Assembly: GCA_003635265.1 (NCBI GenBank)
Contig: PYIZ01000044.1
Coordinates: 1-64,000, forward strand
Direction of reading: 5' to 3'
Source of the DNA: Candidatus Poribacteria bacterium
GTDB taxonomy: Bacteria > Poribacteria > WGA-4E > PCPOR2b
DNA length: 64,000 nucleotides
The translations under genes were made by a program, and so were the position numbers. The notes beneath the pieces were generated by a model, which worked only from the letters and a program-made list of their open reading frames with translations, made no database searches and was not told the DNA's origin. Positions 1 to 64,000 of the stretch are shown one piece after another. Position 1 is the stretch's first letter. Every line of letters starts with the position of its first letter.

Positions 1-2
1 AC

Positions 3-548
3 GCCACTTGGAGTAAGAGCAAATACCATGGCTGGGTCTATGGTTATGGACTTCACCTCATCTGCACACAAGGTGCGTTCCCAACACTGATGACTGTGCA
101 AAGCGCATCGGTATCTGAAAGTTTTGTCATAGACAAAAAAGCGTCTGAAATCCTAACGTATCTTCAACCGCAGACACTCACTGCTGATGATGCCTATACC
201 CAAGCGAGTCGCATTCGTCGGTGGGCTCACTCAAAAGTGGCTTTGATTACCCCGGCACTTCGATGGACAAAGGGACGGTTTGCTCAAGCGTATCATCGAT
301 TTATTGACCAACCTGAACAACGGCTCTGTTTAAGCAAACGTCGTAGTTCGGTTGAACCGTTATTTGATTTGGTTGCCAAGGTCATAGGCGCTACCCTTCA
401 ACAGAAGCAGTTGCCGGTAAAGGGATTTTTCAATGTACGATGTTGTTTGGCTATTGGGGTGTTATCGGTGCAAATCGCTATGATTGCCAATGCCATATGG
501 AAGTTACCAACTCGCAATGTCTCTCATATGACTGCTGTGTTCCAATAA
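3..548 (+). CDS. DDE transposase, C-terminal part (cut by window edge)
   Basis: An open frame runs from the first bases of the window to a TAA at 548 (181 residues visible). It has a WVYGYGLH-type stretch near its start and, near its end, a KRRSSVEPLFDL segment with the glutamate expected for the third catalytic residue of a DDE transposase, followed by hydrophobic helices. This fits the C-terminal half of an IS4/IS5-like transposase. An internal ATG at 90 is in frame, but homology-like sequence continues upstream of it, so it is not the true start. The gene ends 75 bases before hslU. I could not identify the terminal inverted repeat in the short gap. The family assignment is approximate. Confidence 0.7.
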   Translation, partial: ATWSKSKYHGWVYGYGLHLICTQGAFPTLMTVQSASVSESFVIDKKASEILTYLQPQTLTADDAYTQASRIRRWAHSKVALITPALRWTKGRFAQAYHRFIDQPEQRLCLSKRRSSVEPLFDLVAKVIGATLQQKQLPVKGFFNVRCCLAIGVLSVQIAMIANAIWKLPTRNVSHMTAVFQ

Positions 549-623
549 ACTTATATGCACACCCCTCGTTTAACTTTAGGATCTTTTTTGTTTAATTACG
601 AATGTAGAAAACGGAGGTACACA

Positions 624-2114
624 TTGTCAACACTCAATTCTTCATCGAGTCAAAAAACACTAGCGGATGCACTAACCCCCAAGCAGATTGTTGAAGAACT
701 CGATAAATATATTATTGGACAAGCGGAGGCTAAACGCTCCGTCGCCGTTGCGCTCCGCAACCGGGCACGTCGGCAGATGCTCGAAGACGACATGCGGGAC
801 GAGGTCGCTCCCAAAAACATTATCATGATCGGCACAACAGGGGTTGGAAAAACCGAAATTGCGAGGCGGTTGGCGCGTTTGGTGGAAGCTCCATTTATTA
901 AAGTAGAAGCCTCAAAATATACGGAAGTTGGCTATGTTGGGCGCGATGTAGAGTCGATGATCCGGGATTTGGCAGACCTTGCAGTCAATATGGTAAAGTC
1001 TGAACAGGCGGAGATAGTCAAGGAAAAAGCGCTTGAGTTGACCGAAGAACGTCTCTTGGATTTTCTGATACCGCCACCGCGGCCAAAGATAGCCGCTGAG
1101 TCTGTCGAAAGAGGTGTTGAGATTACCGATGAGGCTGAGGGGGACATGAGTGACGAGGAACGATTGGCATTAGCAGTGCAGCAGTTTGATCCAACTGAAC
1201 GGTCAGAAATCAGCGAGCAGGAGCAGGAGAGATACCAACGGACGCGTGAAAAGTTTCGTCAACGACTGAGAGATGAGAAACTAGAGGATAAGCCTATCGA
1301 AATCAATGTAAGCAATCGGACAGTGCCATTTGTTGAAATCTTCTCTCCAAGTGGTATTGAGGAGATGGATATCAACCTGAAGGATATGTTTGGGAGTATT
1401 CTACCGAAACAGGAGAAGAAACGCCGCGTACCTATCTCCGAAGCACGTCAGATCCTCGCACAAGAGGAGGCAGAGAAGCTAATCGATATGGACAATGTCG
1501 TCAGCGAAGCCGTTGCGCGTGTCGAAAACTCCGGCATCGTCTTTCTGGATGAGATCGATAAGATCGCTGGGCGAGAATCGAAGTCAGGACCCGATGTTTC
1601 GCGAGAAGGCGTCCAACGCGACATCTTACCGATCATCGAAGGAAGCACGGTGATGACCAAGCACGGAATGGTTCGTACCGATCACATCCTTTTCATCGCC
1701 TCCGGTGCATTTCATGTTTCCAAGCCATCGGATCTTATTCCAGAATTGCAGGGGCGTTTCCCAATCCGCGTTGAACTGAAAAGCCTGAATGAGGCAGATT
1801 TCATACGCATCCTCACCGAACCGAAGAACGCGCTCGAAAAGCAGTATATCGCCATGTTGAAAACGGAAGGGATTGATGTGACCATCACCGAAGATGCGAT
1901 AGATCAGATCGCTGCTTTAGCGTTTCAGGTAAATGAATCGGTGGAAGATATTGGGGCACGCCGACTCCACACCATCATGGAAAAGCTCTTTGACGAACTC
2001 TCCTTTAACGCGCCAGACTTAGAAGAGAAGTCAATCACAATCAACGCTGATTATGTTACCGATCAGCTATCCGAGATTGTGAGGGACGAGGATATCAGCA
2101 AATATATCCTCTGA
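624..2114 (+). CDS. hslU: HslU (ClpY), ATPase subunit of the HslUV protease
   Basis: This AAA+ unfoldase feeds proteins into the HslV peptidase. The 496-residue product starts with the typical [17 protein letters not shown] region. Walker A (GTTGVGKT) is at about residues 70-77, an acidic I-domain insertion sits mid-protein, and Walker B (IVFLDEIDK) is near residue 305. The tail ends in SKYIL, close to the conserved C-terminus that docks into HslV. I chose the TTG at 624 because GGAGG (613-617) lies six bases upstream; the frame extends back to an ATG at 555 but without family-like sequence. hslV normally lies directly upstream of hslU. Here a transposase remnant occupies that place, so HslV must be encoded elsewhere or be lost. 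Confidence 0.95.
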
Positions 2115-2175
2115 TACTATTGGGGAATTGGGTGCAAGCACCTCGAAAGGCGGGTAAAAGACAGGATCTCATTGA

Positions 2176-3096
2176 CTATATTGCAGGAAAAGCTTCCAAG
2201 AATTGATGAACCTCTTCCAATGTCGGTAAACCGCTGCGTCCGCCCAATTGACGGCAGTTGATCGAAGCAACAGCCGAAGCAAACCGGATTATCTCCGGAG
2301 CACTCCAGTCCTGTAGGACACCATAGATAAACCCGCCGTGGAATGCATCCCCCGCACCGGTGGTATCCACCACGTCAACATCGAAGGCAGGAAGCGTGAG
2401 GAGTCCTTCTTCCCATTTCGCTACGCAGCCTCGCTCACCAAGCGTCACAACGGCGATGCGGGCACCAAAGTCGTAAAGTCCTTCTACGACTGCTTCGGGC
2501 GGCGCGTCAGGCATCCATCCCTGTGCAAATGCCTCCGATACGATAGGAATATCGACCAGCGGCATTAATTGCTCCATGAGCACTTCGCTGTGCCACGTGC
2601 CATCCAACACTACAGTGACACCCGCCGCTTTCGCCCATTTTGCCGCTTGAACCGAGGCTTCATCTGCATCGTCTAGGTGCAGAACCTTGGCAGATTCAAT
2701 CTCTTGACGATCCAGATCTGATATAGCCAAAGGGGTGTTGGTCTCCCGACGGGAGGTGAAACAACGCTCACCGGTGTCTTGATCAACGAGAACTAGAACA
2801 GCGCGGGAGAAGACGTTCGGTTCAAGCATGAATCGACTGACATCTATGCCTTCCTTCTGAAATTCGTCGCGAATGAATACACCTTCCGGATCATCGCCGG
2901 CTCTTCCTATAAAACGGGCGGAAACACCCAACCGGGCAAGGGTGACAAGTGCCGTTGAAACGGGACCACCGCCTTGGCGCAGGTATTGAGAAGCACGCCA
3001 CGATCTCCCATACGCCGGCACTTGGGGAACGACAAAGAGCATATCAGCGGTGCATGTGCCAATTCCGATGACATCTGGAGAGTTGTCTTTATTCAT
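2176..3096 (-). CDS. PfkB-family carbohydrate kinase
   Basis: This ribokinase-like enzyme (306 residues) is predicted to phosphorylate a sugar or sugar-acid with ATP. The N-terminal PfkB signature appears as RQGGGPVSTALVTLARLG. The C-terminal signature DTTGAGDAF is at residues 244-252, with the catalytic aspartate at 250. I chose the ATG at 3096, which has AGGAAC upstream; the frame is open to an ATG at 3162, but the extra 22 residues do not look like the family. It is the last gene of a minus-strand cluster with an amidohydrolase, a DHDPS-like lyase and a hydroxyacid dehydrogenase. That suggests a 2-keto-3-deoxy-sugar-acid kinase role, which is inference. It converges with hslU. Confidence 0.85.
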   Translation of the reverse strand: MNKDNSPDVIGIGTCTADMLFVVPQVPAYGRSWRASQYLRQGGGPVSTALVTLARLGVSARFIGRAGDDPEGVFIRDEFQKEGIDVSRFMLEPNVFSRAVLVLVDQDTGERCFTSRRETNTPLAISDLDRQEIESAKVLHLDDADEASVQAAKWAKAAGVTVVLDGTWHSEVLMEQLMPLVDIPIVSEAFAQGWMPDAPPEAVVEGLYDFGARIAVVTLGERGCVAKWEEGLLTLPAFDVDVVDTTGAGDAFHGGFIYGVLQDWSAPEIIRFASAVASINCRQLGGRSGLPTLEEVHQFLEAFPAI

Positions 3097-3136
3097 GGCA
3101 AGTTCCTGATTATCAAGTATAGAACGAGATTGAAAT

Positions 3137-3190
3137 GCGATGCGTGAAAACAATCCGTTCATGGGTTCATTAATGAACTAATGAACCAGA
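3137..3190. repeat. Composite intergenic repeat (A-type then B-type)
   Basis: A short GATGCGTGAAAA stretch (A-type) is followed by TTCATTAATGAACTAATGAACC (B-type, written here as the alternating words TTCATT and ATGAAC). The same order recurs at 42571-42656 and 53137-53190. Function is unknown. Confidence 0.55.
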
Positions 3191-3253
3191 CGGTGAAAGC
3201 GGCATCCCCACCGCTCGCCCCAAAGGTTGTTATCTTGTGTAGGTCTTACAACG

Positions 3254-4096
3254 CTATTCTAGTTCCCAAATCTCCGCTGCTGTGCCGCCTAAAATACGTT
3301 CGCGTTGAGCATCTGTCAAGAAAGGCAGACCTTCTCGGATAAGTCGCAACTCCTGATCCAAGGTGGGCCAATTGTGCTTGAGACGGTGATGCCCCGGGTA
3401 TCCTGTTCCCCAGACCATCCGTTCGGCTCCAAAGGCACCTACTAGTTTCTCAATGAACGGATGCACGTCCGCATAAGGGAAATCTTGACTGGATCGACCG
3501 GCGACATCTGATAGCTTCAAATACATATTGTCATGCCGGACAAGATCGACAATTGGCTGAAACTCCCCTTCGTCCGCATCGACTTGAGGATAGCCCATGT
3601 GGTCAAGAATCAGTTTAAGGGTGGGGTGTCGATCTGCAATCACTGCCACCTGATCGGCAAACTCCGCCCGTAGATGAAATTGGATAACCGCGTCCAGCGA
3701 GGCAATCTCTTCCCACATCGGTTCATTCTGACGGGTCAACAGAATCTTTTCATCGGGATAGTACATCGGGTGAAGGCGAAAGCCAGCCAGGCCCCGCTCT
3801 TTTATCCAATAGCGCACCTGTTCTGCATTGTTCGGGTCCTGCGGGTCAATCAATCCATGCCCAATGAAGCGATTTGGAAATCGTTCTACGGAATCTGCGA
3901 TGTAACCGTTATCCCAAGTGGACCAACTGGTCTGCACTAGCACTGTCCAATCTACGCCATGTTCGTCCATCTCTGCTAGTAGCTCGTCGCTTGTACCCGG
4001 TTCGTCAGGATAGGAATTCCAGGTGGGCGCAGTCGGTCCGACAGGATATTTAGGCGGATCAATCTCCCAAACATGGACATGGGTATCAACAATCAT
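3254..4096 (-). CDS. Amidohydrolase-2 family TIM-barrel protein
   Basis: The 280-residue protein belongs to the amidohydrolase-related family (PF04909-like, relatives of 2-pyrone-4,6-dicarboxylate lactonase and aminocarboxymuconate decarboxylase). It has the N-terminal DTHVH metal-binding motif (His6, His8) and a DHMG strand around the middle. At the position where relatives have a GSD(F/W)P strand carrying the catalytic aspartate, this protein reads GTGYPG, so the Asp appears replaced by Gly. The ATG at 4096 has GGGAG upstream. The gene lies in a catabolic operon between a DHDPS-like lyase and a PfkB kinase, fitting a lactonase or hydrolase step. The substrate is unknown. Confidence 0.8.
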   Translation of the reverse strand: MIVDTHVHVWEIDPPKYPVGPTAPTWNSYPDEPGTSDELLAEMDEHGVDWTVLVQTSWSTWDNGYIADSVERFPNRFIGHGLIDPQDPNNAEQVRYWIKERGLAGFRLHPMYYPDEKILLTRQNEPMWEEIASLDAVIQFHLRAEFADQVAVIADRHPTLKLILDHMGYPQVDADEGEFQPIVDLVRHDNMYLKLSDVAGRSSQDFPYADVHPFIEKLVGAFGAERMVWGTGYPGHHRLKHNWPTLDQELRLIREGLPFLTDAQRERILGGTAAEIWELE

Positions 4097-4116
4097 AAAA
4101 AAACTCCCTTTCGTAA

Positions 4117-4136
4117 GGAACGCAGATCTGCGTTCC
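4117..4136. promoter_or_regulatory. Perfect 20-bp palindrome between two operon genes
   Basis: GGAACGCAGATCTGCGTTCC is a perfect palindrome that fills the gap between the stop codon of the DHDPS-like gene (4137-4139) and the ribosome binding site of the amidohydrolase. In mRNA it could fold into a 10-bp hairpin without a T run. An RNA-processing or stability element, or a mobile palindrome, are both possible. Confidence 0.5.
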
Positions 4137-5057
4137 CTACTTTACGCGTAGTGCTATCTCTTCCTTCATCAACACGTCCATCATAGCGTGAACCCGTGGC
4201 AAATCCTGCGGTCCCACATCTTCAGCAAAAGGAATGACCGGACCACCAGATAACCCCGCGTAATCCATAGCAGCGTGTAACGCCGAACCGCTATATCGTG
4301 CGCCATTCTCACCTCGAAAATCCTCGAAAGGCACCATCAATTCACGGAGGCGTTCCGCTTCTGACCTATCGCCAGCTGCGAACTTATGACGCAACGTCAG
4401 GCTCATTCGCGGCACGAAATTCGCCATACCCGAACTGAATCCCACCGCGCCGTGCGCCATGTAGTCGATGCACGGATCTTCCGCCATACCACAGACCATC
4501 GCTGCGCGATCTCCTGCCTGTTCTACGATTCGATCAAAGGCATCTAAATCCTCTACCGCATACTTCAGACCGACAACCTCGTCCAGTTCACAGAGGCTGA
4601 CTACGTCAGCCACCGGCATAATATCTAGCCGTCGCTGATAAAGGACTGTGGGTAACTGCACCACTTTTGTGATTTCCCTGAATCCGTTGTAGACGCCATT
4701 GGCGGAAGCGGGACCTACCACCGGCATAATCATCACGCCAGCGACGCCAAGCGATCGGGCGATATGTCCCATCTCCAAGGCTCTCCCGAATCCCGGACCG
4801 ATACCCGGCACAACATACGCTGCATCTCCAGCTTCGTCGAGGTATGTGCCAACCACGGCTTCGTACTCCTCTAGCGTGGCATCGTAGACCATACCGGTGC
4901 CGCACTCCGGCATGATGAAGTCCACACCGTGCTGGATAAGGTAACGGACGTTTTTTCGTATCCCTTCCAAATCTACCTGCCGGTCTTCCCGCCGTGGCGT
5001 GATAGCAACTACCAAGACGTTGCGACACGCATCTCTGTCCAAGCTCTGCTTGCTCAT
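4137..5057 (-). CDS. Dihydrodipicolinate synthase/N-acetylneuraminate lyase family aldolase
   Basis: This is a class I aldolase-type TIM barrel of 306 residues. It has the PECGTGMVYDATLEE segment (the family's GTTGE region), a conserved tyrosine in TVLYQRR, and the Schiff-base lysine in VGLKYAVEDL. The C-terminal half is helical, as in DapA relatives. The ATG at 5057 follows a clear AAGGAG, and only one base separates it from the stop of the upstream dehydrogenase, so the two are translationally close. No lysine-pathway genes are nearby. A catabolic 2-keto-3-deoxy acid or related lyase is more likely than DapA itself, judging by the kinase, amidohydrolase and dehydrogenase neighbours. Confidence 0.85.
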   Translation of the reverse strand: MSKQSLDRDACRNVLVVAITPRREDRQVDLEGIRKNVRYLIQHGVDFIMPECGTGMVYDATLEEYEAVVGTYLDEAGDAAYVVPGIGPGFGRALEMGHIARSLGVAGVMIMPVVGPASANGVYNGFREITKVVQLPTVLYQRRLDIMPVADVVSLCELDEVVGLKYAVEDLDAFDRIVEQAGDRAAMVCGMAEDPCIDYMAHGAVGFSSGMANFVPRMSLTLRHKFAAGDRSEAERLRELMVPFEDFRGENGARYSGSALHAAMDYAGLSGGPVIPFAEDVGPQDLPRVHAMMDVLMKEEIALRVK

Positions 5058-5058
5058 T

Positions 5059-6099
5059 CTATGCTCCTTCCCGATATCTCGCCAGCTTCTCCTGAAACGA
5101 CTGCTTCTCAAGAACCTCGCGATTCACCACATTATCTGGAATTTCGCCTCGTGATACCTGAATTGCCTTCTGACAGTTCAGTCTGCCGATGTCTCGGTAG
5201 CACTCCTCTGTCAAAGCGATGGCGTGGGGCGATACAATCACGTTATCCAATTTCAACAACGGTTCATTGGGATCCACAGGTTCCTCTTCAAACACATCAA
5301 TTCCTGCTGCCCGAATGCGCTTTTCCTGCAAGACCTGTGTCAACACGCGTTGATCAACAATGGGACCGCGGGCGGTGTTGATAAAGAACGCTGTCGGCTT
5401 CATAAGCGCGAACTCTTTTTCGCCGATCAACCCGCGCGTCTCATCTGTCAGTGGACAGGTAACGCACACGTAATCGGATTCGCGCATCACGGTCGGCAGA
5501 TCTACCACCTCTACATTCAAGGATTTGGCAACCTCCGGTGAAACATACGGGTCAAATGTCAGGAATCGCATACCAAACGGCTGTAGCAAGCGGAACACTT
5601 CAGTACCAATGTTTCCAAGCCCGACCGATCCCAGTGTACGCCCTATAAGATCGACACCGGTTTCCAATCCTTCTCGCCAAGTTCCGGCGCGTGTCGCATG
5701 GTCATACGCGAAAAAGTTCTTCGAGAGCGCGAACATCAGTCCAATAATACCTTCTGCCACGGGACGGCGTACTCCGCTCGGCGCGATGGCGATCATCACA
5801 TCTGCTTCGGTCGCCGCTTGGAGATCGACGTTGTCGTAACCGACTCCGTGCCTGGCGATCAGAGTTAGTCGATCCACTTCCTCAAATGTCTCACGGGGGT
5901 ACTTTCCCCCAAGGGCGATGAAGGCATCCAACCCGCCTACCTCATCCGGCGGTACATAAGGACGCTCGGTGGCAATAAATGTGTATTCGATATGTGGCTC
6001 TTTGTCTAAAAGATCTAGTCCAACATCTTTGAACCGAACTTTGCCGTCCTCTCCAAGGAATCCGGGGGTCAAACCGACCCGGAATTTTTCCTGCGCCAT
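5059..6099 (-). CDS. D-isomer-specific 2-hydroxyacid dehydrogenase
   Basis: This NAD(P)-dependent dehydrogenase (346 residues) interconverts a 2-hydroxy acid and a 2-oxo acid. The Rossmann motif GLGNIG is mid-protein, with an acidic residue (FDPY) after the second strand. Catalytic Arg (NTARG), Glu (FEEEP) and His (SPHAI) are all in place. It is probably the first gene of the minus-strand catabolic operon ending at 2176. The ATG at 6099 has GAGAGAAG upstream; an in-frame ATG eight codons earlier is possible. Closest functional types are phosphoglycerate, glyoxylate or C-terminal-binding-protein-like dehydrogenases; which one cannot be told from motifs. Confidence 0.88.
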   Translation of the reverse strand: MAQEKFRVGLTPGFLGEDGKVRFKDVGLDLLDKEPHIEYTFIATERPYVPPDEVGGLDAFIALGGKYPRETFEEVDRLTLIARHGVGYDNVDLQAATEADVMIAIAPSGVRRPVAEGIIGLMFALSKNFFAYDHATRAGTWREGLETGVDLIGRTLGSVGLGNIGTEVFRLLQPFGMRFLTFDPYVSPEVAKSLNVEVVDLPTVMRESDYVCVTCPLTDETRGLIGEKEFALMKPTAFFINTARGPIVDQRVLTQVLQEKRIRAAGIDVFEEEPVDPNEPLLKLDNVIVSPHAIALTEECYRDIGRLNCQKAIQVSRGEIPDNVVNREVLEKQSFQEKLARYREGA

Positions 6100-6166
6100 A
6101 AACTTCTCTCTTTCTATTATCAAGTTATCTATAGTAGATTTTAGAATTAATGAGACACTCCAAATC

Positions 6167-6187
6167 GGCGCAGTTGGAAACAGCGCC
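6167..6187. repeat. Palindromic repeat GGCGC...GCGCC
   Basis: A 21-base near-palindrome (GGCGCAGTT, three-base spacer, AACAGCGCC, one mismatch) lies in the upstream region of the dehydrogenase operon, about 70 bases before its start. It could be an operator or one of the dispersed palindromes seen elsewhere in the window. Confidence 0.45.
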
Positions 6188-6328
6188 TACCAAACACGGC
6201 GAGCGAAAGTGTCTATTTATTTTTTGAATTCACTATAAGTTTCAATCTATATAGTACGAATCAAAATCGTTTTGGGGTTCGCTTGGTTTTTTGTAGTCCA
6301 AAACGTGGAACAAAATAATCCGTGAAGT

Positions 6329-6345
6329 CCCGATAAGATCGGGAT
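6329..6345. repeat. Small palindrome TCCCGAT-AAG-ATCGGGA
   Basis: A perfect 7-bp inverted repeat with a three-base loop lies 34 bases past the stop of crcB. A nearly identical sequence (CCCGATAGGATCGGGA) sits inside the AddB-like gene at 38972. In RNA this could be a weak terminator stem, but no T run follows. Confidence 0.45.
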
Positions 6346-6378
6346 CCTCGCTTCGCGGGACGTGGAAGCATCAAGCCT

Positions 6379-6798
6379 TCATTTCCAAATCCCATAAGCG
6401 ATTATATGACCGAGCCAAGCGGCACCCAGACCGAGTCCAACATGCAGGACAACATTGGTAAAGGCAGCTGCACTGTCGCCAGCTTGCCACAGGTTCATTG
6501 TCTCATTGCCAAATGTCGAGAACGTTGTGAATCCTCCTAACAGTCCCACAAAAACAAATAAGCGAATTTCTGGGTTTAACAATCCACGCGTCTCAACCCA
6601 CTGGAAAAGGAATCCGATGCCCAAGCAACCGATCAGATTAACTACCAAGGTCCCGTAAGGAAATACTCTACCTCTCATCAGATATTGGACATACTCGCTT
6701 AAGAGGTATCTGCCGATTGAGCCAAGGAAGCCTCCGAATCCGACCCAGAGTATTTGCCCCACGCTGATGAACTCCCTTCTTCTGCTGCTAGTTGGCAT
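6379..6798 (-). CDS. crcB: Fluoride ion channel CrcB/FluC
   Basis: The product is a small membrane protein of 139 residues with four hydrophobic segments. It shows the family hallmarks GxxGSIGRY near the N-terminus, an NLIGC segment in the second helix and GGFTTFSTF in the third, the phenylalanine-rich pore region of Fluc channels. CrcB/FluC exports fluoride as a dimer in the inner membrane. The start at 6798 lies nine bases after the enolase stop, with CGGAG overlapping the end of eno, so it is probably translated as the last gene of the eno operon. Coupling with enolase, a fluoride-sensitive enzyme, makes sense biologically. There is no room here for a fluoride riboswitch directly upstream. 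Confidence 0.93.
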   Translation of the reverse strand: MPTSSRRREFISVGQILWVGFGGFLGSIGRYLLSEYVQYLMRGRVFPYGTLVVNLIGCLGIGFLFQWVETRGLLNPEIRLFVFVGLLGGFTTFSTFGNETMNLWQAGDSAAAFTNVVLHVGLGLGAAWLGHIIAYGIWK

Positions 6799-6807
6799 CT
6801 ACTCCGT

Positions 6808-8103
<1,296 letters not shown>

Positions 8104-8127
8104 TCAGACTCTCCTCTTTCTTAATTC

Positions 8128-8916
8128 TCACGTGCCCCAAAGTTCACTGTTATCAGTCAGAATCTCCGGTCCATCGGAAAGGATAACGACGGTATGCTCG
8201 AAAAGCGCGGAGAGGCTGTGATCTGTGGTAACGGCAGTCCAGCCATCGTCAAGTACCCGCGCTTCGGAGTTGCCCACGTTGACCATCGCTTCAATGGCGA
8301 GTGTCATGCCAGGCATCAAGCGCACACCCCTGCCTGCATCCCCGTAAGTGGGGACTTGAGGCTCTTCGTGCAGTTGTCGACCAATCCCGTGCCCAGAGAA
8401 ATCTCGCACCACAGCGAATCCATGCGATTCGGCACCGTCTTGTAGCGCAAAGCAGACATCACCCAATCGATTGCCGGGCTTCGCAGCCTCAACAGCACTG
8501 TAGAGGGACGCTCTTGTGACATCAAGCAACTTTTGGGCGTCCGGGGCTATTTCCCCTACTGGAAAGGTGAAAGCGTTATCGCCATGATAGCCGTCTAGAA
8601 AGATCGCTGTGTCAATCCCAACGATGTCTCCCTCATTAAGCAACACATCTTTGCTTGGAATGCCGTGTACAATCTGGTCGTTGAGTGATACACAGATTGT
8701 CGCAGGATAAGGGTCATGCCCCGGAAACTGATAGCCTTGGAATGATGAGACTCCACCCAACTCTTTGATGGTTTGACGTGAGATCTGGTCTAACTCGTAA
8801 GTCGAAACGCCGGGTTTAATTGCCTCCCCGATTCGCTGCAATATGATTGATGCAGCTCTACCGCTGCGTCGCATCGCTTCGATTTCGGATCGAGATTTGA
8901 TTTTAACTTTTGTCAT
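8128..8916 (-). CDS. map: Methionine aminopeptidase, type I
   Basis: The enzyme removes the initiator methionine from new proteins. At 262 residues it is a normal-length type I enzyme with no N-terminal extension. The five metal ligands are recognisable: Asp in GIDTAIFLDG, Asp in GDNAFTF, His in GHGIG, Glu in AIEAMV and Glu in FEHTVV. The conserved substrate-binding histidine region GRQLHEEP is also present. It lies in the run miaB-mqnB-map-eno-crcB, whose gaps are short. Confidence 0.96.
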   Translation of the reverse strand: MTKVKIKSRSEIEAMRRSGRAASIILQRIGEAIKPGVSTYELDQISRQTIKELGGVSSFQGYQFPGHDPYPATICVSLNDQIVHGIPSKDVLLNEGDIVGIDTAIFLDGYHGDNAFTFPVGEIAPDAQKLLDVTRASLYSAVEAAKPGNRLGDVCFALQDGAESHGFAVVRDFSGHGIGRQLHEEPQVPTYGDAGRGVRLMPGMTLAIEAMVNVGNSEARVLDDGWTAVTTDHSLSALFEHTVVILSDGPEILTDNSELWGT

Positions 8917-8919
8917 AGC

Positions 8920-8964
8920 TCGTGATTCGTAATGCGTAAAGAGACCCCTTACATATTACGCATT
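8920..8964. repeat. A-type intergenic repeat forming an inverted repeat
   Basis: CGTGATTCGTAATGCGTAA is followed after 16 bases by TTACGCATT. The nine-base arms AATGCGTAA (8931-8939) and TTACGCATT (8956-8964) are perfectly complementary. The right arm encodes the last codons of mqnB, so its C-terminal residues MRNM and stop derive from the repeat. Confidence 0.5.
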
Positions 8965-9674
8965 ATTTTTTTGTCACTGATGATTTTTATAAGAGCGGAT
9001 TGTGCAGCCTCTGCTGCTCCCGGAATGTCCCACCGGTCGGGCTGACGATCTTCGACCAGATTGCTGATGCCGCGTACCTCCAGAAATGGAACGTCGTATA
9101 GCGTACAAATGTGGGCAGCAGCCGCACCTTCCATACTTTCACATAGCGCATTGAAGCGAGCATGGAGAGCATCCCCAACCGCCTGAACACCGCTGCACTG
9201 CGAAACGGTCACAAATGGACCACACTGCGCTCCGCACATCTCAGCAGCAGTTGAAACTAGTCGCGAATCCAGTGGAAAACGATTGAAGTAAGGTGGGTCG
9301 CGGTGCACCAAAGGGATACCAATCTCGTCCGCCGGTTTCCAACCTTCCGGCGTCAATACACCAACATCGCCGTAAATCTCCTCTGTTGCTAGGGCAACAG
9401 ATTGGATTGGCAAACCGGTCGGCACATAAGCACCACCGATCCCAAATTGAATGACTAAGTCGGGCAGTTGTCCCTCAAGCTGACAAGTCAATGCGTGTGC
9501 TGCGTTGACACTACCGATTCCGGTGTGAAGTAACGTGCATCGCCAGTCACATAGATTTCCGACGGTTACCGCTTTGCCGGCGTGCTGGGTGGTCTTGGCA
9601 TTGCCGAGAGCGGTTTGGATAGTAGCAGATTCAATCTCCGTCGCGCTAACCAGTAGCAGGTTCGACTGAGCCAT
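8949..9674 (-). CDS. mqnB: Futalosine hydrolase (menaquinone biosynthesis)
   Basis: This nucleosidase of the MTAN/PNP superfamily (241 residues) would split futalosine to dehypoxanthinylfutalosine in the futalosine route to menaquinone. Segments typical of MqnB rather than MTA/SAH nucleosidase are GIGGAYVPTGLPIQSVALA, EEIYGD, LTPEGW, YFNRFPLD, SMEGAA and RGISNLVEDR. A GAGGA site precedes the ATG at 9674. The last few codons overlap an intergenic repeat. No other mqn genes are in the window. The alternative is a plain MTA/SAH nucleosidase, which I consider less likely. Confidence 0.85.
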   Translation of the reverse strand: MAQSNLLLVSATEIESATIQTALGNAKTTQHAGKAVTVGNLCDWRCTLLHTGIGSVNAAHALTCQLEGQLPDLVIQFGIGGAYVPTGLPIQSVALATEEIYGDVGVLTPEGWKPADEIGIPLVHRDPPYFNRFPLDSRLVSTAAEMCGAQCGPFVTVSQCSGVQAVGDALHARFNALCESMEGAAAAHICTLYDVPFLEVRGISNLVEDRQPDRWDIPGAAEAAQSALIKIISDKKIMRNM

Positions 9675-9716
9675 CTAGTGCATCCTCAATGACATAATCC
9701 GTTACAATTTACTGTA

Positions 9717-11117
9717 CTATGGCGCAGAAACCATCGATCCAATCAACGTATGCGCTGTCACAGATTCGACTTTCACACGCACGAGATCACCAACCTGTGA
9801 ACTGTCCTTCGGAAACACGGTTGTTTTGAAGCCATCAGTTTTTCCTTGATATCTGTCCGGATCCCGCCGTGATTCTCCTTCGACTAACACCTTTACCGTC
9901 TCACCAATCAATCCCCGATTGGTTTCGTGGGAGATGCCCTCTTGCAATGCAATAATCTCCCTCAAACGGCGTCCCTTCTCTTCCTCGCTCACATCGTCGT
10001 CGAGCGTTTTGTACGCGAGTGTCCCTTCGCGGGACGAATACTTGAACATGAACGCCGAGTCGTAGCGAATTTCAGCCATCATATTGTACGTCTCCATGAA
10101 GTCAGCCTCTGTTTCACCGCAGAAGCCGACAATCACATCCGTGGAGATTGAGAGATTCGGGATGCGCTCTCGCATTTTGGCAACAAGTTCTCGGTATTCC
10201 TCCGCTGTGTACGTGCGCCGCATTGCTTTCAGCACCTTCGTTGAACCGGATTGCAACGGCAGATGGATATAGTTGCAGACCTTATCGCAGCTCGCCATCG
10301 CCTCAATCAAAGTATCGGTCGCATCACTCGGATGTGGCGAAGTAAAGCGTATCCGTTCGATCCCTTCAACTTCGCTCAGCCCAAACAGGAGGTCTCCAAA
10401 ATTATGTGTGCCATCGTTATAAGAGTTCACCGTCTGACCGAGGAGAACGACCTCTTTGAAACCCTCATCGACAAGCCGTTTCACATCATCAACCAACAGC
10501 TGCATCGGGATACTTCGCTCGCGTCCACGTACAAACGGCACGATGCAGAAGGTACACATCTTGTCGCATCCACGTTGGATGGTCAGCCATGCTCGGACAC
10601 CATCTTTCCGAATGGGAGCGATGTCTGCATAATCCTCGTCCCTGTCCAGTTTCAAGCCGAGGAACGGGTCACCTGTCGTCACGGAATTGATTGCCATCGG
10701 TAGATTTCGGTAGGCGTCGGGTCCCAATACGAAATCCACATACGGTGCGGCATCAATCAACTTTGTCTTCATGTGTTGCGCCATACAACCACACACGCCG
10801 AGAACCAGATCCGATTGCCTCCGTTTTCGATGATGCAGATGGACAAGGCGATTGAGCACCTTCTCTTCGGCATTTTCGCGGATGGCGCAGGTATTGAGAA
10901 GCACAACGTTGGCATCTTTGAGTCGATACACCATTTCGTAGCCATTCTGAGTTAAGATGCCCGACATCAGCTCACTATCACTTACATTCATCTGACAGCC
11001 GTAGGTTTCGATATACACCCGCCGATCAACCTGTGCCTGTTGAGTGATATTAGGTTCCAACGTTGGTGCTGCTTTATATAATGGTAACTCTGTTTTGGTT
11101 GGATTTTTTGGATTCAT
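9717..11117 (-). CDS. miaB: tRNA-2-methylthio-N6-dimethylallyladenosine synthase MiaB
   Basis: This radical SAM methylthiotransferase modifies A37 of tRNAs that read UNN codons. The 466-residue protein has the three N-terminal cluster cysteines (Cys41 in TYGCQMN, Cys77 in NTCAIR, Cys111 in GCMAQ). The radical SAM CxxxCxxC motif is GCDKMCTFC near residue 185, followed by IVPFVRGRERS, and the C-terminal TRAM domain ends in GDLVRVKVESVTAHTLIG. The ATG at 11117 has AAAGGT upstream. There are about 30 extra residues before the first domain. Its neighbours are an amidohydrolase upstream and mqnB downstream. Confidence 0.97.
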   Translation of the reverse strand: MNPKNPTKTELPLYKAAPTLEPNITQQAQVDRRVYIETYGCQMNVSDSELMSGILTQNGYEMVYRLKDANVVLLNTCAIRENAEEKVLNRLVHLHHRKRRQSDLVLGVCGCMAQHMKTKLIDAAPYVDFVLGPDAYRNLPMAINSVTTGDPFLGLKLDRDEDYADIAPIRKDGVRAWLTIQRGCDKMCTFCIVPFVRGRERSIPMQLLVDDVKRLVDEGFKEVVLLGQTVNSYNDGTHNFGDLLFGLSEVEGIERIRFTSPHPSDATDTLIEAMASCDKVCNYIHLPLQSGSTKVLKAMRRTYTAEEYRELVAKMRERIPNLSISTDVIVGFCGETEADFMETYNMMAEIRYDSAFMFKYSSREGTLAYKTLDDDVSEEEKGRRLREIIALQEGISHETNRGLIGETVKVLVEGESRRDPDRYQGKTDGFKTTVFPKDSSQVGDLVRVKVESVTAHTLIGSMVSAP

Positions 11118-11175
11118 TACTTTATTAACCTTTGTTGCATTATTCTTTGGTCGTTCAAATTCTTTGAAGGCAGGG

Positions 11176-12000
11176 TCACGAAAACCAGAGTTTCATCGCA
11201 GTGTCGCCCAAGATGGCGGATTTTTCCGCCTCGGATAACCCCAGATGTTCTTGAAAGATTGCGAGATGCTGTTGGTACGTTACCTTGGGAATCCAGAGCG
11301 ATGTTGGGAAGTCGCTGCCCCATATACATCTTGCCGGCGTGTAAGCGTCAATAATCTGTCGAACCCCATCAAACATATCGCCGCAGGGAAACTCCTCCTC
11401 AGATCCGGTGACAATGAATGAAAGTTTAGCATATAGATTATCGAATTCTGCAAGTCCCAGCACTGTTTCCAGATTGTCAGAATCTGGGAAATACGTGGCG
11501 CTCAAATTGGCGCAGTGATCCAGTACAACGGGAACGTCGGGATACGCTTTAAGCAGACTTGCCAATGAGCGACAGTTGGGTGGATTCAGTAAAGCGCAAA
11601 GTACCACACCTAACCGTTGTGCTGCTTCCCATAGACGCCGATGTTCGGGGAGAATAGAGTCGTCCGTGTACCAGCCGACGGAGACTCGATTCCCACGGAC
11701 ACCTATCGCAAGTGCTTTCTCCATCAGACTTACCGATCCACTGTCAAAGGGATCGAGGTTCAAAACGCCGGTTGTCCATTCCTGGTTTGCCCGCACGGTA
11801 TCCATCGTGAGCCGGTTATCATGTTGGTAAACAGTGAAGGTTTGAACGACGACAACGCGATCAATACTGTTCGCCTTAACCTCATTTTTCAAATCTTCAA
11901 TCGTCCCCCGACCGGGCGGTGGCAGATAGGGTTCAGGGCTTTGTGGATACGTTTCGGTGTCTTCGGAATAGATATGTGCGTGTGTATCAACGATAGCCAT
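11176..12000 (-). CDS. Amidohydrolase-2 family TIM-barrel protein
   Basis: This is a second metal-dependent hydrolase of the PF04909 type, 274 residues long. DTHAHIY gives the N-terminal HxH pair, VVLDHCANL carries the central histidine, and CIWGSDFP carries the catalytic aspartate that the paralogue at 3254-4096 lacks. Such proteins act as lactonases, decarboxylases or hydrolases on cyclic acids. AAGGAG lies ten bases before the ATG at 12000. It is the first gene of the minus-strand run leading into miaB. Whether it is functionally tied to those genes is unclear. Confidence 0.82.
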   Translation of the reverse strand: MAIVDTHAHIYSEDTETYPQSPEPYLPPPGRGTIEDLKNEVKANSIDRVVVVQTFTVYQHDNRLTMDTVRANQEWTTGVLNLDPFDSGSVSLMEKALAIGVRGNRVSVGWYTDDSILPEHRRLWEAAQRLGVVLCALLNPPNCRSLASLLKAYPDVPVVLDHCANLSATYFPDSDNLETVLGLAEFDNLYAKLSFIVTGSEEEFPCGDMFDGVRQIIDAYTPARCIWGSDFPTSLWIPKVTYQQHLAIFQEHLGLSEAEKSAILGDTAMKLWFS

Positions 12001-12013
12001 TAATGCACTCCTT

Positions 12014-12041
12014 AACGTAAAACGTGAAACGTGATGCGTGA
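12014..12041. repeat. A-type intergenic repeat
   Basis: AACGTAAAACGTGAAACGTG followed by ATGCGTGAGA lies just upstream of the amidohydrolase start. It is a clear copy of the degenerate ACGTGAAACGTGATGCGTGA family. Confidence 0.55.
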
Positions 12042-12140
12042 GACATCAGGTGTGAGTCCATGGGGGCAGTTACGCTAGCAGTGGAATGAACGAATGATCC
12101 GATGGACTTGTTGTCTTTATTCATTTATTTCTTCTTTGTT

Positions 12141-12295
12141 TAGGAGTTACGCACTTCGCTGGCAAAAATCGCACACCCCGTACAGGTTAGGCAACCTGTA
12201 CCCACTATTACAGACTGGGAAACCCCAATTTCTTCAAGGGCAGGCGCCGCCCCACGAAGGCAGCGGCGATATTTATATCAACTGCGTAAGTCCTA
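12141..12295. mobile_element. MITE-like element, 155 bp, with terminal inverted repeats
   Basis: The left end TAGGAGTTACGCA and the right end TGCGTAAGTCCTA form imperfect terminal inverted repeats (12 of 13). The interior has no ORF and contains a perfect nine-base stem (12180-12188 with 12193-12201, loop AGGC) and a GC-rich segment. The last three bases on the minus strand (TAG) serve as the stop codon of the Npt-type transporter gene. An element of almost identical length with related ends lies at 49320-49473. No transposase with matching ends is in the window. Confidence 0.6.
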
Positions 12296-13618
12296 TTTTT
12301 TATCATTGCGTGTCTCTATATTCTGATACTGTTTTGTCAAATTTAACACAATTCCTGACCAGAGGATTGCCATCACCATCGCGGTGATAGAAAAAGCGGC
12401 ACCCGGAATTAGCATAACAAAACTGATCACGGTAATCACGCCGGCACTGCCGCCTTTAGCAAATCGATAACCGAACGAGTCGATGACCTGTTTCGCTCGA
12501 TAACGGGCATCGAACGACAAAGGGATATAAAGAATCTCTTTCGCAGCTCGGAAAAGAGAGTAATCCAATGCCTTGAAAAGCAGAAATGCGGTTGCTCCAC
12601 TCCGCAAGGACGGCGCTATCGTCAGGGCTGCACCCGCAATCAAGTGAACCAGCGGAATACTCGGATGTAGAATACGAATCGGTATAAATCGTAACACAAG
12701 ACCCGCACAAAGTTGCAGAACAAAAGCAGAGATACCTAGCCACTGCCCATAAAACCGTCCATAAAACGCTGTTCGCATATCTTTGTCGGTGATGTTGGTT
12801 TCGACCAGTCCATTGAATCGTAGATCTAACACCGTCGAAACAACCTGCGTCGTCAAAATGAGCAGAAACAGGAAAACAAGATAGCGAGAACGCGCAAGTA
12901 CCTTCAATCCTGTATGCCCCTGTTGTCCTCCCTGCTCTACGGCTGCGGGTTGCGGTTCACCGGCGGCAGCATAAGCGAACATTGCAAACAGTGCCGCTGG
13001 CAGTAATGAGCCCGCAGCAAATAGCAGCAACACCTCAGATCCCAATGACGGTGCAAGGTATGCAACAAGCGAACCGCCGGTAACTGAACCGATTGTCGCG
13101 ATTGCACAGAAGGGCCCGTTGATCCAACGCGCCTGCTTAGGGGTTAACGTACTATTGACAAGCGACCAATACTGTTCGATGATTAACACGATGTACGCTT
13201 CACGAAAGACGTAAATCACCGCTGTCGCAATAGGGTAACCCATCAGGATGAGGTTGTAGCAGCTTGCAATCAGTCCCGCCGACAAAATTGATGTCAACAA
13301 TAACGCACGTTTTGCGCCCAGCCATGACAACAGTCTCCCGTAGAGATAGAGCAGCAAGAAAACACTAGGAGGCACGGCTACCATCACGCGAGGCAGGTTT
13401 TTAGCGCCGTATGCCTCAATGAATAAGGAGGTTGATACCGCTCGAATAAACTCGTACCCACACAACAGAAAGCTGCCCGCCACAGCAATCGAAAGTGCCA
13501 TGAAGAATATTCGTTTTGGGAAAGTTGGGGTTATCACCGTATCAACTCCAATACGTTTCGACCCAGCTATTGACAGCGTGTCAGTGTTTCTTCGCGCTCT
13601 ATTTCCTTCCTGGATCAT
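12293..13618 (-). CDS. Npt1/Npt2 (TLC)-type nucleotide transporter, MFS fold
   Basis: This is an integral membrane protein of 441 residues with about 12 hydrophobic segments. Sequences such as FREAYIVLIIEQYWSLVNS and the late segment LFRAAKEILYIPLSF with KQVIDSFGYRFAKG are typical of the bacterial Npt1/Npt2 family related to ADP/ATP translocases. Actual substrates outside intracellular bacteria are mostly unknown. The first ATG (13618) overlaps the preceding small gene by 20 bases and has no good ribosome site; a GTG about 27 codons later (before ITPTFPKR) has TTGGAG upstream and is a plausible start. The stop codon lies within the terminal repeat of the 12141-12295 element, so the C-terminus may have been reshaped by that insertion. 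Confidence 0.75.
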   Translation of the reverse strand: MIQEGNRARRNTDTLSIAGSKRIGVDTVITPTFPKRIFFMALSIAVAGSFLLCGYEFIRAVSTSLFIEAYGAKNLPRVMVAVPPSVFLLLYLYGRLLSWLGAKRALLLTSILSAGLIASCYNLILMGYPIATAVIYVFREAYIVLIIEQYWSLVNSTLTPKQARWINGPFCAIATIGSVTGGSLVAYLAPSLGSEVLLLFAAGSLLPAALFAMFAYAAAGEPQPAAVEQGGQQGHTGLKVLARSRYLVFLFLLILTTQVVSTVLDLRFNGLVETNITDKDMRTAFYGRFYGQWLGISAFVLQLCAGLVLRFIPIRILHPSIPLVHLIAGAALTIAPSLRSGATAFLLFKALDYSLFRAAKEILYIPLSFDARYRAKQVIDSFGYRFAKGGSAGVITVISFVMLIPGAAFSITAMVMAILWSGIVLNLTKQYQNIETRNDKK

Positions 13619-13805
13619 TTATGAGTTGCTTGAGTTTTTCCAATGTCTCCGCGTCCAATAGACGAAGGATGTCTTCGGGCTGAAGTCCGCGTACCCGTTC
13701 TTCAGGAGTCATCTGTTTAAGTAACTTCTCTTTGTTTAAGTACGGGGTAACAACTTCGGTCAATTCGTCCATTCTTCTTTGATATACATCAGATTTCTCA
13801 GCCAT
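13599..13805 (-). CDS. Small charged protein of unknown function
   Basis: This is a 68-residue, helix-prone, highly charged protein with a TPEERVRGLQPEDILRLLD stretch. I do not recognise a named domain. The ATG at 13805 follows a strong GGAGGT, and the gene begins two bases after the stop of the radical SAM gene. Its 3' end overlaps the start region of the transporter gene. Such tight packing supports a three-gene operon. Similar LxPEERLxGL repeats occur in small uncharacterised proteins often found near nuclease or toxin genes, but I cannot assign a role. Confidence 0.65.
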   Translation of the reverse strand: MAEKSDVYQRRMDELTEVVTPYLNKEKLLKQMTPEERVRGLQPEDILRLLDAETLEKLKQLINDPGRK

Positions 13806-13807
13806 TT

Positions 13808-14926
13808 CTAATACCTCCATCGTAAAGCTCGCATCGTTTCTAATCCCTCTTTATTCCAAACGCCAGCGATTGTCGTTTTACATTTCGGACAGCTGCCATT
13901 TTTCACTCGGTTCTTCAGTATCCTGAATCCCCAGCGCTCAATGAGGAGTTCATCGCAAGCGGGACAATAAGTGTTTTCGTAGCGTCCGACATAGCCCGGA
14001 CGATTGCCGGCATATACATAGTGCAATCCGGCATCGTAGCCGATTTCCGCTGCGCGGATAAGCGTGGAGACGGAGGTGTTATCCGGCTCGGTCAGTTTAT
14101 AGTCCTGATGGAAAGCCGTCACATGCCACGGGATATCCGGCGAAATCGACACGAGAAAATTGGCAATCTCTTTTAGTACCTCGTCAGAGTCATTGAAACC
14201 TGGAACGATAAGTGTAACAATTTCAACCCAGAAATTGCGTTTATACAACATCTCAATTGTGTCAAGGACATGCTTTAACACCCCGCCGAGTTTGCGGTAG
14301 TTTCTGTCGTTGAAGTCCTTGAGGTCTACTTTGTACAGATCAACCCACGGACCGAGCGCATCAAGAACTTCAGGAGTCGCATTTCCGTTGGACACATAGG
14401 AGGTAACAAGTCCGTGCTTTCTTGCCTCCTTGAAGATATCAATCGCCCATTCGCTTGTAATCAGCGGTTCATTATACGTGCTCGTAACAACTTGGGCTTT
14501 GTGTCGACGCGCGAGTGAAACGAACGCTTCCGGCGAAATATCTTTCAGCGGTGCGCCTGCATTTTTGTCCCGAAGGGCTTGTGAAGTTATCCAGTTTTGA
14601 CAGTAAGCGCAATGATAATCGCACCCCAACATCCCGAAACTCATCGCTAAGGCACCGGGAAATGCGTGGAAGAACGGCTTCTTCTCAATAGGATCGAGTT
14701 GCAACGCGCCTACATACCCCCACGGAACATAGAGCTTGCCGCCTGCATTGAACCTCACCCGACAGATACCATCCCTGCCCGGCGGGATTTTGCAATTGTG
14801 ACCACATGCGTAACAGTGCACCCAATCCTCTTTGTCGGACAGTTTTTCGTACAGGTAGCCTTCTTGGGTACGTGCGGTGAGAGCCCGTTTGAGCGTCATT
14901 ACCTCTTCTGGTTGTTGCTTTGCCAT
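13808..14926 (-). CDS. AmmeMemoRadiSam-system radical SAM protein (AmrS-like)
   Basis: The 372-residue radical SAM enzyme resembles pyruvate-formate-lyase-activating enzymes of the AmrS type. Near the N-terminus is a CYACGHNC zinc/iron-type motif and GICRVR. The radical SAM cluster motif is GCDYHCAYCQNW. TSTYNEP and YKVDLKDF follow, as in AmrS, and the C-terminus has a second cysteine region (CPACDELL and CPKCKTT) resembling a rubredoxin or zinc ribbon. The ATG at 14926 has GTGGAG upstream; an in-frame ATG at 14959 is less likely. The usual AMMECR1 and Memo partners are absent here. Instead it is followed by the 68-residue gene and a transporter. Confidence 0.85.
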   Translation of the reverse strand: MAKQQPEEVMTLKRALTARTQEGYLYEKLSDKEDWVHCYACGHNCKIPPGRDGICRVRFNAGGKLYVPWGYVGALQLDPIEKKPFFHAFPGALAMSFGMLGCDYHCAYCQNWITSQALRDKNAGAPLKDISPEAFVSLARRHKAQVVTSTYNEPLITSEWAIDIFKEARKHGLVTSYVSNGNATPEVLDALGPWVDLYKVDLKDFNDRNYRKLGGVLKHVLDTIEMLYKRNFWVEIVTLIVPGFNDSDEVLKEIANFLVSISPDIPWHVTAFHQDYKLTEPDNTSVSTLIRAAEIGYDAGLHYVYAGNRPGYVGRYENTYCPACDELLIERWGFRILKNRVKNGSCPKCKTTIAGVWNKEGLETMRALRWRY

Positions 14927-15082
14927 CTGACTCCACCCCCAATTCCCACTCATTCCCACACGCTATGCGAAGACATCATTTTTCCCATCACGCTGCGTGT
15001 GTAAATATAACCCATTCGCTCCCAAAAGGCAAGCCTCTTTTTGCAGGGTTGCTAACCTTAGGTGAGATCTGCGCTTTAGATG

Positions 15083-15111
15083 TAGACACGCCAGATTGAA
15101 TCTGATATAAT
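15083..15111 (+). promoter_or_regulatory. Sigma-70-type promoter for the PEGA-VWA genes
   Basis: TAGACA at 15083-15088 and TATAAT at 15106-15111 are separated by 17 bases, about 30 bases before the PEGA gene. The -10 box is a perfect consensus and the -35 matches five of six. Confidence 0.65.
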
Positions 15112-15143
15112 GAAATAATGCCAAAATAGAGAGGGTATTGATT

Positions 15144-15545
15144 GTGCAACAGCGGAACCAACCTACTAAAAGTGGTAAACCCCTTCAAGGATTCCTACCT
15201 TGGATTATTCTCGGTGTCGGTTTGCTAATCATGGTCGTGGGAATTATTATCAGTTCCACGCTAAAAGACAAATCTCCTCCACGACCTATTGGAGAAGCGC
15301 CGCGCATACCTAAAGTCAATCTCATTGTTCATTCCAACGTTGGTGGGGCAGAAGTCTACCTTAATGACCAACAAAAAGCGACAATTTCTGACACACACCA
15401 TAAAGCAACGCTATTCAATCTAGCTCCGAATACATATCAAATTACGGTGAAGAAACAGGGATATACCGATCGGACAGAGACCGTAGAGATAACAGGATAC
15501 ACAATCTCTCAAATTGTGGAAATTAATTTGCAACCTGGGGAATAA
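15144..15545 (+). CDS. PEGA-domain membrane-anchored protein
   Basis: The 133-residue protein has one N-terminal transmembrane segment (about residues 20-40, WIILGVGLLIMVVGIII) and a C-terminal PEGA domain (about residues 58-130) containing VHSNVGGAEVYLND and LAPNTYQITVKKQGY. PEGA domains are small beta-sandwiches found on cell-surface or S-layer proteins. I chose the GTG at 15144 because GAGGG sits eight bases upstream; the TTG six bases earlier is too close to it. The gene is followed after nine bases by a VWA protein, so they probably share a transcript. The domain should face the periplasm. Confidence 0.75.
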   Translation: MQQRNQPTKSGKPLQGFLPWIILGVGLLIMVVGIIISSTLKDKSPPRPIGEAPRIPKVNLIVHSNVGGAEVYLNDQQKATISDTHHKATLFNLAPNTYQITVKKQGYTDRTETVEITGYTISQIVEINLQPGE

Positions 15546-15554
15546 CCGAGTGGT

Positions 15555-16595
15555 ATGGACTGGATACGTTTCGGACACCCACACTTCCTATATCTGCTAT
15601 GGGGCACGCCGGTCTTTATCTTACTCTATATCTACGCATTTCGGAAAAAGCGAAGGGCATACCAACGCTTCAGCAGCCACCATTTTTTTCAAAGGCTGAC
15701 AAGATCTGTCCACTTTGGGAGACAGAAGGCAAAAGTAATATTAATGTGCCTCAGCTATACATTCCTCGTCCTTGCCCTTTCGCGCCCCCAAATCGGAACG
15801 AGTCTTGAACTGGTCAAGCGGAGTGGGTTGGATATAATGATTGGGTTAGACATTTCGGCGAGTATGATGGCGGAGGACATCAAACCGAATCGGCTGCTCA
15901 AGGCAAAGCACGCTATCTCCTCGCTTATTGACCGGCTAGAGGGCGATCGGGTGGGACTGATTGCGTTTGCGGGGGATAGTTTTGTCCAATGCCCATTGAC
16001 AATTGATTACGCAGCGGCGAAGCTCCTGCTGGATGCCCTCAGCGTCGATACGATTTCCCAAAGCGGTACCGAGATTAGCCAAGCCATTGAGATAGCAGCC
16101 TCCAGTTTCAACCAAGAGGAGGATAAGTACAAAATTTTGCTCTTCTTCACAGATGGTGAAGACCATGGGAAGAAAGCAGTTGAAGCAGCAAGAACGGCAG
16201 CCAACCAAGGGATACGCATCTACTGTGTTGGGGTCGGTTTGCCCAATCAGGGAACGCCAATTCCGCTCCGTCAATCGAATGGCGAACTCCGAGGGTACAA
16301 GCATGATCGTAATGGCACACCTATTGTGACAAAACTAGAAGATGCGCTGCTACGAGAGATTGCACAGCTGACAAACGGAAATTATTATCAGGCGACGCCG
16401 GGCGAAGCAGAAATAAGCCGTTTGGTTGCAGAACTCGCTGCAATCGAAAAACGCGAGATCGAGGAACGACAGGTCACGCAGTATGAGGATCGGTTTCAGT
16501 ATTTCTTGGCGTTCGCTCTGTTATTCTTGGTGTGGGAATTTTTGCTGCCGGAGTCTCGCTCCAATAAACCGACCGCTATTAGGGAGGAGATCTAA
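15555..16595 (+). CDS. BatA/BatB-like VWA-domain membrane protein
   Basis: The 346-residue protein has the layout of Bat (Bacteroides aerotolerance) proteins. Two N-terminal membrane helices flank a basic cytoplasmic loop, a von Willebrand A domain begins near residue 92, and a final membrane helix is near residue 325. The MIDAS motif is DISASM, with the distal FTDGEDH aspartate also present. BatA and BatB normally work with MoxR ATPase and BatC/D proteins, and none are encoded here, so this is an isolated Bat protein with a PEGA partner. It converges with the SDR gene after only 27 bases. Confidence 0.85.
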   Translation: MDWIRFGHPHFLYLLWGTPVFILLYIYAFRKKRRAYQRFSSHHFFQRLTRSVHFGRQKAKVILMCLSYTFLVLALSRPQIGTSLELVKRSGLDIMIGLDISASMMAEDIKPNRLLKAKHAISSLIDRLEGDRVGLIAFAGDSFVQCPLTIDYAAAKLLLDALSVDTISQSGTEISQAIEIAASSFNQEEDKYKILLFFTDGEDHGKKAVEAARTAANQGIRIYCVGVGLPNQGTPIPLRQSNGELRGYKHDRNGTPIVTKLEDALLREIAQLTNGNYYQATPGEAEISRLVAELAAIEKREIEERQVTQYEDRFQYFLAFALLFLVWEFLLPESRSNKPTAIREEI

Positions 16596-16622
16596 CCCAA
16601 GTTACTACTTTAGCGCCCCAGT

Positions 16623-17339
16623 CTATGTAAAAAACTCCTCGTTGTGTGGGCGCAGATCCAACTCAAACGCCCATGCACTCTTGGGTTGCTGTACCAAACT
16701 CCAGTAGGCTTCAGCGATGTCATCGGGCAGCAACAACGGTTCATCTTCCGACAACTGGTAACGCTCACGGACGTTCGGTGTGTCGATGACACCATCAATA
16801 ATAATATGGGCAACGTGAATCCCTTTTGGTCCCATTTCCCGCGCCAATGCCCATGCCAACCCACGGACTGCGAACTTCGCACTGGAAAAAGCTATCGCAC
16901 CCGCTCTGCCGCGAATGGCAGAAGTGGCTCCTGTGAAGAGGATTGCACCACACCCTTTTTCAACCATATCTGGTACTACCTGTTGAGTGCAGAGGAACGA
17001 TCCGAAGGCGCAGACCTGCCACGAGCGGTGAAAGGCTTCAGCCGACAGTTCAGCAAACTCTACCCACGCTGCGTTGCCGGCGTGATTGATGAGAACATCA
17101 ACCCCTCCCAATTCCTCGCGGATTGTGTTAAAACTGGTTTCAACCATTTGGGAATCGCCGATGTCGGTCGGTAGCGCAAGTGCCTTTGTGCCCGATGCGC
17201 CTAGTTCATTCGCAAGTGTTTGGATATAGTCCGATGATCGGGCAAGCAATCCCACTTGATAACCCTCAGATGCGAACTTCCGCACAAGCGATGCACCCAG
17301 TCCAGGACCAACACCTGTAATTACAGCGGTCTTTTTCAT
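16623..17339 (-). CDS. Short-chain dehydrogenase/reductase with Tyr-to-Phe active site
   Basis: This is a Rossmann-fold SDR of 238 residues. The nucleotide-binding motif is TGVGPGLG, and a conserved NHAG follows the fourth strand. The catalytic serine region is GATSA. The YxxxK motif reads FSSAK, with phenylalanine in place of the catalytic tyrosine but the lysine kept. Such a change would impair classical hydride transfer. Some SDR subfamilies with FxxAKFA exist, so it may be a genuine subfamily trait. The ATG at 17339 is preceded by GAGGG at eight bases; another ATG two codons upstream is closer than ideal. Confidence 0.85.
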   Translation of the reverse strand: MKKTAVITGVGPGLGASLVRKFASEGYQVGLLARSSDYIQTLANELGASGTKALALPTDIGDSQMVETSFNTIREELGGVDVLINHAGNAAWVEFAELSAEAFHRSWQVCAFGSFLCTQQVVPDMVEKGCGAILFTGATSAIRGRAGAIAFSSAKFAVRGLAWALAREMGPKGIHVAHIIIDGVIDTPNVRERYQLSEDEPLLLPDDIAEAYWSLVQQPKSAWAFELDLRPHNEEFFT

Positions 17340-17433
17340 TTTCATTTCCCTCACTTTTGTTGAGATATTTTTCAATAGATTAGCACTTTAATCATACTAT
17401 CATTGACCTCAATTGATGTCCAGTCCAAAAAAC

Positions 17434-17462
17434 TTGCATTTGATTTGAGGAATGTGCATAAT
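17434..17462 (+). promoter_or_regulatory. Possible promoter for the M29 aminopeptidase
   Basis: TTGCAT (17434-17439) and CATAAT (17457-17462) are 17 bases apart in the divergent region. They would give a leader of about 140 bases. The match is moderate. Confidence 0.4.
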
Positions 17463-17548
17463 GATTGTCCGAATCACGGATTCAACGGGTTACACAAAAA
17501 ACACAAATCAGCAGACGAAGCAGCTACTGCCTTATTATCCTATTGGAG

Positions 17549-17585
17549 CTCAATGAACTAGTGAACCAATGAACTCATAATGAAC
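17549..17585. repeat. B-type intergenic repeat
   Basis: A run of CAATGAACTAGTGAACCAAT followed by GAACTCATAATGAACTT lies just upstream of the M29 gene. It repeats the words ATGAAC and GTGAAC and is related to B-type segments at 3160, 42605 and 53171. Confidence 0.5.
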
Positions 17586-17608
17586 TTGTTTCGCATTCGG
17601 AGGACTGC

Positions 17609-18730
17609 ATGCACGATTCACGATTGGAAAAACTTGCAGATGTACTCACAACCCACTCAACCAAAGTACAGCCCGGTGAGTATGTGCTGATTGAAGGGTT
17701 TGATATTCCAGAGGAGATGATTATCGCTTTAATCCGCACAGTGCGGGAGGCTGGCGGCATACCACTCGTTGAGATTAAGCAAAATCGCATCCAACGCGAA
17801 CTACTCCGAAACGCTGACGAGGAAGGATTAAAGCTAATTGGCGAATACGAAGGCTACCGGATGAAACAGGTACAAGCGTATATCGGCATTCGCGGCAGCC
17901 AAAACATCGCTGAGATGTCCGACGTGCCGACGGAGGGGATGCGGGCTTATGAAAAGCATTGGCTGACTCCCGTTCACTTTGATATCCGCGTTTCCAAGAC
18001 GAAGTGGGTAGTCCTGCGTTGGCCCTCACCGTCAATGGCACAGAGCGCAAAGATGAGTACCGAAGCATTTGAGGACTTCTATTTTGACGTGTGCACGCTC
18101 GACTATAACCACATGGAAAAGGCGATCTCACCGCTCCAAACGCTGATGGACGCAACGGATGAGGTTCACATCACTGGACAAGGAACAGATCTGAAATTCA
18201 GCATCAAGGACATCCCCGTGATTCCCTGTACCGGTGAACGGAATATCCCCGATGGAGAATGCTTTACCTCTCCCGTCCGGGAATCGGTCAATGGTGTTAT
18301 CCACTTTAATACACCGACGCTCTATCAAGGCACGGTATTTAGTGATATTTGCCTCCGATTTGAGAACGGTAAGATAATGGAGGCATCTGCAAATAACACC
18401 GAAAAACTCAACGACATCCTCGATACTGATCCGGGTGCACGATATATCGGCGAGTTTGCTATCGGGTTTAATCCGTACATCCATACCCCGATGCTTGATA
18501 TTTTGTTTGACGAGAAGATTGCGGGTTCTTTTCACTTCACACCCGGACAGGCGTATGAGGAAGCGGATAATGGGGTCCGCTCAAGCGTCCATTGGGACAT
18601 GGTGATGATTCAAACGCCTGAGCATGGTGGCGGTGAGATCTCTTTTGATGGGAAAGTGATTCGGAAGGAGGGGCGGTTTGTGCTTCCTGAGTTGGAGGGA
18701 CTTAACCCTGAGAATCTGCTATCAGCATAA
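17609..18730 (+). CDS. M29-family metallo-aminopeptidase
   Basis: The 373-residue protein matches the thermophilic aminopeptidase (AmpS/AmpT/PepS, MEROPS M29) family, which releases N-terminal residues from peptides in the cytoplasm. Metal-ligand regions are visible as TGERNIPDGE, YIGEFAIGFN, GSFHFTPGQAY and SSVHWDMV. The length is slightly below the usual ~410 residues. GGAGG lies five bases before the ATG at 17609. The gene converges on nadE with a 16-base gap. Confidence 0.9.
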   Translation: MHDSRLEKLADVLTTHSTKVQPGEYVLIEGFDIPEEMIIALIRTVREAGGIPLVEIKQNRIQRELLRNADEEGLKLIGEYEGYRMKQVQAYIGIRGSQNIAEMSDVPTEGMRAYEKHWLTPVHFDIRVSKTKWVVLRWPSPSMAQSAKMSTEAFEDFYFDVCTLDYNHMEKAISPLQTLMDATDEVHITGQGTDLKFSIKDIPVIPCTGERNIPDGECFTSPVRESVNGVIHFNTPTLYQGTVFSDICLRFENGKIMEASANNTEKLNDILDTDPGARYIGEFAIGFNPYIHTPMLDILFDEKIAGSFHFTPGQAYEEADNGVRSSVHWDMVMIQTPEHGGGEISFDGKVIRKEGRFVLPELEGLNPENLLSA

Positions 18731-18746
18731 GAGATGGATTGACCTT

Positions 18747-20837
18747 CTATTTATCGTTCATCGTCTCCACGCGCTGGTCGATCTGACGAAACTGCCAACC
18801 CCACCGGACATTGTAAAGGAACTGCCGAAGATCGAATCGGTTATCGTCAGGGGAATAGGACTCGGCGTGATACGACGGCGTCAGTGTTGTCATCTTATGA
18901 CGGTTCACCGAATAGTAGTAAAAGAAGCGTTTAACCTTTTCGGCGACTTCCTGAGGCGGGAGATGATTCCACTCATGGACTAGCTTCTCAAACATGCTTA
19001 CGGGACCGCATCGATCAATCTTCCGCAGCCTGCCGAAACGACTGAGCTCATCATAGGTCATTCCCATATCCGCCTCATCTTCTTGCGTGTAGCTCTCAGT
19101 AATCGGTTCTAATTCGGCTGTCGGTGGGGCTTCGACCACCTCAGTGAGGGCATGGTATCCCAGATGTTCCGCTGCCCACCGCAAAAACCGGCGGAGGTCT
19201 GTTTTGCTAATCCCGCCGATTGGGTTCAGATCGGCGCTGCTGCAATCGTATTTCGTCACATATCCTCTAAGGCTCTCATCCACGTTGGCACTGCCCAAAA
19301 CCAGTAACGCACCACGTTTGCCCCGCGTCCACGGCAACAGTTGTGCCATCAGATAAGCGAGCGTCATACGGATGCGCGCCTGAATATTCTGCAAGGCGTT
19401 ATTCTCCGCCTCCGTTCCACCCTCCACTTTGAACTTCGGCGCCTTCCCGGTAATACCCACAAAAAGAGCGTAGAGCGCGGCAACGACTGAATCAATATTC
19501 ACACTCAGGTGATAAGAGCCGATCTGGTCAGTTAGCCGCTTTGCACGCTCCCGGGTCGCTTTTGAACTGTTTTGGGTTGCCATGTAACAGGTGTAAAAGA
19601 TTCGGTTGGCAAATTCGCGTGGGTCGGTTGGGAGGTAGGTACTATCCTCGCTTTCTCCCGTAATGCGACGGGCATCTTGGATGACCTGCTGGTTGCCCGC
19701 TTGCGCCGCTTTTGCAACCATTTGACACATCGAACCGACGATAGTTGCTACCGACGAGCTATCCGCTCCGCCGGAGATGGGCAAGAAATATCCCGCGACA
19801 CCGGAGCGTCTCAGGTAATCCCATAGCCAACACGCCGGACCATAGGCAATCTCTTCTTCGGGTGCGTGATAGTTGACATCAATTGGAGAGGAGGGAGAGT
19901 GAGAGGAATCTTCGGTAGTCAGGTCAAAATCCGCGCTTATCCGAGGCACTGGATCCGATTGGCTAGCTTGAACCATTCGGCTGATAATTGCACCGCGTTT
20001 CGAGCGTACATCCTCCAGATTTACGGTTGCTGTCACAACTTCGACATCGTTCAGAGAAAACTGCGACTCCTGCGCCACAATCTCCCCATTGAGGGCAATA
20101 AGCGCGCATCCATCGAAATAGAGCCGTCCGCCATCACAGCCCTGCTGATTTGCGTAGAGGTAAACCCCGCCGCTTTTTGAGGTCGCATTACGGATGAGGT
20201 CCACCCGCGTATTCAGTTTCCGAAGTTCGTGATGAGAGCCTGAACCGTTCGCGATAATTTCAATCCCGTCCAAGCCGAGATAGATATGTGGACTGTTCGG
20301 TGCGAAAAGTTCCTCGCAGGTTTCAGCGGCTAGGGCAGTATCACGCGTGGCAATTGCTGCATCACCGAAGGGAACCGTTTCCTGTCGTGTTATCTCTCGG
20401 AGCATACGCGGCAGGTAGTATTCTTCCAACTGTCGTGGGTGCTGCCACGCTGCAAACCAACGGGTTTCCCGATAGTTTCCATCGGCAGCCAGAATCAGCT
20501 TGGGACGGATAAGAAGAATCTTTCCATTTAGAGCGAAAATCCGACAATTATACCGCACATTTTTGTGCATGACCGGCATCCCTATATCGCACAAGATATC
20601 GGTTGTCAGATCGCCCTTGAGGATTTCGGCGAGGCACTCCCATGAGTGGAGAAAGGTGTCTCCCTCCAAGAAATGGTCTTCACAGCCGTAGCCCGGTATT
20701 TCAAGTTCGGGACCGAGCCGATAGCGTGCCCCGTTTTGCTTGGCTATTTGTATCGACTCGATGATTCGTCCCAAATTTCCCTCAAAATCGAGTGCCCATT
20801 GGGTGAGGTTGCATGTTGCTAAGGTAGTAAGTTTCAT
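18747..20837 (-). CDS. nadE: Glutamine-dependent NAD(+) synthetase, long eukaryote-type
   Basis: This enzyme catalyses the final step of NAD synthesis, amidating deamido-NAD with ammonia from glutamine. The 696-residue protein has an N-terminal nitrilase domain with catalytic Glu (PELEIPGYG), Lys (RPKLILA) and Cys (AETCEELF). The C-terminal synthetase domain begins near residue 330 with the PP-loop SGGADSSS. Length and the Cys context match the long QNS1/human NADSYN1-like subfamily rather than the usual ~550-residue bacterial enzyme. Segments [15 protein letters not shown] and [14 protein letters not shown] are conserved. The ATG at 20837 lacks a strong ribosome site. An A-type repeat sits 14 bases upstream. 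Confidence 0.95.
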
Positions 20838-20850
20838 GATTTTGTGCCCA

Positions 20851-20870
20851 AAGCGTGAAGCGTGAAACGT
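20851..20870. repeat. A-type intergenic repeat
   Basis: AAGCGTGAAGCGTGAAACGT lies between nadE and the divergent mntA-like gene. It is a clean copy of the A-type family. Confidence 0.55.
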
Positions 20871-20884
20871 AGAAGATTGCTGAT

Positions 20885-20914
20885 TTGTCAGTTTGCTATT
20901 GGATATGTTATTAT
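20885..20914 (+). promoter_or_regulatory. Promoter for the MntA/HepT module
   Basis: TTGTCA (20885-20890) and TATTAT (20909-20914) are 18 bases apart, 38 bases before the GTG start of the antitoxin gene. Confidence 0.5.
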
Positions 20915-20952
20915 ATCTTTTGGAGAATAGTTAAGACCAAAGGAATGAATCT

Positions 20953-21390
20953 GTGAATATTAACCAATACAAACCACAGTTGACATCTCTGTTTGATGTG
21001 AGCGATGTTGTCCTCGCCTACCTTTTTGGATCAGAAGCGAAAGGCACCGCAAACCGCGAATCTGATATCGATATCGCCGTTCTGCTATCCGATCAGATCC
21101 CGCAAGCGGAATACGGTCAACGGGTGGTAGACCTTAATACCGAACTTATTGGCATTTTCCAACGGGATGCAGTTGATGTTGCACTGCTGAATAACGCTCC
21201 GCCGCTGCTAGCTTTTCAAGTCGTGCGTCACGGTGTTGTCATCTATGACCCACATCAGCGGTATGTCTCATTCTATGTTGACACCTTTAATCAATACGCC
21301 GATACTCAACCGTTGCGTGACCTACAATGGCAATACTATCTCAAAAGACAGCAAATCAAATCCCAAAACTCCCGAAACGAGCCCGATTAA
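20953..21390 (+). CDS. mntA: MntA-like nucleotidyltransferase antitoxin
   Basis: This is a minimal nucleotidyltransferase of 145 residues. It has the GS...DxD signature: Gly26-Ser27 in LFGSEAKG and Asp38/Asp40 in ESDIDIAVLL, with a third acidic residue in RDAVDVALL. In studied MntA/HepT pairs, MntA adds AMP to the toxin HepT at a tyrosine and so silences it. The start is a GTG at 20953 with AAAGGA upstream. The gene is followed after two bases by the HEPN gene, so the two are translated together. Confidence 0.88.
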   Translation: MNINQYKPQLTSLFDVSDVVLAYLFGSEAKGTANRESDIDIAVLLSDQIPQAEYGQRVVDLNTELIGIFQRDAVDVALLNNAPPLLAFQVVRHGVVIYDPHQRYVSFYVDTFNQYADTQPLRDLQWQYYLKRQQIKSQNSRNEPD

Positions 21391-21392
21391 TC

Positions 21393-21821
21393 ATGGTCGA
21401 TCCGCAGACTGTCCAGACCTTGTTACAAACGCTTTCGGAATATACCGAAGATCTCCGTACTTATCAGCAGTTGAGTCATGATGAAGTAGTAGCAGATCGC
21501 AATTATCAGTCAATGATTCGTTATGCGCTGCAAACGGCAATCCAGTGTGTTATTGATATTGCAAATCATCTACTTATCGGCGGCGACTTGGAACAACCAG
21601 CCGACAGCAGATCTGCCATACTTGGACTCGGTAGACATGATATCCTACCGCAAGATTTTGCACAGGAACTCGCCGGCATGTCGGGGCTAAGAAACGTGAT
21701 TGTGCATCGGTATATGACAGTCAACGATGAGTTAATCTATCAGTTTCTACAAAGGTGCGTTTCCGATTTTGAGACGTTTAGTCAACACATCGTTGCCTAT
21801 TTGCAAGAAAATTGTCGATAG
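21393..21821 (+). CDS. hepT: HepT-like HEPN ribonuclease toxin
   Basis: This is a helical HEPN-domain protein (DUF86 type) of 142 residues. The active-site motif RX4HXY is intact at residues 100-107 (RNVIVHRY). The Tyr is the residue AMPylated by MntA in characterised systems. It probably cuts RNA and acts as the toxin of the pair. The ATG at 21393 begins two bases after the antitoxin stop; the frame is open further upstream but overlaps mntA. A repeat island starts within three bases of the stop. Confidence 0.88.
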   Translation: MVDPQTVQTLLQTLSEYTEDLRTYQQLSHDEVVADRNYQSMIRYALQTAIQCVIDIANHLLIGGDLEQPADSRSAILGLGRHDILPQDFAQELAGMSGLRNVIVHRYMTVNDELIYQFLQRCVSDFETFSQHIVAYLQENCR

Positions 21822-21823
21822 TG

Positions 21824-22038
21824 GTGCGTAAAACGTGAAACGTAAAGGGACTGATTGCGTGTTGGGTTTCACTGTATTCATCTATAATGAGAGTGGTGTC
21901 GAAAGGCAGCATCTCTGTTGTGCTTGATAAGGATTCGCGTTTAGGCGTTCAACCCAACCTACATCGAACCAGACGGCTTCATGTCTCGTTTTCTGGTTTT
22001 CCCATTTTCCTGTTTTTACGTTTCACACATCACGTTTC
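21824..22038. repeat. Repeat island bounded by inverted A-type repeats
   Basis: The left edge is GCGTAAAACGTGAAACGTAA (21826-21845). The right edge (22015-22040) is the same family in reverse orientation (TTACGTTTC, then CACGTTTCA). Nested inside is an inverted pair GTTGGGTT (21861-21868) and AACCCAAC (21951-21958). No ORF is present. The right edge includes the stop codon of the alcohol dehydrogenase gene. The layout is symmetrical, as in MITE- or REPIN-like elements. Confidence 0.55.
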
Positions 22039-23053
22039 ATTCCCACGGTTTTAGGATCATCTTGCTATTCTGATGAGACGATGAAATCTCAAAAGCCCGA
22101 TGGATCTCGCTCATCGGGATGACGTGGCTGACAAGCAGATCAATCAGCGGTGATTCTTGGATGACTGTCATGATGCCCGGAAAATCACTCAGATTATAGT
22201 GCCAGTTGCCGATGATGGTGAGCCCCTTGCGGATAAGGTCTGGGCTGACGCGAAGCGGCAAATCCTGTCCACATTCTCCAACGTAAGCGACCTTCCCCTT
22301 GCGCCGTGCTGCGTCGATACAGAGTCTCTCGGCTTGAACCGTCCCGGAGCAGTCCAGCGCGCAATCCACACCGATTCCATCCGTCAAATCTTTGATTTTC
22401 TGAACGATTTCAGGATCGCTTGGGTTAAGGACTTCTGCGGCACCCATCTGCTTCACCCAATCAACACGCCACGGTACGGACTCCACTGCGATGACCCGTG
22501 CACCACGAAAACGCGCATTGACGACCGCACCAAACCCAACCGGACCGATGCCAGTAATCAGGACAGTATCATAGGCACTCAAGCCCATCGTCTGGAACGC
22601 GCCAAATGAGGGGCCCAGTGCACAGCAGGCAAGACCGGCATGTTCATAAAGCACTCCATCTGGAATTTTCGGCAGAATCCAAGAAGGTTTTAGGAGATAT
22701 TGCGCCATCGTTGCCCGTCCTTCAGATGCACCGGTAAAGGCTGTAAAATCGTAAGCGTTTTCGCAATGAATGTAGTCACCATCAACGCACAGATGACATG
22801 TGCCACACGGATACTGCGGCATCACGACCACCCGATCTCCCTCTTTGACCTTCCCCGGCTGCGCTACTGCGACGACCTCTCCCGCTGCTTCGTGTCCGAG
22901 GAATTCCGATTTGCCCCCTGACATATAGCCTTTGTATTCGGTGCACATCGGTGCCGCGTGTACTTTGACAACGACCCAATCCTCTTTGGGGTGTGGATCT
23001 GGAACTTCAGCAATTCCCGCTTGGCGTTCTCCAAGTATGACAGCTTTTTTCAT
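22037..23053 (-). CDS. Zinc-dependent medium-chain alcohol/sorbitol-type dehydrogenase
   Basis: The 338-residue MDR-family dehydrogenase has a catalytic-zinc Cys (PMCTEYKG), the GHEAAGEV motif and a structural zinc lobe with four cysteines (CGTCHLC then C seven residues on). The nucleotide-binding loop is GIGPVG. The substrate is likely a sugar alcohol or secondary alcohol, oxidised with NAD(P). The stop TGA lies inside an A-type repeat. No operon partner is evident. Divergent from it, after about 130 bases, begins the ileS promoter. Confidence 0.88.
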   Translation of the reverse strand: MKKAVILGERQAGIAEVPDPHPKEDWVVVKVHAAPMCTEYKGYMSGGKSEFLGHEAAGEVVAVAQPGKVKEGDRVVVMPQYPCGTCHLCVDGDYIHCENAYDFTAFTGASEGRATMAQYLLKPSWILPKIPDGVLYEHAGLACCALGPSFGAFQTMGLSAYDTVLITGIGPVGFGAVVNARFRGARVIAVESVPWRVDWVKQMGAAEVLNPSDPEIVQKIKDLTDGIGVDCALDCSGTVQAERLCIDAARRKGKVAYVGECGQDLPLRVSPDLIRKGLTIIGNWHYNLSDFPGIMTVIQESPLIDLLVSHVIPMSEIHRAFEISSSHQNSKMILKPWE

Positions 23054-23179
23054 TTATGGGCTCCTGAGTGTGTTTAATTATTCGTTGCTTAGTTGGTCTC
23101 GCAAGCTAGTAAAATTATGGTTCGGCATTATATCAGAATTGGGGTGTCATTGCAAGCCGAAACAAAAGACAAAAAACTC

Positions 23180-23208
23180 TTGACATCCCCGCAAACTTCT
23201 GTTACTAT
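23180..23208 (+). promoter_or_regulatory. Promoter of the ileS leader
   Basis: TTGACA at 23180-23185 is a perfect -35 box, and TACTAT at 23203-23208 lies 17 bases on. The predicted start near 23215 gives a leader of about 275 bases before ileS, holding a short ORF and a terminator. Confidence 0.7.
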
Positions 23209-23234
23209 ACTGTTTTGTTGGATAAAAATCAAAC

Positions 23235-23381
23235 ATGGAGATTCGCATCGTGTACTCTTCACCATCAACCCATAAATCCATACGCGAGACTGAAAGCCGG
23301 AATATACGTCTTTCTATTGGAATTATTTCTATTATCATTATTATTCCGTCTTGCGATGGTGGGCTGATGGAGACAAAGTAA
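23235..23381 (+). CDS. Isoleucine-rich leader peptide of the ileS attenuator
   Basis: An uninterrupted 48-codon ORF begins at ATG 23235 and ends at TAA 23379-23381. Twelve of its 48 residues are Ile, and residues 28-37 read IGIISIIIII, eight Ile codons in ten. An alternative start is the GTG at 23250, which has GGAG nine bases upstream and gives 43 residues with the same Ile run. Immediately after the run, bases 23354-23364 (CGATGGTGGGC) can pair with the left arm of the downstream terminator. The arrangement is that of leader peptides that sense charged tRNA by ribosome stalling, known from amino-acid operons such as ilv, leu, his, thr and pheST. The gene controlled here is ileS. Function is inferred; no homology search was possible. 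Confidence 0.8.
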   Translation: MEIRIVYSSPSTHKSIRETESRNIRLSIGIISIIIIIPSCDGGLMETK

Positions 23382-23410
23382 ACTCGATTACAGCAGTCAT
23401 AACAATACAA

Positions 23411-23451
23411 ACGCCCATCATCGAAGAAGTTCGGTGATGGGCGTTTTTTTT
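23411..23451 (+). terminator. Intrinsic terminator (attenuator) upstream of ileS
   Basis: ACGCCCATCATCGAA (23411-23425) pairs with TTCGGTGATGGGCGT (23430-23444) in a 15-bp stem with one G-T wobble and loop GAAG. It is followed by eight T (23444-23451). It lies 40 bases before the ileS start and 30 bases after the leader stop. The left arm can instead pair over 11 bases with 23354-23364, so two exclusive folds exist. Confidence 0.9.
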
Positions 23452-23491
23452 GCAAGGAAGTTCATACACATTTTACACACAGGAGAAAAGC

Positions 23492-26400
23492 ATGTTCAAA
23501 GATGTACCCAATACAGTAGACTTCGTTGCCCAAGAGCATCAGATCTTAGACTTCTGGCGCGACAGCGAGGTTTTTCACAAACTCCGGGAGCTGCGACAGG
23601 AGGGACCTCGCTGGAGTTTTATTGATGGACCAATCACCGCCAATAACCCGATGGGTGTCCACCACGCATGGGGTCGGACATACAAAGATCTCTTTCAGCG
23701 ATTCAAAGCCATGCAAGGTTATCAGACCCGATACCAGAACGGTTTTGATTGCCAAGGACTCTGGATTGAGGTCAATGTCGAGCGTGACATGGGTTTCAAA
23801 GCCAAAAAGGACATTGAAGCTTATGGATTAGATGAATTTGTCAACGCCTGCAAGCGGCAGGTGCTCCGTCATGCAGCCACGCAGACCGAACAATCTATGC
23901 GACTCGGTTACTGGATGGACTGGAACGATCCGGATCTCTTACGCGAATTAGAAAAGAAGATGGCACAAGATCCCTTACAGCCTCTCACCGTAGAGGGACC
24001 GAATGGTCCCGTCACAGATACGGTTGAGCAACTTGTCGGAAGACTCGGATTGCCGGAGTTGGGCGGATCTTACTTCACATTTTCCAACGAGAACAACTAT
24101 ACCATCTGGACGATGCTGAAAAAATGCTTCGATCGTGGCTGGATCTATAAAGGCACGGATGTCATGCCGTGGTGTTCGCGGTGCGATACCGGCATCAGCC
24201 AACACGAGATTGTCACCGACGGATACCGGGAACTCACGCATACCAGCATCTTTCTCCACTTCCCGCTGCGTAACCGTCCCGATGAGAGCCTGTTGGTCTG
24301 GACGACGACGCCGTGGACGTTGACGAGCAATGTTGCAGCGGCGGTGCATCCAGATCTAACTTACGTTTTGGTGGAACAGGACGAGCATCGTTTCTGGTTG
24401 AGCAAGGGAGCGTTAGAGAACGCCATTCAGGGAGATCATCAGATTCTTGAGGAGAAATCCGGCAGCGAGTTGGAAGGTTGGACCTATGACGGTCCCTTCG
24501 ATGAACTGCCAGCCCAACAGACCTCTGGCGCAGCTGAGGGGCACCGCGTGATCCTGTGGGACGAAGTCGGAGAAGCGGAAGGTACAGGAATCGTTCACAC
24601 CGCACCGGGCTGCGGTGCTGAGGACTTTGAATTGAGTAAGGAACAAGACCTCCCTGTCATCGCACCGTTGGGAGCAGAGGGGATCTATCTTGACGGGTTC
24701 GACTGGCTGACAGGTCGCCAAGTCCACACCGTCGCGGAAGACATATTTGAAAACTTAAAGCAGAAAGGGATTATCTATCGCCTTGAAGACTACACCCACC
24801 GCTATCCGGTGTGTTGGCGCTGCGAAGAGGAACTAGTCTTCCGTCTTGTGGATGAATGGTTCATCTCAATGGGTGAACAGTTGGATAAACCGTATGAACA
24901 GGTGACGGAGGCAGAGAAGGAACATAACCTGCGCTACCAGATGATGGAGGTTGTCCTTAATGAAACTAAGTGGTATCCCTCATTCGGACTCGCCCGTGAA
25001 CTCGACTGGCTGCGCAATATGCACGACTGGATGATCTCTAAGAAACGTTACTGGGGACTGGCACTCCCAATCTACGAATGCAACGAATGCAGCCATTTTC
25101 ACGTCGTCGGGAGTTTGGAGGAGTTGAAGGAACTCGCCGTTGAAGGATGGGAGGAGTTTGAGGGGCATACGCCCCACCGTCCATGGATTGATGCGGTGAA
25201 GATCGCCTGCCCAAGTTGTGGTGCCGCTGTCTCCCGTATCCCGGACGTTGGAAATCCTTGGTTAGATGCCGGTATCGTCAGCTTCAGCACGATGCAGTAT
25301 CGCACCGATCGTGACTACTGGAGCCAATGGTTTCCCGCCGATCTAATCAGCGAGAGCTTTCCCGGACAGTTTCGTAACTGGTTCTATTCGCTCATCGCAA
25401 TGAGTACGGTGATGGAACGACGCTCTCCGTTTAAGCAGAATTTCAGTTATGCGACGCTGTTTGCGGAAGACGGACGCGCAATGCACAAGTCTTGGGGTAA
25501 CGCCATCTGGTTTGATGACGCCGCCGAGACGATGGGCGTGGATGTGATGCGCTGGATGTACTGCGCCGCCAAACCGGAACAGAACCTGCTCTTTGGTTAC
25601 AAGCATTCCGATGAGGTCCGCCGCCAGGTTCTCATCCCGTTCTGGAATGTGTATAGTTTCCTCGTCACCTATGCCAACGTTGACGGTTGGAAACCGGACG
25701 CAAACCTCTGGAAAGAAACGCCACAAACGTCTGAAAATCTGCTTGACCGTTGGATTTTATCGCGTCTGCAAAGCACAGTCCGCTCGGTAACGGAGCGCTT
25801 GGAAGAATATTCACCCGATGGTGCCTGCCGTGTGGTTGAGGATTTTCTGGATGATCTGTCGAACTGGTATCTGCGTCGCAGCCGGCGGCGATTCTGGAAA
25901 TCGGAAACGGATACAGATAAGGAAGCTGCCTATCAGACCCTGTATCAAGTTATAGTGACGACTAGCCGCCTGTTAGCACCGTTTGTCCCCTTCGTTACGG
26001 AGTCAATCTTCCAAAATCTGGTGTGTTCGGTTGATTCGGATGCTCCTGAAAGTGTCCACCTCTCCGATTACCCCGCTGTGGAAGAAGATCTCGTTGACAT
26101 CTCACTGGAAGATGACATGCGGCTTACACGCGACCTAATCGGTTTGGGACGTGCTGCTCGGAATCAATCAGGGATCAAGACACGGCAACCGATCGGATGC
26201 ATCGGGATCGGTGGTATCTCCGAAAATCAACAAGCTGCCGTTAATCGTCTGTCCCCACTCGTCTTGGATGAACTGAACGTCAAAGAAATCTCTTTCCATG
26301 AGGGGATTGACGAGTTTGCAACCTACACAATCAAGCCGAATTTCAAGCTGCTGGGCCCGAAATACGGCAAAAACGTCCAAGTGATTGCCAGAGCAATGGC

Positions 26401-26851
26401 ATCGACCGATGCACTCACTCTCAAACAGGAACTAGATGGGAATGGCGAGCTAGAGATTCAGGCGGACGGTGTAAATTACACGCTAGAAAGGGCAGAGGTT
26501 GATGTACAGTCGGAGAACCGGGAGGGCTACGCCGTTGAGGCGGATGCCCACAAGTTTGTCGCTCTCTCGACAGAATTGACGCATGAACTCATCCTTGAGG
26601 GATTCGCACGAGAATTGGTCAACAAGATTCAGCAGATTCGGAAGGAAGCCGATTTCAATGTTTCTGATCGGATCTCGCTCAGTTTGGAATCGACGCCAAT
26701 CGTCCACGAAGCGTTTGACCGTCACCGTGACTACATCACACACGAGACCTTGGTGCTGCATGTTGTTGAATCATCAAATCCGAACGCTTTTCTGAAATCA
26801 CAGAAGGTCAACGGCGAAGATGCAACAATTGGCGTGGAGCAGGTGACGTAG
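23492..26851 (+). CDS. ileS: Isoleucyl-tRNA synthetase, divergent type
   Basis: This large class Ia synthetase (1119 residues) attaches isoleucine to tRNA. The HIGH-equivalent is PMGVHHAWG (residues 53-61). The editing domain shows WTTTPWTLTSN and GTGIVHTAPGCGAEDF. The KMSKS-equivalent is MHKSW (664-668), retaining the second lysine but otherwise unusual. Cysteine pairs (VCWRC, CNEC, CPSC) suggest zinc sites. The C-terminal anticodon-binding and extension regions resemble the long IleRS type. The start at 23492 has AGGAG eight bases upstream; upstream in-frame codons lie in the terminator. An Ile-run leader peptide in front of it independently supports Ile, rather than Val or Leu, specificity. 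Confidence 0.93.
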   Translation: MFKDVPNTVDFVAQEHQILDFWRDSEVFHKLRELRQEGPRWSFIDGPITANNPMGVHHAWGRTYKDLFQRFKAMQGYQTRYQNGFDCQGLWIEVNVERDMGFKAKKDIEAYGLDEFVNACKRQVLRHAATQTEQSMRLGYWMDWNDPDLLRELEKKMAQDPLQPLTVEGPNGPVTDTVEQLVGRLGLPELGGSYFTFSNENNYTIWTMLKKCFDRGWIYKGTDVMPWCSRCDTGISQHEIVTDGYRELTHTSIFLHFPLRNRPDESLLVWTTTPWTLTSNVAAAVHPDLTYVLVEQDEHRFWLSKGALENAIQGDHQILEEKSGSELEGWTYDGPFDELPAQQTSGAAEGHRVILWDEVGEAEGTGIVHTAPGCGAEDFELSKEQDLPVIAPLGAEGIYLDGFDWLTGRQVHTVAEDIFENLKQKGIIYRLEDYTHRYPVCWRCEEELVFRLVDEWFISMGEQLDKPYEQVTEAEKEHNLRYQMMEVVLNETKWYPSFGLARELDWLRNMHDWMISKKRYWGLALPIYECNECSHFHVVGSLEELKELAVEGWEEFEGHTPHRPWIDAVKIACPSCGAAVSRIPDVGNPWLDAGIVSFSTMQYRTDRDYWSQWFPADLISESFPGQFRNWFYSLIAMSTVMERRSPFKQNFSYATLFAEDGRAMHKSWGNAIWFDDAAETMGVDVMRWMYCAAKPEQNLLFGYKHSDEVRRQVLIPFWNVYSFLVTYANVDGWKPDANLWKETPQTSENLLDRWILSRLQSTVRSVTERLEEYSPDGACRVVEDFLDDLSNWYLRRSRRRFWKSETDTDKEAAYQTLYQVIVTTSRLLAPFVPFVTESIFQNLVCSVDSDAPESVHLSDYPAVEEDLVDISLEDDMRLTRDLIGLGRAARNQSGIKTRQPIGCIGIGGISENQQAAVNRLSPLVLDELNVKEISFHEGIDEFATYTIKPNFKLLGPKYGKNVQVIARAMASTDALTLKQELDGNGELEIQADGVNYTLERAEVDVQSENREGYAVEADAHKFVALSTELTHELILEGFARELVNKIQQIRKEADFNVSDRISLSLESTPIVHEAFDRHRDYITHETLVLHVVESSNPNAFLKSQKVNGEDATIGVEQVT

Positions 26852-26914
26852 CGTATCGTCTTGAATGATTACATTCTGTAAAATCATCTGTGGTAGGGCT
26901 TAAGGTCTTTTTGC

Positions 26915-27196
26915 TTATTGATTTGTGGCAATTCCCTTTAATTTCTCTCGGAGCCAGAAGTTCACCAATTTTTCAGGAGATACACCCTGTTTTGCTGCCT
27001 GTGCCTGAATCTGCTCGGCGATCTCAGGTTCAACTGGAATCAGATTATGCTTCGATTTGAGATTGACCTGAAAATCCACTTCATTGGTTTCGTCCCAATA
27101 ATCAGCAAGGCTATGGGTATCCCAAAATTCGCCGATTTCCTCTGGGGTTGCATTGGAAGGGGGCATTGCGTCTTGCTTTTTATCTTTTTCTTCCAT
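26915..27196 (-). CDS. BrnA/CopG-like antitoxin
   Basis: This 93-residue acidic protein has a C-terminal ribbon-helix-helix-like region (NLIPVEPEIAEQIQAQAAKQ, then GVSPEKLVNFWLREKL), as in CopG or BrnA-type antitoxins. The middle has the EEIGEFWDTHSLADYWD stretch typical of this family. The ATG at 27196 lies inside the 3' end of the toxin gene with AAGGAG upstream. The 17-base overlap indicates translational coupling. It would bind and neutralise the upstream toxin and repress the pair. Confidence 0.75.
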   Translation of the reverse strand: MEEKDKKQDAMPPSNATPEEIGEFWDTHSLADYWDETNEVDFQVNLKSKHNLIPVEPEIAEQIQAQAAKQGVSPEKLVNFWLREKLKGIATNQ

Positions 27197-27467
27197 ATTC
27201 TCTTCGCTCCTTCCTATCCATATCTCTCGCGCTAACAACCAATGCACGGTGATACGGCTTTAGTATAAAAAAAACGATGAGATAACGACCTGCGTCTGTT
27301 TGTCCCATCGCCGAGTAAACATCTTCGCCAGATCGATTGCCCTTGGCAACGAATCGAAAACGGGGACGATTGACAAAAACTTCTTCAACTTCTGTTGTTG
27401 TTACATTATGCCTGCTCTCTAATTTTTCGACAAACTGTGATAACCATAAAATCTCATCAATCTGCAA
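27180..27467 (-). CDS. BrnT-like ribonuclease toxin
   Basis: The 95-residue protein resembles BrnT/DUF4258-type toxins: an N-terminal helix, a TEVEEVF segment, beta strands (YSAMGQTDAGRYLIVFF) and a basic C-terminus SARDMDRKERREY. The start appears to be TTG at 27467 with GGAGTGG a few bases upstream. It precedes the antitoxin gene, the gene order seen in brnTA modules. Toxicity is inferred from family and order. Confidence 0.7.
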   Translation of the reverse strand: MQIDEILWLSQFVEKLESRHNVTTTEVEEVFVNRPRFRFVAKGNRSGEDVYSAMGQTDAGRYLIVFFILKPYHRALVVSARDMDRKERREYGRKR

Positions 27468-27642
27468 ATTTCCACTCCGACTCCCTGTTGGCGGTTCAAC
27501 GGCTCGCTTGCCTGTCTTATCCTTGAATTTATACTTTACGGTTCAGATTAGGTGGAGAGTTCCGACAATTCCCTCACTTTTTTGGTTTTCTTCTCTATGC
27601 TATTATACCCTATCCTCTCAAAGTATCGCAACATTCTGTCTA

Positions 27643-27715
27643 TATCTGGATTTACAGGATTGATTCTATCTATTGCCATTTATCCTCCTGAAAATCCTGA
27701 TTCTGACAATTGGCA
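27643..27715. repeat. Dispersed repeat (GGATTTACAGGATTGATT type), copy 1
   Basis: GGATTTACAGGATTGATTCT followed by ATCTATTGCC, then ATCCTGAAAATCCTGATTCT and GACAATT, closely matches a second copy at 36663-36760. The core repeats the word ATCCTGA/ATTCTGA with a period of about nine to twelve bases. Confidence 0.6.
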
Positions 27716-27761
27716 TCCATATCCGCCCTTCCTCCGATACCGTCATTCATCACTCTGGCAC

Positions 27762-27842
27762 CGGCGGACGATTGTTGAAAAGACTATCAAAGTTACTTTG
27801 GCGCACAAAACAAAAGTGCTCTCAACTGAAAGCGATACTCAT
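27762..27842 (-). pseudogene. Remnant of a Gfo/Idh/MocA oxidoreductase gene
   Basis: In reverse complement this segment reads, with a stop codon, a peptide ending in SLFNNRPP. It aligns with the stretch around DLLNDRPPLP of the intact oxidoreductase at 36887-37909. The DNA similarity is roughly 70 percent by eye. A shorter related remnant lies at 33712-33771. Both precede a GNAT gene copy on the same strand order, so the junction seems to have been duplicated. Confidence 0.4.
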
Positions 27843-28061
27843 TTATAACACTTTCACATAGTCGTGCATTTTGTAGATCGCACGATAGCCGATAGATTCG
27901 TACAGTTTCCGTGCGACTTCATTACTGTCTGCAACACCTAGCACAGCGTCGTCAATTCCTCGATTCTTTAGTCGCCAGAGGGCTTCCAAGATAACAGCAT
28001 GTGCGAGTCCTTTTTTCTGTACGCCGGAGCGGTCCCAATTGGCTTTGTCCAGCCTTCCCTA
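27843..28061 (-). pseudogene. Truncated, frameshifted GNAT acetyltransferase (copy of 33772-34863)
   Basis: The segment matches the last ~73 codons of the intact acetyltransferase gene (MHDYVKVL at the end here against MYDYVKVL there). It carries a one-base deletion in the run encoding AYRKKG, so the frame is broken. The 5' two thirds are missing. The match ends abruptly at CCTTCCCTA (28061). From 27468 to 28168 there is otherwise no credible gene: only the repeat, the two gene remnants and unassigned DNA. Confidence 0.75.
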
Positions 28062-28168
28062 AAATCATACCCGCAAAAATTCTCTAGCACTAAAAAAGCG
28101 CGAAGAAATTCCAAGAAATTTGCCTCTATTAGATCATAGAGCAATCTCGCTGCTTCAGCGGAGTGAAT

Positions 28169-28717
28169 ATGGAAATTTCCGACGAAATCTTAGTGCAACA
28201 CGCACAACAAGGGGTTGAATATGCCTTCAGGCAACTAGTCCAGCGATACAACGAGCGGATTATCAATATCTGCTTTCGGATTGTTGGAAACGATCAGGAC
28301 GCTGAGGAAGCTGCGATGGATGCGTTCTTGGCGTGTTATCGAGGACTCGGCAGTTTTGAGGGACGTTCCCGTTTTTCGACGTGGCTCTACCAGATTGCTC
28401 GGCGTTGTGCCTACAAACAGATTGGCAGCCGTCCACCGGAAAGTGAACCGATTAATGATCTGGAAATTCCCGAAGACCATTTAACGACGCATCCGGACAG
28501 AAATCTTCAAGAACGCGAAATCCGAGAAAGAGTTGAGCAGGCGGTTGATGCACTGCCAGATCATTTGAAAGAGGTCGTGATATTCTATTTTCTGGAGGGA
28601 CGCCCCTACCATGAGATCTCGGAAATTCTAGAATGTCCAATCGGAACGATTGCTTCACGGATTAACACCGCCCGTCAACTGTTGCAGCGAAGACTTCAAT
28701 CTTTTGTCGAGGAGTGA
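28169..28717 (+). CDS. ECF-type RNA polymerase sigma factor
   Basis: This group 4 sigma factor has 182 residues. Region 2 spans FRQLVQRYNERIINICFRIV, DAEEAAMDAFLACYRGL and FSTWLYQIARRCA. Region 4 is the helix-turn-helix containing ALPDHLKEVVIFYFLEG and YHEISEILECPIGTIASRI. The ATG at 28169 has CGGAG five bases upstream; a GTG two codons earlier overlaps that site. It is followed within five bases by a 97-residue protein and then by an M1-peptidase-like protein, which suggests an autoregulated sigma operon. No classical membrane anti-sigma factor is visible. Confidence 0.93.
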   Translation: MEISDEILVQHAQQGVEYAFRQLVQRYNERIINICFRIVGNDQDAEEAAMDAFLACYRGLGSFEGRSRFSTWLYQIARRCAYKQIGSRPPESEPINDLEIPEDHLTTHPDRNLQEREIRERVEQAVDALPDHLKEVVIFYFLEGRPYHEISEILECPIGTIASRINTARQLLQRRLQSFVEE

Positions 28718-28721
28718 AACT

Positions 28722-29015
28722 ATGTTAACTTTAGATCAGATACTCTTGCGTCTGCCTAGGAAAGTGCCTGATGCTGATTTTGCGGATAAGCTTTTTGGGC
28801 AGATTCACGGTACAGGTGCCTCAACGCCTGCCCCGTCTATAACCGATCAAGATCCATTTCTGCTTGAGTCCGAATGGATTGAGCCGGTTCGGTTGACTAT
28901 GCAGGCAGATACGGGATTCATGCAAACCGATGCGGACCTTCATCCATCGCCGGTGATGCAAAAAGAATCATCTCCCGACATTTACTGGCTCGCCAAGCTA
29001 AGTGACCGAATTTGA
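28722..29015 (+). CDS. Small protein of unknown function in the sigma-factor operon
   Basis: The 97-residue acidic protein begins MLTLDQILLRLPRKVPDADFADKLF. It has no membrane segment and no HxxxCxxC zinc motif, so it is not a standard ZAS anti-sigma factor. GAGGAG overlapping the sigma stop codon precedes its ATG. Its position is that of an anti-sigma factor, so a divergent soluble regulator is possible. I do not recognise the family. Confidence 0.7.
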   Translation: MLTLDQILLRLPRKVPDADFADKLFGQIHGTGASTPAPSITDQDPFLLESEWIEPVRLTMQADTGFMQTDADLHPSPVMQKESSPDIYWLAKLSDRI

Positions 29016-29046
29016 CCGATTTAGTCTATGAAAGGAGAAATATACT

Positions 29047-31203
29047 ATGATTTTGACAGATGCACCGATCGTCCGCTGTGACGGCATATTCGACATCATT
29101 TTCTACGACATCAAAGGAGAACTCTTTCCCAAGGATCACTGTTTGGCCTGTCAGGTCGATGTAACCATTCGCAGCGTGATGAGCGGATTGGACAAGGTGA
29201 CATTCGCCCTACACCCAACGCTAGAAGTTTCTTCGGTGATGGCAGCAGGCGAATCGCTAGCTTTCGATCGGGATCCGAAAGATATTGACCAGCATGGGGA
29301 CGGAAGTATCCTGAATATCCATCTGGAACGGCCTTTACAGTGTGACGATGAACTCACATTTACACTCAACTATCAAGGCGAATTTATCGTTGGTGTGGAT
29401 TCACGTTACGACGGATATATTGGTGAAGAGGGGGTTTTCATCAGTCCACATGCCGGCTGGTATCCATACTGTGTTTATGGTCCTGTGCGCAATTACTATC
29501 CTGACGTTCCCTACCTTTTAGAGATGCGTGTCCCATCGGGATGGATGCTGTTTTTATATCCAGGCGATCCGGAGGTGGCTGAACAGGATGACCAAGTGAC
29601 TTACCGTTGGGATTCACGTCAACCGCACCGGCGACCGGGAGCGAATTGGGGAATAACACTTATCGGTGGGAAATACCATAAAATTGAGCAGAAGATTAAC
29701 AACCATCAACTGACGTTCTTCAGCCTTGATAAAGCTGGCACTGCCGCTGATAGATTTCTCAATCTCTTGAACGAATGGTTAGGATGGACGGATAAGATTG
29801 GCGACACGGCTTCGATGCCGCGCCACATCCAACTAGGAGAGACGGCTCACTTTTTCCAACCCAACCACTCAATGCCATACATCAAGTTTTTCTCGCGACA
29901 GCTAATCGAGGATTATCCACGCGAGTTGCTGGTTAAGCAATGGTTTGCAAGAGAGGAGATTTTGCAGCACTGGGGGGCGCTGTCCGGTGCCAATTTAGCA
30001 GGACTATGGCTGCTTGGGAATTATCTCCATCTCCTGTTTCAGGAGAGTCGACAGGAGACACCGGAAGGTTGGTTGGCAGCAGATCTAGAAACACGTTTCC
30101 GTGAATATTTGAGGTGTCGAATCGGAGATCCGTGGCTCGGACACAGTGAATATTTGCTTGGTACCCGAGATCTTTGGATCTTGTGGATGTGGCACCAGAT
30201 CATCGGCGATGAAGCGCTCTGTCGCTCCCTCGCTCGCTTGAGTACCGGACCTTTGCCACTAGATCGCCCTCTCACAATGAAAGATTTCTACCAATTGACC
30301 AGTGATGAATCCGGTATTCCGTTCGATTGGTTTTGGGAGCAGTGGGTCGAAGGAGTTGGTGCAATACAGTTCTGGTTCGAGAAAACGTTCATTAAGGAAA
30401 ACAAGGACGGCTATTCCGTAGAGGCATGGCTCAATCAGACAGGCGAGTTGTATCAGGTGCCGCTTGAGGTGCTGCTGCGAACCGAAACAGAAGAGATCCG
30501 TCGCCGGATTTTTATTCGAGAACGGATGAATCACCTCATGTTCCAATGCCACGGGAAGCCTTTGGAATTGGAAATTGATCCAGATGGAAAGGTTTTCAAA
30601 GCCCCAGCGGTAAATAGGCTTAAACCCATTGACCTTGGGTTTTCGATCCCTTTTGGAGAAATCATGTTTGGATGGTCAGAGACCTTTCGTCAGGGAAAAC
30701 GGCTCGTGATTGCACCGCCGAAATTGAGATCTGTTGCTGAAGGGTTAAGACCCCATCTGGAAAAGCGAGCCCGGAATTCGCCGCAGATTGTCAGCGCCAA
30801 CCTAGACTTCGATCGAGGCCAATCGTTTCCGGTTCCTGTGGAGATTCATACGCCCGACGAAGTCAATGCTGAAATGTTAAAGACACATAATCTGGTTTTG
30901 GTTGGAATGCCGCAGAATAATCCGCTCATCGAAGAATATGCGCTTGACTCGTTTTCTTTCGACGCTGACCGAATCGTCGTAGAAGAAGCCACGATTGATA
31001 ACACTGACCAAGCCTTAATCGCTCTTGGCGAACATCCGAAAAATCCAGAACGTTTCTGTTTGCACGTCACTGGCTTATCAAACGATGCGATTCAGAACCC
31101 CCCGGACTTCACAGAAATGCCCGGCGATTTCCTTATTTATCGAAATGGACAAGCGTTGAAGGTTGGCTATCAGAAACCGTACCGACTGAAATATCAGTTT
31201 TAA
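29047..31203 (+). CDS. M1-aminopeptidase-like protein lacking the zinc motif
   Basis: The 718-residue protein has an N-terminal beta-sandwich (LDKVTFALHPTLEVSSV, then LTFTLNYQGEF) as in M1 peptidases, a GVFISPHAGWYPY segment, a helical middle and FDWFWEQWVEGVG, which matches the C-terminal part of M1 catalytic domains. Where M1 enzymes carry HExxH plus a distal Glu, this protein reads LVKQWFAREEILQHWGALSG. I can find no HExxH anywhere. It is therefore probably a non-catalytic binding protein or has changed chemistry. AGGAG precedes the ATG. It is the third gene after the ECF sigma factor. No signal peptide is seen. Confidence 0.75.
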   Translation: MILTDAPIVRCDGIFDIIFYDIKGELFPKDHCLACQVDVTIRSVMSGLDKVTFALHPTLEVSSVMAAGESLAFDRDPKDIDQHGDGSILNIHLERPLQCDDELTFTLNYQGEFIVGVDSRYDGYIGEEGVFISPHAGWYPYCVYGPVRNYYPDVPYLLEMRVPSGWMLFLYPGDPEVAEQDDQVTYRWDSRQPHRRPGANWGITLIGGKYHKIEQKINNHQLTFFSLDKAGTAADRFLNLLNEWLGWTDKIGDTASMPRHIQLGETAHFFQPNHSMPYIKFFSRQLIEDYPRELLVKQWFAREEILQHWGALSGANLAGLWLLGNYLHLLFQESRQETPEGWLAADLETRFREYLRCRIGDPWLGHSEYLLGTRDLWILWMWHQIIGDEALCRSLARLSTGPLPLDRPLTMKDFYQLTSDESGIPFDWFWEQWVEGVGAIQFWFEKTFIKENKDGYSVEAWLNQTGELYQVPLEVLLRTETEEIRRRIFIRERMNHLMFQCHGKPLELEIDPDGKVFKAPAVNRLKPIDLGFSIPFGEIMFGWSETFRQGKRLVIAPPKLRSVAEGLRPHLEKRARNSPQIVSANLDFDRGQSFPVPVEIHTPDEVNAEMLKTHNLVLVGMPQNNPLIEEYALDSFSFDADRIVVEEATIDNTDQALIALGEHPKNPERFCLHVTGLSNDAIQNPPDFTEMPGDFLIYRNGQALKVGYQKPYRLKYQF

Positions 31204-31458
31204 TGAACAACGTAGGTTTCTACAACATTTGGAGGACACTGATATTAGCAAATTCAGATTTCATACTGTGTGCAAACCGCTATATACAATAAAACTGTTT
31301 TCACATCATCCAATTGTGGGTCAGTCCGTTCTCGCTTACAGATCTCGATACCCGAAAGATTTTGCGATCTTGTCTAAAACAGAACCGAGAATTCATGAAC
31401 AGTTACGCACAGAAAAGCAAAATTATACCTGCTATTTCGATTCTGAAAGGAGGTCATG

Positions 31459-33699
31459 ATGTCATTACGAATTGAAGATGCGCTGTCGACACTCTTATTC
31501 CAAAATGGTATGCCCATTGACCTCTCGCCCGATGGTAAATGGGTTGCTTACACCCTCAAGGATCCACGCAGAGGAGAGAAAATAGACGATGAGAGGTATA
31601 GCTTCTTTACTCGTTCGGGTGTCCGAATATTTGGAATGGGCTGCGACATCTGGGTTACCAACACTACCTCCGGTCAATCGAAATGCTTAACAGGTGGTAA
31701 AGGGAGCAGTTGGGGACCTGTATGGTCCCCCGATGGAAATTACCTCATCTTCTACTCAGACCGGGACGGTCAAGCGCGGCTTTGGATGTGGGAAAAAGCT
31801 ACCGATACATTACGGCAGGTGTCAGATATCACGGTTCGTCCTTACTTTGGTGATGAGGTTGTCCGTTGGACACCGGATAGCCGAAAAGTGCTTTGCAAGG
31901 TTGTACCAGAGGGAATGACGCTTGAAGATACTCTAGACCTCATTGTAGGTGCTCCGACGGCAGCAGATGATGGGGAGAGGGATTCCCGGTCTTCAACCCT
32001 TATTTACCGTTCACGTATAGTCTCGGAACAGGACCATTGTACGGAGGAACCGCAGGAAAACACGGTGGACGTCGACGCTGATGTCACAAACGTCTATCTT
32101 GCCGATCTTGCTCTCATCGACGTTTTCAACGGGAATGTGGAACGGATTGTATGCCGCCATAAGGTGACTGGGTACTGGCTATCACCAGATGCTACAAAGG
32201 TCGCGTTTACAGTGTTGACGGAAAATGCTTACGACATTGCTGTCGCATCCTTGTCCGATTGTTGTCCCCGCGTCATTGCATCAGATGTTCAAAACGAACA
32301 TAAGTTCTCCGTGAGTTGGTCCCCAAAGGGTGATCTGCTCAGTTATACTTCAGCGGGAGACTGTTTCATTGCGTCTGTCAGGGGAGATGCCCCACAAAAC
32401 TTGACTTCAACATCACACCCCAGTTTTGGCAATACTTATCGTGCGCCACTGTGGGATACATCGGGACAAAATCTCTATCTTCTCGCTTCTGATACGCTAT
32501 GGAGAATTTCTATTGCGGACAGTTCTGTGAATGCTGTAACACAGATTCCTGATCGACGCCTAATGGAAGTGGTTTCACCTGCTAGCGGTGGACGTTTCTG
32601 GTCTCCGGAGGGAGGTAAGTTGCTATACCTCATTACACGGATTGATAAAACGAAGAAGATTGAATTCTACAAGGTCAATTTAAGCACCGGGAAATTTAAC
32701 CGACTTATGGAGGCGGATGCCAACTGTGGCTCACCGGCCATTTTGACAATTGATGTTTCTGATGACAACCAACGTGTCATTTACACAAGGCAGGACGTTC
32801 AGCGTTGTGAAGATATCTGGATCGCAGATGTTGATTTTCAGAACCCAAGGCAACTGACTCATGTCAACCCAGTCGATGACACCGTTGTTATGGGAACAGG
32901 GCGCCTCATCAACTGGAGAAGTTTGGATGGTGAGGAATTGTGTGGTGCTCTATTACTGCCAACCAATTATGAACCCGGAAAACAGTACCCGCTCGTTGTC
33001 TGGGTATACGGTGGTGATCGTGGAGGAAACAGAGTCAATCAATTCGGCTTGGTGGGACCTGGGATCAATAATTTACAATTACTCGCTACCCGAGGGTACG
33101 CGGTTCTCTTTCCTGATGCCCCACTTCAGAAAGGTACTCCCATGCAAGATCTTGCGAAGACGGTACTTCCGGGAGTGGATAGAGCCGTCGAGATGGGCAT
33201 TGCCGATCCGGAGCGGCTTGGCGTGATGGGGCACAGCTATGGCGGCTATTGCACGCTTGGTCTGATTGCTCAGACAACCCGTTTCAAAGCTGCTGTCGTC
33301 AGTGGAGGAACGGGGAATCTGATCAGTGCTTACGGGGCAATGAGACGTGATGGTTCGACGTACTCGCTGCCGTGGGCTGAAACAGGTCAAGGAAGAATGG
33401 GTGGCACACCATGGGAGATGCGGGATCGGTATATTGAGAATTCACCCGCATTCTACCTAGACCGGATACAAACACCGCTACTTCTCCTTCACGGGGAACT
33501 AGACAATGCTGCACCATCGTTTCTGGCTGACGAGATATTCGTTGGTCTCCGTAGGCTGGGAAAGTGGGTGATGTACGCAAAGTATGAAGGAGAGAGCCAT
33601 GCACCGGTCGATTGGGAATATGCAAACCAAATAGACTACTGGAATCGCATCATCACTATGTTTGATACCTTCCTTAAGCCCTCAAAGCGAAACGGATAA
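31459..33699 (+). CDS. S9-family serine peptidase (prolyl oligopeptidase-like)
   Basis: The 746-residue protein has an N-terminal beta-propeller with WD40/TolB-like blades (LSPDGKWVAYTL, WSPDGNYLIFYSD, WTPDSRKVL, WSPKGDLLSYTS) and a C-terminal alpha/beta hydrolase domain from about residue 490. The nucleophile is in GHSYGG, the aspartate in HGELDNAAP and the histidine in EGESHAP. The enzyme would cleave short peptides. There is no obvious signal peptide. AGGAGG precedes two adjacent ATG codons; the second (31459) has better spacing. The 255 bases before it hold no convincing gene. Confidence 0.92.
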   Translation: MSLRIEDALSTLLFQNGMPIDLSPDGKWVAYTLKDPRRGEKIDDERYSFFTRSGVRIFGMGCDIWVTNTTSGQSKCLTGGKGSSWGPVWSPDGNYLIFYSDRDGQARLWMWEKATDTLRQVSDITVRPYFGDEVVRWTPDSRKVLCKVVPEGMTLEDTLDLIVGAPTAADDGERDSRSSTLIYRSRIVSEQDHCTEEPQENTVDVDADVTNVYLADLALIDVFNGNVERIVCRHKVTGYWLSPDATKVAFTVLTENAYDIAVASLSDCCPRVIASDVQNEHKFSVSWSPKGDLLSYTSAGDCFIASVRGDAPQNLTSTSHPSFGNTYRAPLWDTSGQNLYLLASDTLWRISIADSSVNAVTQIPDRRLMEVVSPASGGRFWSPEGGKLLYLITRIDKTKKIEFYKVNLSTGKFNRLMEADANCGSPAILTIDVSDDNQRVIYTRQDVQRCEDIWIADVDFQNPRQLTHVNPVDDTVVMGTGRLINWRSLDGEELCGALLLPTNYEPGKQYPLVVWVYGGDRGGNRVNQFGLVGPGINNLQLLATRGYAVLFPDAPLQKGTPMQDLAKTVLPGVDRAVEMGIADPERLGVMGHSYGGYCTLGLIAQTTRFKAAVVSGGTGNLISAYGAMRRDGSTYSLPWAETGQGRMGGTPWEMRDRYIENSPAFYLDRIQTPLLLLHGELDNAAPSFLADEIFVGLRRLGKWVMYAKYEGESHAPVDWEYANQIDYWNRIITMFDTFLKPSKRNG

Positions 33700-33711
33700 G
33701 CACTGAGTAAT

Positions 33712-33771
33712 CCTTCAACAAAAGTCTTGACACACAAGGTAAAAGCAACGTCAACTGAGAGCGATGCCCAT
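33712..33771 (-). pseudogene. Short remnant similar to the Gfo/Idh fragment at 27762-27842
   Basis: This segment directly follows the intact GNAT gene. In reverse complement it shares with 27762-27842 the order GIALS-stop and SIAFS-stop, followed by an aromatic-rich stretch. It supports duplication of a larger block containing the end of a GNAT gene and part of an oxidoreductase gene. Confidence 0.35.
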
Positions 33772-34863
33772 TTACAATACCTTCACATAATCATACATTT
33801 TATAAATCACGCGATAGCCGATAGATTCGTACAGTTTCTGCGCCGCTTCATTGCTACCTGCAACACCTAGCACAGCATCTTCAATCCCTCTACGCTTTAG
33901 TCTCCAGAGGGCTTCCAAGACAATAGCACGTGCGAGTCCTTTCTTTCTGTATGCCGGAGCAGTCCCAATTGGATCTGTCCATCCTTCCCTACGCGTAGAC
34001 CGTGCCAGATCCAACGGATCGTAGTAAGATTGGCAGAAAGCAGCGAAAGTTCCGTCGTCAGCGACAGCAATCAAGTCTAATTCAGGGATGTACTCAGGCG
34101 TTTTGATCCACCTCTGATGTGTTTCAACTGATGTTGCTTCGGGAATAGCGGAGTTCACTAATGCGACATAAGCGTCTATATCATCTGGACCGGATAGATG
34201 GCGAATCTTAAACCCTCGTGGCATGAGAGGTTCATCAAGCGGAACATCTAAGGGGCGAACCATCCGCAATCCCTCTCTGTCAGTATCACGTCTAAATCCC
34301 TGTCGTGCAAGGGATGAAATCCTTTTGGAATTATCCTCTCGGACTCTTCTACATCTAAGGGTGATAGACTCGCCTCGACTGATGTGGCTTGTCCTGTTAC
34401 ACGCCCAAGATAAGATCTCTTGTTCCAGTTCTCCGCCTTCCTCACTCGGACTTACCAAGTAAAACAGCCCCCAAACGGATAGATCCACCAGCGCAAAGCC
34501 ACATACAGTTCCATCATGTTTCTTCCAAAACCGTACATCAGTCCCAAGGTCTATGGAGGTTGACGACAGGAGGGAGCTAGGTGTTAATACAAGCCTCAGC
34601 ATGAACGGAAGAAAATGGTCAATACTCTTGTTTGCCTTGCAGGTGAGCAATAGCTCGAGCACCGCCTCCATATCTCTGTTTCCTTCAAACGGATATGAGT
34701 TCATCTTGCCTACTTGTGTCCTGTTGTCCACTTTGCGTATGTTCTGCGTGACAGTTTCCATCGACATCTCGGATTCTTCGAGGCACTGTGCGATTTTCTC
34801 GTGGACGGTGCTAGTGATTCTTGTACCGATATATCGCATTCTATTTGCGCTACTACCCGACAT
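33772..34863 (-). CDS. GNAT-family N-acetyltransferase, double-domain
   Basis: The 363-residue protein has a C-terminal GNAT domain with the acetyl-CoA loop (GTAPAYRKKGLARAIV) and the usual tail LGVAGSNEAAQKLYESIGY. The N-terminal half may be a second, degenerate GNAT fold. The substrate is unknown. The start at 34863 has only a weak ribosome site (GATAGGA); inner ATG codons near residues 33-35 are alternatives. A truncated and frameshifted copy of its 3' end lies 5.9 kb away at 27843-28061. Confidence 0.82.
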   Translation of the reverse strand: MSGSSANRMRYIGTRITSTVHEKIAQCLEESEMSMETVTQNIRKVDNRTQVGKMNSYPFEGNRDMEAVLELLLTCKANKSIDHFLPFMLRLVLTPSSLLSSTSIDLGTDVRFWKKHDGTVCGFALVDLSVWGLFYLVSPSEEGGELEQEILSWACNRTSHISRGESITLRCRRVREDNSKRISSLARQGFRRDTDREGLRMVRPLDVPLDEPLMPRGFKIRHLSGPDDIDAYVALVNSAIPEATSVETHQRWIKTPEYIPELDLIAVADDGTFAAFCQSYYDPLDLARSTRREGWTDPIGTAPAYRKKGLARAIVLEALWRLKRRGIEDAVLGVAGSNEAAQKLYESIGYRVIYKMYDYVKVL

Positions 34864-34960
34864 TTCCTATCATCTTTCTAGCACTTTACTAGCCTGTGCT
34901 GGCAAATGCTAATGCAGCGTAAGCACTACCGGTTTCAACAAGGGCACTAACGTGAAAGGC

Positions 34961-36634
34961 TTATTCCGGCTCGTTAATTAGATTACTTAACTCTGTAATA
35001 CCGCTTTTGAGGTTTTCATCACCAGTCTGTTCTGCCAATTTCAATGCAGTCCTGAGATCTTGCCTTGCCTCCCGCAGCCTTTCCAGTATCGTTTTTGAAC
35101 CGGCTCTATAGAAGTATGCATCAGCATAATCAGGTTTGAGTCGAATAGCGGTATCATAGTCAGCAATAGCGGCAAAGTGTTGTCCTAAATGAGCTTTTGG
35201 AATGCCCCGCCTGGCATAGGCCTTGGCATAATCAGGTTTGAGCCGAATAGCGGTGTCATAGTCGGCGATAGCGGCATAGTGTTGCTTTAAGCTAACTTTC
35301 GTATTTCCCCGATAGTAGTAGGCATCAGCATAGTTAGGTTTGAGTCGAATAGCAGTGTTGTAGTCGGCGATGGCAGCAGCATATTGTCCTAAGTCGTCCT
35401 TCGCTGCACCTCGATTGAGATAGGTAACAGCATAATCGGCTTTGAGTCGAATAGCAGTGTCGTAGTCGGCGATAGCGGCACGATGCTGTCCTAAGATGCC
35501 CTTCGCTGCACCTCGATTGACATAAGCCCTAGCATAATCAGGTTTGAGTCGAATAGCGATGTCATAATCAGCGATAGCGGCAAGATGTTGCCCTAAACGA
35601 GTTTTCACAATTCCCCGATTGTAGTATGCATCAACATGGTTGGGTTTGAGTCGAATAGCGGCATCATAATCAGCGATGGCGGCAAGATGTTGTCCTAACT
35701 CATCCTTTGCATCTCCCCGATTGTAGTATGCTTCAAAATAGTCGGGTTTGAGTCGAATAGCGGCATCATAATCAGCGATGGCGGCAAGATGTTGTCCTAA
35801 GTCGTCCTTCGCAGCCCCCCGATTGCAGTATGCTTCAAAATAGTCGGGTTTGAGTCGAATAGCTTGGGTGTAGTCCGCAATGGCCCCTTTATAATCGCCT
35901 GACATATACTTATCATTGCCCCCATAAAAGTAGATCTCAGCAGATATGAATTGATTCGGTTCCGATAAGGGTTTAACTATCCCCGATTGTGTAAGTAGTG
36001 TCTTGAGGTAGTTTGAGGGAATCGCAAAGTTGAGATCCTGTGCCCCTAGCTCGTTATGACCTGAAACTGACACTCCGATTACTTGCCCCTTCCGATTCAG
36101 GACTGGTCCCCCACTACTACCCGAAGAAATCGGTGCAGTCATCTGGAACCGCTCCTTCATATTCCTGTCAGAACGACTATTGATAATCCCATCAGAGACT
36201 GTGCCCTCTAATCCTATCGGGTTGCCCGTGACGTAAATTGTTTCGCCAATCCGAACTGTGTTACTGTCGCCGAGTGGGAGGGGGTTGCCATCATGGACAG
36301 TGACCTTTAGAAGCGCGAGATCGTTCGTTTTATCCACAGCGGTGTACCCTTCAATGGTGTATTTCCTGTATCTATCAACTAATTTCGCGGTGCCTTGCGC
36401 TGCCCCTTCGATGACGTGGTAGTTGGTAGCAATTAGGTTAGATCGGACAAAGAAGCCGCTTCCCCTACTAAGTACCGCACCGCTTCTATCCTGCATCTCT
36501 AAAGATACAGTAGCATCTAACGCTTTTTCAACAATTTGTGGTATGGTTTGAGCGTTGCTTGTAGTGCAGCATAGCAGCACAGTTACGAGTATAATCAGAG
36601 ATAGCTGCAGCAATAATTTTTTCTTCTGTTTCAT
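34961..36634 (-). CDS. Secreted trypsin-like serine protease with TPR array
   Basis: The 557-residue protein starts with a signal peptide (MKQKKKLLLQLSLIILVTVLL, then CCTTSNAQ; a lipobox-like Cys is possible). A trypsin/Do-like domain follows at about residues 35-215 with His in NYHVI, Asp in NDLALLK and Ser in SSGSSGGP. The rest is an array of about nine 34-residue TPR units around the consensus YxNRGxAKxxLGQHxAAIADY then DxAIRLKPDY. No PDZ domain is seen. It is predicted to be exported and to use TPRs to bind partner proteins. Such protease-TPR fusions are common in cyanobacteria and other phyla. Confidence 0.88.
   Translation of the reverse strand: MKQKKKLLLQLSLIILVTVLLCCTTSNAQTIPQIVEKALDATVSLEMQDRSGAVLSRGSGFFVRSNLIATNYHVIEGAAQGTAKLVDRYRKYTIEGYTAVDKTNDLALLKVTVHDGNPLPLGDSNTVRIGETIYVTGNPIGLEGTVSDGIINSRSDRNMKERFQMTAPISSGSSGGPVLNRKGQVIGVSVSGHNELGAQDLNFAIPSNYLKTLLTQSGIVKPLSEPNQFISAEIYFYGGNDKYMSGDYKGAIADYTQAIRLKPDYFEAYCNRGAAKDDLGQHLAAIADYDAAIRLKPDYFEAYYNRGDAKDELGQHLAAIADYDAAIRLKPNHVDAYYNRGIVKTRLGQHLAAIADYDIAIRLKPDYARAYVNRGAAKGILGQHRAAIADYDTAIRLKADYAVTYLNRGAAKDDLGQYAAAIADYNTAIRLKPNYADAYYYRGNTKVSLKQHYAAIADYDTAIRLKPDYAKAYARRGIPKAHLGQHFAAIADYDTAIRLKPDYADAYFYRAGSKTILERLREARQDLRTALKLAEQTGDENLKSGITELSNLINEPE
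35100..35930 (-). repeat. 102-bp tandem repeats encoding TPR units
   Basis: About eight tandem 102-base units lie inside the protease-TPR gene. Each has a near-constant core such as GGTTTGAGTCGAATAGC on the plus strand. Units at 35640-35750 and 35750-35850 are especially alike, suggesting recent unit duplication and possible length variation between strains. Confidence 0.8.
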
Positions 36635-36662
36635 TGAACTCCTCCTTTTGTCTGAATCCGGA

Positions 36663-36760
36663 TTTACAGGATTGATTCTATCTGTTGCCGTTCATTATCC
36701 TGAAAATCCTTCCCTCCCCGATCTCTCGGGATTAAGAAACCTGAGAATTCTGATTCTGAC
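36663..36760. repeat. Dispersed repeat (GGATTTACAGGATTGATT type), copy 2
   Basis: GGATTTACAGGATTGATTCT, ATCTGTTGCC, ATCCTGAAAATCCT and later ATTCTGATTCTGACAATT parallel the copy at 27643-27715, with an insertion holding a CCCCGATCTCTCGGGATT palindrome. The rest of 36635-36886 shows no gene. Confidence 0.6.
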
Positions 36761-36886
36761 AATTTACACCCACATCTGCCTTTTATGTTCCATTATTCGC
36801 TTTACAGATGTCCTATGCGAAGATTTTCGTCGAAATCAAGATGGAGCAGTATCTCTTTGGCGCAGGTTGGCAAGCTATTGCTAACA

Positions 36887-37909
36887 TCAGTCGTCGAGTT
36901 CGACAGCGATCTCCCGCTTCTCCTCCCAAGATTGTACAATCGCTTCCACAACGCGCAACGCCTGAAGCCCATCACGTCCCGATGGCAGCGGTGGACGATC
37001 GTTGAGCAGATCATCGACAAACGCCTTGACACGCCACGCAAAAGTGCCGTCGAAGGCGAGCTCCTCCATCCGAAAAATGGAGGGACGGTATTCCTCGACA
37101 ACTGAATCGTCGCGTCGCATCAAGGTTGCACGACTGAGGACATTGTCAATAACAATCTCTGCATCCGATCCACAGATTTCGAGACGTTCAATTGGGTGCG
37201 TGAAATCACTATCCCAACTGGCGAGCAGCGAAGCGACAGCGTCGGTTTCGTATCGCATAGAGAGTGCCATGCTCGTCCAGCACGGATCCTCATCGGGATT
37301 CGCGTCTTTGATGCGCGGATGCGCCATCTGTGAGCAGACCGCAACGATTTCACCGCCAAACCAGCGCAACAGATCAATGGCGTGGGTCTGAAGTTCATAC
37401 AACAGATAGTACGGCCCCTTCCACGTTGAAACAGGGCCTCCTTGCGACAACTTCATGTCGATGTACGCGATCTGACCACATACGCCGCTATCAAACCACT
37501 CCCGCGCTTTTGCGTATCCGGGCGCAAACCGGCGGTTGTAGTCAATAGCGAGATGTACACCTTTCTCCTCTGCCTTTGCGACCATCTGCTCCGCTTCGTT
37601 AATGTCAAGCGACAACGGTTTCTCACACATCACATGCTTTCCTGCCTCCAAGCATTCGATAACCGGTTCAAAGTGCAGGTGATCTGCGGTAACAACATCA
37701 ATTGCTTCACACTCTTCGTTCGCTACCAGCTCTTGAATTGACGGATACCAATTGGCGATGCCGAGTTCTTGTGCGCGGTTTTTCGCTTTTTCCGCATCGA
37801 TATCACAAACAGCAACGAGTTCCGCTTGGGGGTGTTCGAGGTATCCAAGTTGATGTCGCATTCCAATTCCACCACATCCGACTGCTGCCACTTTCAATTT
37901 TTTTGACAT
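36887..37909 (-). CDS. Gfo/Idh/MocA-family oxidoreductase
   Basis: The NAD(P)-dependent sugar or inositol dehydrogenase-like enzyme has 340 residues. The N-terminal Rossmann motif is VGCGGIGMRH, followed by VAVCDID. The catalytic EKP motif is intact (CEKPLSL). The C-terminal alpha/beta domain has YNRRFAPGY and LLYELQTHAIDLLRW. The ATG at 37909 has AAAGGAC upstream; the frame is open to 38026 but without family-like sequence. It stands alone. Members of this family act on inositols, N-acetyl sugars or glucose derivatives; the substrate is not evident. Confidence 0.92.
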   Translation of the reverse strand: MSKKLKVAAVGCGGIGMRHQLGYLEHPQAELVAVCDIDAEKAKNRAQELGIANWYPSIQELVANEECEAIDVVTADHLHFEPVIECLEAGKHVMCEKPLSLDINEAEQMVAKAEEKGVHLAIDYNRRFAPGYAKAREWFDSGVCGQIAYIDMKLSQGGPVSTWKGPYYLLYELQTHAIDLLRWFGGEIVAVCSQMAHPRIKDANPDEDPCWTSMALSMRYETDAVASLLASWDSDFTHPIERLEICGSDAEIVIDNVLSRATLMRRDDSVVEEYRPSIFRMEELAFDGTFAWRVKAFVDDLLNDRPPLPSGRDGLQALRVVEAIVQSWEEKREIAVELDD

Positions 37910-38012
37910 TTGGTGTCCTTTCGATTTATCTATCCACAAAGAATTCATCGTTTGATAATGGGTGGATATAATACCATATCGCAGGTTCAGATGATACAAG
38001 TTTCTGAGTCTC

Positions 38013-38041
38013 TTGATCCACCACAATAATTATGCTATAAT
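38013..38041 (+). promoter_or_regulatory. Promoter for the AddB-like gene
   Basis: TTGATC (38013-38018) and TATAAT (38036-38041) are 17 bases apart, 113 bases before the AddB-like start. Confidence 0.6.
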
Positions 38042-38153
38042 GTTAATTAAGTTCGCTTACAAATGCCTAGATTTCCCAATATACCAAACACAAATCCAAT
38101 TCACCAAACCTGAAAAAACTGTATTCTACATCTCGTCGCAGTTCTATTGAATC

Positions 38154-41100
38154 ATGATAACTACGCTGACCAAAGGACAAGTTTTTCTGTCAATCGATCA
38201 TGAGATTCGCACTCGCCTTGAGGACAATCGTGCGGATACATTTCTGCATATCGTTCCTACCGACCATGCCCGTCGCAAGTGGTGCCGTGAATATCTAAAA
38301 AATACCCCAAACCGAGCTGTCGCAGGCTTGCACATCTACACCCTCGGAGAGTTCGTCCGGCGGTTGTATGGACGTCTGAATACAGGACGGAGACAGACCG
38401 GTGTGGGGATCCAAACGGTGTGGACACACCAAATCATGGATGAGGAACAACTCCCATTTTTGAGACCCCAGCGCGAAACTCGCCTCCCGCAAGGAACCGC
38501 AAGACAACTGAGAGTAGCAATTAACCGACTCAGGACGAGTGGAGTAGATTGGCAACATCTACAAGAAGATACTATGTCAAGCGATGCAGACATCCCTAAT
38601 AGGCTGACAGACCTAATCACATTTTATCGAGCATACGAAGCGCGCCTTGGCTCGCGATGGGTTGATCGCGTAGGACTACATCGCGCCGTTTCGGAACACC
38701 TCAATGGACCCCCAGATCGTGCAGAAGGGTTGATGAGGAGAGCTTTTCCCAACGTTGATCTGGTGGTTGTCAGCGGTTTCGATGTGTTCTTCCCTCACGA
38801 TTTTGCAATTCTGATCGGCATCGCCAACCTGCCATCAATGAAAATGGCTATTATCCTTGACCTCGACGAGGAGAACGAATCACTTTTTGGACATATCAAA
38901 ACGGATTATGACCAATTCTTGGCTTGTGGCTTCAAACAGAATAGCGACGAGAGAGAAACCCCTGACGCAGCCCCGATAGGATCGGGATTCAAAGCAACCC
39001 GCAAGCTGCACTTCGCCCAAAATCTGTTCTACACAGATCGGCGAGGGGAAGCTGCAATTGAGAAATTAGCGCTTACAGATCAGATCTCTCTATTGCGCCC
39101 ACCAAACCGCGTCCAAGAGGTGGAGGAAATTGCCAAGTTAATCAAGCGACTCACGTTGAACCAGTCCTCACCGGCACTGGATCAGATATGCGTCACGTTT
39201 TATCAACTTGACACCTACGCACCACTCATTCGTGAGATCTTTCCACTTCACGGTATCCCCTACAACTTGATGTGGAGTCAAAAACTTGAAGATTCCACAG
39301 TCATTGTTTCGATTTTTTCTTTACTGGAACACATCCAAAAGGGTGTACCCCCCCAACTTCAGGATAAGGTTTGGCGGAGTCCCTACTTTCAAACTGATGA
39401 TTGGGACGCTGTGATTAGGGATTACGGCTTAGACACAGAGCTGTCGCCGGAGGCTTTTCGAGACACCTTCGATCGGTTGATGAATACCCTCAAACTCCGT
39501 CAACAGATTCTGAAGGGCGATGGGCAATCCAGAACGAGATTTGCCGCCCACAAAATGAATGCCTATCGCGAATTCCGCAGACTCATTGACGAGTTGGTTG
39601 AGTTCCTGATAATAGAGGACGGGTCTGAAGTACGTTATCCGCTTGGAAGCTATATCAGTTGGCTCAGATTGATGACTTCAGAATCTATCTATCAGTCAGG
39701 AAATCCAAACGATGATGGGGTTCGTATCCTGCCGCTTAACCAGACGAAAGACCTATCTTTTGACACCGTCATCTTGGGCGGTTTGGTTGATGGTGAATTT
39801 CCCACAGTTTTTCGTTCTGATACCTTTCTGCCTCCCGAGCAAAGAGACACAGAATCGGATCGACTGCGTGAAGATCGCTTCCTTTTCTATCAAGCCCTCA
39901 CACTCTATCGCAAACAACTATACTTGCTGAGTCCACAACATGACGGCGATGTCAAGTTGATGCCCTCTGCGTTTATCGATGAACTGCAGCGCGTTGCTGA
40001 GATCAATACCTCCACGGACGACGATGGGATTCTTTTTAGTACAGAGAATTTCCTCAAAAATTATGGATCGTATGTTTGGGAACATTCAGAAGTGAAGAGG
40101 TTGGAGAAACCAGTTGTCCCTTCGACGATGTTGCCGACGCTTCCTTTGATTGTGCACAACGTCCATGTGGAAAAGAGCCGCACTGTCACGCATGATGACC
40201 GAGAGTACGAAGGAGGCCTCCGTCCGAACTTGTTGTCGCAGTCAAGTCGTCGCGCCCTTGAAAAACGACGTGAGTGGATCTATTCGGTAAGTCAATTAGA
40301 GACCTATGGCGAGTGTCCATTCCGGTATTTCTCCAATCGAGTATTGAACCTCAACCCAACCGAAGGGGAGGAAACAGGTTTAACAAGTATGGAGAAGGGG
40401 AGTTTCGCACACAAGATCCTGTTTGAGTTTTATGATCGCCGTCGTGACGCACCGCCACTCTCTGGCTGTGAGAACGCGGATTTTGATAAAGCGGTCGCAG
40501 ATCTGCAGCGAATCGCACGAGACCATCTGGAAGCGCAGGAGGCTCAACGCTATCTCAACCGGGCGGACAAGTTGTTTTGGGATATTGAGGTGGAAAGATT
40601 GATCGGTGGTTGCGGTAGGACCGGCATCTTGCCCGCATTCCTTGAAGCAGAGCGGGAACGAGATCTTGAGGTACAACCCCGTTATTTTGAAGTTGAGTTT
40701 GGACCCAGTGTCAGATCAGAGCCAACCGATCCACAACTCGGCAGCACGGAGGCGATAACGGTTGGAGAAGTCGCCTTGTCCGGGAGAATTGACCGGATCG
40801 AGTTGGGGAATGGGATGTTCGTCATCGGTGACTACAAAACTGGTAGCAGCACCCCCAAGTTGAACGATATCCTTGAGGGACGCAGTCTCCAATTGCCGCT
40901 CTATATCGCTGTCGTAGACCAGTTATTGAAGCAGCAATCTTCCTCAATTCAAGGTTTCGAGGAAGATCTTGAATTGGTTCAGGGAGTGGGAGGTATCTAC
41001 TATGTCTTGCAGGAAAAGAGTGATGTGGAACTCGGCATTGGAGACAGAGACTATAACGGAAGAGCATTTCCAGTTTCACGAGGCGGACAGTTGTTGCCCA

Positions 41101-41318
41101 ATTCAAGATTTCAAATCGGGGAGACACAGACCGATTCGGATTCCGATGTGATCGGGGCTATCGTCGATGTGGCAGTCGAACATGCGAACCAGTATGTTCG
41201 TTCAATTGCGGACGGGGAGTTTCAACTGACTTCTCACGATAAGACGAAGGTTTGTCGCTACTGCTCATTCAAACGGATCTGCCGTGTGGGCGTTGTTGGG
41301 GAAGAAACACGGGCTTGA
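38154..41318 (+). CDS. AddB-like helicase-fold protein with PD-(D/E)XK nuclease
   Basis: The 1054-residue protein resembles the AddB subunit of AddAB recombination nucleases. The long N-terminal part has UvrD/AddB-like features (HIYTLGEFVRRLYGRL, LPLNQTKDLSFDTVILGGLVDGEFP) but no intact Walker A. The C-terminal nuclease domain has GDYKTGSS near residue 894. An Fe-S cluster is suggested by Cys in YGECPFRYF (~720) plus three in CRYCSFKRIC (~1034-1043), as in AddB. No addA gene is adjacent. A small palindrome lies within the coding region at 38972-38986. The start lacks a clear ribosome site. Confidence 0.85.
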   Translation: MITTLTKGQVFLSIDHEIRTRLEDNRADTFLHIVPTDHARRKWCREYLKNTPNRAVAGLHIYTLGEFVRRLYGRLNTGRRQTGVGIQTVWTHQIMDEEQLPFLRPQRETRLPQGTARQLRVAINRLRTSGVDWQHLQEDTMSSDADIPNRLTDLITFYRAYEARLGSRWVDRVGLHRAVSEHLNGPPDRAEGLMRRAFPNVDLVVVSGFDVFFPHDFAILIGIANLPSMKMAIILDLDEENESLFGHIKTDYDQFLACGFKQNSDERETPDAAPIGSGFKATRKLHFAQNLFYTDRRGEAAIEKLALTDQISLLRPPNRVQEVEEIAKLIKRLTLNQSSPALDQICVTFYQLDTYAPLIREIFPLHGIPYNLMWSQKLEDSTVIVSIFSLLEHIQKGVPPQLQDKVWRSPYFQTDDWDAVIRDYGLDTELSPEAFRDTFDRLMNTLKLRQQILKGDGQSRTRFAAHKMNAYREFRRLIDELVEFLIIEDGSEVRYPLGSYISWLRLMTSESIYQSGNPNDDGVRILPLNQTKDLSFDTVILGGLVDGEFPTVFRSDTFLPPEQRDTESDRLREDRFLFYQALTLYRKQLYLLSPQHDGDVKLMPSAFIDELQRVAEINTSTDDDGILFSTENFLKNYGSYVWEHSEVKRLEKPVVPSTMLPTLPLIVHNVHVEKSRTVTHDDREYEGGLRPNLLSQSSRRALEKRREWIYSVSQLETYGECPFRYFSNRVLNLNPTEGEETGLTSMEKGSFAHKILFEFYDRRRDAPPLSGCENADFDKAVADLQRIARDHLEAQEAQRYLNRADKLFWDIEVERLIGGCGRTGILPAFLEAERERDLEVQPRYFEVEFGPSVRSEPTDPQLGSTEAITVGEVALSGRIDRIELGNGMFVIGDYKTGSSTPKLNDILEGRSLQLPLYIAVVDQLLKQQSSSIQGFEEDLELVQGVGGIYYVLQEKSDVELGIGDRDYNGRAFPVSRGGQLLPNSRFQIGETQTDSDSDVIGAIVDVAVEHANQYVRSIADGEFQLTSHDKTKVCRYCSFKRICRVGVVGEETRA

Positions 41319-41420
41319 CAGCCATGCGTCTCTTAATCACTATAGGTAGATAGAATAGCGATGGCTGTGCTATAATTAAGCGAAACGTGATGCTTTTTGA
41401 GATAAGGAGCAGAATCATTT

Positions 41421-42578
41421 ATGTATGTTGAAGGACTTTTATCTTCGTTGACCCGTGTGAAAAAAGCACGCTCCCTACGCGCCGCTTCGTGGGACACAAC
41501 TGGAAGAAATAACGATGCTTGGAATATTGAACCTAACGAAACGCGCGTCCTCGCCGATATCAAGGGACCCGGTTGCATCAACCACATCTGGATGACGCAA
41601 CGCGACGGCTACCGGAATGTCCTCTTGCGAGCATTTTGGGATGATGAGGAACATCCCAGCGTCCTGTGTCCCCTCGGTGACTTCTTCGGATTGGGCAACG
41701 AAATCGTAAATTCCTACGATTCACTTCTATTCTCGGCATCAACCGCGGGGAACAATCAGTTCAACACGGGGTGTGCGCTCAATTGCTATGTGCAGATGCC
41801 GTTTAATAAATCAGCGCGGATCGAGCTTGTCAACGAAGGCGATGAGATGCACCGTCAATACTTCTACATTGATTATGAGCTTTACGAGCAACCCCTCGAC
41901 GATGAGGTGGCTTACTTCCACACTCAGTTTCGTCGGGAAAATCCGTGCGATGGATGGGGACACGAGATTCGGGTCAACACGCCGGAGGCAAACATTGTCA
42001 ATGCGGAAAGGCTGGCTTGGGACAACAACTATCTCATCCTTGAAGCAGAAGGACGTGGGCACTACATCGGCTGTAATCTCTCTATCACCAATTTTCAAGG
42101 TACATGGTGGGGTGAAGGAGACGATATGATTTGGGTCGATGGTTACAAGTGGCCTCCTGATCTCCACGGTACAGGTTCAGAGGATTATCTCAATCAAGCG
42201 TGGGGCATGCAGCCCAACGCATTCCGACACAACGGTTCGTCAATCTATGAGCCGGACACTGATGGTTATCAAACATCGTACGTGTTTCATCTCGAAAATC
42301 CAGTTCGATTTGAGAAAGAAATTCGCGCTACCATTGAGCACGGACACGGGAACCACCTCCGCAATGAAACATCTTCAGTTGCCTATTGGTATCAACTCGA
42401 ACCGCATAAACCCTTCGGCATCCTACCGGTCCAGCAACGAAAACCGGTTCTCAGGGGTGAAGATGGCGGATGGCTTATCAATGAAACGGCACAAACGCAA
42501 CAAGCGGAACCGACGTTGAACGATGAAATGAAACAGTTGAAGGCGCAATGGGCGGAGAAGCAGAAAACTGAAGCGTGA
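41421..42578 (+). CDS. DUF2961 / GH172-like glycoside hydrolase
   Basis: The 385-residue protein matches DUF2961, the fold now linked to GH172 enzymes such as difructose-anhydride synthase/hydrolase and arabinofuranosidases. Recognisable segments are RAASWDTTGRNNDAWNI, GPGCINHIWMT, CPLGDFFGLGN, GTGSEDYLNQAWG and FHLENPVRFEKEIRATIEHG. Acidic residues in these conserved blocks would include the catalytic pair. There is no signal peptide, so it may be cytoplasmic. The last codons (TEA-stop) come from an A-type repeat. GH172 enzymes often form beta-jelly-roll hexamers or dodecamers. Confidence 0.87.
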   Translation: MYVEGLLSSLTRVKKARSLRAASWDTTGRNNDAWNIEPNETRVLADIKGPGCINHIWMTQRDGYRNVLLRAFWDDEEHPSVLCPLGDFFGLGNEIVNSYDSLLFSASTAGNNQFNTGCALNCYVQMPFNKSARIELVNEGDEMHRQYFYIDYELYEQPLDDEVAYFHTQFRRENPCDGWGHEIRVNTPEANIVNAERLAWDNNYLILEAEGRGHYIGCNLSITNFQGTWWGEGDDMIWVDGYKWPPDLHGTGSEDYLNQAWGMQPNAFRHNGSSIYEPDTDGYQTSYVFHLENPVRFEKEIRATIEHGHGNHLRNETSSVAYWYQLEPHKPFGILPVQQRKPVLRGEDGGWLINETAQTQQAEPTLNDEMKQLKAQWAEKQKTEA

Positions 42579-42656
42579 TGCGTGAAACGTGAAAATATAT
42601 TGTTCATTGGTGCATTAGTGCATTGGTTCATTGATGAGCTAGTGAACTAATGAACT
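42571..42656. repeat. Composite intergenic repeat (A-type then B-type)
   Basis: AAGCGTGATGCGTGAAACGT begins at the 3' end of the DUF2961 gene, and its first TGA is the gene's stop codon. It continues into a B-type run of TTCATTGGTGCATTAGTGCA, TTGGTTCATT and AGTGAACTAATGAAC. This is the longest B-type copy in the window. Confidence 0.65.
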
Positions 42657-42765
42657 TAATATCCTCACCAACTTGCACCAACAGTTATCAACATATATTT
42701 CATGGTGAACGACAGATTCAAGTCAAATGAACTCATTGATTCGTTATAATTTTGGGAGGAATTGA

Positions 42766-45700
42766 ATGGTCATAACTTTTCAGGGATTCTTGGCACTGAT
42801 GCTTATTCATGCCAGCGACACGGAGGGGGATGAACAGAATCTACCCGACGATACCAAGGAAGAAAACCTACCAGCAGTAGAAGCACACGAACAAACGGCA
42901 GATGCCGAACACGATGAAACTGATGGTTCAGATGCAACGGTTCCACCAAGCGAAAACCAACAGGGCGACGAAGAAACAACGGAAACGGAGTCGCAACCGG
43001 TCACAGCGGTGGAAACAAATGAAGAATCACATTCCCGTAATGTTGAGGACGGAACTGTTACCGAAGCGGATGAGTCTGCATCGGGGAGCACAGAAGGAGT
43101 GGTAACACCCCCCGATGAGATTGTGGTTGATGTTCTCACAGACGAATCAACTGAGGCAACTGCTACAGTCGATACAGCAGAAGTTGAAACCATCGACGGT
43201 GCACCGGTGGAGGCAATTGTAGCAGCTTCGGATGAAGCTACAATCGAAGATACTGAACTGCCACTCACTTTTGGGGTCATTGACGAGATATACAACTTTG
43301 TTGATGAATTCCAGCACAGTCAATCGAGCGATGCCGAAAAGACCTCCGCTAGCGTTCAGGATAGTTCCGGCGGTGTAGAAAAAGCGGCACTCTTTGAACA
43401 TCCACCTGCCGAAGGTCATACGCGAATCGAGTACGAGGTAACGCTCCCACCGATGGAGTCCAACGAGAATCTGATTTTGCATTTCAGCATCGGCTTGAGG
43501 GATGGTGTCGATTTTGAACTGTCGCACACGAAACCCGATGGGGTCCGGTTCGCGATTGAAATTTCAGATGAACGTTGTTTTGAGGGTGCCTCCGAGGCTT
43601 GCCGGTGGGAGGAACACCTTATTGACCTCTCCGATTTTGCTGGAAGCACGGTGCAAGTTGCTTTCCTAACCAATTGCAACGGTGCTGGTAACACTAACTA
43701 CGATTGGGCTTTATGGGGAAATCCGCGTGTCTTAAAACTGACCCGCACTTCACTGCTGCATGAAAAAGGTGAAGATGAACCCAGACTCAGACGTGGTCTT
43801 GCCCTTGGATTGTTAGAGGGAGAAACGCCAGAACTCTTGGTTACTGAATTCGATTTGGAAAGCTCTACCTTGGCTTCGGAAATTACAGATGGGTTAAGCC
43901 AACAGATGGAGGCGCAGGCGGAGCCCTCCGTTGTTGAGTTGGCACTGTACACAGAGCAGCCAAAACTAGAAATCGTAACCACAGGACCAACCGCTGCCCT
44001 CCTTACCGCACGAGAGGACTTTGATCTACAATGCACAGTTCGCAACAACGGACTAGTTCCAATTGAACCCGTTCACGAAGCGAGCCTTGCAATCAATCGG
44101 ATTAAGCTGCGACGTGGACGAACGACACAGCCACTAAAAAGACTCAATCCGGGTGAAGAAACAACGTATTCATGGAGTATTCGTAGTTTTTCGCGTGAGT
44201 CGGTGGCGCGAGCATCTGTGGTACTTCGATGTAAAACGCCGACCGGTGAACTTCGTCAAGCCGTGGATCAGAATGTTACACTTCTACCGGCAATCCCTAG
44301 GATCTCTAATCAAACCTCCCCAGATTTACGAACGTATGACCAAAACGGTCACGTCATCACCGAAAATCGGCACTTACGTACACTTTTTGTCAGAGGCACT
44401 AGTGGATTTGAATACTGTTTACTTTTCACAGCAAAAAATGGACGTTACCGTCAGGTTGCAGTCTGCAATGCAATTTCAGAAATCCGCTATCGTGATTCAT
44501 CGGGAACCCCTCAACACATCAAAATCACTCCGACTGTCTACCGGCTCGCTGGAAATAATCTTGGCGAATCAATTGTTCTATTGTCCTCTGAGGAACGAGA
44601 CGAAGACGATGTGCTTTGGTCTTATGAAGCACGTTTTTCGTTGTCCGAAGAATCCAAACGACTCAAGGTGGAATACAGCCTGACTGCGGATCAGGAGCGG
44701 GAATTAATCGCTTTCAATGGGCCAATCCTTTATGCAGGAGATGGGACGTTTGGCGAGCGAAAGACCGCCGCCCTATTTCCCGGTTTGGAGTTTTTGGAGG
44801 GTGATGAACCATCGTCGAGCACGCGGGATGTCGCTCCGCCGAATAACAACCGACTTGTTCCCCATCCTTATAAGATCACTATTCCACTGATGGCTATCGA
44901 AAACAAAAAAGCCCTAGTTGGTTTAGTGTGGGACGCATTGGAAACTTGGGATGGGGAGCACACCATGCTATCATCGGCTTTTGCTTCCCCGAATTGGTAC
45001 AACCATCAAAAGAACCACCTAATGGGTTTGTTTGTTCCCACTATCCCGGATTGGGTTGAGGAGAATCACTTGGCAGCCTCAACACCATATCTCCTGAAGG
45101 CAGATTTATCAATAACGATTAAAGCACAGATTATTATTGATGGGAACGCTTCCATTCTAGATGCCATTTCCCATTGGACAGATGCCTATGGCGCACCCGA
45201 ACCGTTAGAAGCACCACGGAGTGATAGGGAAGAGATTTTGCTGTCACGGCACGGCTTCATGCAGACCGTATGGGATGAAGAAACTGGAAAATCACGGCAC
45301 TGTGTTGATTGGACACCGGGTAATGCCCCCGGCTTCGCAACGCTGTTGTGGTATGATTACCTCATCCAAACGCAGGACGATACCATAAAAGATGAATTGG
45401 TCAGGCAGCGGGCGCTTGAAATCGTCAAGCGCACAATCCAAGAAGCAGGACCGGGTGGACTGAGTTCGACGGATCTGTGCCATATCTTAAAGTGGGAAGC
45501 GCCATTCTACTTTGGAGAGGTTGAAGCGGGATTAGATCGGCTCAGAGAGATTGCCGTCCGATGGATTGAGACGCAGGAAGAGGATGGCAGTTGGCGTTTC
45601 CACCCGATAACGGATCGAGCGAAAACGTTAGGAAATGAAGGCGACGCCGTTTTAGGAACTTGCGCCCCCACAGCCCGGCTGCTCCTCAAACACGCGCGTG

Positions 45701-46725
45701 TGAGCGGTGATTCAGAATCGTTGGCGGCTGGACTGAAGGGGCTAAAGTTTATGGAGGATTTCAAGGTTCCACGCGGTGCCCAAACGTGGGAATGTCCGCT
45801 GTATGAACCAGATCTTCTCGCTGCTGCCCATGCCGTCGGCGCTTTTGTTGAAGCCTACGAAATCACCAGAGAGAAACGCTATCTGGAACGGGCAGAGCAG
45901 TGGGCAAAAACGGGGCTGCCTTTCGTATATCATTGGCATCTGCCGGACCGTCCCGGTATGCGTTTCGGTTCTATACCGGTTTTTGGCACAACGTTCTATA
46001 CCCACCCATGGTTCGGTATTCCCGTTCAGTGGAACGGCTTGGTTTACGCTTACGCCCTTCAGCACCTTGCTCGACACGCCTCCGAAAGTCAAAGTCAGTT
46101 CTGGTCCAAGGTTGCAGAGGGGATTACTATCAGTGCGATGTATCAGCAGTGGGCAGAAGGGGAACTGAAAGGAACATACCCCGATGGCTTCTACGGTTAC
46201 TGTACAGAAGGGCGGGGACCCCATATCAATCCAGAAGATATTATGGTAAACCTCTACACCTTACGGGGGCTTGATCCAGATATCTCTACCGGAATTGTCC
46301 GTGTGCGAGACAATCGTATTCACGTAAGTAGCGGCGCAAGGATTGATGGGCTAGATTATGACGATTCCGATCGGCTGACATTTATGCTACGCTATGTCCA
46401 AAACGAAACAAGCTATTCTATCATTGCGGGATATGGCAGTCGGTACGGCGGAGCAGAACCTTCAGTGAAACTGGGTCCCTCGGTAATTCGTACCGGAGAT
46501 CGAGAACTTCCCATTGTAGACAACCTCTCAACTACCGAGTCCGGTTGGCTCTACCGCGAGGAAAAGGACATCGTCTTTATCAAATACAAACATCGGGGAG
46601 GCGCGACGAATTTTCAAGTGTTTCCGCCAGAAAAAGTGGAACCCGCTCAGGAAGCGGTTGAAACAGATACAGCGGCAGAAGACGGAACGGGTGATACAGA
46701 CGAGTCTGAGCCCAATCCAGAGTAA
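42766..46725 (+). CDS. Very large secreted-looking multidomain protein of unknown function
   Basis: The 1319-residue protein has a short hydrophobic N-terminus (MVITFQGFLALMLIHA, a poor signal peptide) and a long acidic, Thr/Glu-rich disordered region to about residue 160. A beta-sandwich resembling NPCBM-type carbohydrate-binding domains follows (about 205-330, ending in NTNYDWALWGNPRV). Further beta domains (about 400-850) come next. The C-terminal helical toroid (about 860-1200) resembles six-hairpin glycosidase or lyase folds (WIETQEEDGSWRFHP, AVGAFVEAYEITREKRYLERAEQWA). GGGAGG precedes the ATG. It is followed after 17 bases by tmk. A role in glycan degradation is a guess from the fold-like features. 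Confidence 0.7.
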   Translation: MVITFQGFLALMLIHASDTEGDEQNLPDDTKEENLPAVEAHEQTADAEHDETDGSDATVPPSENQQGDEETTETESQPVTAVETNEESHSRNVEDGTVTEADESASGSTEGVVTPPDEIVVDVLTDESTEATATVDTAEVETIDGAPVEAIVAASDEATIEDTELPLTFGVIDEIYNFVDEFQHSQSSDAEKTSASVQDSSGGVEKAALFEHPPAEGHTRIEYEVTLPPMESNENLILHFSIGLRDGVDFELSHTKPDGVRFAIEISDERCFEGASEACRWEEHLIDLSDFAGSTVQVAFLTNCNGAGNTNYDWALWGNPRVLKLTRTSLLHEKGEDEPRLRRGLALGLLEGETPELLVTEFDLESSTLASEITDGLSQQMEAQAEPSVVELALYTEQPKLEIVTTGPTAALLTAREDFDLQCTVRNNGLVPIEPVHEASLAINRIKLRRGRTTQPLKRLNPGEETTYSWSIRSFSRESVARASVVLRCKTPTGELRQAVDQNVTLLPAIPRISNQTSPDLRTYDQNGHVITENRHLRTLFVRGTSGFEYCLLFTAKNGRYRQVAVCNAISEIRYRDSSGTPQHIKITPTVYRLAGNNLGESIVLLSSEERDEDDVLWSYEARFSLSEESKRLKVEYSLTADQERELIAFNGPILYAGDGTFGERKTAALFPGLEFLEGDEPSSSTRDVAPPNNNRLVPHPYKITIPLMAIENKKALVGLVWDALETWDGEHTMLSSAFASPNWYNHQKNHLMGLFVPTIPDWVEENHLAASTPYLLKADLSITIKAQIIIDGNASILDAISHWTDAYGAPEPLEAPRSDREEILLSRHGFMQTVWDEETGKSRHCVDWTPGNAPGFATLLWYDYLIQTQDDTIKDELVRQRALEIVKRTIQEAGPGGLSSTDLCHILKWEAPFYFGEVEAGLDRLREIAVRWIETQEEDGSWRFHPITDRAKTLGNEGDAVLGTCAPTARLLLKHARVSGDSESLAAGLKGLKFMEDFKVPRGAQTWECPLYEPDLLAAAHAVGAFVEAYEITREKRYLERAEQWAKTGLPFVYHWHLPDRPGMRFGSIPVFGTTFYTHPWFGIPVQWNGLVYAYALQHLARHASESQSQFWSKVAEGITISAMYQQWAEGELKGTYPDGFYGYCTEGRGPHINPEDIMVNLYTLRGLDPDISTGIVRVRDNRIHVSSGARIDGLDYDDSDRLTFMLRYVQNETSYSIIAGYGSRYGGAEPSVKLGPSVIRTGDRELPIVDNLSTTESGWLYREEKDIVFIKYKHRGGATNFQVFPPEKVEPAQEAVETDTAAEDGTGDTDESEPNPE

Positions 46726-46742
46726 GCCCTTTGAGAGAAACT

Positions 46743-47375
46743 GTGGCAGATCGAGGACTTTTTATCACATTTGAAGGTACGGACGGGGGCGGGAAAACGA
46801 CGCAGATCCAACGTCTAACGGCGGATTTGAGAGAAGCTGGCTATGATATCTGCCTGACACGCGAACCGGGCGGCACCCCCATCTCTGAGCAGATCCGTGA
46901 CATGCTGCTGAATCCAGACCACAGCGAGATGGCAGCGACAACGGAATTGCTGCTATACGCTGCGTCGCGGGCGCAGCACGTATCAGAGGTCATCAAACCC
47001 GCGCTGGAAGCGGGAAAGGTTGTCATCTCCTCCCGCTTCGCAGACGCAACGGTTGTCTATCAAGGCTATGGACGTGGGTTAGACTTGGAAAGGATAGATC
47101 GCCTGAACCGAATTGCAACCGATGGCGTTACGCCGGAGGTGACCTTTGTGTTGGATCTGCCGGTCGAGATTGGATTACAGCGAGTCCAAAACAGTCGAGG
47201 CGGATTAGACCGTTTGGAAAGAGAAAAAATTGAGTTTCACCATCGGCTGCGGGAGGGTTATCAAATTATAGCAAGACAGGAACCCCAGCGTCTGAAAATT
47301 ATTGATGCCCAAGTCAGCCCAGACCAAGTGTATGCACAGATCCAGGCAATAATCCAATCCCTATTGGACAAGTGA
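46743..47375 (+). CDS. tmk: Thymidylate kinase
   Basis: This P-loop kinase converts dTMP to dTDP. The 210-residue protein has Walker A GTDGGGKTT, the TREPGGTPISEQIR motif and SSRFADATVVYQGYGRGLD, with the typical DxxR later (FVLDLPVEIGLQRV). I chose the GTG at 46743, five bases after GAGAG; a TTG at 46731 is an alternative. The 3' end overlaps holB by four bases (GTGA), so the two are coupled, a common gene pair. Confidence 0.95.
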   Translation: MADRGLFITFEGTDGGGKTTQIQRLTADLREAGYDICLTREPGGTPISEQIRDMLLNPDHSEMAATTELLLYAASRAQHVSEVIKPALEAGKVVISSRFADATVVYQGYGRGLDLERIDRLNRIATDGVTPEVTFVLDLPVEIGLQRVQNSRGGLDRLEREKIEFHHRLREGYQIIARQEPQRLKIIDAQVSPDQVYAQIQAIIQSLLDK

Positions 47376-48337
47376 GCCGTTTTATGCAAGACGCTATTAT
47401 CGGACATCACCAAATTCTCAAACAATTGTACCACGCAATTGCATCAAATCGCGTGGCGGGTGCCTACCTGTTCGTTGGAGTTGCCAATGTCGGTAAGGAG
47501 ACCGTCGCGCTTCACTTTGCAAAGTCAATCAATTGCCTTGCGCAAGGCGAGGGAGCCTGCGGCACCTGTTTGTCCTGTCGCAAATCCGATGACGGGAATC
47601 ACCCCGACCTTCAGATTATCCGTCCATCAGGGGCTTGGATCAAAATTGATCAGATCCGCGAACTGCAAAAGCGGATTATTTACCGACCGCTTGAAGGGGT
47701 GCGAAAGGTCTACATCTTGACCGAAGCGGAACGGATGAATCTCGAAGCCGCAAACTGTCTGCTCAAAACCCTTGAAGAACCGCCTGCCGATTCGGTTTTG
47801 ATCCTTTTGACCACAAATCTTGATGCACTGTTGCCCACAATCCGGTCCCGTTGCCAAATCATTCCCTTTCACCCGCTCCTGATTTCTGAACTTGCCGGAC
47901 ATCTGATGGAGCGATTCGACATTGACGAAAGTCAAGCGTTCTCAATTTCGACAGCAGCCGGGGGTGCTGTCGGCAAAGCGCTGACGCTGCTTCAAGAGGG
48001 AAAAGGGCTTGATGAAGAAATCCCTGAAATCATGATGGCTGGCAATCGGTTAGATGCCTTCCGTATTGCGGAGAAATGGAGTCAGCAACCAGAAGTACTT
48101 GACCATCTCGTGACATGGTATCGCGATCTAGCCCTCCTGCATCAAGGGGCTCCCGCAGAGCTACTCACTCATGTTCGTCATGCTGAACAACTCCAACAGT
48201 TGGCAGCGCACTACTCACGGCTACAGTTGCAGTCCGCAATCAAGACAATTTTTGAGACGAAAGCTATGCTCCAACGCAATGTCAATGCGACATTGGCTTT
48301 AGAGGTTTTGGCTCTGAAGTTGTTGCGTAAACCGTAG
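47372..48337 (+). CDS. holB: DNA polymerase III, delta' subunit
   Basis: The 321-residue clamp-loader subunit has the AAA+ fold. The P-loop equivalent is GVANVGKETVA, where the final S/T of Walker A is Glu. The zinc-binding module carries four cysteines (CLAQGEGACGTCLSC). The sensor region reads LLKTLEEPP and TIRSRCQ. The start GTG overlaps the tmk stop; an ATG four codons later is also possible. Length is normal for the family. It is followed after 42 bases by the HsdR-N protein. Confidence 0.92.
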   Translation: MSRFMQDAIIGHHQILKQLYHAIASNRVAGAYLFVGVANVGKETVALHFAKSINCLAQGEGACGTCLSCRKSDDGNHPDLQIIRPSGAWIKIDQIRELQKRIIYRPLEGVRKVYILTEAERMNLEAANCLLKTLEEPPADSVLILLTTNLDALLPTIRSRCQIIPFHPLLISELAGHLMERFDIDESQAFSISTAAGGAVGKALTLLQEGKGLDEEIPEIMMAGNRLDAFRIAEKWSQQPEVLDHLVTWYRDLALLHQGAPAELLTHVRHAEQLQQLAAHYSRLQLQSAIKTIFETKAMLQRNVNATLALEVLALKLLRKP

Positions 48338-48379
48338 CTAGTTTTGGGTATTAAAGCTCATGGATAAGAGGAGTTAGTC

Positions 48380-49312
48380 ATGGCATTAGATGGTTTACAA
48401 GGTGTTATTGAGAGATTACAGGACAAGATTAAGACGCATCATAGTTATCTGTCTGGACATGAGACGCGCACTCGGCAGGTATTGATTGATCCGTTATTGC
48501 AAGAATTGGGTTGGGATGTATCAGATCCGGAGGCGGTTCAACTTGAATATGCAGTTAAACTGGAATATAAAAAAGGGAAGAAATGGGCGGATTATACACT
48601 GATGTTCAAGGATGAATCAAGGTCCGACGATGATCCGAAGCCGGTTGCCGTGATTGAGGCGAAACCGCTGGGAAGCGATTTAGAAGATGATAAGATGATA
48701 CAGGTTCTTAACTATGCGAATCGAGATGGCATCAAGTACATGATTGTCACCGATGGGGATAGGTGGGAGATGTATGAGGTCTTCAAACCGACTGTACTGG
48801 AAGAGCGTCTGTTGATGAGATTTCAGTTGTCTCAACAGCTGCCTCATAGAAATGCCTTACAAGCGTTAGGAATGTGGAAGCCAAATCTTGCCTCTGATGG
48901 TGGCCTATCTGGAGCAGCGGAACCAGTCTTTACATCATCAGATTCTACATCGCATGGCTCCATCGATAAGCCCGATGAAGAACAGGCGTTAGACGAAGAG
49001 AATGGCCCACCACCGAAAGGGCGTAAAAAACCACCGACATGTCTTGTCGTAACTATGCCTAATGGCGAAAAGATTGATTACGATAACGCGATGAAAACTT
49101 TTACTGAGGTAATTGAAAAACTAGGAATAAATCAGGTGAGACGTGTTTATCCTAGTCTCTTATCCACCTCAGAATCACGTACACATGGATATAAGATTGG
49201 GCAGTATTATATAAGACATCGGACAGGTACAAAGACCAAAAAGCGAATGCTCGAAAAGGTTGCTCGCGGACTTGGGGTACAGCTGCAAGTAGAAATAGTC
49301 CCCAAAAATTAA
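48380..49312 (+). CDS. Standalone HsdR N-terminal nuclease-like protein
   Basis: The 310-residue protein has an N-terminal domain (about 1-150) like the type I restriction HsdR N-terminal region (PF04313). It includes ETRTRQVLIDPLLQELGWD, then ADYTLMF and AVIEAKPLGSDL, consistent with a PD-(D/E)XK active site. A disordered linker (about 175-215) leads to a C-terminal domain of unknown type ending at residue 310. No HsdR helicase, HsdM or HsdS is adjacent. GAGGAG precedes the ATG. It may be part of a defence pair with the ATPase at 49563-51155. Confidence 0.8.
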   Translation: MALDGLQGVIERLQDKIKTHHSYLSGHETRTRQVLIDPLLQELGWDVSDPEAVQLEYAVKLEYKKGKKWADYTLMFKDESRSDDDPKPVAVIEAKPLGSDLEDDKMIQVLNYANRDGIKYMIVTDGDRWEMYEVFKPTVLEERLLMRFQLSQQLPHRNALQALGMWKPNLASDGGLSGAAEPVFTSSDSTSHGSIDKPDEEQALDEENGPPPKGRKKPPTCLVVTMPNGEKIDYDNAMKTFTEVIEKLGINQVRRVYPSLLSTSESRTHGYKIGQYYIRHRTGTKTKKRMLEKVARGLGVQLQVEIVPKN

Positions 49313-49319
49313 ATTGATG

Positions 49320-49473
49320 TAGGATTTACCCACTTCAGTTTGTAGTAGCGCAATTCATCCAACGCCGAGGAACAGGTTCAGCCACCACACCCATGGTAGG
49401 CGGGGCATCTTGCCCCGCATTGATGATGGCGCATCGAACTACAACAGCTCATCATTCAACTAAGTAACTCCTA
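49320..49473. mobile_element. MITE-like element, 154 bp, with terminal inverted repeats
   Basis: The left end TAGGATTTACCCACTT and the right end (reverse complement TAGGAGTTACTTAGTT) are imperfect inverted repeats related to the ends of the 12141-12295 element. The interior has a perfect eight-base stem GCGGGGCA-TCT-TGCCCCGC (49400-49418) and no ORF. It starts seven bases after the stop of the HsdR-N gene. From 49474 to 49562 there is only AT-rich DNA. Confidence 0.6.
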
Positions 49474-49562
49474 GTCTATAAAAAAATGTTGTCTAATGCC
49501 GTTTAACATTATTACGATACGGAAAAAGCTCTGTTCAAAAGTTGGATAGTGAAAATAAATCA

Positions 49563-51155
49563 ATGAGAGTACAAACTGTAAAATTAGTCGAGTTCAAGCG
49601 ATTCGATGATCTGACTATTGATCTTGGTCCTGCTCCGAAGAAAATTATTGGTCTTGTTGGTCCAAATGGTTGTGGAAAGAGTTCTATATTTGACGCTTTT
49701 GAACTACAATTGCAGCTGTTTCGAAACCGCGGATTTGAGGGAACACAGTTTTATTCAAAATCTTTTTTCTATAGGAATAATCGTCGTAATGAACAATTTA
49801 ACCAACAAGAGGCGGTAAATGTGACTTTCGACTCAGGTTCCTTGAATCGAAAGAGTTTTTATATCAGAACATCTTACCGTTTTACCCCCAAGATTGATAT
49901 ACAACAACTAGCACTTGTCCCCAACATACTCGATCTCATGGATGAACCAATTAGTATGATTGCATTAGATCAGCGTCTAGAATCCAACTACCAAAGATTG
50001 CTTGGAACCACATACACAGAATTTGATGAAGGAGTGAAAACTGGAGATCAAGTCCGTGCTGAACTTATTGGAAAAATAAATAATATTCTGTCCACTATTC
50101 TTGATGTCCAAATATCGAATTTAGGCAACATCTTGAAGGGAAAAGGCCAACTTTATTTCAAAAAAGACAATACAATTGATTTTCCCTATGCAAATCTATC
50201 GTCAGGAGAGAAAGAAGTAATTGATCTAGTTATCGATCTCGTTGTTAAATCAGAGGAATATACGGATACGGTTTATTGTATTGACGAACCAGACTTGCAT
50301 TTAAGCACAGCTATACAGCGTAAACTACTTGTCGAAATTGACAAACTAATTCCTGAAAGTTGCCAACTCTGGATTGCAACTCACAGCATCGGATTTATGC
50401 GTGCGTTGCAGAACGAATTAAAAGACAAGTCCCAAATCCTAGACTTTTCAGACAAGGACTACTTTACACAACCACGTACCATTCAACCGATAGTACCAAA
50501 TCGTCGAAACTGGATGAGAATATTTGAAACCGCACTTGATGACTTGACAAATTTAGTAGGTCCAAATCGGATTGTTTACTGTGAGGGAAAAGCAGAGCCA
50601 AGCATACACGGAATAGAAAAAGGACTCGATGCACAAGTATACGAAAATATTTTTTCCTCTACCTTTGACGATACGGTTTTTGTATCAAGCGGTGGAAATA
50701 CTGAACTTGACCAACGAAGTGATATTGCAATACAAATCCTTAGTAAGGTGTTCAAGGGAATAGAAATATTGGTCCTCAAAGATCGCGATATGGTGTCGGG
50801 TAAATTAGCCGATGAATCAGATCGTGAGCGCTACTTATCCAACAATCCACCTAATCATCGCGTGCTCAAACGTCGGGAGCTAGAAAACTACCTCTTTGAC
50901 AAGGAAATCCTGTCAAAGTACTGCAAGTCTGAAAAGCTAACTTTTAGTGAAATAGACTATGATAATTTTGTCACAGATATTAACAATCAAAATGTTAAAG
51001 ATGAGATTGGGCGTATTAAAAACTTTTGTGGTATCCAAACGAGCATCAGTGAGGTTCAGTTCAAGTTGAATCTCTCAAAATTCATCACGGAGGGAACTAC
51101 TGCTTATCAAGAATTACAGCAGTGTATCTTCGATGAGAATGCTAGTGAATCATAA
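49563..51155 (+). CDS. OLD-like AAA ATPase with TOPRIM-type nuclease region
   Basis: The 530-residue protein has an ABC-type ATPase domain with Walker A GPNGCGKSS near residue 35, signature LSSGEKEV near 218, and Walker B VYCIDEPDLHL near 238, followed by the H-loop ATHS. A TOPRIM-like C-terminal region has YCEGKAE (~340) and LVLKDRDM (~405), the Glu and DxD of OLD-family nucleases. Such proteins are phage-defence effectors. The gene is visibly more AT-rich in codon use than its neighbours, suggesting transfer. I chose the ATG at 49563; a TTG seven codons upstream is possible, and neither has a strong ribosome site. Confidence 0.82.
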   Translation: MRVQTVKLVEFKRFDDLTIDLGPAPKKIIGLVGPNGCGKSSIFDAFELQLQLFRNRGFEGTQFYSKSFFYRNNRRNEQFNQQEAVNVTFDSGSLNRKSFYIRTSYRFTPKIDIQQLALVPNILDLMDEPISMIALDQRLESNYQRLLGTTYTEFDEGVKTGDQVRAELIGKINNILSTILDVQISNLGNILKGKGQLYFKKDNTIDFPYANLSSGEKEVIDLVIDLVVKSEEYTDTVYCIDEPDLHLSTAIQRKLLVEIDKLIPESCQLWIATHSIGFMRALQNELKDKSQILDFSDKDYFTQPRTIQPIVPNRRNWMRIFETALDDLTNLVGPNRIVYCEGKAEPSIHGIEKGLDAQVYENIFSSTFDDTVFVSSGGNTELDQRSDIAIQILSKVFKGIEILVLKDRDMVSGKLADESDRERYLSNNPPNHRVLKRRELENYLFDKEILSKYCKSEKLTFSEIDYDNFVTDINNQNVKDEIGRIKNFCGIQTSISEVQFKLNLSKFITEGTTAYQELQQCIFDENASES

Positions 51156-51223
51156 TTTGCAGACGTCAATTGAGTAAGATATACTGGTGTGCTGCAAGTT
51201 TGTTATCAAAAAGGAATACAATC

Positions 51224-53134
51224 ATGAGTACATTCTACATTACAACGCCAATATACTACACCAACGCCGAGCCGCACGCCGGACACGCGTATACAACAAT
51301 CGCTGCTGATGTGCTTGCAAGATACCATCGCCTCAAAGGGGACGAGGTTTTCTTTCTGACCGGCGTGGACGAGCATGGGGAAAATATCCAAAAAATTGCT
51401 AACCAGAAAAACATCTCTCCACAGGCTTACTGCGATCAGATCGCTCCAACGTTCACGAAGCTTTGGGAAAGACTGAATGTATCTTATGACATCTTCCTGC
51501 GCACAACGAGCGAATTGCACAAAAGCGGTGTCCGAAAACTTCTTAACTCGCTTTATGAAACAGGAGATATATACAAGGGCAAATACGAAGGGTTCTATTG
51601 CCGTCCGTGCGAACGCTTTTTCACTGAAAAGGAACAGACCGAGGATAAGATCTGTCCAGTCCACAATTTACCTTTGGAATGGGTCGAGGAAGATAACTAC
51701 TTCTTCGCGCTTTCAAAATATCAAGATCCGCTGATTAAACATATCCACGACAATCCTGACTTTATTCAACCGGAGAGCCGTCGCAACGAGATGTTAAACG
51801 TGTTAGAGTCAGGGTTGGAGGATGTGAGCATCTCACGATCGTCCGTATCTTGGGGCATTCCCTTACCGTTCGACACAGAGCACATCTCTTATGTGTGGAT
51901 CGAAGCCTTGAGCAACTATGTCACCGCGCTCGATTATGCCCAGGATGGAGAAAGATTTCACAAATTCTGGCCCGCCGATGTTCATCTGATGGCAAAGGAC
52001 ATAGCGCGCTTCCACGCCCTGATATGGCCCGCTATGCTAATGGCGGTAAACCTGCCAGTTCCCAAAAAAGTGGTCGCCCACGGCTTCTTGACAAAGGATG
52101 GCGAAGCCTTGAGCAAAACGCTTGGCATCTTCATTGACATGGACACCGACATCGGGACCTACGGGTTGGATGCTTTCCGTTACTACCTGTTGCGGGAATT
52201 TAGTTTCGGAAATGATGGCGATTACCGACCAAGCCGCCTTGCTGCCCGTTATAACGCTGACCTCGCAAACGACCTTGGAAACTTGCTTAACCGGACGCTG
52301 GGTCTTGTCTCCAAAAACTTCGGTGGTATCCCTGAACCGACGACATCGGGTGAATTTGATGACGAGATTCAACAAATGGCGCGTGAAACGATTGAGAAGA
52401 TCGATGCCCTGATGGACGAACTGGTCTTCGATATGGCGTTGGAAACAATCTGGGAGTTTGTACGGCGGATTAACCGCTATATCCAGCAAACGGAGGTTTG
52501 GACGTTGGCAAGATCGGAAGAAACAAAGGGGCGTATGGGAACAATCCTCTATAACAGCATGGAAGCGCTGCGGGTTGTCGCTGTTCTAATCTCTCCCTTC
52601 ATGCCGGGCACCGCCAATCGCATCCGTCAACAGCTTGGACTGGCTGAGAGCTTCAACGATCAAGGATTGGATACGGTGGCTGAGTGGGGAGGCTTGCCTT
52701 CAGGACTGACACTCGGAAAGCCTGAACCAATTTTTCCAAGAAAGGATACCAAGAAGTCGAAGCAGGCAATTAAAGAAAAACCTGCCTCAACTGAACAGTC
52801 TGTTGATGATAATCTAATCTCTTTCGATCAGTTTCAGGAATTGGATCTGCGTGTCGCTGAAGTGATCGCTGCCGAGAAAGTTCCTAACGCAGATCGTCTC
52901 CTGAAGTTACAGGTCGATCTCGGAAGTGAGAAGCGTCAAATCGTTGCTGGCATCGCCGCACATTACACGCCCGAAGACCTTATTGGAAAACAGATTATTA
53001 TAGTTGCTAATTTGCAACCCGCCAAGATAAGGGGTATCGAATCGCAGGGGATGCTGCTCGCGGCTGAAGGTGGGAAAAAGTTGGCTGTGGTGACGCTTGA
53101 GAAGGATATGCCGCTGGGAGCACAAGTCCGATAA
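51224..53134 (+). CDS. metG: Methionyl-tRNA synthetase
   Basis: This class Ia synthetase (636 residues) has the HIGH-equivalent PHAGHAYT, GVDEHGENIQ, a zinc-binding region (CRPCERFF and ICPVHN), the WPAMLMA segment and the KMSKS-equivalent ALSKTLG. A linker with Lys-rich stretches (about 505-530) leads to a C-terminal EMAP/Trbp-like tRNA-binding domain (FDQFQELDLRVAEVIAAE, then ESQGMLLAA). The ATG at 51224 follows AAAGGA. It lies just downstream of the OLD-like gene, probably with its own expression signals. Confidence 0.96.
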   Translation: MSTFYITTPIYYTNAEPHAGHAYTTIAADVLARYHRLKGDEVFFLTGVDEHGENIQKIANQKNISPQAYCDQIAPTFTKLWERLNVSYDIFLRTTSELHKSGVRKLLNSLYETGDIYKGKYEGFYCRPCERFFTEKEQTEDKICPVHNLPLEWVEEDNYFFALSKYQDPLIKHIHDNPDFIQPESRRNEMLNVLESGLEDVSISRSSVSWGIPLPFDTEHISYVWIEALSNYVTALDYAQDGERFHKFWPADVHLMAKDIARFHALIWPAMLMAVNLPVPKKVVAHGFLTKDGEALSKTLGIFIDMDTDIGTYGLDAFRYYLLREFSFGNDGDYRPSRLAARYNADLANDLGNLLNRTLGLVSKNFGGIPEPTTSGEFDDEIQQMARETIEKIDALMDELVFDMALETIWEFVRRINRYIQQTEVWTLARSEETKGRMGTILYNSMEALRVVAVLISPFMPGTANRIRQQLGLAESFNDQGLDTVAEWGGLPSGLTLGKPEPIFPRKDTKKSKQAIKEKPASTEQSVDDNLISFDQFQELDLRVAEVIAAEKVPNADRLLKLQVDLGSEKRQIVAGIAAHYTPEDLIGKQIIIVANLQPAKIRGIESQGMLLAAEGGKKLAVVTLEKDMPLGAQVR

Positions 53135-53136
53135 CT

Positions 53137-53190
53137 ACGTGAAACGTAATGCGTAAAACGTGAAAGTAATTCGTTCATTGGTTAATTGAA
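53137..53190. repeat. Composite intergenic repeat (A-type then B-type)
   Basis: ACGTGAAACGTAATGCGTAA, AACGTGAAAG and then TTCGTTCATTGGTTAATTGA follow the metG stop within three bases. Same order as at 3137 and 42571. Confidence 0.6.
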
Positions 53191-53281
53191 CGGATGGATT
53201 TCAATGTATGGGGCGTGTTGACATTTTGAAGCTGCCCATTCGGCAAACGCTGTAATTATCAGGTAATCTGCCATAAGTAGC

Positions 53282-53513
53282 GCAAACTGTTAGTTTGCAG
53301 GCTGAGATCACAATCTAACAGATCGTGGTACAAAAATAGATTGTAGGTCTATATTCATATCTCGACAAAATACACAGCGTGGCGTGCAACAAGCCGGGTT
53401 CATTGAGCCAAAACTATCCCGCGCTGTGCTAGGGAGTGTCGATTTTGGAAAATCGACCTACAGAAGTCCAAAATCGTCTCTGATGTGTGAACAACGGGTT
53501 AGGAGACCTAACC
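53282..53513. repeat. Cluster of perfect palindromes in a 450-bp intergenic region
   Basis: Between metG and the PorV-like gene there is no ORF but several perfect hairpins. GCAAACT-GTT-AGTTTGC lies at 53282-53298. GTCGATTTT-GG-AAAATCGAC lies at 53438-53457. GGTTAGG-AGA-CCTAACC lies at 53497-53513. A wider CACAGCG/CGCTGTG pair lies at 53373-53379 and 53422-53428. They differ in sequence, so the site seems to have collected several palindromic repeat families. One or more might act as a bidirectional terminator between the convergent genes. Confidence 0.65.
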
Positions 53514-53592
53514 TCTACGAAGAACCAGGCGTTTGTGTGTCCCCTTGATTGTCTAATTGCGATGAAATGTCAACAGAACCTAGCAACCTGAG

Positions 53593-54651
53593 TTAAAACA
53601 ATCCAGAGATCGAAACCCGTTGTGAACTTCCGAGGTCATGTGCGTTGAAAGCGTAATCTGCGTAGAGCGCAGTTTCGCCAAAACGGAGGCGTATACCCGC
53701 ACCGGTTGAAGGCCTAGTTCCCTCTGCACCAATGCGGAGCGCAACTACATTAAACAGCCAATACTCCCCGCCAAAACGGAAAATGCTCTCGATCCCTCCA
53801 TCTACCTTGAGATCCTTCCGATCTGTCGCCAAGTCTACACCAAACGTCGCCTTGCCAATTACCGGGAATGAAATGCGGTAAGACAGACCGATTCGGAACT
53901 GACGATTGCGAGTGAATACCGGCTCGTCAGCAGTATTCCAGTGGATCTGTGTGCCGGTAGCATCTGCTAACATCGCTCCAATGTGGAGTCCATCAAGCGG
54001 CTTGAACATTAACCCGATGTCAAGCCCGAAGCCGTTTCCGCTGCTTTCAAAGAGTGATTGTCTGAGCAACTTCAGGTTGCCACCGATTGAAAGACTTGGG
54101 TGGATCCGACGCGCATAAGAGATTAGCAGCGCATTGTCTACGTTACTGAAATATCCCGCCACCTCCGGCCGATCGATGTACCACTCACCGGGATCCTTAA
54201 CCCCATCGCCATCCTTATCGAGAAAGTCCCCTAAGCGTCCATTGCCGTTGACATCCACAAAAGTGGTGTGGGGGATGTCGTCCACGCCGAGTCGGATCCA
54301 ACTGATGCCCGCGCTTCCGATGCCTTCGATCTGTTGAGCGTAACCCATGTAGTTATATTCTACCAACCCCTTGCTTAAAAAAACGCCCTGCCCTGTACCG
54401 AAGGAATCGGAATACATCATGACAAAGGCACGTCTTGGGATCTGAACAAGTCCAGCGGGATTCCAGTACGCTGCGGTAGCATCGTCTGCTACTGACACGA
54501 AGCTGCTCCCCATGCCCAAGGCACGTGCACCAACGCCGTGACTGAGAAATTCCGCTGCATGGCTCCCTTCCTCGGCGAATGCTAGCATCGACACGGTGGC
54601 GAAACCTAGGGCGACAGCGAACAAAAAGACAATTCGTCCTTTTTCAGACAT
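53593..54651 (-). CDS. PorV/PorQ-type outer-membrane beta-barrel protein
   Basis: The 352-residue protein has a signal peptide (residues 1-26, ending near AFAEE). The PorV/PorQ (UPF0164/FadL-like) hallmark GVGARALGMGSSFVSVADDATAAYWNPAGL is split here as GARALGMGS and AAYWNPAGL. The rest alternates hydrophobic beta strands, ending in a C-terminal SISGLF typical of barrels. A loop around residues 128-150 contains DVNGNGRLGD and DKDGDGVKDPGE, two EF-hand/dockerin-like calcium-binding motifs. PorV relatives help type IX secretion in Bacteroidetes; that role here is unproven. Confidence 0.82.
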   Translation of the reverse strand: MSEKGRIVFLFAVALGFATVSMLAFAEEGSHAAEFLSHGVGARALGMGSSFVSVADDATAAYWNPAGLVQIPRRAFVMMYSDSFGTGQGVFLSKGLVEYNYMGYAQQIEGIGSAGISWIRLGVDDIPHTTFVDVNGNGRLGDFLDKDGDGVKDPGEWYIDRPEVAGYFSNVDNALLISYARRIHPSLSIGGNLKLLRQSLFESSGNGFGLDIGLMFKPLDGLHIGAMLADATGTQIHWNTADEPVFTRNRQFRIGLSYRISFPVIGKATFGVDLATDRKDLKVDGGIESIFRFGGEYWLFNVVALRIGAEGTRPSTGAGIRLRFGETALYADYAFNAHDLGSSQRVSISGLF

Positions 54652-54710
54652 AAAAATCTATGATATTTTGCACTTTCCTTTTACATAAGCCATAGGTGGT
54701 AACTTTTATA

Positions 54711-55763
54711 CTATTCTTCGGAACTGACGGCAATCTTAATTACCATATCCCCTTCGAGCCGGTAGGTTCCGTTGAGTGCGTCAAACCCATCACGGACGCG
54801 GGAAAGCGGCAACTCATGGCTTACCATATCGGCAAACGGAAATTCGTCTTTCTCAAGGATTGGCAACCCACGCACAAAGTGTTCGGGGCGGCTACCCCAG
54901 ATCGCTTCAAGGCGGATATTTTTGCGCATCAGCAGTTGATTGATATTGAAATCGATTGAGCCCATATCCACAAAATGTCCTACCTCAACGAAGGTTCCAC
55001 TCTGCTTTACATAGCCCAAGCCTTCTGGGGTGGCGGGTAAGAATCCTGCGCATTCAAATACAACATCCGCTCCTGCCCCGCGCGGTGTTTCTGATTTGAC
55101 CAACTCCGTGCGCTCCTCGACAGAGGCCACATCCTCAATGTCGATTGTGACATCGGCACCCATCCGTTTCGCAAGTTCCAAACGTCTCGCAGGTCCGCCG
55201 ACGACGATTAGTTTCGCTGCACCGCTGATCTTTGCACAGATCAACGTAACTAACCCGATTGCCCCGGCACCCTGAACCACCACAGTGTCACCAATCTGCA
55301 CCTGACCGCGCATTACTGCGTGCACACCCACTGTGAACGGTTCTGTCATAACGGCAGCCTCTGGAGAGGCGTTAGTTTTGATGAAGCAGGTGTTCGGATA
55401 AGAGAGGTAAATATAGTCGGCAAACCCACCCCGAAAGTGGGGGGCGTCATCTGGATTCCATTGAAAGCCGTAGGCTCCATAGCTTGTCCCCGGAGCGAGG
55501 ATGACGCGATCGCCTTCACGAATCGGATTTCCCACATAGTCTGTTTTTACGCCTTCACCGATTGCATCAATGACACCGACATTTTCGTGACCGAGTAATA
55601 CTTCTCGATCGAATCCGTTCTGCCAGTTATGCAGATCTGTTCCACAGATCCCTGCCAATTCCTGCCGTAACAGCACCGTGTTCGGTGCCGGATCAGGCAC
55701 AGGATATTCACGAACATCAAAATCCTGTCCATGAGCAACCACTGCTCTACCTGTTCTTGCCAT
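54711..55763 (-). CDS. Zinc-type medium-chain alcohol dehydrogenase without structural zinc lobe
   Basis: The 350-residue MDR-family protein has catalytic-zinc residues in GICGTDLHNW and GHENVGVI, and the nucleotide-binding GAGAIG. The four-cysteine structural-zinc loop found in its neighbour family (for example at 22037-23053) is absent. Instead an LAPGTSYGAYGFQWNPDD insert is present. The ATG at 55763 has AAGGAG upstream; the frame extends further but without homology. The substrate is unknown. It lies divergent from the sialidase. Confidence 0.87.
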   Translation of the reverse strand: MARTGRAVVAHGQDFDVREYPVPDPAPNTVLLRQELAGICGTDLHNWQNGFDREVLLGHENVGVIDAIGEGVKTDYVGNPIREGDRVILAPGTSYGAYGFQWNPDDAPHFRGGFADYIYLSYPNTCFIKTNASPEAAVMTEPFTVGVHAVMRGQVQIGDTVVVQGAGAIGLVTLICAKISGAAKLIVVGGPARRLELAKRMGADVTIDIEDVASVEERTELVKSETPRGAGADVVFECAGFLPATPEGLGYVKQSGTFVEVGHFVDMGSIDFNINQLLMRKNIRLEAIWGSRPEHFVRGLPILEKDEFPFADMVSHELPLSRVRDGFDALNGTYRLEGDMVIKIAVSSEE

Positions 55764-55902
55764 TGTTCTTTCTCCTTGTATGATTTTGCGAAAAGGTTTA
55801 TAATACGTCGAAATCATCACGATTATACTAAAATTCACACGAGAGAGCAACGGAAAAACCACCCGCTACATTTTCATTCCCTGCCCAACGAAGTAATTAG
55901 GT

Positions 55903-55918
55903 GGTAACCTGTGTTACC
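55903..55918. promoter_or_regulatory. Inverted repeat GGTAAC-CTGT-GTTACC upstream of the sialidase
   Basis: A perfect six-base inverted repeat with a four-base centre, flanked by TAGGT and TAGGA, lies 17 bases before the sialidase start in the divergent promoter region. It could be a dimeric-repressor operator. Confidence 0.4.
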
Positions 55919-55935
55919 TAGGAGAACTTGACACA

Positions 55936-56877
55936 ATGTACAGTGCTGGAAAAATCTTTGAACAGCAACCCAACTTCCCTTCCTGTCACGCCTCAACAAT
56001 CACCGAACTCCCCAACGGTGATCTGCTTGCTGCGTGGTATGCCGGATCACGAGAGGGAGAGAAGGATGTTGCAATATTTACTTCGCGTCGTTTTTACGGC
56101 AGCGAAGGCTGGATCGACCCGGAAATGGTTGTGAACACCCCGGACTGCTCCGAAGGCAATCCTGTCTTGTTCGCCGATACAAATGATCAGATTTGGCTGT
56201 TCTACGTTACGATGTACGGCAACCGTTGGACACAGTGCAAGATGTATTATAAACGGTCAGGTACAATGGGCTATAGTTGGGATGAAAGTGTTGTGCTCCG
56301 TGAGGAATTGGGATGGATGACGCGCAACAAACCGATCTATCTCTCCAACGGCGAAATCTTGCTGCCTGTCTATGATGAACGCAATTGGCATTCGATGGTG
56401 ATGATTTCTGGAAATGGTGGTGAAACGTGGGACACGTATGGAGATGTGTCGAGTCGGAAGGGAGTCATCCAACCAACGGTTGTTGAACGAACTGACGGTA
56501 GCCTACTAATGCTAATGCGCAGTCGCGATGGGGAAATCTGGCGTTCCACCTCCACAGATTTAGGAAGGACTTGGGAGGCAGCGCAGCCGACAGATCTGCC
56601 GAACCCCAACAGTGGCGTTGATATGGCGCGCTTACACAACGGAAACATCGCGCTCGTCTACAATGACACACCACGCGGGCGGACACCCCTAACGGTCGCG
56701 CTATCGACCGACGAAGGGGAAACGTGGGAATATAAACAACATCTCGAAACCGAGGAGGGTGAATACTCCTATCCCGCCATTATCCAAACCCATGATGGCG
56801 GCATCCATATCACCTATACCTACCGACGTACTAGCATTATGCACGTTGAAGTCGACGAAGCGTGGATTCAGGAATAG
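55936..56877 (+). CDS. BNR-repeat sialidase-like glycosidase
   Basis: The 313-residue protein forms a six-bladed propeller of the sialidase superfamily. Asp-box motifs (SxDxGxTW) appear as SGNGGETW, STDLGRTW and STDEGETW. N-terminal SCHASTITELPNGDLLAAWYAG matches the BNR_2 type. No signal peptide or canonical RIP motif is seen, so the substrate need not be sialic acid; related proteins act on other sugars. A GGAG lies about 12 bases before the ATG. Confidence 0.85.
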   Translation: MYSAGKIFEQQPNFPSCHASTITELPNGDLLAAWYAGSREGEKDVAIFTSRRFYGSEGWIDPEMVVNTPDCSEGNPVLFADTNDQIWLFYVTMYGNRWTQCKMYYKRSGTMGYSWDESVVLREELGWMTRNKPIYLSNGEILLPVYDERNWHSMVMISGNGGETWDTYGDVSSRKGVIQPTVVERTDGSLLMLMRSRDGEIWRSTSTDLGRTWEAAQPTDLPNPNSGVDMARLHNGNIALVYNDTPRGRTPLTVALSTDEGETWEYKQHLETEEGEYSYPAIIQTHDGGIHITYTYRRTSIMHVEVDEAWIQE

Positions 56878-56929
56878 CGTGAATTGTTGATTGCATATAT
56901 TAAGAAATCAACCTATTCGTTTTTTCTTA

Positions 56930-56958
56930 TTGCCTTAAATGTTGAATTGTGATAGAAT
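56930..56958 (+). promoter_or_regulatory. Promoter for the radical SAM/Ecf gene run
   Basis: TTGCCT (56930-56935) and TAGAAT (56953-56958) are 17 bases apart in an AT-rich gap, 57 bases before the radical SAM start. Confidence 0.55.
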
Positions 56959-57015
56959 TAATCGCTTGATTAAATAAATTTCACAAATTACACACATAAT
57001 TGGAGATTGATTCAC

Positions 57016-59025
57016 ATGCCGAATGCCCTTTTTGTTTATCCCGAGTTTCCGCCATCGTATTGGGGCTATAAATATGCCTTGGACTTTGCGGGCAAAAAAT
57101 CGGCTATGCCGCCGCTCGGATTGTTGACTGTTGCTGGGATGTTCCCGAAGAATTATCAACTCAAAGTCGTTGATATGAATGTTAATACCTTGACAGATGC
57201 GGACATCGATTGGGCGGACGTCGTCTTAACATCCACGATGGTTGTCCAAAAAGAATCACTGTATGAAGTCATTCAGCGATGTAACCGGGCTGGAGTTCCT
57301 ATCGTCGCTGGTGGACCCCACCCAACTTCCTATCATGACAATATAAGAGAGGAAGCAGAGGGAGAGGTTGATCACTTTTTCTTTGGTGAGGTGGAAGAAA
57401 TATTTGAGGATTTTCTCACAGATTTCGAGGCGGGAGCTGCCAAAGATGTATACAAGGAAAAGAGAAAGCCGGATGTCACAATAACACCCCCGCCCCGTTA
57501 TGATCTTATTAATATACATGACTACGGTTCAATGGCACTTCAATTTTCGCGTGGATGTCCCTTTGACTGCGAGTTTTGCGATATTACCAAACTGTTTGGT
57601 CGTGTGCCACGTACCAAGAGCAATGAGCAGATGCTGACAGAGTTTGATATGCTTTACCGGCTCGGTTGGCAGGGATCACTCTTTGTAGTTGATGACAATT
57701 TTATCGGGAATAAGCGGGATGCGATGCGTCTGCTCCCTGAAGTGATCTCGTATCAAAAGGAAAGGGATTTTCCGTTCAAGCTGTTCACCGAAGCCAGCGT
57801 GAACCTCGTCGAAATTCCAGAGATGCTCGATGCGATGAGCGATGCCGGCTTTGACATGGTATTCTTGGGGATCGAAAGCCCGAATGAAGATGCGCTGTTG
57901 ATGACCAAGAAGAAACAGAATACCAACAAAGAAGAAGATGCAGGCAGCTATTTACTCCGTGCAATTCGCACAATACAAAACAGTGGCATAGAAGTGACGG
58001 GGGGTTTCATTATCGGCATGGATGGGGACAAAGAATTTGATTCGCATATTCGGTTTATTCAAGAAGCCGGTGTTCCTATGGCGATGGCAGGCTTGCTGAC
58101 CGCTTTGAAAGAGACCAATCTCTATCATCGGCTCCAAAGTGAAGGGCGCCTGCTCGACGAATCCACAGGAAACAACACTGACATCACGTTAAATTTTGTG
58201 CCCGAACTTCCACGAGAACATCTTATTGCTGAATATAGACGGGTCGTTTCCACCCTGTACGACCCGACCTTGGAGAACTATTTTGAACGCTGCCTCACGT
58301 TGATTAAGAATCTAAAGCCGGTCAAACATTCGGGACAAAAGATTGGCAAGATGGAGTTAATGGCTGTCGCTCGGTCTCTTAAACGACAACTTTTCTCCAA
58401 ACAGGGCCCAGCGTACCTTCGCTTCTTGATAAACGTGATCAAAGATTACCCAAGTATGCTCGATAAAGCGATACGTCTCGCCATCCACGGGTATCATTTC
58501 GAGAAAATGACCAGTCAGACGGTTGCTGTCGATAATTTCAAGCAGTATCTGACGCAAGAGATTAGTGCCTTTGAGGAGATTGTGTCTGACCCCCAATCGC
58601 ATCGGGATTCCGAGGGACTTGTTAGAGCAGGCGTGAGTCGCATTGGCGAGATTCGTTCGCATGCACAAGAACTCCTAGCCCGTGTTTATGCACAATATGA
58701 AGACATCCATGAAGACTTTAGATATAATGTGCGTGACGCGCTTGATGCCTTCCAAAAATCTGTGTTCAAGCACTATCTGGAGGCTGAGTTCGGTGCATTT
58801 AAGGAAACCGTTTCCCGGTTCGCCAGAGCGGGCGGCGATCGAATCAGTGAAGTTGGTGAGCATGCGGGTGAACTTTTGGCACGCGTCCATGCACAATACG
58901 AGCGGATTCATAAAGATTTTAGATATGGCATCCGCGATTCGCTCATCTCTTTCCAAGAATCTGTAAAATCTCACTTGGATCAACTTGTGGGTCCAGTCCC
59001 AATCGAAATCAAGAGTTTCGACTAG
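57016..59025 (+). CDS. B12-binding-domain radical SAM protein (DUF4070 type) with duplicated helical tail
   Basis: The 669-residue protein has an N-terminal cobalamin-binding-like Rossmann domain (about 1-140; GGPHPTSYHD), then a radical SAM core with CxxxCxxC at Cys181, 185 and 188 (GCPFDCEFC). GGFIIGMDGD marks the SAM-binding strand. A DUF4070-like region follows to about residue 490. The last ~130 residues hold two similar helical units, each with HAxELLARVxAQYExIHxDF then RYxxRDxLxxFQxSV. The units look duplicated, probably coiled-coil or phasin-like. The ATG at 57016 has GGAG ten bases upstream. The substrate is unknown; relatives methylate or rearrange lipids and other small molecules. 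Confidence 0.85.
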   Translation: MPNALFVYPEFPPSYWGYKYALDFAGKKSAMPPLGLLTVAGMFPKNYQLKVVDMNVNTLTDADIDWADVVLTSTMVVQKESLYEVIQRCNRAGVPIVAGGPHPTSYHDNIREEAEGEVDHFFFGEVEEIFEDFLTDFEAGAAKDVYKEKRKPDVTITPPPRYDLINIHDYGSMALQFSRGCPFDCEFCDITKLFGRVPRTKSNEQMLTEFDMLYRLGWQGSLFVVDDNFIGNKRDAMRLLPEVISYQKERDFPFKLFTEASVNLVEIPEMLDAMSDAGFDMVFLGIESPNEDALLMTKKKQNTNKEEDAGSYLLRAIRTIQNSGIEVTGGFIIGMDGDKEFDSHIRFIQEAGVPMAMAGLLTALKETNLYHRLQSEGRLLDESTGNNTDITLNFVPELPREHLIAEYRRVVSTLYDPTLENYFERCLTLIKNLKPVKHSGQKIGKMELMAVARSLKRQLFSKQGPAYLRFLINVIKDYPSMLDKAIRLAIHGYHFEKMTSQTVAVDNFKQYLTQEISAFEEIVSDPQSHRDSEGLVRAGVSRIGEIRSHAQELLARVYAQYEDIHEDFRYNVRDALDAFQKSVFKHYLEAEFGAFKETVSRFARAGGDRISEVGEHAGELLARVHAQYERIHKDFRYGIRDSLISFQESVKSHLDQLVGPVPIEIKSFD

Positions 59026-59052
59026 TCTGTCTAAGTTATACCTCTCGAAACC

Positions 59053-60798
59053 ATGGGCAGCATCGAAATTGAAAATCTCCACTTCACCTACCCCAGTCGC
59101 AATACGCCAACTTTACGCGGAATAGATGCCAGGGTTAACCCCAAAGCGTTTATTCTGCTCACAGGTCCCACGGGCTGCGGCAAATCAACACTTCTACGGA
59201 CGTTAAATGGCTTGATTCCTCACGCTTCAGGAGGAAAGTTGACTGGTAACGTCCGTGTCAACGGTACAGGGGTTTCCGAGCAGCCAATCGCTGTGACATG
59301 CCAACAAGTAGGGCTGTTATTCCAGAATCCTGAAGAGCAACTCTTTTGCATCATCGTAGAAGATGAAATCGCATTTGGATTAGAGAATCTAGGACTTTCC
59401 TCCCACGAAATCGATCGCCGAATTGATTCTGCATTGGCGCAGGTCGGACTTGCTGGATTCAGGAATCGTCAAATCGCTGCGCTATCAAGTGGACAGAAAC
59501 AACGAGTTGCTCTTGCGTGCGTCTGCGCAATGCAACCACAAATCCTTTTGCTCGACGAACCGACCAGCTATCTCGACCCACAAGCCACTCATGACATCCT
59601 TAAAATTATCCGTGAGTTGAATAGAAAGCTCGGGATTACCGTTATTGTTGCGGGACATCAGGTCAATGAGATAGCACCGCTGTGTAGCCGGGTGTGGCTT
59701 ATGAATGACGGTAAGCTGGTTTCCAACTTGCCGATAGATCAAGCGTTTACAGATCTTGAGCGTTACTCCCAACTCGGTGTGCAGGTTCCAGAACTCGCGC
59801 AAGTTGCAGAACAGCTCGGCTATTCTGAGCGCCCATTGACTCTGAACCACGCCGCACAGCTTTTTGTAAACTCAACTCCGGATTCAACGCAACCTCGATC
59901 TCATCGGGATAAACTATCTAGCGGTCTTATCAGTTCTAACGCCTCATCAACGGATCCAACGCCTGTTCCAACTCAAACCACTCCCTCCAATCCTGATAGC
60001 ATTTTGGCAGAGGTTCAAAATCTCTCTTTTCGTTATCCACAGACTTCTGTTGATGTCCTGAAAAATATCTCCTTTCAAATTAAGGGTGGTGAGGTCATCG
60101 CGATTATGGGAGCAAACGGATCAGGGAAGACAACGTTGCTTTTACATCTGATTGCACTCCTACGCCCATCAGAGGGACAGGTCTTCGTCAAGGATCAGGA
60201 TACCCGGCGTTGTAAGCCACGCCATCTTGCGGGTCAAGTGGGGATTGTTTTCCAAAATCCGGACCTATTGCTGCAAGCATCAACCGTATCCGAGGAGGTG
60301 GCTTTCGGTCCAAAGAACTTCAGGCTATCCCGTCAGGAAGTAGAGGAACGACTCGAAGAGATCTTGTTGATGTTTGACTTGGAAATCCTCAAAGCGGAAG
60401 CACCTTACGCACTTTCACGAGGGCAGCGCCAACGCACCGCAGTCGCTGCGAGTTTTTCCCTTTATCCGGATCTTCTCCTTCTTGATGAACCGACAACGGG
60501 TCAGGATTACTATCACCTGCAACAACTTATGCAGATGCTTAACAACACTACAAAGGCACAGAACAGAACAGTGATCTTCTGTACCCACGATGCGCGCCTC
60601 ACACTAGAATACGCGAGTCGAGTATTGCTGCTTCATCGCGGAGAACTCATCTTCGATGGAACACCTGACACCGCTTTTGCAAATCCTGAACGCTTAGAAC
60701 AGGCGTCGCTTGTCCCACCACTGACGATGCAACTACAGAGGCCCCAAAATGACAAAACTTCATCCTCACACGAAAATCCTCCTCCTCGCAATCGTTAG
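59053..60798 (+). CDS. Fused energy-coupling-factor ATPase (EcfA-EcfA')
   Basis: One polypeptide of 581 residues carries two ABC ATPases. Domain 1 has Walker A GPTGCGKST, Q-loop FQNPEEQLF, signature LSSGQKQR and Walker B ILLLDEPTS. Domain 2 (from about 320) has GANGSGKTT, FQNPDLLL, LSRGQRQR and LLLLDEPTT. The linker is Ser/Thr/Pro-rich and includes a palindrome-derived stretch at 59898-59917. FQNPExQLF and FQNPD are typical of vitamin/metal ECF transporters. The gene overlaps the EcfT gene by 50 bases. The substrate-binding S protein is not in the window. Confidence 0.92.
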   Translation: MGSIEIENLHFTYPSRNTPTLRGIDARVNPKAFILLTGPTGCGKSTLLRTLNGLIPHASGGKLTGNVRVNGTGVSEQPIAVTCQQVGLLFQNPEEQLFCIIVEDEIAFGLENLGLSSHEIDRRIDSALAQVGLAGFRNRQIAALSSGQKQRVALACVCAMQPQILLLDEPTSYLDPQATHDILKIIRELNRKLGITVIVAGHQVNEIAPLCSRVWLMNDGKLVSNLPIDQAFTDLERYSQLGVQVPELAQVAEQLGYSERPLTLNHAAQLFVNSTPDSTQPRSHRDKLSSGLISSNASSTDPTPVPTQTTPSNPDSILAEVQNLSFRYPQTSVDVLKNISFQIKGGEVIAIMGANGSGKTTLLLHLIALLRPSEGQVFVKDQDTRRCKPRHLAGQVGIVFQNPDLLLQASTVSEEVAFGPKNFRLSRQEVEERLEEILLMFDLEILKAEAPYALSRGQRQRTAVAASFSLYPDLLLLDEPTTGQDYYHLQQLMQMLNNTTKAQNRTVIFCTHDARLTLEYASRVLLLHRGELIFDGTPDTAFANPERLEQASLVPPLTMQLQRPQNDKTSSSHENPPPRNR

Positions 60799-61597
60799 CT
60801 GTCTGGTCATTTTGCTCGATAGTCCAATTGCCCTGCTTGTATGTTTTCTGGTAAGCCTCTGCTTCCAAGCGTCAATCCCGCCGTCATGGCGCCAGATTCG
60901 TCTGCTCATCCTTTTTGTCGGATTAGGGACATGGGGGTTGATTTACAGCCAAGGAATCTTTTATAATCAATTTCCTCGAACCGTCATTTTTACGCTGATC
61001 CATAAAGATGTTCCTGTAATCGGGGAGTTGACGGGGGGAATTCATCTCTATCGTGAGGGTCTGTTTCACGGCGCAGTTCAATCTTTGCGTTTCAATACAA
61101 TGTTGACGATCAGCTGTTTTATTATCTGGACAACCCAACCCCGCGATCTCCTGCTTGCCCTTGTGAAGCTGCGTGTTCCATACAGTCTCGCATTTATGGT
61201 GACGACAGGATTGCGCTACATTCCGCTCATCGGTTCAGAGGCGCAAACTGTAATTCGCTCACAGCGGTTACGCGGTTTTCGTTACTTGCGACTCAATCTC
61301 TTTCATACCATCAGTGGAATCTTAAACAGTTTACGTCCAATCTTGACTAATAACATCCGGCGGGCAACGCATCTCAGCGAAGCCGTGGAGAGTCGTGCAT
61401 TTTCTCCTGATGCTACCCATCGCACCTCTCTACGCGAGTTGAAAACACGGCAGGGGGATGTTATCCTTATTACCCTCTCACTAATCTGTCTATTGGGTGT
61501 AATTGGCTTGAAGGGTGTCTACTTTCTCTACGCCAACGGACTCTATTATGCCTCTTGGTTGAGAGGCGCGTACACCTTCGCGCGCGAAGTGCTATAG
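60749..61597 (+). CDS. ECF transporter transmembrane protein EcfT
   Basis: The 282-residue membrane protein has about five to six hydrophobic segments and the EcfT coupling motif as SQRLRGFRY; the second A-R-G-type motif reads VESRAFS. It couples the fused ATPase to an S-component. The ATG at 60749 lies inside the end of the ATPase gene with GAGG upstream, supporting translational coupling. A two-gene ECF core without its S gene suggests a shared (group II) module or a distant S gene. Confidence 0.9.
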   Translation: MTKLHPHTKILLLAIVSCLVILLDSPIALLVCFLVSLCFQASIPPSWRQIRLLILFVGLGTWGLIYSQGIFYNQFPRTVIFTLIHKDVPVIGELTGGIHLYREGLFHGAVQSLRFNTMLTISCFIIWTTQPRDLLLALVKLRVPYSLAFMVTTGLRYIPLIGSEAQTVIRSQRLRGFRYLRLNLFHTISGILNSLRPILTNNIRRATHLSEAVESRAFSPDATHRTSLRELKTRQGDVILITLSLICLLGVIGLKGVYFLYANGLYYASWLRGAYTFAREVL

Positions 61598-61628
61598 TAC
61601 CGAGAAAACTGTACAGGAGATGTGGAAA

Positions 61629-63011
61629 ATGGCAGAACGGATTTTAGTTGTCGATGATCAAACGGCAATGCAAGATTTACTGACAGACCTACTCGAACAG
61701 CGCGGTGCAGAGCCAGTGGCGGTTGGCACTGTGGAGGAAGGGTTGGAGATGGTCTCTAAAAGCCCCGATGCCTTTGATCTCGTTATCCTTGACCTCGATT
61801 TTGGTGAAGGACAGACAAATGGTCTTGCTGGCTTGGAAGAAATCAAGAAAATCAACCCCTCTCTGCCGGTCGTCATCCTAACGGGCAAGGGCACTATCTC
61901 AACTGCTGTCGAAGCGATTAAGCTAGGGGCTCAGGAATATGTCGAAAAGGATTTCTACATTGAAGAAAATATGGAACTCGCCCTTACCCGGCTCAACCAC
62001 CTGATTCGCGCCACAATCGATAACAAACGGCTGCGTCGAGAGCGCGAGTTTTATCGTGAGGAATTGAAGGGGCGATACAATATTGTTGGCAAAAGCCGAG
62101 CTATTCAACAGGTACACCAACAGATCGCGGAAGTGGCTTCTATCCCAAGGCCCGTCCTGATTCGTGGTGAACGTGGAACCGGCAAGGAACTGGTCGCTGC
62201 TGCAATCCATAATAACAGTGACCGCCAAAAACGCCCCTTTATCACAATTAACTGTGCAGCGCTGGCAGAAGGGCTACTGGAATGTGAACTCTTTGGGCAG
62301 GAAGATAACGCTTTTACAAATTCATCGTTCCGCGAAGGACGCTTTGTGCTGGCAGATAGAGGAACGCTCTTTCTGGACGAAATCGGTAATATGTCGGTTG
62401 AATTTCAGCAGAAGATCCTGCGTGTGTTGGAATACCAGCAGTTTGAACGGGTCGGCGGCACAAAGACGATAAAGGTTGATGTGCGGGTGATTGCTGCGAC
62501 TAATAGCGACATGGAGGCGGATATAGAGGTAGGCAAATTTCGGGCGGATCTATATGATAGGCTTGCGTTTGAAACAATTTGGCTGCCGCCGTTGCGTGAT
62601 CGGAAAGAGGATATTGAGCTGTTGTGCTATCATTTCATGGAGCGTCTTGCAGGGGAGGTGGCTGATATCAAACCCAAAAGATTGGCACCTGAGACTCTGG
62701 AACACTTGCACGCATACGATTGGCCCGGTAATGTCCGTGAACTCAAATATGTTATAGAGCGTATCACGTATAAAGTTGATGGAGACACCATCTCTCCACA
62801 CCATCTGCCCCAGGAGATTCTTACCGCCTATTCACGCGCCGGTGATGGAGAAACTCTCTCGAATCGGCTAGCTCAAGTTGAAAAACAGATCCTTATGGAT
62901 GTGTATGAACAGTGTCAGGGTGAACTGGAAGATGTCGCTCGCCAACTGAGTACCCCGCTTGAATCACTGAAACAACTGATGCAGAAGCATCAGATTGATG
63001 ATGTACAATAG
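61629..63011 (+). CDS. NtrC-like response regulator with degenerate GAFTGA loop
   Basis: The 460-residue protein has a receiver domain (phosphoacceptor Asp55 in LVILDLDF; Lys in VEKDF). Next comes an AAA+ domain with Walker A GERGTGKE near residue 180 and Walker B TLFLDEIGN, then DWPGNVREL and a short C-terminal HTH-like region. The sigma-54-contacting loop GAFTGA reads NAFTNS (residues 227-232). The arginine finger region (FRADLYDRL) is kept. It likely lacks normal sigma-54 activation. The ATG at 61629 has AGGAG nine bases upstream. No histidine kinase is adjacent. Confidence 0.88.
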   Translation: MAERILVVDDQTAMQDLLTDLLEQRGAEPVAVGTVEEGLEMVSKSPDAFDLVILDLDFGEGQTNGLAGLEEIKKINPSLPVVILTGKGTISTAVEAIKLGAQEYVEKDFYIEENMELALTRLNHLIRATIDNKRLRREREFYREELKGRYNIVGKSRAIQQVHQQIAEVASIPRPVLIRGERGTGKELVAAAIHNNSDRQKRPFITINCAALAEGLLECELFGQEDNAFTNSSFREGRFVLADRGTLFLDEIGNMSVEFQQKILRVLEYQQFERVGGTKTIKVDVRVIAATNSDMEADIEVGKFRADLYDRLAFETIWLPPLRDRKEDIELLCYHFMERLAGEVADIKPKRLAPETLEHLHAYDWPGNVRELKYVIERITYKVDGDTISPHHLPQEILTAYSRAGDGETLSNRLAQVEKQILMDVYEQCQGELEDVARQLSTPLESLKQLMQKHQIDDVQ

Positions 63012-63058
63012 AACCGCCCTAGGGTTGAATCAGAAATCAGATTGGAGGGAACTTTATC

Positions 63059-63847
63059 ATGACTGTTGAAACAGCGGCAAAAGATAAAGATCAAGTCGAA
63101 CATAACGAAAGCCCTGCTTCAAGACCGAGGGAAGCCCATGCCCAACAATCTCCATACGTTGTAGAAAATAAAAAAGCTCCGCCATCACCGCTGAAGCATG
63201 GAGAGCAACTGACACGGGACGAATTTGAGCGGCGTTATGAAGCAATGCCGCGCTTGAAGAAAGCGGAACTGATTGAAGGAATTGTCTACATAGGTTCACC
63301 TGTAAGAGCCGATATTCATGGCGGCCCCCATGCCCGGATTATGACGTGGCTTGGCGTCTATTGCGCGGCAACGCCAGGGGTTCAGTGCGCTGATAATGCA
63401 ACGGTTCACCTTGACCCCAACAACGAGGTGCAGCCCGATGGGTTGCTCCGGATTGATGAAAACGGCACCTCCTTTCTCAATGACAAGGGCTATATTGAAG
63501 GTGCGCCGGAATTGATTGTCGAAATTGCCGGGACAAGCGCGGACTACGATTTGCACGAGAAGTTAGAAGCCTATCTCCGTAACGGGGTAGCGGAGTATAT
63601 CGTGTGGCAGACACAGGAGGAGCGGCTCGATTGGTTCCGTCTTGTCAATGAGGAATACGTGCCGATGGTGCCCGATGCGGAGGGACTGATAGAAAGCCAA
63701 ACATTGCCCGGTCTACGTCTAGCAGTCAAGGCACTCATGGAAGGCGATCTCGCAGCAGTTTTGTCTGAGTTACAGAAGGGATTGGAGACAGATGAACATG
63801 CTGCATTCGTCAAGCGGTTGCTAGAGAAAAGGAATTTAGATACTTGA
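63059..63847 (+). CDS. Uma2-family (DUF820) putative endonuclease
   Basis: The 262-residue protein has a disordered N-terminal ~45 residues and then the Uma2 fold of PD-(D/E)XK type: ELIEGIVYIGSPV, VQPDGLL, PELIVEIAGTSADYDLHEK and GVAEYIVW. The Asp of QPDG, the Glu of VEI and the Lys of HEK are the likely active site. Such genes are abundant in cyanobacteria, Poribacteria and Chloroflexi; their role is unknown. GGAGGG precedes the ATG. A partial hen1 gene begins 34 bases downstream. Confidence 0.88.
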   Translation: MTVETAAKDKDQVEHNESPASRPREAHAQQSPYVVENKKAPPSPLKHGEQLTRDEFERRYEAMPRLKKAELIEGIVYIGSPVRADIHGGPHARIMTWLGVYCAATPGVQCADNATVHLDPNNEVQPDGLLRIDENGTSFLNDKGYIEGAPELIVEIAGTSADYDLHEKLEAYLRNGVAEYIVWQTQEERLDWFRLVNEEYVPMVPDAEGLIESQTLPGLRLAVKALMEGDLAAVLSELQKGLETDEHAAFVKRLLEKRNLDT

Positions 63848-63881
63848 AAGCATACAAGGCTTTGTTCTTTGGGGAATTGCC

Positions 63882-64000
63882 ATGTTATTCACAATTACAA
63901 TGAGGGGACATCAGGCGGCTGACCTTAGCTTTCTGCTTCACAAGCATCCGGCACGGGTGCAAGTCTTTGGGTTGAAATTTGGAAAGGTCCATGTTTTTTA
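63882..64000 (+). CDS. hen1: RNA 3'-terminal 2'-O-methyltransferase Hen1, N-terminal 39 codons (cut by window edge)
   Basis: The frame from ATG 63882 to the window edge reads MLFTITMRG, then ADLSFLLHKHPARVQVF and FGKVHVFY. This closely follows the conserved start of bacterial Hen1. Bacterial Hen1 pairs with Pnkp to repair cleaved tRNAs and to methylate the repaired ribose. GGGGA lies eight bases upstream of the ATG. Only the N-terminal region is visible, so the methyltransferase motifs and any adjacent pnkp gene cannot be checked here. Confidence 0.75.
   Translation, partial: MLFTITMRGHQAADLSFLLHKHPARVQVFGLKFGKVHVF

Follow-up and report, generated by a model that had tools for sequence, protein, structure and literature searches.

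The 64,000-nucleotide stretch of DNA analysed here (the window) comes from a Candidatus Poribacteria MAG, and its ileS gene is in all likelihood preceded by a classical ribosome-mediated transcription attenuator, a member of a phylum-wide set that shares a single scaffold. The attenuator very probably tunes ileS through a short Ile-rich leader peptide and a stop signal that can be switched, and we consider it very likely functional. This interpretation, put forward in an earlier note on this DNA, is supported by Ile codons, an antiterminator pairing between segments 2 and 3 (2:3) and a terminator in relatives, by the occurrence of the scaffold across the phylum, and by leader codons that track the gene downstream.

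Architecture of the ileS leader region

The promoter, the Ile-run leader ORF, the 2:3 antiterminator, the terminator and ileS all lie in the order and at the places originally proposed. The proposed promoter, TTGACA-17-TACTAT (23180–23208, plus strand), was the top promoter-like match on the plus strand in a consensus scan, and it is kept in same-genus relatives, including locus L041. The ileS gene (23492–26851, plus strand) encodes an isoleucyl-tRNA synthetase of 1119 aa with a C-terminal DUF5915 domain, as identified with Pfam and with the NCBIfam model TIGR00392 (695 bits, exceeding the cut-off). The gene on the 5′ side of the attenuator (22037–23053) is divergent, lying on the opposite strand, and the terminator therefore has no upstream gene to serve.

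The leader had been described as an open frame at 23235–23381 containing IGIISIIIII. The frame and the Ile run are present, but GTG 23250 is a likelier start than ATG 23235, which we disfavour because it overlaps the Shine-Dalgarno sequence GGAG (23237–23240, plus strand) and is unconserved. Three same-genus relatives that retain the leader have GAGGAG or AAGGAG in place of this ATG, while the GTG and the GGAG are conserved. With GTG 23250 as the most likely start, the predicted leader ORF spans 43 codons (23250–23381, plus strand; VYSSPSTHKSIRETESRNIRLSIGIISIIIIIPSCDGGLMETK), as supported by the alignment of relatives (pN/pS 0.34–0.86), and the sole internal length difference among the same-genus leaders (n = 4) is one codon. 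The control region (23316–23345, plus strand) has Ile at 8 of its 10 codons, and most ileS leaders across Poribacteria are likewise Ile-rich. The region thus has the short ORF of a classical attenuator, with a run of cognate codons and a ribosome-binding site.

Between this ORF and the structural gene lies an intrinsic terminator (23409–23451, plus strand), recovered by scan, folds and covariation, with a loop of 4 and eight T (23444–23451). While the terminator and its T run were noticed earlier, the stem is 17 bp long (23409–23446) rather than the 15 bp then given. Its right arm is segment 4 (23430–23446, plus strand), and its left arm includes segment 3 (23413–23423, plus strand; GCCCATCATCG), which pairs alternatively with segment 2 (23353–23364, plus strand; GCGATGGTGGGC), a near-invariant stretch in alignments A4 and A5. 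The 2:3 helix (23354–23364 with 23413–23423; 11 bp, one wobble) agreed exactly with the original description, and 11 bp were reached in only 2 of 3000 dinucleotide shuffles. It is situated just 3′ of the control codons and is mutually exclusive with the terminator.

Segment 1, the protector (23259–23288, plus strand), was delimited by the minimum-energy fold, and throughout the family it shows covariation with segment 2. The earlier note had paired CACCATC (23260–23266) with 23355–23361; these are indeed complementary, but the pairing is weak in the window alone, being matched or exceeded in 32 of 500 shuffles. This 7-bp register is superseded by family-wide complementarity and by a longer register, 23259–23288 with 23350–23373, favoured in the whole-leader fold (z = −6.83; 0 of 200 shuffles equally low). 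The fold of the window and the family complementarity point to a 1:2 protector that would form without translation, although this pairing was not evident in the relatives L043 and L044.

We infer from this architecture that the leader is translated, that ribosomes stall in it and which way expression responds. A ribosome would trail RNA polymerase through the 43-codon leader and, with ample Ile-tRNA, would get to the stop codon and cover or melt segment 2; the 3:4 terminator could then form, and ileS would not be transcribed. With charged tRNA-Ile scarce, the ribosome would stall in the Ile run and leave segment 2 free to pair with segment 3, preventing termination. Were the leader untranslated, segment 1 would pair with segment 2 and the terminator would form. 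In the corresponding folds, RNA beginning 3′ of a ribosome stalled on the Ile codons, with its end at 23425–23435, had the 11-bp antiterminator as its minimum-energy structure, and the terminator alone formed when the ribosome was placed at the stop codon. Once segment 4 was complete the terminator was more stable than the antiterminator; antitermination must therefore be kinetic, as it is in known attenuators.

Conservation among relatives and across Poribacteria

In a comparison of relatives, which the earlier note had suggested, Ile codons were kept in three of four same-genus and two of three other-family relatives, and the terminator and 2:3 pairing in all seven aligned members, the 2:3 pairs with at most wobbles, one gap aside. 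The leader with its Ile codons, segment 2 and the terminator recur in L039, L040 and L042 from the same genus, in L043 from another family and in L098 from a further family of the class, and L039 carried compensatory changes in its terminator. Locus L044 retained the scaffold with only 4 Ile codons in its whole leader. In both L043 and L044 the leader stops just 5′ of segment 2, which would place that segment beneath a ribosome terminating there. At L041 (upstream of position 2501; same-genus G001, OY282444.1) the promoter is kept and the leader and terminator are deleted, and this locus is, by its sequence, a natural attenuator-less ileS. Separately, L044 (2185–2500) and L016 (1300–1500) have alike sequence, with CCGGTTCG and CGAACC motifs, between terminator and ileS, perhaps an intergenic repeat.

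Across the phylum, a covariance model of the Ile run plus the scaffold (R1) matched 69 of 85 Poribacteria genomes, including loci before a second ileS type and before other genes. A model of segments 2–4 alone, without the leader codons (R2), matched 76 of the 85, a count that is descriptive since R2 was trained on 32 of the matched loci. The same model matched none of 20 genomes with the nearest ileS relatives outside the phylum (chiefly Chloroflexota). The second ileS type is only ∼35–45% identical to that of the window, and a fully supported branch separates the two in the ileS tree. This tree does not indicate whether window-type ileS passed from Poribacteria to Chloroflexota or the other way. 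Scaffold and leader precede ileS through most of Poribacteria. In leaders of the second type, the stop codon directly follows segment 2 in 47 of 60 cases, and the last cognate codon lies ∼10 nt 5′ of segment 2.

The terminator and the 1:2 pairing both covary within this family. In the 3:4 stem, 94.6% of positions were paired and 9 of 13 pairs showed double changes (0 of 500 shuffles), and the 2:3 stem was 93.4% paired with weaker covariation than 3:4. Complementarity of segment 1 to segment 2 exceeded that of shuffles, with a mean shuffle p of 0.26 over 39 genus-gene units, 13 of them at p ≤ 0.05, and the 1:2 partners change jointly (CACCATC/GATGGTG, ACCAC/GTGGT, ACCGC/GCGGT, CTATCA/TGATAG).

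One ileS attenuator, in G006, has a ∼7.4 kb prophage-like element between leader and terminator (L304:559–8027; G006:C21, ∼175158–182626). The element encodes a tyrosine integrase and two ORFs of a phage capsid family, and the terminator arm GCCCATYATCGAAAC occurs at both of its ends and looks like its attachment site.

Leader codons, downstream genes and alternative readings

Genes downstream of the scaffold matches, named by NCBIfam and Pfam, were ileS (65), aroF-type DAHP synthase (16), a CBM9-domain gene (16), leuS (9), aroG-type DAHP synthase (6), tyrS (5), cimA/leuA (4), argD (1) and a few singles. Leader codons differ by gene: Ile before ileS and cimA (for cimA, AVIAIIIIIRIAAP in G062), Leu before leuS (LALRLRLLGLLRL in G063) and leuA, Tyr before tyrS (NFYYYYCG in G059), Tyr/Phe before the two DAHP synthases (for DAHP synthase, LYLYLYLYLYSYARW in G036) and Arg before argD, the last a single Arg-rich case (SFIRVRRSRSG; L246, G008:C692). 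We quantified this match with leader frames picked via Shine-Dalgarno sequence and start codon, ignoring composition, and scored the 18 codons 5′ of the scaffold. Cognate residues made up 27.6% of the control region, compared to 14.0% with genes permuted (32 genus-gene units), and 0 of 20,000 permutations were as high.

These results lead us to lean, if only slightly, towards a broader scenario: that one scaffold spread by copying within the phylum, was refitted to other amino acids by leader-codon change alone, came to serve ileS, tyrS, leuS, DAHP synthase, cimA, leuA and argD in place of T-boxes, and remained with ileS through the exchange of the enzyme for a deeply different one. Because several kinds of amino-acid gene have codon-matched leaders on alike segments 1–4, phylogeny can be used to test how attenuators arose and spread; such origins are otherwise hard to trace because of great differences between operons.

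Several loci depart from the pattern. In family f5, the ileS leaders (L182 and L197; G061 and G062) have no Ile run and are Phe/Leu/Tyr-rich, with scaffold and a strong segment 1 present. The 16 matches before the CBM9-domain gene (genus g8: L190, L199, L202, L204 and others) share a conserved leader, MFYLSSITLIHKNCLCTFIGLGVVLIGISMCRAVVGE, whose codon content indicates no clear cognate amino acid. Such mixed hydrophobic leaders on the same scaffold would suit an arrest peptide or a general translation sensor, in which stalling is set by the nascent peptide or by any slow ribosome and not by tRNA-Ile, but the amino acid tracks the gene and the peptide is otherwise poorly conserved, and we regard this explanation as highly improbable for ileS.

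A plainer explanation is that the hairpin does no more than end transcripts that are antisense or spurious, with the Ile run being chance AT-rich low-complexity coding. AT-rich DNA does yield Ile runs easily, and the palindromic hairpin scores on the other strand too. However, the upstream gene is divergent, and the permutation result leaves little room for chance, with Ile before ileS and Tyr, Leu and Arg before tyrS, leuS and argD on one scaffold. Moreover, at E ≤ 1 the scaffold was found at two places only in the window's own 5.3-Mb genome, one of them a terminator without segment 2, which also disposes of the scaffold as a general terminator of these genomes. We therefore consider a mere terminator extremely improbable and retain ribosome-mediated attenuation as our reading. 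The own-genome terminator that has no segment 2 (L241:1506–1541; G000:C33) lies 5′ of leuS and is perhaps a decayed leuS attenuator; elsewhere in the phylum, several weaker leuS matches had no convincing leader.

Known leader-peptide systems and T-boxes

Among aminoacyl-tRNA synthetase genes, attenuators are on record for pheST, and Streptomyces trpS and leuS have been predicted to carry them (PMC1262725). Those of pheST in gamma-proteobacteria and of trpS and leuS in some Streptomyces resemble the Poribacteria element in having a cognate-rich leader peptide, an antiterminator and a terminator before the synthetase gene (PMC1262725), whereas the Poribacteria element concerns Ile, belongs to another phylum, and has one scaffold sequence common to several kinds of gene. 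The earlier note knew of no described Ile-leader attenuator of ileS in this kind of organism. We found none for Poribacteria either, but a leader CDS of ileS, CCNA_03934, is on record from ribosome profiling in Caulobacter crescentus (PMC4117421), and the arrangement is therefore not wholly unprecedented. Compared by description only, the two are alike in having a short CDS before ileS, translated in Caulobacter and predicted to be translated in Poribacteria; CCNA_03934 differs in being reported as a CDS, and we found no terminator mechanism described for it. In bacilli, a His leader peptide replaces the T-box at hisS paralogues, and leader-peptide systems were at that time stated to be known in Proteobacteria and Actinobacteria only (PMC2965389). 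The bacilli case is similar in that a leader peptide takes the position that a T-box has before the corresponding gene of relatives; in contrast, the Poribacteria case is at ileS, in a phylum that retains T-boxes for pheS and ilv genes.

We found no description of attenuation in Poribacteria in the open-licence literature, where the one text mentioning both is a review of antibiotics; this search may miss older work, and as far as searched leader-peptide attenuation is new for this phylum. The element would place classical leader-peptide attenuation in an uncultured phylum, at a gene commonly named as an example of T-box control, and leader codon content could serve to predict the controlling amino acid of genes in organisms that are unculturable.

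T-boxes are described for ileS in Actinobacteria (PMC1262725). In related Chloroflexota, T-boxes (RF00230) control the same gene by sensing tRNA-Ile charging. They occur in ileS operons, mostly ahead of a presumed alaX-like gene followed by ileS, and 6 of 17 loci were above the curated score. When ∼70 further ileS genes, mostly from Chloroflexota, were examined for an upstream Ile-rich ORF followed by a terminator, only isolated weak Ile-ORF matches were obtained, and no comparable leader. These Chloroflexota T-boxes, and others in the window's own genome, are what could suggest that the Poribacteria ileS is controlled by a riboswitch that binds tRNA or some other ligand directly, such as a T-box, a reading that we find scarcely credible given that no Rfam family matched anywhere in the window, that no T-box structure (stem I, specifier, antiterminator) was found in the window or at the Poribacteria ileS loci scanned, and that the T-boxes of the window's own genome precede pheS and ilvB.

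The earlier note had placed T-boxes of aminoacyl-tRNA synthetase genes in Firmicutes and Actinobacteria, and leader-peptide attenuation of amino-acid operons and pheST in proteobacteria; no T-box was found at the Poribacteria ileS loci scanned, but the phylum does have T-boxes. The idea that Poribacteria lack them proved wrong, as there are about two per genome, located before pheS and before ilvB or ilvD in the genomes inspected. Those of the window's genome are L311 and L312 (G000:C36 and C50). With T-boxes and putative leader-peptide attenuators both present, two ways of sensing uncharged tRNA thus appear to coexist in one genome.
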